Assembly (NCBI RefSeq): GCF_002873135.1
Contig: NZ_MCVI01000025.1
Location: 1 to 14,123 of the forward strand
Length of the DNA: 14,123 nt
Direction of reading: 5' to 3'
From: Shewanella sp. 10N.286.48.A6
GTDB lineage: Bacteria; Pseudomonadota; Gammaproteobacteria; Enterobacterales; Shewanellaceae
The stretch's first letter is position 1, and every line of letters starts with the position of its first letter. Positions 1 to 14,123 of the stretch are shown in pieces. Made by a program: the position numbers and the translations under genes. The notes under the pieces are model-generated. The model saw only the letters and a program-made list of their open reading frames with translations. It had not been told where the DNA came from and made no database searches.

Positions 1-134
1 ACAGAATCTGTTACACCCTCGAAGTAGCGCTTCTTGTAATCCTTCACCTTTTTGAATGTTTTAATGACAGAGCTAGCCTCAATCACAACGTTCATTTTTG
101 CCGTCTCGTAAACACCATCTTTAACCACTTTCAT
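1..134 (-). CDS. Unrecognised protein, N-terminal 44 codons (runs off the window)
   Basis: An open frame starts at ATG 134-132 and stays open to the window edge. It begins MKVVKDGVYETAKMNVV and is rich in Lys, Val and Tyr/Phe. An AAGG about 7 bases upstream of the ATG is an acceptable ribosome-binding site. No signal peptide or membrane segment shows in these 44 residues. I do not recognise the family. The short length means a chance frame cannot be excluded, but the plausible start signal and the gene-free DNA behind it favour a real gene oriented leftward. Confidence 0.5.
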   Translation of the reverse strand, partial: MKVVKDGVYETAKMNVVIEASSVIKTFKKVKDYKKRYFEGVTDS

Positions 135-820
135 AACTAGCCTTAATAATACTTAATCTTAAAGAAATTCCTAAATACTACATATCGTCTTTGCATTACT
201 GGCTAACAGCGCCGTTTAGGTATTTGTAGCCTTTTGACTTCAAATCACAACTTGCGTGTATTCATTCAAATTCAATGTGAAAAATGACTTTCTCATTAAT
301 CGCCTACCTTCAATATTCATTTACTTAGCTTGTGTCTCACAACCTATGTTTAGTGTTGTGCTTAGCTAGCTTGTTATTGAGGCTGGTACATAATCATAAT
401 TCAGTATAACTATACGGTTTTGTGTATCTAACTCACGGATAATTTAGAGGCTTAGCTCATATAAACTCGACTTTTATACTTATGTACAACAGCCATAAAG
501 CAGTAACAAAACAAGCTGTAAACTTTGCAACAAAAACACAAAGCAACGACCATTTTATTTCAAAAATAGAATTATTAACTATAGTCCAACAACAGCTAAC
601 GAGTTACCATCAATCACTTTCTATTTGCACTATAGAAACTTTAATCGCTTACCGCTGACTCACGCTTATGTAATACCTATTAGCATTGATCTTGCTAATA
701 CAATTCACTACAAGCTCAACATTTGAATAACCCTATTAAGATAAAGGGAATATTTGCCCGCCTCAAGTGATTAATAATCAAGCACAATCACATTAAACAG
801 TTTTAAACAAGGCTTAAAAG
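135..820. other. AT-rich gene-free stretch
   Basis: About 690 bases without a convincing coding frame on either strand. It lies between the start of the leftward partial gene and the 3' end of iaaA. The right part would be downstream DNA of iaaA and the left part the promoter region of the partial gene. The only clear structure I found is a perfect 8+8 inverted repeat at 678-700. No tRNA, insertion-sequence end or CRISPR-like spacing was seen. Confidence 0.55.
678..700. repeat. Perfect 8-bp inverted repeat with 7-base spacer
   Basis: TATTAGCA at 678-685 is repeated as its reverse complement TGCTAATA at 693-700, separated by seven bases. It could be a small hairpin or a dimeric operator half-site pair. 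There is no T-run beside it, so it is not an obvious terminator. It is more than 500 bases from the nearest start codon, which weakens an operator role. Confidence 0.4.
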
Positions 821-856
821 AAAAAAGGCACCAAGTGAATACTTGATGCCTTTTTA
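821..856 (-). terminator. Rho-independent terminator of iaaA
   Basis: The stem GGCAcCAAGT / ACTTGaTGCC has one internal mismatch and a four-base GAAT loop. It is flanked by six A on the left and five T on the right. Read on the minus strand it ends in a long T-rich tract and lies about 40 bases after the iaaA stop codon. The A and T flanks on both sides would let it also stop rightward transcription. Confidence 0.8.
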
Positions 857-897
857 GCTAGTGCTTAATACTTGTATTAAAAAACGCACTAAAGGGC

Positions 898-1926
898 TTA
901 CTTATCTCGCCAAATCATCACTTGGGCTTGTTCACCCTTTTTACGGGTCGCACGGTACATACCTTCGGTATTAAATGGTGTGGCAATATTGCCGCGATGA
1001 TCAATAGCGATAACCCCGCCGGTGCCACCCGCAGTGATAAGGCGCTGATTAATCACTTCATCGGCAGATTGAATAATGGATTTACCTTGGTATTTCACTT
1101 TGGCGCAAATATCCCCAGCCACATGGTAGCGAATAAAATATTCACCATGGCCAGTTGCTGATACTGCACAGACACCGTTTTCAGCATAAGTGCCTGCGCC
1201 AATAACGGGTGCGTCACCAATACGCCCATAACGCTTATTGGTCATGCCGCCTGTTGATGTACCCGCACTAATATTGCCACTTTTATCCAGAGCTACCGCG
1301 CCCACTGTGCCCACTTTAAATTCGACATCGAGTGCATTATGGGAAGCGATATAGTCTTTATTATCTAATTTGGCTTGCTCCATTTTAGCTTTAGCCCGTT
1401 GCAATGATTCATAGCGGTGTTGAGTATTAAAAGTCTCATTGGCAACCAGCGGCACCCCTTGGGTTAAGGCAAACTCTTCAGCGCCTTCGCCATAGAGCAT
1501 CACATGTACTGATTTATCCATCACCAAACGCGCCAAATCAATGGGATTTTTAACGTGCTTAACCCCCGATACAGCGCCTGCATTCATGGTTTTTCCATCC
1601 ATAATAGAGGCGTCCATTTCATGCTGTTCATTGTGGGTATAAACCGCCCCTTTGCCTGCATTAAAGTATGGCGAATCCTCTAAAACATTAATAGCTTGAG
1701 TTACTGCTTCAAGGCTTGAACCGCCCTTTTCTAACACCACATAACCCGTATCAACGGCCTCTTTTAATTTAGCGCGATAGGCTTGTTCTTGCTCAGGAGT
1801 AAAACTACTGGGGTTTATCGTGCCTGCTCCGCCATGGATCGCTATGGCAAACGGCTTGTCATTGGCAACACTGCCAAAAGACGAAACCAGCAAGGTGATA
1901 CATGACAACATGGTTAATTTATTCAT
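898..1926 (-). CDS. iaaA: Exported isoaspartyl peptidase / L-asparaginase (Ntn hydrolase)
   Basis: Predicted 342-residue plant-type asparaginase that hydrolyses isoaspartyl dipeptides and asparagine. The start chosen is ATG 1926, preceded by GAG seven bases upstream; longer starts (ATG 1938, TTG 1945-1947) lack a ribosome site and would extend the signal peptide awkwardly. Residues 1-21 form a signal peptide ending S-V-A before ND, so the enzyme is probably periplasmic, whereas E. coli IaaA lacks such a leader. The family fold starts at AIHGGAG. The autoprocessing site is G-T207 in GTVGAVALD, making Thr207 the nucleophile of the beta chain. Substrate and oxyanion residues appear at Arg235, Asp238, Thr258 and Gly259, all with the same +28 offset from E. 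coli numbering, so the active site is intact. It stands alone, with its own terminator. Confidence 0.93.
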   Translation of the reverse strand: MNKLTMLSCITLLVSSFGSVANDKPFAIAIHGGAGTINPSSFTPEQEQAYRAKLKEAVDTGYVVLEKGGSSLEAVTQAINVLEDSPYFNAGKGAVYTHNEQHEMDASIMDGKTMNAGAVSGVKHVKNPIDLARLVMDKSVHVMLYGEGAEEFALTQGVPLVANETFNTQHRYESLQRAKAKMEQAKLDNKDYIASHNALDVEFKVGTVGAVALDKSGNISAGTSTGGMTNKRYGRIGDAPVIGAGTYAENGVCAVSATGHGEYFIRYHVAGDICAKVKYQGKSIIQSADEVINQRLITAGGTGGVIAIDHRGNIATPFNTEGMYRATRKKGEQAQVMIWRDK

Positions 1927-1976
1927 TGTTATTCTCATATTTATCAAGGGGCTTACAGTCTAAGTTATAGCCCTAA

Positions 1977-1982
1977 ATTATA
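1977..1982 (-). promoter_or_regulatory. Candidate -10 box for iaaA
   Basis: A perfect TATAAT on the minus strand lies about 50 bases before the chosen iaaA start codon. No good -35 hexamer is found at 16-18 bases spacing, so the promoter would be activator-dependent or weak. Its position gives a short leader that fits the ATG at 1926. Confidence 0.4.
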
Positions 1983-2020
1983 CTCTAAGTGAATTGATTC
2001 TATGGGAAAAGTAATATTAA

Positions 2021-2169
2021 TCAAAGCTGCAACTCATCACTTTGAGATAGTGATAGTGACGAAGCCATGATAATAAGCCCTGCCAGCACAAATGCGCCAT
2101 ATTCCACCCTACGGGTAATTTTGAACCCACAGAAATCCTTAAATCGTTTTAGATTAATGAAGGCATTAT
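2021..2169 (-). pseudogene. Possible decayed fragment with one hydrophobic segment
   Basis: On the minus strand a frame without a usable ATG reads ...KRFKDFCGFKITRRVEYGAF followed by a hydrophobic stretch VLAGLIIM, and ends LSQSDELQL at a TGA (2023-2021). It could be the tail of a small membrane protein that lost its beginning. It sits beside the norR remnant and may belong to the same scar. I cannot name a family, and chance is a real alternative. Confidence 0.2.
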
Positions 2170-2280
2170 TTACTTTAAATTAAGCCGCTTCATTAATCGA
2201 TGTAATTTACCTGCACTCAAGCCCAGCGGTTTGGCGATCGCAGTCAGTTTTTCACTATTAGCTAAATAACTTGCCAAGCT
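2170..2280 (-). pseudogene. norR: 3' remnant of norR (nitric-oxide-responsive regulator), Fis-type HTH only
   Basis: About 36 residues up to a TAA at 2172-2170 match the extreme C-terminus of NorR as I remember it. There is a helix-turn-helix of the Fis type (KLTAIAKPLGLS) followed by KLHRLMKRLNLK, where E. coli NorR ends LHRLAKRLGLKD. The GAF sensor and AAA+ sigma-54 activator domains are absent, so no functional regulator can be made. In E. coli norR is transcribed divergently from norVW. Here the remnant abuts the tail of norW in exactly that divergent orientation, as expected after a deletion spanning the 5' end of norR, norV and the 5' part of norW. An ATG-initiated 48-codon frame (from 2316) survives by chance across the junction. 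Confidence 0.75.
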
Positions 2281-2665
2281 TGAGGTTAACCGTGGCATAT
2301 GTGTTAACGAGTTCATGCAAACGTCTAATGCTAATATTTACGCTTTAGGGGATTGCGCTGAATTTGAAGGGCAAGTAAAAGCGTATTTACAACCGACCTT
2401 AATTAGCGCTGCTGCATTAGGGAAAACATTATTGGGAGAAGCAACCAAGGTGACACTGCTAAATATGATGGTCAAGGTTAAAACCCCTAATTATCCCATT
2501 CAAATAGGTGGTAAAACCGACTCTAGTTCAGTATCACGTTGGAATCTTGATGTTCAATCACAAGGGATTGTCGCTAAAGGCTATGACAGCGCCGATAACA
2601 TGGTGGGATTTGTGGTGACTCGAGATTGTACTCAACAAGCATTCTCTTTGTTAAGACAACTCTAA
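2279..2665 (+). pseudogene. norW: 3' remnant of norW (flavorubredoxin reductase)
   Basis: The frame carries the C-terminal third of NorW, the NADH:flavorubredoxin reductase that feeds electrons to the nitric-oxide-reducing flavorubredoxin NorV. Recognisable pieces are NRGICVNEFMQTS, the FAD-binding YALGDCAEFEGQ segment, LQPTLISAAALGKTLLG, and VKVKTPNYPIQIGG. The protein ends normally at QAFSLLRQL. The homology begins near 2279, upstream of the first ATG (2315), and a stop lies in frame at 2267-2269. The N-terminal FAD fold and the NADH domain are therefore missing and this cannot be an active reductase. A normal terminator still follows the stop codon. Residual translation of a 116-residue piece from ATG 2315 is possible but would have no obvious function. 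Confidence 0.85.
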
Positions 2666-2702
2666 AAACCTTAATTTAATAGCTTCACCAACACTAAACA
2701 AC

Positions 2703-2733
2703 AAAGCAGAACAGTAATTAGTTCTGCTTTTTT
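2703..2733 (+). terminator. Rho-independent terminator after the norW remnant
   Basis: Perfect 8-bp stem AGCAGAAC / GTTCTGCT with an 8-base loop and a following run of T. It lies about 40 bases after the norW stop and is probably the original norVW terminator. It also insulates tamA from upstream readthrough. Confidence 0.85.
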
Positions 2734-2966
2734 ATTTGGACGATTAAATCACTCCAACATTAAGGTAAAATCAAGGTAGCTTTGACCTTGCATGGCCACA
2801 ACCTGTCTTAAGCCGAGCACTGGAATGACTGGTTTTTATATTAATGCTTTAATCAGACGATTCTTTCTATGCATTTCAAAGGTTAATTTCAATCCACAAC
2901 TTGCCTGTTTCACATATTCTAGCGACAATACAGTATGAGTTTATGGCCTTTATAAGCATCCTATAA
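2734..2966 (+). promoter_or_regulatory. Upstream region of tamA with candidate sigma-70 promoter at 2901-2929
   Basis: TTGCCT (2901-2906) and GACAAT (2924-2929) are spaced 17 bases apart, each matching four of six consensus bases, and would start transcription some 30 bases before tamA. No riboswitch-like or operator-like structure stands out in the rest of this stretch. A six-base CAAGGT/ACCTTG pair near 2773-2791 is too small to call. Confidence 0.3.
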
Positions 2967-4814
2967 TTGTTATTTAAATCTTTTCAATATTGCGTTGTCG
3001 CCTTTGCTGCCATTGTCATGATGGTACCTAATTTCGCTTGGGCAAAAGATAACTGGTTAACGGTCAAGGTAACGGGCGCATCAGGACGGTTAACCAAAAA
3101 TATCCAAGCGCATTTAGGCAATAACCCTGATTCTGAAGTACAACGCAGAGCCTATTTATTTACTGTAGAAGACAATGTTAACGCCGCGCTGGAATCCATC
3201 GGCCATTATCACGCAAAAGTATCGATTAACGTTGAAGAAGCGACCAAGGGCCCCTGGAAACTTAACATCGATATCGATGAAGGTGCGCCTACCATTGTTC
3301 AGTGGATAGACATTAAATTCAGTGAGCAAATGATTGAAGATAACAGCTTTAATCGTTGGCTTGATCAGTTAACTATCAAACCTGGTGATGTGTTAGATCA
3401 CGGCGTATACCAAGAGTTAAAAAATCAGCTGGTTACATTAGCTATGGCCAGAGGCTACTTCGATGGAAAATTCTCACGGGCTGAAGTGGTGGTTAATCGG
3501 GATGTGAATACCGCTAAAATCCACTTGCATTATGACTCAGGTAGACGCTATCAACTGGGTAACGTCGAGTTTCATGGTCATACTCTCAATGATGAGTTCA
3601 TGAAAAAACTCATCCCGTTTAAACCCAATTCAAATTATTCAACCCGGCGGTTAAATCGATTGAACCGCAACCTTATCGATACTGGCTACTTTAGTAATAT
3701 CAAAGTGTTACCACAAGTTGATGCCATGACCGACGTCGATGTCCCCATCAGAGTTGACTTAAGCCCAAGACCAACACACTCATTTGAATTAGGTTTGGGT
3801 GCCGATATTGGTACCAATGCCGAAAAAACCATTGAGCCAAGGGTCAGGCTCACTTGGCGGATGCCGCAAATTAACAGCTATGGCCATACTCAAGAAACTA
3901 CTATGGAATGGTCACCTGACAGGCCTAAGTTTTTAACCACCTATACTATTCCGTTAAAGCACCCGTTAGATGATCAGCTACAATTTAAGATTGGATTACT
4001 GCGAGATAAATATGGCGTTACCCAAGATTATAATGAAGAAGATAGAAGCTACGATTACACTGGCCAGCTAGAGTCAGAGAAACGTTTACTCGGGGTGATC
4101 AGACAACAAACCCTAGCCGACCAATGGCTATTTGGTTATTCACTTGAATATAGCCAAGAGCTTTATAATCAATCCAATATTGATTACGATTCAAAATTCC
4201 TTCTTGCAGGCTTTGGTATTGGCAAAACCGTTCGCGGCGATAACACCTTAGACCCCAAGTCGGGCTACCGTCATATTTACAGTATGCAATATGGTGACCC
4301 TAATTTAGGCTCTGAAATTCGACTGTTAAAATTTGAAGCTAACTTTAAATGGATTGATACCTTTTTCGATCGGCATCGTTTTGTAGCCCGACTCGACTTA
4401 GGCGCCAACATTGCTGATAGTGACGATATCGCCCAAATATCACCTTCGCTACGTTATTTTACCGGTGGCGATCAGAGTATTCGCGGTTATGGCTACCAAG
4501 AGCTAGGGCCATTCATTGAATACACCAACGAAGACGGTAGCACGTCACGTCAGGTTGTCGGCGGTCGTTATTTGATGGTGGGCAGTTTAGAGTATCAATT
4601 TTATTTAACTGACACATGGCGACTTGCCAGCTTTGTGGATGCGGGTAACGCTTTTGATACAGAAACATTTGAACCTATTGCCTCCGTCGGCGGCGGCGTT
4701 CACTGGATCTCTCCTATCGGGCCCATTAGATTCGATTTAGGTGTCGGCTTGAAAGAAACAGAAACGGTCGATAGATCTTGGCGAATTCATTTAACCATGG
4801 GGACGGATTTGTAA
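2967..4814 (+). CDS. tamA: TamA, Omp85-family outer-membrane translocation/assembly protein
   Basis: Predicted 615-residue outer-membrane subunit of the translocation and assembly module, which with TamB links inner and outer membranes for outer-membrane protein insertion and phospholipid traffic. The first possible start is a TTG (2967-2969) immediately after an in-frame TAA, with only a weak ribosome site. It gives a good 26-residue signal peptide ending A-W-A before KDN, so a non-ATG start is likely real. Residues ~27-270 are three POTRA repeats. The remainder is a beta-barrel with the Omp85 lid-lock motif IRGYGY (Arg506-Gly-Tyr) and a terminal aromatic strand ending WRIHLTMGTDL. It is slightly longer than E. 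coli TamA. The stop overlaps the tamB start by one base, pointing to a coupled operon. Confidence 0.95.
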   Translation: MLFKSFQYCVVAFAAIVMMVPNFAWAKDNWLTVKVTGASGRLTKNIQAHLGNNPDSEVQRRAYLFTVEDNVNAALESIGHYHAKVSINVEEATKGPWKLNIDIDEGAPTIVQWIDIKFSEQMIEDNSFNRWLDQLTIKPGDVLDHGVYQELKNQLVTLAMARGYFDGKFSRAEVVVNRDVNTAKIHLHYDSGRRYQLGNVEFHGHTLNDEFMKKLIPFKPNSNYSTRRLNRLNRNLIDTGYFSNIKVLPQVDAMTDVDVPIRVDLSPRPTHSFELGLGADIGTNAEKTIEPRVRLTWRMPQINSYGHTQETTMEWSPDRPKFLTTYTIPLKHPLDDQLQFKIGLLRDKYGVTQDYNEEDRSYDYTGQLESEKRLLGVIRQQTLADQWLFGYSLEYSQELYNQSNIDYDSKFLLAGFGIGKTVRGDNTLDPKSGYRHIYSMQYGDPNLGSEIRLLKFEANFKWIDTFFDRHRFVARLDLGANIADSDDIAQISPSLRYFTGGDQSIRGYGYQELGPFIEYTNEDGSTSRQVVGGRYLMVGSLEYQFYLTDTWRLASFVDAGNAFDTETFEPIASVGGGVHWISPIGPIRFDLGVGLKETETVDRSWRIHLTMGTDL

Positions 4815-7800
4815 TGACAGAAAAATCCAAGCTACCCCAGCATCATAACGACCATGAAGCCCATGACGCTACACCACTAGATAAAGTGCCAGCAAAGCCG
4901 CCATTAACGCTTTGGGCGCGATTATGGAAATACTTCAAACATACCACTCGAGTGATTATCTATATTCCACTGCTGATTTTAATTTTGCTAGCAGTGCTCA
5001 TTGGCACGCCTTTCGGCGCACGTATGTCAGTGATGTTAGCCAATCAATTTGTGCCCAATCTCGCATTAGACTTACGCTCTGGCACCATCAATAAGCAACT
5101 CGAATTTAACCATGCAAGCTGGTCAATGGATGGCGTAGCGGTAGAGGTTGATGACTTAAGCTTATCTTGGCTGCCAACCTGTTTGTTTAACAAGCAAATT
5201 TGTGTCGATAAGTTACACGCAAGTGGCGTGCGGGTACGAGTAGCTACTGATGAGTTTGCCGATGATGTGCCTAGTGAAAGTACCGTTGCAAACGCTCGAA
5301 CAACTCAAGCTGCATTAGCAGATAATCAGCCAGCTAACACTGATAAAACTAATGAAAGTAAAGATGAAGTACCTGAACCGCTGATTTTACCTGTAGTTAT
5401 TGGCCTTAACGAATTAGACTTAAACTCAGTTGAGGTCAGCGTAAATGACATGCGCTATAACGCCAGCCGCTTGCAAGGCAAAGCACTATGGAATAGCAAA
5501 GGCTTAAGAGTTAATTACCTTTATAGTGACGGTTTGCTGGTTGATATTCCTCTTGCCAGTGATGATGTTGCAGCGCCGAACAATACCACTGAGGTAAATG
5601 ACGACTGGGCTATGGCAGCATTACCAGTGGTTTATATGTCATTCCCTATTTACCTTGAACAACTGATTAGTAATAACAGCGTGATGGTCTTGGGAGCAAG
5701 AACCGATGATTTCGCAAAAATAACCTTAGCAGGCAGCTATGTTGATGACTTAATTGATGTGCAGCAATTAGCCATCACTCATGATTACGGTGAGGCAACA
5801 TTAGAAGGCGATATCCGTTTAAATCACGATTACCCAATGAATATTAACGCCGATTTTAGCCTTAACAATGTGGCCGAAATTCCTGAATTAACCCAGCAAA
5901 AAATCAAACTCAGTGCACACAACGGCTTTGATGATTTAGCCGTTACCCTTGCCGCTGAAGGTGACTTTACCATTAATTTTGACTCAAATATCACTTTGAG
6001 TAAGCCCGAAATGCCTTATCGAATTGATATAAGCAAAGCCCAAATTCAGTGGCCTTTGATTAAGCCTGACTATGTCACTGATATCAAAACATTATCAAGT
6101 ACCGGTGACTTCAACCAACAACATGTTGTCCTTGATGGGCAATTCCTCAGCCCCTATCACCCGCAGCTTGAAGTTAATAGCGCAATGCAGCTATCACATA
6201 CCAATGTGGATATTGCAGATATTGTCATTAGCTCAGATGCGGGGGATATCGCAGGTCAAGCGAGTCTTGATTGGGGCAATGATTTTAGCTGGCAAGCCAA
6301 ACTCGACACCACTGATTTACAGCTAGAAAAAATCGATTATCTTTATGAACTCACCGAGCTTAGCAGCCACATCAGTGGGATATTAACCACCACAGGTAAG
6401 GTTTCTGATACTAGCTGGGAAGTAAATATTGTAGACAGTGATTTAAGCGGTAGTTTAAATCAGTACCCTCTTAGCGTTAAAGGTCAGGTACAATTTGATA
6501 ATAACTTCGCCATCAATGCCAAAGACCTACAAGCACAAGCCCTCGGCACAACCCTACTTATCAATGGTCAAGCAGATACAGTATGGGATGTAGATGCATT
6601 ACTTGATGTACCTGACATCAGCCAGTGGCTACCAGATAGTAAAGGGTCAATTACCGCAAAAATCGATGTCACTGGCGATGCCAAACAACCTATCGTTGAT
6701 ATTAACGGCCAAGTGGCCGATTTTGATTTTGCCGATATGAAGCTCGACAGACTGACATTAACGGGTCACTACTTACCGTTAAATGAGCATCAATTTAGCG
6801 TGAATCTCGCCAGTACTGCTTTTAGCTGGAGCGAACTGGACTTAACTGACGTAGAGCTAATCGCCTCAGGAGATCTTGGCCAGCAAACATTGCAACTGTC
6901 TACGGGTGGAGAGCTAGCCATTAACACCCAATTGAGCAATATATACACGGCAGATAAACAACGCTTTGATACTGAAGTTAACGCCTTATCCTTAACCAAT
7001 ATGCTCGGAGATTGGCAGTTAGATAAGCCCATCACGATCGTTTGGGATCAACTCAATCAACTTGGCAGCGCCAGTCCTTTTTGCATTAATCACCCCAGCA
7101 ATAGCCTGTGCCTGATTGAACCTGCAAATTTTGGTACCCAAGGGGATATTCATATTCTTGCACAAGGCACACCTGGCCGCCTACTGCAGCCAATATTACC
7201 CGAACGCTTGGTATGGATTGGTGACTCTAGCCTTGATGCCAAACTGAATTGGTCTGAGGTTGAAAAGTTACAAGCAGATGTTGATTTAACCTTATCTGAG
7301 GGCAAATTAGAATTAAAGCGCTCAGAGAATGATCGCATCGATATCATTTACGACTTAGTTAACTTACATGTCACATTAGATGAGCAGCAACTAACGAGTC
7401 AATTATCAGTGCAAGCAGATAGCATCTCAGATATCAGCAGCCAAGTTAACATCAGCACCCAGCCTTCAAGAGAGCTATCAGGGCATATAAATATTGACGA
7501 GTTAGATTTAACTGGCTTACAGGGCTTCTTCCCTGAGCTGGCGACATTACAAGGACTGTTTTCCACTGATTTAACCTTATTAGGCACTTTAAATGAGCCT
7601 GAAGTCGGTGGCAAAATGACACTATCAAAAGCAGCTATTGCCACTACAAACAACCCGACTTTGATTGAAAATATCAATTTAATAATGGAGCTCGCTGGCC
7701 AACAAGGTAATGTAACAGGCGATTTAACCATGGGGAAAGGCCAGGCAAATATCAATGGTAAGTTGGCTTGGCCAGAGGGTAACTTTAATGGTGAAATTGA

Positions 7801-8758
7801 TATAAAAGGTAAAAAGCTCGCCTTTATTCAGCCCCCTATCGCAATATTGGATATTACTCCTGATGTAAAAATTAACTTTAGTAAAAATCAGCTGGCGATC
7901 ACGGGCACTGTCGATATTCCTAGCGGGGAAATTACATTAGTTCAACTAGCTGAGGGTGGTGTAGCGATATCTAGCGATGTGGTATTTAAAGACTCGATTT
8001 CAGAACAAGAAGAAAAAGTCAGCCCTTACGCTATCGTCGCCGATCTCAATATTAATGTGGGCAAGAACCTTAACATTGATGGCATGGGCTTAAACGGCAA
8101 GTTAGAAGGAACATTATTGCTACAGCAACAAGCCTTCAAACCACCGCTGTTATTTGGTGATATTAAAGTGAATAATGGCAGTTATAAATTTATGGGGCAA
8201 ACCCTAACCATCAGTACTGGTGAAGTGCAGTTTGTTGGCCCAAGCTCAGTACCCAACTTAAATATTGAAGCAGTAAAAGAAATCAAAGATGAAGATCTCA
8301 CCGCAGGCGTGAGAGTCACAGGCACAGCCATGCAGCCAGTAGTGACCTTGTTTTCAAACCCTGCCAAAGAGCAAGCCGAAATTCTATCCTACATAGTCAC
8401 CGGCACAGGCTTTGCGAACTCTGGTAATGATCAAAATAATGCTTTAATGATGAGCGCGGCGTTAAGCTTAGGCTCACAGTTTGGCGGCGGCGCAATGAAC
8501 AACATTGGCTCAACAGCGACGGGCTTAATTGAAAAAATGGGCTTTTCTAATGTACAACTTGATGCCAACGATGAAGGACGCTTTGCCATTAGCGGTTATA
8601 TTGGCGAAGACTTGATGGTGAAATACGGTATTGGTGTTTTTAACCCCGGCTATGAAATGACGGTAAGGTATTATATTTTTTCACAGCTTTACCTAGAAAC
8701 CGTATCAGGCAACTTAAATCAATCCTTAGATATTTACTATAGCTTTGATATTGATTAA
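4814..8758 (+). CDS. tamB: TamB, inner-membrane-anchored periplasm-spanning AsmA-like/DUF490 protein
   Basis: Predicted 1314-residue partner of TamA and a bridge-like lipid transfer protein. ATG 4814 is preferred over a start 36 bases upstream: GGACGG lies seven bases before it and the TAATG overlap with tamA is typical. Residues ~1-45 are a charged, His-rich cytoplasmic tail. Residues ~46-64 (VIIYIPLLILILLAVLIG) are the single membrane anchor. The rest is a long repetitive beta-strand body rich in Asp, Asn and Leu, forming the hydrophobic groove. The last ~340 residues are the TamB C-terminal domain that meets TamA, ending in alternating aromatic strands (YYSFDID). Two close cysteine pairs (Cys123/Cys130 and Cys757/Cys766) could form periplasmic disulfides. 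An acidic, Ala/Thr/Asn-rich insertion lies at about residues 140-190. The gene ends just before a strong terminator. Confidence 0.95.
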   Translation: MTEKSKLPQHHNDHEAHDATPLDKVPAKPPLTLWARLWKYFKHTTRVIIYIPLLILILLAVLIGTPFGARMSVMLANQFVPNLALDLRSGTINKQLEFNHASWSMDGVAVEVDDLSLSWLPTCLFNKQICVDKLHASGVRVRVATDEFADDVPSESTVANARTTQAALADNQPANTDKTNESKDEVPEPLILPVVIGLNELDLNSVEVSVNDMRYNASRLQGKALWNSKGLRVNYLYSDGLLVDIPLASDDVAAPNNTTEVNDDWAMAALPVVYMSFPIYLEQLISNNSVMVLGARTDDFAKITLAGSYVDDLIDVQQLAITHDYGEATLEGDIRLNHDYPMNINADFSLNNVAEIPELTQQKIKLSAHNGFDDLAVTLAAEGDFTINFDSNITLSKPEMPYRIDISKAQIQWPLIKPDYVTDIKTLSSTGDFNQQHVVLDGQFLSPYHPQLEVNSAMQLSHTNVDIADIVISSDAGDIAGQASLDWGNDFSWQAKLDTTDLQLEKIDYLYELTELSSHISGILTTTGKVSDTSWEVNIVDSDLSGSLNQYPLSVKGQVQFDNNFAINAKDLQAQALGTTLLINGQADTVWDVDALLDVPDISQWLPDSKGSITAKIDVTGDAKQPIVDINGQVADFDFADMKLDRLTLTGHYLPLNEHQFSVNLASTAFSWSELDLTDVELIASGDLGQQTLQLSTGGELAINTQLSNIYTADKQRFDTEVNALSLTNMLGDWQLDKPITIVWDQLNQLGSASPFCINHPSNSLCLIEPANFGTQGDIHILAQGTPGRLLQPILPERLVWIGDSSLDAKLNWSEVEKLQADVDLTLSEGKLELKRSENDRIDIIYDLVNLHVTLDEQQLTSQLSVQADSISDISSQVNISTQPSRELSGHINIDELDLTGLQGFFPELATLQGLFSTDLTLLGTLNEPEVGGKMTLSKAAIATTNNPTLIENINLIMELAGQQGNVTGDLTMGKGQANINGKLAWPEGNFNGEIDIKGKKLAFIQPPIAILDITPDVKINFSKNQLAITGTVDIPSGEITLVQLAEGGVAISSDVVFKDSISEQEEKVSPYAIVADLNINVGKNLNIDGMGLNGKLEGTLLLQQQAFKPPLLFGDIKVNNGSYKFMGQTLTISTGEVQFVGPSSVPNLNIEAVKEIKDEDLTAGVRVTGTAMQPVVTLFSNPAKEQAEILSYIVTGTGFANSGNDQNNALMMSAALSLGSQFGGGAMNNIGSTATGLIEKMGFSNVQLDANDEGRFAISGYIGEDLMVKYGIGVFNPGYEMTVRYYIFSQLYLETVSGNLNQSLDIYYSFDID

Positions 8759-8783
8759 GCGTTATAAACCAAATTTTAGTCAC

Positions 8784-8810
8784 AAAAAAAGCGCCTTAAG
8801 GCGCTTTTTT
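8784..8810. terminator. Bidirectional terminator between tamB and rplY
   Basis: A perfect palindrome GCGCCTTAAGGCGC (8791-8804) is flanked by seven A and six T, so the hairpin has a GC stem, a TTAA loop and a U-run in either direction. It sits 25 bases after the tamB stop and 15 bases after the rplY stop on the other strand, serving both convergent genes. Confidence 0.93.
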
Positions 8811-8825
8811 CATTCAAATTAGCAA

Positions 8826-9113
8826 TTAAGCAAATTTGAAATCGATGTGTTCGATAAGCATTTTGTACGCGTGACGCTGTACAGCTTGTGCACGAACTTT
8901 AATTTCTTTGCCATCGATTACGATAGTTAACTCGCTTGTGTAGAAATCTTCATTCAACTGTTGGTTGATGATATCTTTTTGAGCGAATTTGATAGAAATA
9001 GGCTCTTTACCTGGACCGTAGATTACAGCAGGAACTAAATTCGCATGACGTAGGCGGCGGCTCGAACCTTTCCCGATTTCAGTACGGATTTCAGCATTGA
9101 TAGTATAAGACAT
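8826..9113 (-). CDS. rplY: 50S ribosomal protein L25 (short, 5S rRNA-binding form)
   Basis: A 95-residue protein of the large ribosomal subunit that binds 5S rRNA. It has the length of the single-domain enterobacterial L25 and not the two-domain CTC form. Typical segments are the N-terminal [31 protein letters not shown], and the C-terminal HIDFKF. The start ATG 9113-9111 has GTGAGA six bases upstream. The gene is monocistronic, with its own promoter, a roughly 75-base leader containing a hairpin, and the shared terminator with tamB. In E. coli L25 is reported to repress its own translation through the leader; the presence of a structured leader here is compatible with that, but the sequence alone does not prove it. 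Confidence 0.97.
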
Positions 9114-9142
9114 GTAATTCTCACTTATATAAAATAATTTTT

Positions 9143-9167
9143 GTTGTTATTTTCGACCAATAACAAC
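9143..9167 (-). promoter_or_regulatory. Leader hairpin upstream of rplY
   Basis: On the minus strand GTTGTTATT (9167-9159) pairs perfectly with AATAACAAC (9151-9143) around a seven-base loop. It lies within the predicted rplY mRNA leader, about 30 bases before the start codon and just upstream of an A/U-rich tract that leads into the ribosome-binding site. It is a candidate contact site for feedback by L25 or for translation enhancement. It has no T-run that would make it a terminator. Confidence 0.5.
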
Positions 9168-9196
9168 TCGTGCTCGTTATAAAACTAAGCGCGCGG

Positions 9197-9225
9197 ATTC
9201 TAACACAGCTAAATAGCGTCAACAA
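9197..9225 (-). promoter_or_regulatory. rplY promoter with extended -10 and GC-rich discriminator
   Basis: On the minus strand TTGTTG (9225-9220) and TAGAAT (9202-9197) are spaced 17 bases apart. The -10 is preceded by TGT, giving an extended -10. The bases right after the -10 are CCGCGCGC, a GC-rich discriminator typical of stringently controlled ribosomal promoters (ppGpp/DksA). Transcription would start about 75 bases before the rplY ATG. Confidence 0.7.
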
Positions 9226-9300
9226 GCATCACGCCGGTATTTTATCCACATGAACTAACTATATAGCCTTTAAATCATACTAAATATCAGGCCGTGGGTT

Positions 9301-9849
9301 TTACCAGCTTCTTACCGGGCCAGTATCAAGGTGAATAAAACCAGAACGAGGGTAATAACCAACCCCGCCCATTTTTAACGACATTGCTGCATCACGTAAG
9401 GTTTTAAGAGCAATGCCGGGTATGGCTAAATCCATTGCCATTCCCTTCATATGATAACTTTTCTTGGCAACACCATTACTGTTGGCCGCTAACATATTAT
9501 TGGTGATCGGAGAGCGATAACCAGAAATCACATGAATTTCATCTGAGTTATTCAGTGTCTGTTGAAGCTTATACAGGATTTCATATAAACGCTTATCCAT
9601 CGGCGCCGCTTGGTTTTGTCTATGGTCACGTAATACATTGCTAAAAAGCGTTAAGGTATCACTGCGATATTCACCATCAACCCAAAAACTGCCTTGCCCG
9701 CGCTCACCAGTATGACGGTTGTAAAAGCTCAGATCACGCTGCCCTATTGTAGATCGGCTTGCTTGAGCGGAATTAGAAAACATTGAAGCGACAGCCACCC
9801 CACTAATTCCAAGGATTAACTGCCTACGCGAAGGACAAACTAACGACAT
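9301..9849 (-). CDS. ycbK: YcbK-like Tat-exported murein-type peptidase (DUF882, M15 fold)
   Basis: Predicted 182-residue periplasmic zinc peptidase-like protein. The start ATG 9849 is chosen because it places a twin-arginine motif SRRQLIL at residues 7-13 followed by a hydrophobic stretch and a cleavage site A-Q-A before SR at about residue 30. It also has GGTGAG just upstream. A longer frame from 9933 would bury the Tat motif. The M15-type zinc ligands are visible: His133 and Asp140 in YHMKGMAMD and His173 in FIHLD. The conserved segments ISGYRS, GVAKKSYH, GGVGYYPRS and HLDTGP match E. coli YcbK closely. It follows ldtD on the same strand after a gap of about 150 bases, the same gene order as ycbB-ycbK in E. 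coli. The precise peptidoglycan bond cut is not known from the sequence. Confidence 0.9.
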   Translation of the reverse strand: MSLVCPSRRQLILGISGVAVASMFSNSAQASRSTIGQRDLSFYNRHTGERGQGSFWVDGEYRSDTLTLFSNVLRDHRQNQAAPMDKRLYEILYKLQQTLNNSDEIHVISGYRSPITNNMLAANSNGVAKKSYHMKGMAMDLAIPGIALKTLRDAAMSLKMGGVGYYPRSGFIHLDTGPVRSW

Positions 9850-9878
9850 TAACTCACCACTTTTTAAAAATTCAAACT

Positions 9879-9893
9879 GTGCACTTTTTGCAC
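9879..9893. repeat. Small inverted repeat in the ycbK leader
   Basis: GTGCA (9879-9883) and TGCAC (9889-9893) face each other over a five-base spacer. The repeat lies 30 bases before the ycbK start and just downstream of a possible promoter. It could be a minor operator or hairpin; the arms are short, so chance is likely. Confidence 0.2.
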
Positions 9894-9904
9894 AAACGAG
9901 GATG

Positions 9905-9933
9905 AATTTAAAGCTTATGGCAAACAATAGCAA
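9905..9933 (-). promoter_or_regulatory. Candidate internal promoter for ycbK
   Basis: On the minus strand TTGCTA (9933-9928) and TAAATT (9910-9905) are spaced 17 bases apart, each matching four of six consensus positions. It lies in the 150-base gap after ldtD, so ycbK could be expressed separately as well as by readthrough. Confidence 0.3.
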
Positions 9934-9999
9934 CTCTAAAAGAACATAAGTTATGTATAAATCATGTGCAGTTTAGCAACTTCTAATAAGGTCAGGCAC

Positions 10000-11427
10000 T
10001 TAACGTGACGTCAACTGTAATGGGCTTGTTGCGTTATTTGCCACTACCGTTTTATCTGTGTTATTTAAATGATAAATATCATTTCGATATTGGGCCAAGT
10101 TATCTTCACCAACCCAAGCATTCCAATACACTATATGCACAGGAATGGTCTTTGACAGCGAAAACCATTGAGTATTTTTTTGATTAGACTGCATACGCGC
10201 CCAAGTGCGTTTATCTATTACCACATTATCCGCGAACCACTCAGCCAATTGCTGCACTTTTTCAATGCGAATACAGCCCGATGAAAGCGCTCGATTTGCC
10301 TTATTAAAAAGCCATTTATCTGGTGTGTCATGTAAGTATATATTCAGATCATTTTTAAAATGAAATTTATAACGCCCCAACGCATTAATTTCCCCGGGTC
10401 GCTGCACCAAACGATATGGAAAGGCTGCAGTTGCGGCCATTTGCCATTCATCAGCGGTTTTATCAATTTTAATCCCAGCTCGATCAAAAACATCAAATTG
10501 TCGATCGCGAAAATAATCACCATCTTTAGCCACTTTAGGCAAGATATCCCGTCGTAACAGCTTTTTAGGTACTGTCCAAGTAGGATTAATGACCACATTG
10601 GATATTTGTCCTGACATCACAGGGGTTCTTCGATAGGCCTTGCCGACAATTACTCGAGAGGTCATGGCGATTTGACTATCATTGACTAGCACCATTTCAA
10701 AGGCGGGAATATTTACCAATAAATAACGCTCTGACAGTTGATGTTGATAACTGGTTTTAGCCACAAAATTACTGGCAAGTAATATGGCGCGCTGTTTAGG
10801 TGTTTGGTTTAACCAATGTAAGGTATTGGGACCAATAACAGCATCGGCTTTTAAGCCATGACGCTGCTGAAATGACACCACCGCGTTCGCTATAGTGTCA
10901 TCATAAATATGTTGCGCTTCTGAACGAGATGATAAGTCCCCAAGTAACCATAAACGCTGTGAAATAGCACTGATAGTCTGATGGCTATCGCCAGGCCGTA
11001 AAAAACCGCCGGGGACAATTGGCTGCCATTCATGGCGGTTATCAAGCCACATTAATCGTCTAATATGGTTAAGAACTCTCAAGTAATCATCTACCGGAGG
11101 CTCTAAAGAAAAAACTTTCTTTTGAAGTGAAGCGTTGGAAGCAAGATTGCGATACTGCAGTTCAACAGACTTATCAGCCCAAAACCTATCAACTTCATTT
11201 TGTATTGTGTCGATATATTCAAGCTTTTCAGCCTCTGTACCCTGGCGCAGAATCGTTAAATATGCTTGCCATTGAACACTGGAGTCAGTCAACGAAATCA
11301 ATAATACATGTTGCGCAAGGGTGTTATAAACCGCATCCGAAGCCGCAATCCTAGTCATTGGCGTAAAATACAAGAATAATATCACTGCAAAAGATAACGC
11401 AACTCGATGAAAACAGCATCTCACCAT
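10000..11427 (-). CDS. ldtD: L,D-transpeptidase with peptidoglycan-binding domain (YcbB/LdtD type)
   Basis: Predicted 475-residue periplasmic enzyme that makes 3-3 cross-links in peptidoglycan. An N-terminal hydrophobic segment (residues ~8-22) serves as signal or anchor. Residues ~30-135 form the helical substrate-capping region. Residues ~148-208 are a peptidoglycan-binding domain (VSFQQRHGLKADAVIGPNTL). The YkuD catalytic domain spans ~232-410, with His366 in YLHDTP and the SSGCIR motif carrying catalytic Cys385. It is clearly shorter than E. coli LdtD (about 615 residues), chiefly at the N-terminal side. The start ATG 11427 has a near-ideal AGGAGG ribosome site seven bases upstream, the strongest in the window. 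It precedes ycbK on the same strand and is divergent from the HU-like gene. Confidence 0.93.
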   Translation of the reverse strand: MVRCCFHRVALSFAVILFLYFTPMTRIAASDAVYNTLAQHVLLISLTDSSVQWQAYLTILRQGTEAEKLEYIDTIQNEVDRFWADKSVELQYRNLASNASLQKKVFSLEPPVDDYLRVLNHIRRLMWLDNRHEWQPIVPGGFLRPGDSHQTISAISQRLWLLGDLSSRSEAQHIYDDTIANAVVSFQQRHGLKADAVIGPNTLHWLNQTPKQRAILLASNFVAKTSYQHQLSERYLLVNIPAFEMVLVNDSQIAMTSRVIVGKAYRRTPVMSGQISNVVINPTWTVPKKLLRRDILPKVAKDGDYFRDRQFDVFDRAGIKIDKTADEWQMAATAAFPYRLVQRPGEINALGRYKFHFKNDLNIYLHDTPDKWLFNKANRALSSGCIRIEKVQQLAEWFADNVVIDKRTWARMQSNQKNTQWFSLSKTIPVHIVYWNAWVGEDNLAQYRNDIYHLNNTDKTVVANNATSPLQLTSR

Positions 11428-11666
11428 GAATTATCCTCCTAAATACTGACTACGAGCTTTTGAGTATGGCAAAGAAATACCATCCTTGTGTTACATAAAA
11501 TATGACACTGTTAAAAGATAATACGAAAGTTGGAGATATATAGCGGATTTAGCGCAGCAATTCGACAGTGGTAGGGCTGTGATAAGTCGAGTTCTGTTAA
11601 ACGATGGGCATAACTGCTATAAACAAACTCCGCAATACTTATTACGTTAATTTCACAGCAGTTAAT
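11428..11666. promoter_or_regulatory. Divergent regulatory region between ldtD and the HU-like gene
   Basis: About 240 bases separate two divergent start codons, so promoters for both genes should lie here. The ldtD ribosome site is CCTCCT at 11435-11440 (AGGAGG on the minus strand). GATAAT at 11517-11522 resembles a -10 box for the rightward gene, but no -35 sits at a proper distance. No clear promoter pair was found for ldtD. The HU-like start has almost no ribosome-binding site. Confidence 0.4.
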
Positions 11667-11942
11667 ATGAATAAAAAACAACTCATGCAAGTGATGGCCT
11701 CGGACATCGGTATCTCACAATCTCAAGCGAAAATTCAAATCGATCAAATTGTTTCTCAGATCCATAAAGCACTTACCGAAGGTGAAAAAGTTTACATTCC
11801 GCAATTTGGCACATTTGAATTACGCTACCATTTAGCGAAAAATGGCTACAACCCACAAACCGGTGAAGCAATGGAAATTCCAGGATTTAACCAACCAAGC
11901 TTTAAAGCTGCGCCTGGATTGAAAAAACTCATCAATCAGTAA
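11667..11942 (+). CDS. HU/IHF-family DNA-binding protein with altered DNA-arm residues
   Basis: Predicted 91-residue nucleoid-type histone-like protein. ATG 11667 is preferred because MNKKQLMQVM aligns with the HU N-terminus; an in-frame ATG at 11604 would add 21 unrelated residues, and neither start has a good ribosome site. The dimer fold is recognisable: helices to about residue 40, FGTFELR at 48-53, and the beta-arm tip NPQTGE with Asn62-Pro63 at exactly the HU position. The arm residues that in HU are Arg55, Arg58 and Arg61 are here His55, Lys58 and Tyr61, so the DNA-contacting arm is less basic. This is a variant paralogue and not hupA or hupB. It could be a specialised or weak binder. 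A terminator-like hairpin follows. Confidence 0.85.
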   Translation: MNKKQLMQVMASDIGISQSQAKIQIDQIVSQIHKALTEGEKVYIPQFGTFELRYHLAKNGYNPQTGEAMEIPGFNQPSFKAAPGLKKLINQ

Positions 11943-11962
11943 TAAAGCCATAATCCCATTTC

Positions 11963-12003
11963 AAAGGCCTTGTTTTACTAGTAATAGCAGCAAGGCTTTT
12001 ACC
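11963..12003 (+). terminator. Probable terminator after the HU-like gene
   Basis: AAAGGCCTTG (11963-11972) pairs with CAAGGCTTTT (11991-12000), with one G-U wobble, around an 18-base loop, and ends in four T. The loop is long and the U-run short, so it may be weak and allow readthrough into the phosphatase gene 70 bases on. Confidence 0.5.
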
Positions 12004-12071
12004 AATAACTACACCATTTCATAATCATCTTCTAAACTTAAAGTCAAAGTCACCTTACCCAGCGCTCAACC

Positions 12072-13418
12072 ATGAACCTTAACCATGCTGTGATAAGTGT
12101 TGTTCTACTGCTATGCACTTTTATTCCATTACAGGAAACCTCAGCCTCCTACGAGAGCTTTGAGCTATCAACAACAGCAAAAATTATTGTTGTTGGTGAC
12201 ATCCATGGCGACTATGGTGAATTTGAAACATTAATTCGTGCAGCAGGCATTATCGATGACCAACTGAACTGGCAAGCTGGCGACACTCAGCTAGTCAGTG
12301 TCGGCGATCTGCTGGATAGAGGCCCTGACTCCCGCAAAGTAATGGACTTGTTTATGCGTTTAGAGCAACAGGCCACCGCAGCAGGAGGCGCAGTACATCT
12401 TGTGTTGGGTAATCATGAATTGATGAACCTTATCCGTGAACTTAACTACGTACCCACTGATGAATATAAACACTACCTGGATGATGAATCTGCGGACGTA
12501 CGCGAAAATTACTGGCAGCAATACCTTTCATATGCAACTGAAACCAGTGCCGGAATGAGTCAGCAATCGCTATTATCGACCTTTAACACTGAATACCCTC
12601 CCGGCTACTTTGGCCATATGCAGCTCTTTTCTACCAAGGGTAAATATGGCCGTTGGCTGTTAAGCAAGCCCAGTATATTAAAGATCAATGAGGTGCTATT
12701 TCTCCATGGTGGACTTTCTGCCAAGTTCCCTCTGTCAACCTTAGCCGAAGTAAACAACGAATCAGCAAAAGTAATACATGATTACATGGAAGCTTTTGAG
12801 CAATTAAAACTCCAAGGCGCATTAAGTCACCTTGATGATTTCTTTAGTCGCCAAGAAAAAATAGCACGGCGGTTACTATCTGCAGGCTCTGACGAACATA
12901 AATCCTTGTACCAAAGCTTTGTTAATCTCAGCCAGTCTTTTTACCTCGATGGAGAAAGTCAATTCTGGTATAGAGGCTCAGCTCTTTGCCATCCAATCTT
13001 TGAGGAAGAGATACTTGATCGCGTTTTGCAACACTATAAGGCCAAACAATTGGTGATTGGTCACACAACCACGAGTAGCCGCGTTTTTGAAAGCAGAATG
13101 AAGGGCAAGGTGATCAATACTGACACTGGACTGTACCGAAAATATTATCAGGGCAATCCAATGTTATTAGCCATTAACAAAGATGAACTTCAACAATTTG
13201 ATGGTAATCAATGGCGTCCTTTTGAGGTTGACGATGGTCAATACCGTGAGATTTACCAAGGCCACAGCTATCAGGACTGGGAACAGTTATTAACACAGGC
13301 AATTATCACTAAACTTGAGCCTATAGGGACTGGTGTGACACAGTCGAAAAAAGCTTATTTGGAACATAACGGACTGCGTTTCTTAAGTCGTTCCTGCTGT
13401 TTGCTTCCATACCTGTAA
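12072..13418 (+). CDS. Exported Shewanella-like protein phosphatase (PPP/metallophosphoesterase fold)
   Basis: Predicted 448-residue two-metal phosphoesterase of the PPP superfamily, SLP (Shewanella-like phosphatase) type, a family that includes a cold-active protein-tyrosine phosphatase from Shewanella. A signal peptide (residues 1-~26, hydrophobic VISVVLLLCTFIPL) suggests export. The metal motifs are all present: GDIHGDYGEF with Asp43 and His45, GDLLDRGPDS with Asp79 and Arg83, GNHE with Asn114-His115, HGG with His212 and IGHT with His331. The insert between GNHE and HGG (residues 118-208), containing YPPGYFGHM, is typical of SLPs. No ribosome-binding site is seen before ATG 12072. The last residues (FLSRSCCLLPYL) look unlike a folded C-terminus and could reflect a late frameshift or simple drift. 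The natural substrate is not inferable. Confidence 0.88.
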   Translation: MNLNHAVISVVLLLCTFIPLQETSASYESFELSTTAKIIVVGDIHGDYGEFETLIRAAGIIDDQLNWQAGDTQLVSVGDLLDRGPDSRKVMDLFMRLEQQATAAGGAVHLVLGNHELMNLIRELNYVPTDEYKHYLDDESADVRENYWQQYLSYATETSAGMSQQSLLSTFNTEYPPGYFGHMQLFSTKGKYGRWLLSKPSILKINEVLFLHGGLSAKFPLSTLAEVNNESAKVIHDYMEAFEQLKLQGALSHLDDFFSRQEKIARRLLSAGSDEHKSLYQSFVNLSQSFYLDGESQFWYRGSALCHPIFEEEILDRVLQHYKAKQLVIGHTTTSSRVFESRMKGKVINTDTGLYRKYYQGNPMLLAINKDELQQFDGNQWRPFEVDDGQYREIYQGHSYQDWEQLLTQAIITKLEPIGTGVTQSKKAYLEHNGLRFLSRSCCLLPYL

Positions 13419-13727
13419 ATAATACCTTGTTTACTTTCAGGGTATCGAAAAGCTTAGCAGAGGCATGTGTACTGTCAAATATGTAAAGCTAAAGGCAACA
13501 CTCATCCCAGCGACGTAAAGATATTGATTGAGAGGATTTTTTATCGTCTAAAAATCCGATATGGCTAATTGATTTAATACATTAATTTAGCAAGAACAAT
13601 TCAAATAAGTCCGTCAACAATAATCGATGAATCTGATTGATTTCGTCGTTTTAACACACCTGATACGGATCAGGATTTCAACACAAAGTTTCAATGTAAC
13701 GCGGCTAAATTTAGCTGTGTTCACTCG
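13419..13727. other. Gene-free stretch with three hairpins between the phosphatase and the tRNA repeats
   Basis: No convincing coding frame is seen. Three inverted repeats occur: ATACCTTG/CAGGGTAT (13422-13445, one G-U pair), CCTGAT/ATCAGG (13659-13674) and a longer palindrome at 13698-13721. None carries a T-run. The first, directly after the phosphatase stop codon, may still mark the 3' end of that mRNA. Confidence 0.45.
13698..13721 (+). repeat. 24-base near-palindrome pairing fully only as plus-strand RNA
   Basis: The half AACGCGGCTAAA (13698-13709) faces TTTAGCTGTGTT (13710-13721). Read as plus-strand RNA all positions pair if two G-U wobbles are allowed, while the minus-strand copy would have two A-C mismatches. 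The core GCTAAATTTAGC is a perfect 12-base palindrome. It lies 7 bases from the end of the tRNA-like repeat block. Confidence 0.4.
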
Positions 13728-13804
13728 TGGTACTCGCCAGACTTGAACCGGCACGCCCTATTTTAAAACGATGAGGGATTGTTATATCTTGTCATTCATT
13801 TAGC
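13728..13804 (-). pseudogene. Decayed tRNA-Leu copy A
   Basis: Read on the minus strand the copy ends GGGCGTGCCGGTTCAAGTC then TGGCGAGTACCA. It keeps a T-arm (GCCGG/CTGGC, one G-U pair) and a CCA end. The acceptor strand is shortened by three bases, and the 5' half and anticodon arm are unrecognisable except for ACAAG and ATCCCTC pieces. It cannot fold as a tRNA. Confidence 0.75.
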
Positions 13805-13817
13805 AAATTTCAGATAC

Positions 13818-13848
13818 AAAAAAGCCTCAACTAATGTTGAGGCATTTT
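13818..13848 (-). terminator. Terminator between tRNA-Leu copies A and B
   Basis: On the minus strand GCCTCAAC and GTTGAGGC pair perfectly around an ATTA loop, followed by six T. It is homologous to the hairpin at 13980-14011 with compensatory changes, and it would end any transcript running through copy B. Confidence 0.88.
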
Positions 13849-13886
13849 GGCACCATACTGACGTATATTTTTGATAATAAAACTGA

Positions 13887-13966
13887 TGGTACCCGAGGCC
13901 GGACTTGAACCGGCACGCCCTATTTTAAAACGATGAGGGATTGTTATATCTTGTCATTCATTGAGC
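13887..13966 (-). pseudogene. Decayed tRNA-Leu copy B
   Basis: An 80-base minus-strand sequence follows tRNA-Leu(UAA) along its length: TTTGCTCAATG at the start, GACAAG and AATCCCTC in the middle, GGCGTGCC, and the 3' part GGTTCAAGTCCGGCCTCGGGTACCA in pieces. The T-stem is perfect (GCCGG/CCGGC), and the acceptor 3' strand and CCA are intact. The 5' acceptor strand no longer pairs and the D and anticodon arms are broken, so it should not be a working tRNA. Confidence 0.78.
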
Positions 13967-13979
13967 AAATTTCAGACAC

Positions 13980-14011
13980 AAAAAAGCCCCGACTAATGTC
14001 GAGGCTTTTTT
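13980..14011 (-). terminator. Terminator of the tRNA-Leu transcript
   Basis: On the minus strand GCCTCGAC pairs with GTCGGGGC (one G-U pair) around an ATTA loop, followed by six T. It starts about 24 bases after the tRNA CCA end, so it should end the tRNA precursor and define its 3' trailer. Confidence 0.93.
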
Positions 14012-14034
14012 GCACCATACTTACGTATGTAATA

Positions 14035-14120
14035 TGGTACCCGAGGCCAGACTTGAACTGGCACGCCTATTAAGCGAGGGATTTTAAATCCCTTGTGTCT
14101 ACCGATTCCACCACTCGGGC
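14035..14120 (-). tRNA. leuZ: tRNA-Leu, anticodon UAA
   Basis: An 86-base class II tRNA with CCA encoded. The acceptor GCCCGAG pairs with CTCGGGT (G1-U72 wobble as in E. coli tRNA-Leu UAA), with discriminator A73. The anticodon stem GGGAT/ATCCC encloses the loop TTTAAAA, giving anticodon UAA. The long variable arm is CTCGCTTAATAGGCG-like, and the T-arm is GCCAG TTCAAGT CTGGC. It corresponds to leuZ of the E. coli glyW-cysT-leuZ cluster; whether Gly and Cys tRNAs precede it lies outside the window, which begins only three bases before the mature 5' end. Confidence 0.96.
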
Positions 14121-14123
14121 AAA

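Follow-up and report, generated by a model that had tools for sequence, protein, structure and literature searches.

Tandem arrays built like the E. coli rtT repeats are found, in varying form, at leuZ, the gene for tRNA-Leu(UAA), in many species of the genus Shewanella. The rtT repeats have so far been treated as a curiosity of a single locus. We regard the leuZ repeats as probably an rtT-type tandem array with recombination-driven turnover and concerted evolution, in which spare terminators are the likely working effect. The 3′ half of the terminal tRNA gene, its trailer and its intrinsic terminator would have been duplicated in tandem, possibly by slippage or unequal crossing-over, and copies would be gained, lost and homogenised by recombination inside the array in many Shewanella species. 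The result would be a series of spare intrinsic terminators downstream of a presumably strongly transcribed tRNA operon, which may benefit from having several of them. The tRNA ends within the units do not act like mimics of tRNA. With the length of arrays, their decay and their sequence classes on view in dozens of species, the genus makes it possible to test both the formation of such arrays and selection on serial terminators or tRNA 3′ ends.

Organisation of the leuZ array

The window, the whole stretch of 14,123 nucleotides from Shewanella sp. 10N.286.48.A6 analysed here, contains a single intact tRNA gene, a leuZ-type tRNA-Leu(UAA) recognised by both ARAGORN and Rfam. The contig ends 3 bases upstream of it, which is why the window shows leuZ alone of its operon. 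The initial annotation had described two tandem units of 148 and 159 bp behind the gene, and re-reading the sequence returned the same lengths (Table 1). What it called a decayed tRNA-Leu is, more precisely, a tRNA 3′ half that starts close to the 3′ side of the anticodon stem; in the second remnant the acceptor strand is partly lost.

Table 1. Features of the leuZ array, with positions in the window.
Feature	Position	Strand	Basis
tRNA-Leu(UAA) gene, intact	14035..14120	minus	ARAGORN, Rfam
Unit 1, 148 bp: trailer, terminator, linker and tRNA-Leu 3′ half	13887..14034	minus	sequence reading, repeat search
leuZ trailer	14006..14034	minus	sequence reading, fold prediction
Intrinsic terminator 1: GCCTCGACATTAGTCGGGGC + T6, then GTGTCTGAAATTT	13980..14005 (stem 14005-13986)	minus	sequence reading; part of unit 1 fold
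tRNA-Leu remnant 1, anticodon-stem 3′ side to CCA; last 20 nt = 13906-13887	13887..13943	minus	
Unit 2, 159 bp	13728..13886	minus	sequence reading, repeat search
Intrinsic terminator 2: GCCTCAACATTAGTTGAGGC + T6	13818..13843 (stem 13843-13824)	minus	sequence reading, consensus scan
tRNA-Leu remnant 2, acceptor strand partly lost (GGCGAGTACCA)	13728..13781	minus	sequence reading

The two units share a repeat of 131 nt with 93% identity at a spacing of 162 bp, and a tRNA-end repeat of 34 nt is present in three copies at spacings of 162 and 148, one copy being 71% alike. Read from the sequence, GTGTCTGAAATTTG or GTATCTGAAATTTG opens the linker, and three substitutions, all of which preserve pairing, distinguish the stem of terminator 2 from that of terminator 1. 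A consensus scan reported terminator 2 as the only one in the units, terminator 1 being absent from its output. The array has no open reading frame of at least 80 aa. The leuZ trailer is predicted to fold back onto the CCA end (GUACCAU/AUGGUGC; window 14040-14012, minus strand). Across the 174 leuZ copies, 51 trailers contain ATGG; after shuffling, 8.4% of trailers do. Elsewhere in the window, an open reading frame of 116 aa (2315-2665, plus strand) holds little beyond a rubredoxin-binding C-terminal domain (PF18113, E 5.6e-20) and is possibly the end of a truncated reductase gene.

Further units were found in the same genome (G000; 4.65 Mb in 104 contigs). Contig C38 has at least three units at its end, leading into an aspartate/aromatic aminotransferase gene; C48 has one unit at its start, leading to a GDSL-lipase gene; and C1 stops 24 bases past the leuZ of a pgsA-glyW-cysT-leuZ row (pgsA by TIGR00560). 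Among the fetched loci of 174 leuZ copies from the genus, pgsA is found in 70 and the aminotransferase gene in 35, and the lipase gene also in 4 of the pgsA-linked ones. From the contig ends of C38, C48 and C1 and the neighbour genes of leuZ across genomes, we conclude that this genome probably has three leuZ operons with units; a pattern for the leuZ 5′ half found only two copies in it. Four of its contigs (C1, C25, C38, C48) end in or beside arrays. Such arrays may break short-read assemblies, and unit numbers in these genomes are possibly undercounted.

Distribution of arrays in Shewanella

A strict pattern scan of the genome contigs of 84,980 species, from which the records of the window's own genome were possibly left out, returned 8 stretches, all in Shewanella records and under 6 names. 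A related pattern matched in 17 of 129 genomes of the genus. After the surroundings of leuZ had been fetched, the set comprised 174 distinct leuZ copies in 80 genomes, identical copies within one genome (gene and next 120 nt) having been merged from 210. Some genomes of this set had been fetched for their hits. G040-G092 make up a list-order sample of 53 genomes, from which two contig-end leuZ places with nothing useful downstream (G066 C9, G077 C20) were left out.

A scan with the leuZ 3′ 30-mer over up to 1200 nt downstream of the 174 copies (187,964 bp) yielded 122 remnants with at most 9 of 30 mismatches and 105 with at most 7. The reverse complement and block-shuffled DNA each gave 0 hits against these 122, so the repeats are not due to chance. 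At the limit of 7 mismatches, a remnant lies behind 53 of the 174 leuZ copies and in 33 of the 80 genomes, one of which (G076) represents an insertion flank. In the list-order sample, at least one unit is present in 21 of the 53 genomes and behind 37 of 118 leuZ copies, and at least two units stand in one array in 14 of the 53. The longest arrays have five remnants. Units are 114-279 bp long, and the set used for unit comparisons (n = 120) leaves out the 2 of 122 remnants lying more than 330 nt from the preceding end. Among the titles and abstracts found in the literature, none describes leuZ arrays in Shewanella.

This distribution bears directly on whether the array is a recent neutral duplication in a single lineage. 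The window's units would suit such an origin, being 93% alike over the 131 nt and each other's nearest neighbours, with unit 2 decaying. We consider it very unlikely: conservation in related genomes, set beforehand as a test, was found at the level of species, with units in 21 of the 53 genomes and unit classes common to several species. The classes are defined by the variable arm; G064 shares the class seen in the window's genome, six genomes have one nearly identical to it, and since classes cross species in this way the arrays are not all recent. The genus-wide distribution thus contradicts the single-lineage reading, while neutrality itself is possible.

The arrays are nearly restricted to the terminal tRNA gene of the operon. 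The same loci hold 113 leuZ remnants as against 7 of glyW and 0 of cysT, and the process therefore belongs to the terminal gene with its terminator. The glyW remnants are one degenerate tRNA-Gly each in the leuZ loci of G003, G014, G048, G053, G065, G090 and G142; the seven resemble one another in an altered anticodon region and a T-arm insertion.

Turnover of units and retention of terminators

Units are most alike within their own array. Of 102 units compared without their last 30 nt, 66 had their nearest neighbour within their own array, 15 at another place in the genome and 21 in another genome, whereas shuffled labels gave a mean of 1.6 same-array neighbours. Concerted evolution or repeated local duplication follows from this pattern, to which the 21 units of multi-unit arrays with their nearest neighbour in another genome form a counterpoint. 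As the units as a rule repeat the terminator, tandem duplication explains them directly.

Terminators are retained inside the arrays and tend to decay at their distal edge. A terminator was recognised behind 59 of 61 leuZ genes, behind 55 of 61 remnants in internal position and behind 40 of the 60 that close an array; the median energy behind internal remnants is the same as for leuZ's own, and the lower number behind last remnants indicates that the distal edge decays. A comparison limited to units with a recognised terminator covered 99 pairs in 32 arrays, 16 of them divergent. In these 16, identity is 0.88 for terminator hairpins, 0.71 for trailers and 0.57 for linkers, and 91% for the last 20 nt, a figure that is favoured by the way units were found, via their last 30 nt. 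Counted by alignment, with 4 arrays lacking a reference hairpin, 24 of 61 changed terminator pairs in internal units still pair, 11 of them by two-sided change, and 57 of 140 in last units, 17 of them two-sided; single random changes would be expected to retain pairing in about 18%, and 35 of 108 changed pairs in the T-stem do so. Pair-by-pair constraint is therefore modest, for which reason selection on terminators beyond the first one is suggested but not proven.

Conservation of the tRNA 3′ block

The best-kept part of a remnant is its end. Compared with their own leuZ, the 120 units are 87-98% identical over the last twenty positions and 64-82% at each of the ten preceding ones, with the step sitting around the T-loop; the preserved tRNA part often extends back to the anticodon stem, and the 5′ half of the tRNA is missing from the units among the remnants listed. 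Sites located through an independent upstream motif keep the last 20 nt at 7 mismatches or fewer in 106 of 131 cases (control, 4 of 453), and 27 of these 106 differ at five or more of the ten bases before. A separate scan found 40 remnants in 24 genomes in which the T-loop or the 5′ strand of the T-stem is altered and the end retained.

The strands of the T-stem are unequally conserved. Among 99 remnants with a comparable T-stem, 21 of the 120 with a replaced T-stem 5′ strand having been left out, conservation favours the 3′ strand in 20 of 29 genomes and the 5′ strand in 4 (sign test p = 0.0015). Of 108 changed T-stem pairs in these remnants, 73 no longer pair. Eight of the 16 divergent arrays preserve the last 20 nt better than the preceding ten bases and 4 preserve them less well, a weaker contrast than that between the T-stem strands. 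The remnants preserve a linear sequence rather than a T-arm.

Many remnants, e.g. in L132 (G041), L177 (G008) and L210 (G089), have in place of the T-loop a similar CTCTTTnnTAnnAAGAGTA-like sequence that is common to several species. Structured hairpin inserts in the T-loop were considered and rejected, the altered T-arms scoring a mean z of -0.43 against shuffled sequence (n = 40). We likewise made no use of an apparent tracking of the own leuZ allele by the T-stem 3′ strand but not by the 5′ strand (9 against 1 among 15 filtered remnants, with both strands differing in 5 more), which could be point mutation.

The linear nature of the kept sequence is evidence against decoys for tRNA-binding enzymes. 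The initial annotation had proposed decoys for CCA-adding enzyme, RNase P/Z or EF-Tu, or processed small RNAs, and a selected RNA function of this kind would agree with the retention of the CCA and last 20 nt in most remnants. Folding points partly the same way: unit 1, taken together with the last six bases of leuZ, has a better fold than its shuffles (z -5.2), and for unit 2, taken together with the bases before it, the difference is smaller (z -2.4), the terminator being included in both folds. Neither the acceptor helix nor the T-stem pairing of a tRNA decoy is maintained in the remnants, however: the 5′ half is absent, most changed T-stem pairs are broken, the T-stem strands differ in conservation and 40 remnants are altered in the T-loop or T-stem 5′ strand. 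Most units are moreover preceded by a terminator, and the consensus scan found no promoter-like site within the window's units. The decoy proposal is not upheld by these results, and we consider a selected function of the tRNA-like ends rather improbable.

Comparison with the 3′ETS of E. coli leuZ

A sponge for small RNAs is known from the same place in E. coli, where the external transcribed spacer 3′ETS-leuZ pairs with RyhB (PMC6191717). The units could be amplified versions of it: the operon is the same, glyW-cysT-leuZ, as is the position behind leuZ, between the CCA and the terminator. The E. coli K-12 stretch read has no repeats, unlike the Shewanella arrays, and RF00057 gave no RyhB in any of the 12 Shewanella genomes searched, with scoring limited to 150 candidates in each. 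A RyhB has been reported for S. oneidensis. Duplex energies were computed between a RyhB core taken from a different family of the same order and 113 distinct leuZ trailers, with duplicate, short and N-containing trailers left out. They lie near those of shuffled trailers (mean z -0.38; 6.2% at z <= -2), whereas the E. coli 3′ETS-leuZ as positive control gave -22.6 kcal/mol and none of 200 shuffles was as good. The Shewanella trailers thus show no excess RyhB complementarity in an analysis whose positive control passed; a RyhB sponge was rejected, and an amplified sponge in general appears very unlikely.

Relation to rtT and to attachment sites

The likeness to E. coli tyrT and its rtT repeats, drawn in the initial annotation, holds at the level of architecture. 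At tyrT-tyrV, too, tandem direct repeats lie right behind the last tRNA gene of the operon, and each unit ends, as read by eye, in the last ~19 nt of the tRNA (tRNA-Tyr there), from after the T-loop to the CCA. In the window, unit 1 ends in such a block and unit 2 has lost part of it. The tRNA and the genus differ, tyrT in E. coli as against leuZ in Shewanella. Shewanella units, unlike rtT, carry their own intrinsic terminator, and the tRNA portion in them frequently extends as far as the anticodon stem, whereas the rtT block runs from about the T-loop to the CCA. Rfam RtT had no match in the window, either at the gathering score or at E <= 5, so we class the array as sharing the architecture only and not as an RtT member.

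A block from about the T-loop to the CCA, comparable to the one that ends the rtT units, could also be the attachment core of a tyrosine recombinase, and the array a stack of attachment sites left by or used by integrative elements. Such sites likewise consist of displaced tRNA 3′ fragments with a common core starting at about the T-loop. Two genomes speak for integration at this gene. In G075 (L179), less than 0.1 kb downstream of leuZ, there is a reading frame that matches Phage_integrase (PF00589, E 2.3e-9), and in G076 (L180) ~1.17 kb separate leuZ from a second leuZ 3′ end, behind which stand a trailer and a terminator resembling their counterparts in G074 and G084. Judged from these loci, leuZ seems to serve as an insertion site in Shewanella. 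The integrase-bearing G075 is, however, without an array, and the closest PF00589 match in 7 array-bearing genomes (G000 not among them) is ~13 kb from an array, with no integrase near the arrays examined. The units are also short, without a recognised gene and usually with a repeated terminator, and this fits tandem duplication directly. An origin as stacked attachment sites is accordingly unlikely, if less so than the alternatives discussed above.

Tandem duplication with turnover inside the array, our preferred reading, does not by itself account for a sharply kept last 20 nt beside variable trailers. One speculative reading, to which we give little credence, makes tRNA 3′ ends from the T-loop to the CCA the target of a process, be it a site-specific recombinase or some other template-directed one, by which tandem arrays are built and repaired again and again in unrelated lineages (Shewanella leuZ, E. 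coli tyrT); the block of 19-20 nt would then be the element and the rest of the unit its cargo.

A motif behind the terminators

Behind the T-tract of several terminators stands the motif GTRTCTGAAATTT, in the window at 13986-13967 and 13824-13805 (minus strand) and elsewhere in the same genome at C3:75939-75958, C20:274123-274142 and C72:20317-20336. Among these terminators are those of a tRNA-Thr and a tRNA-Asp. A pseudo-acceptor pairing of this motif with the 3′ strand of the remnant, seen in the fold, was dropped for this reason. At up to 2 mismatches, GTRTCTGAAATTT has 12 matches including the array units, against 0 for the reversed control, and it resembles the TCTG element described for E. 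coli terminators.
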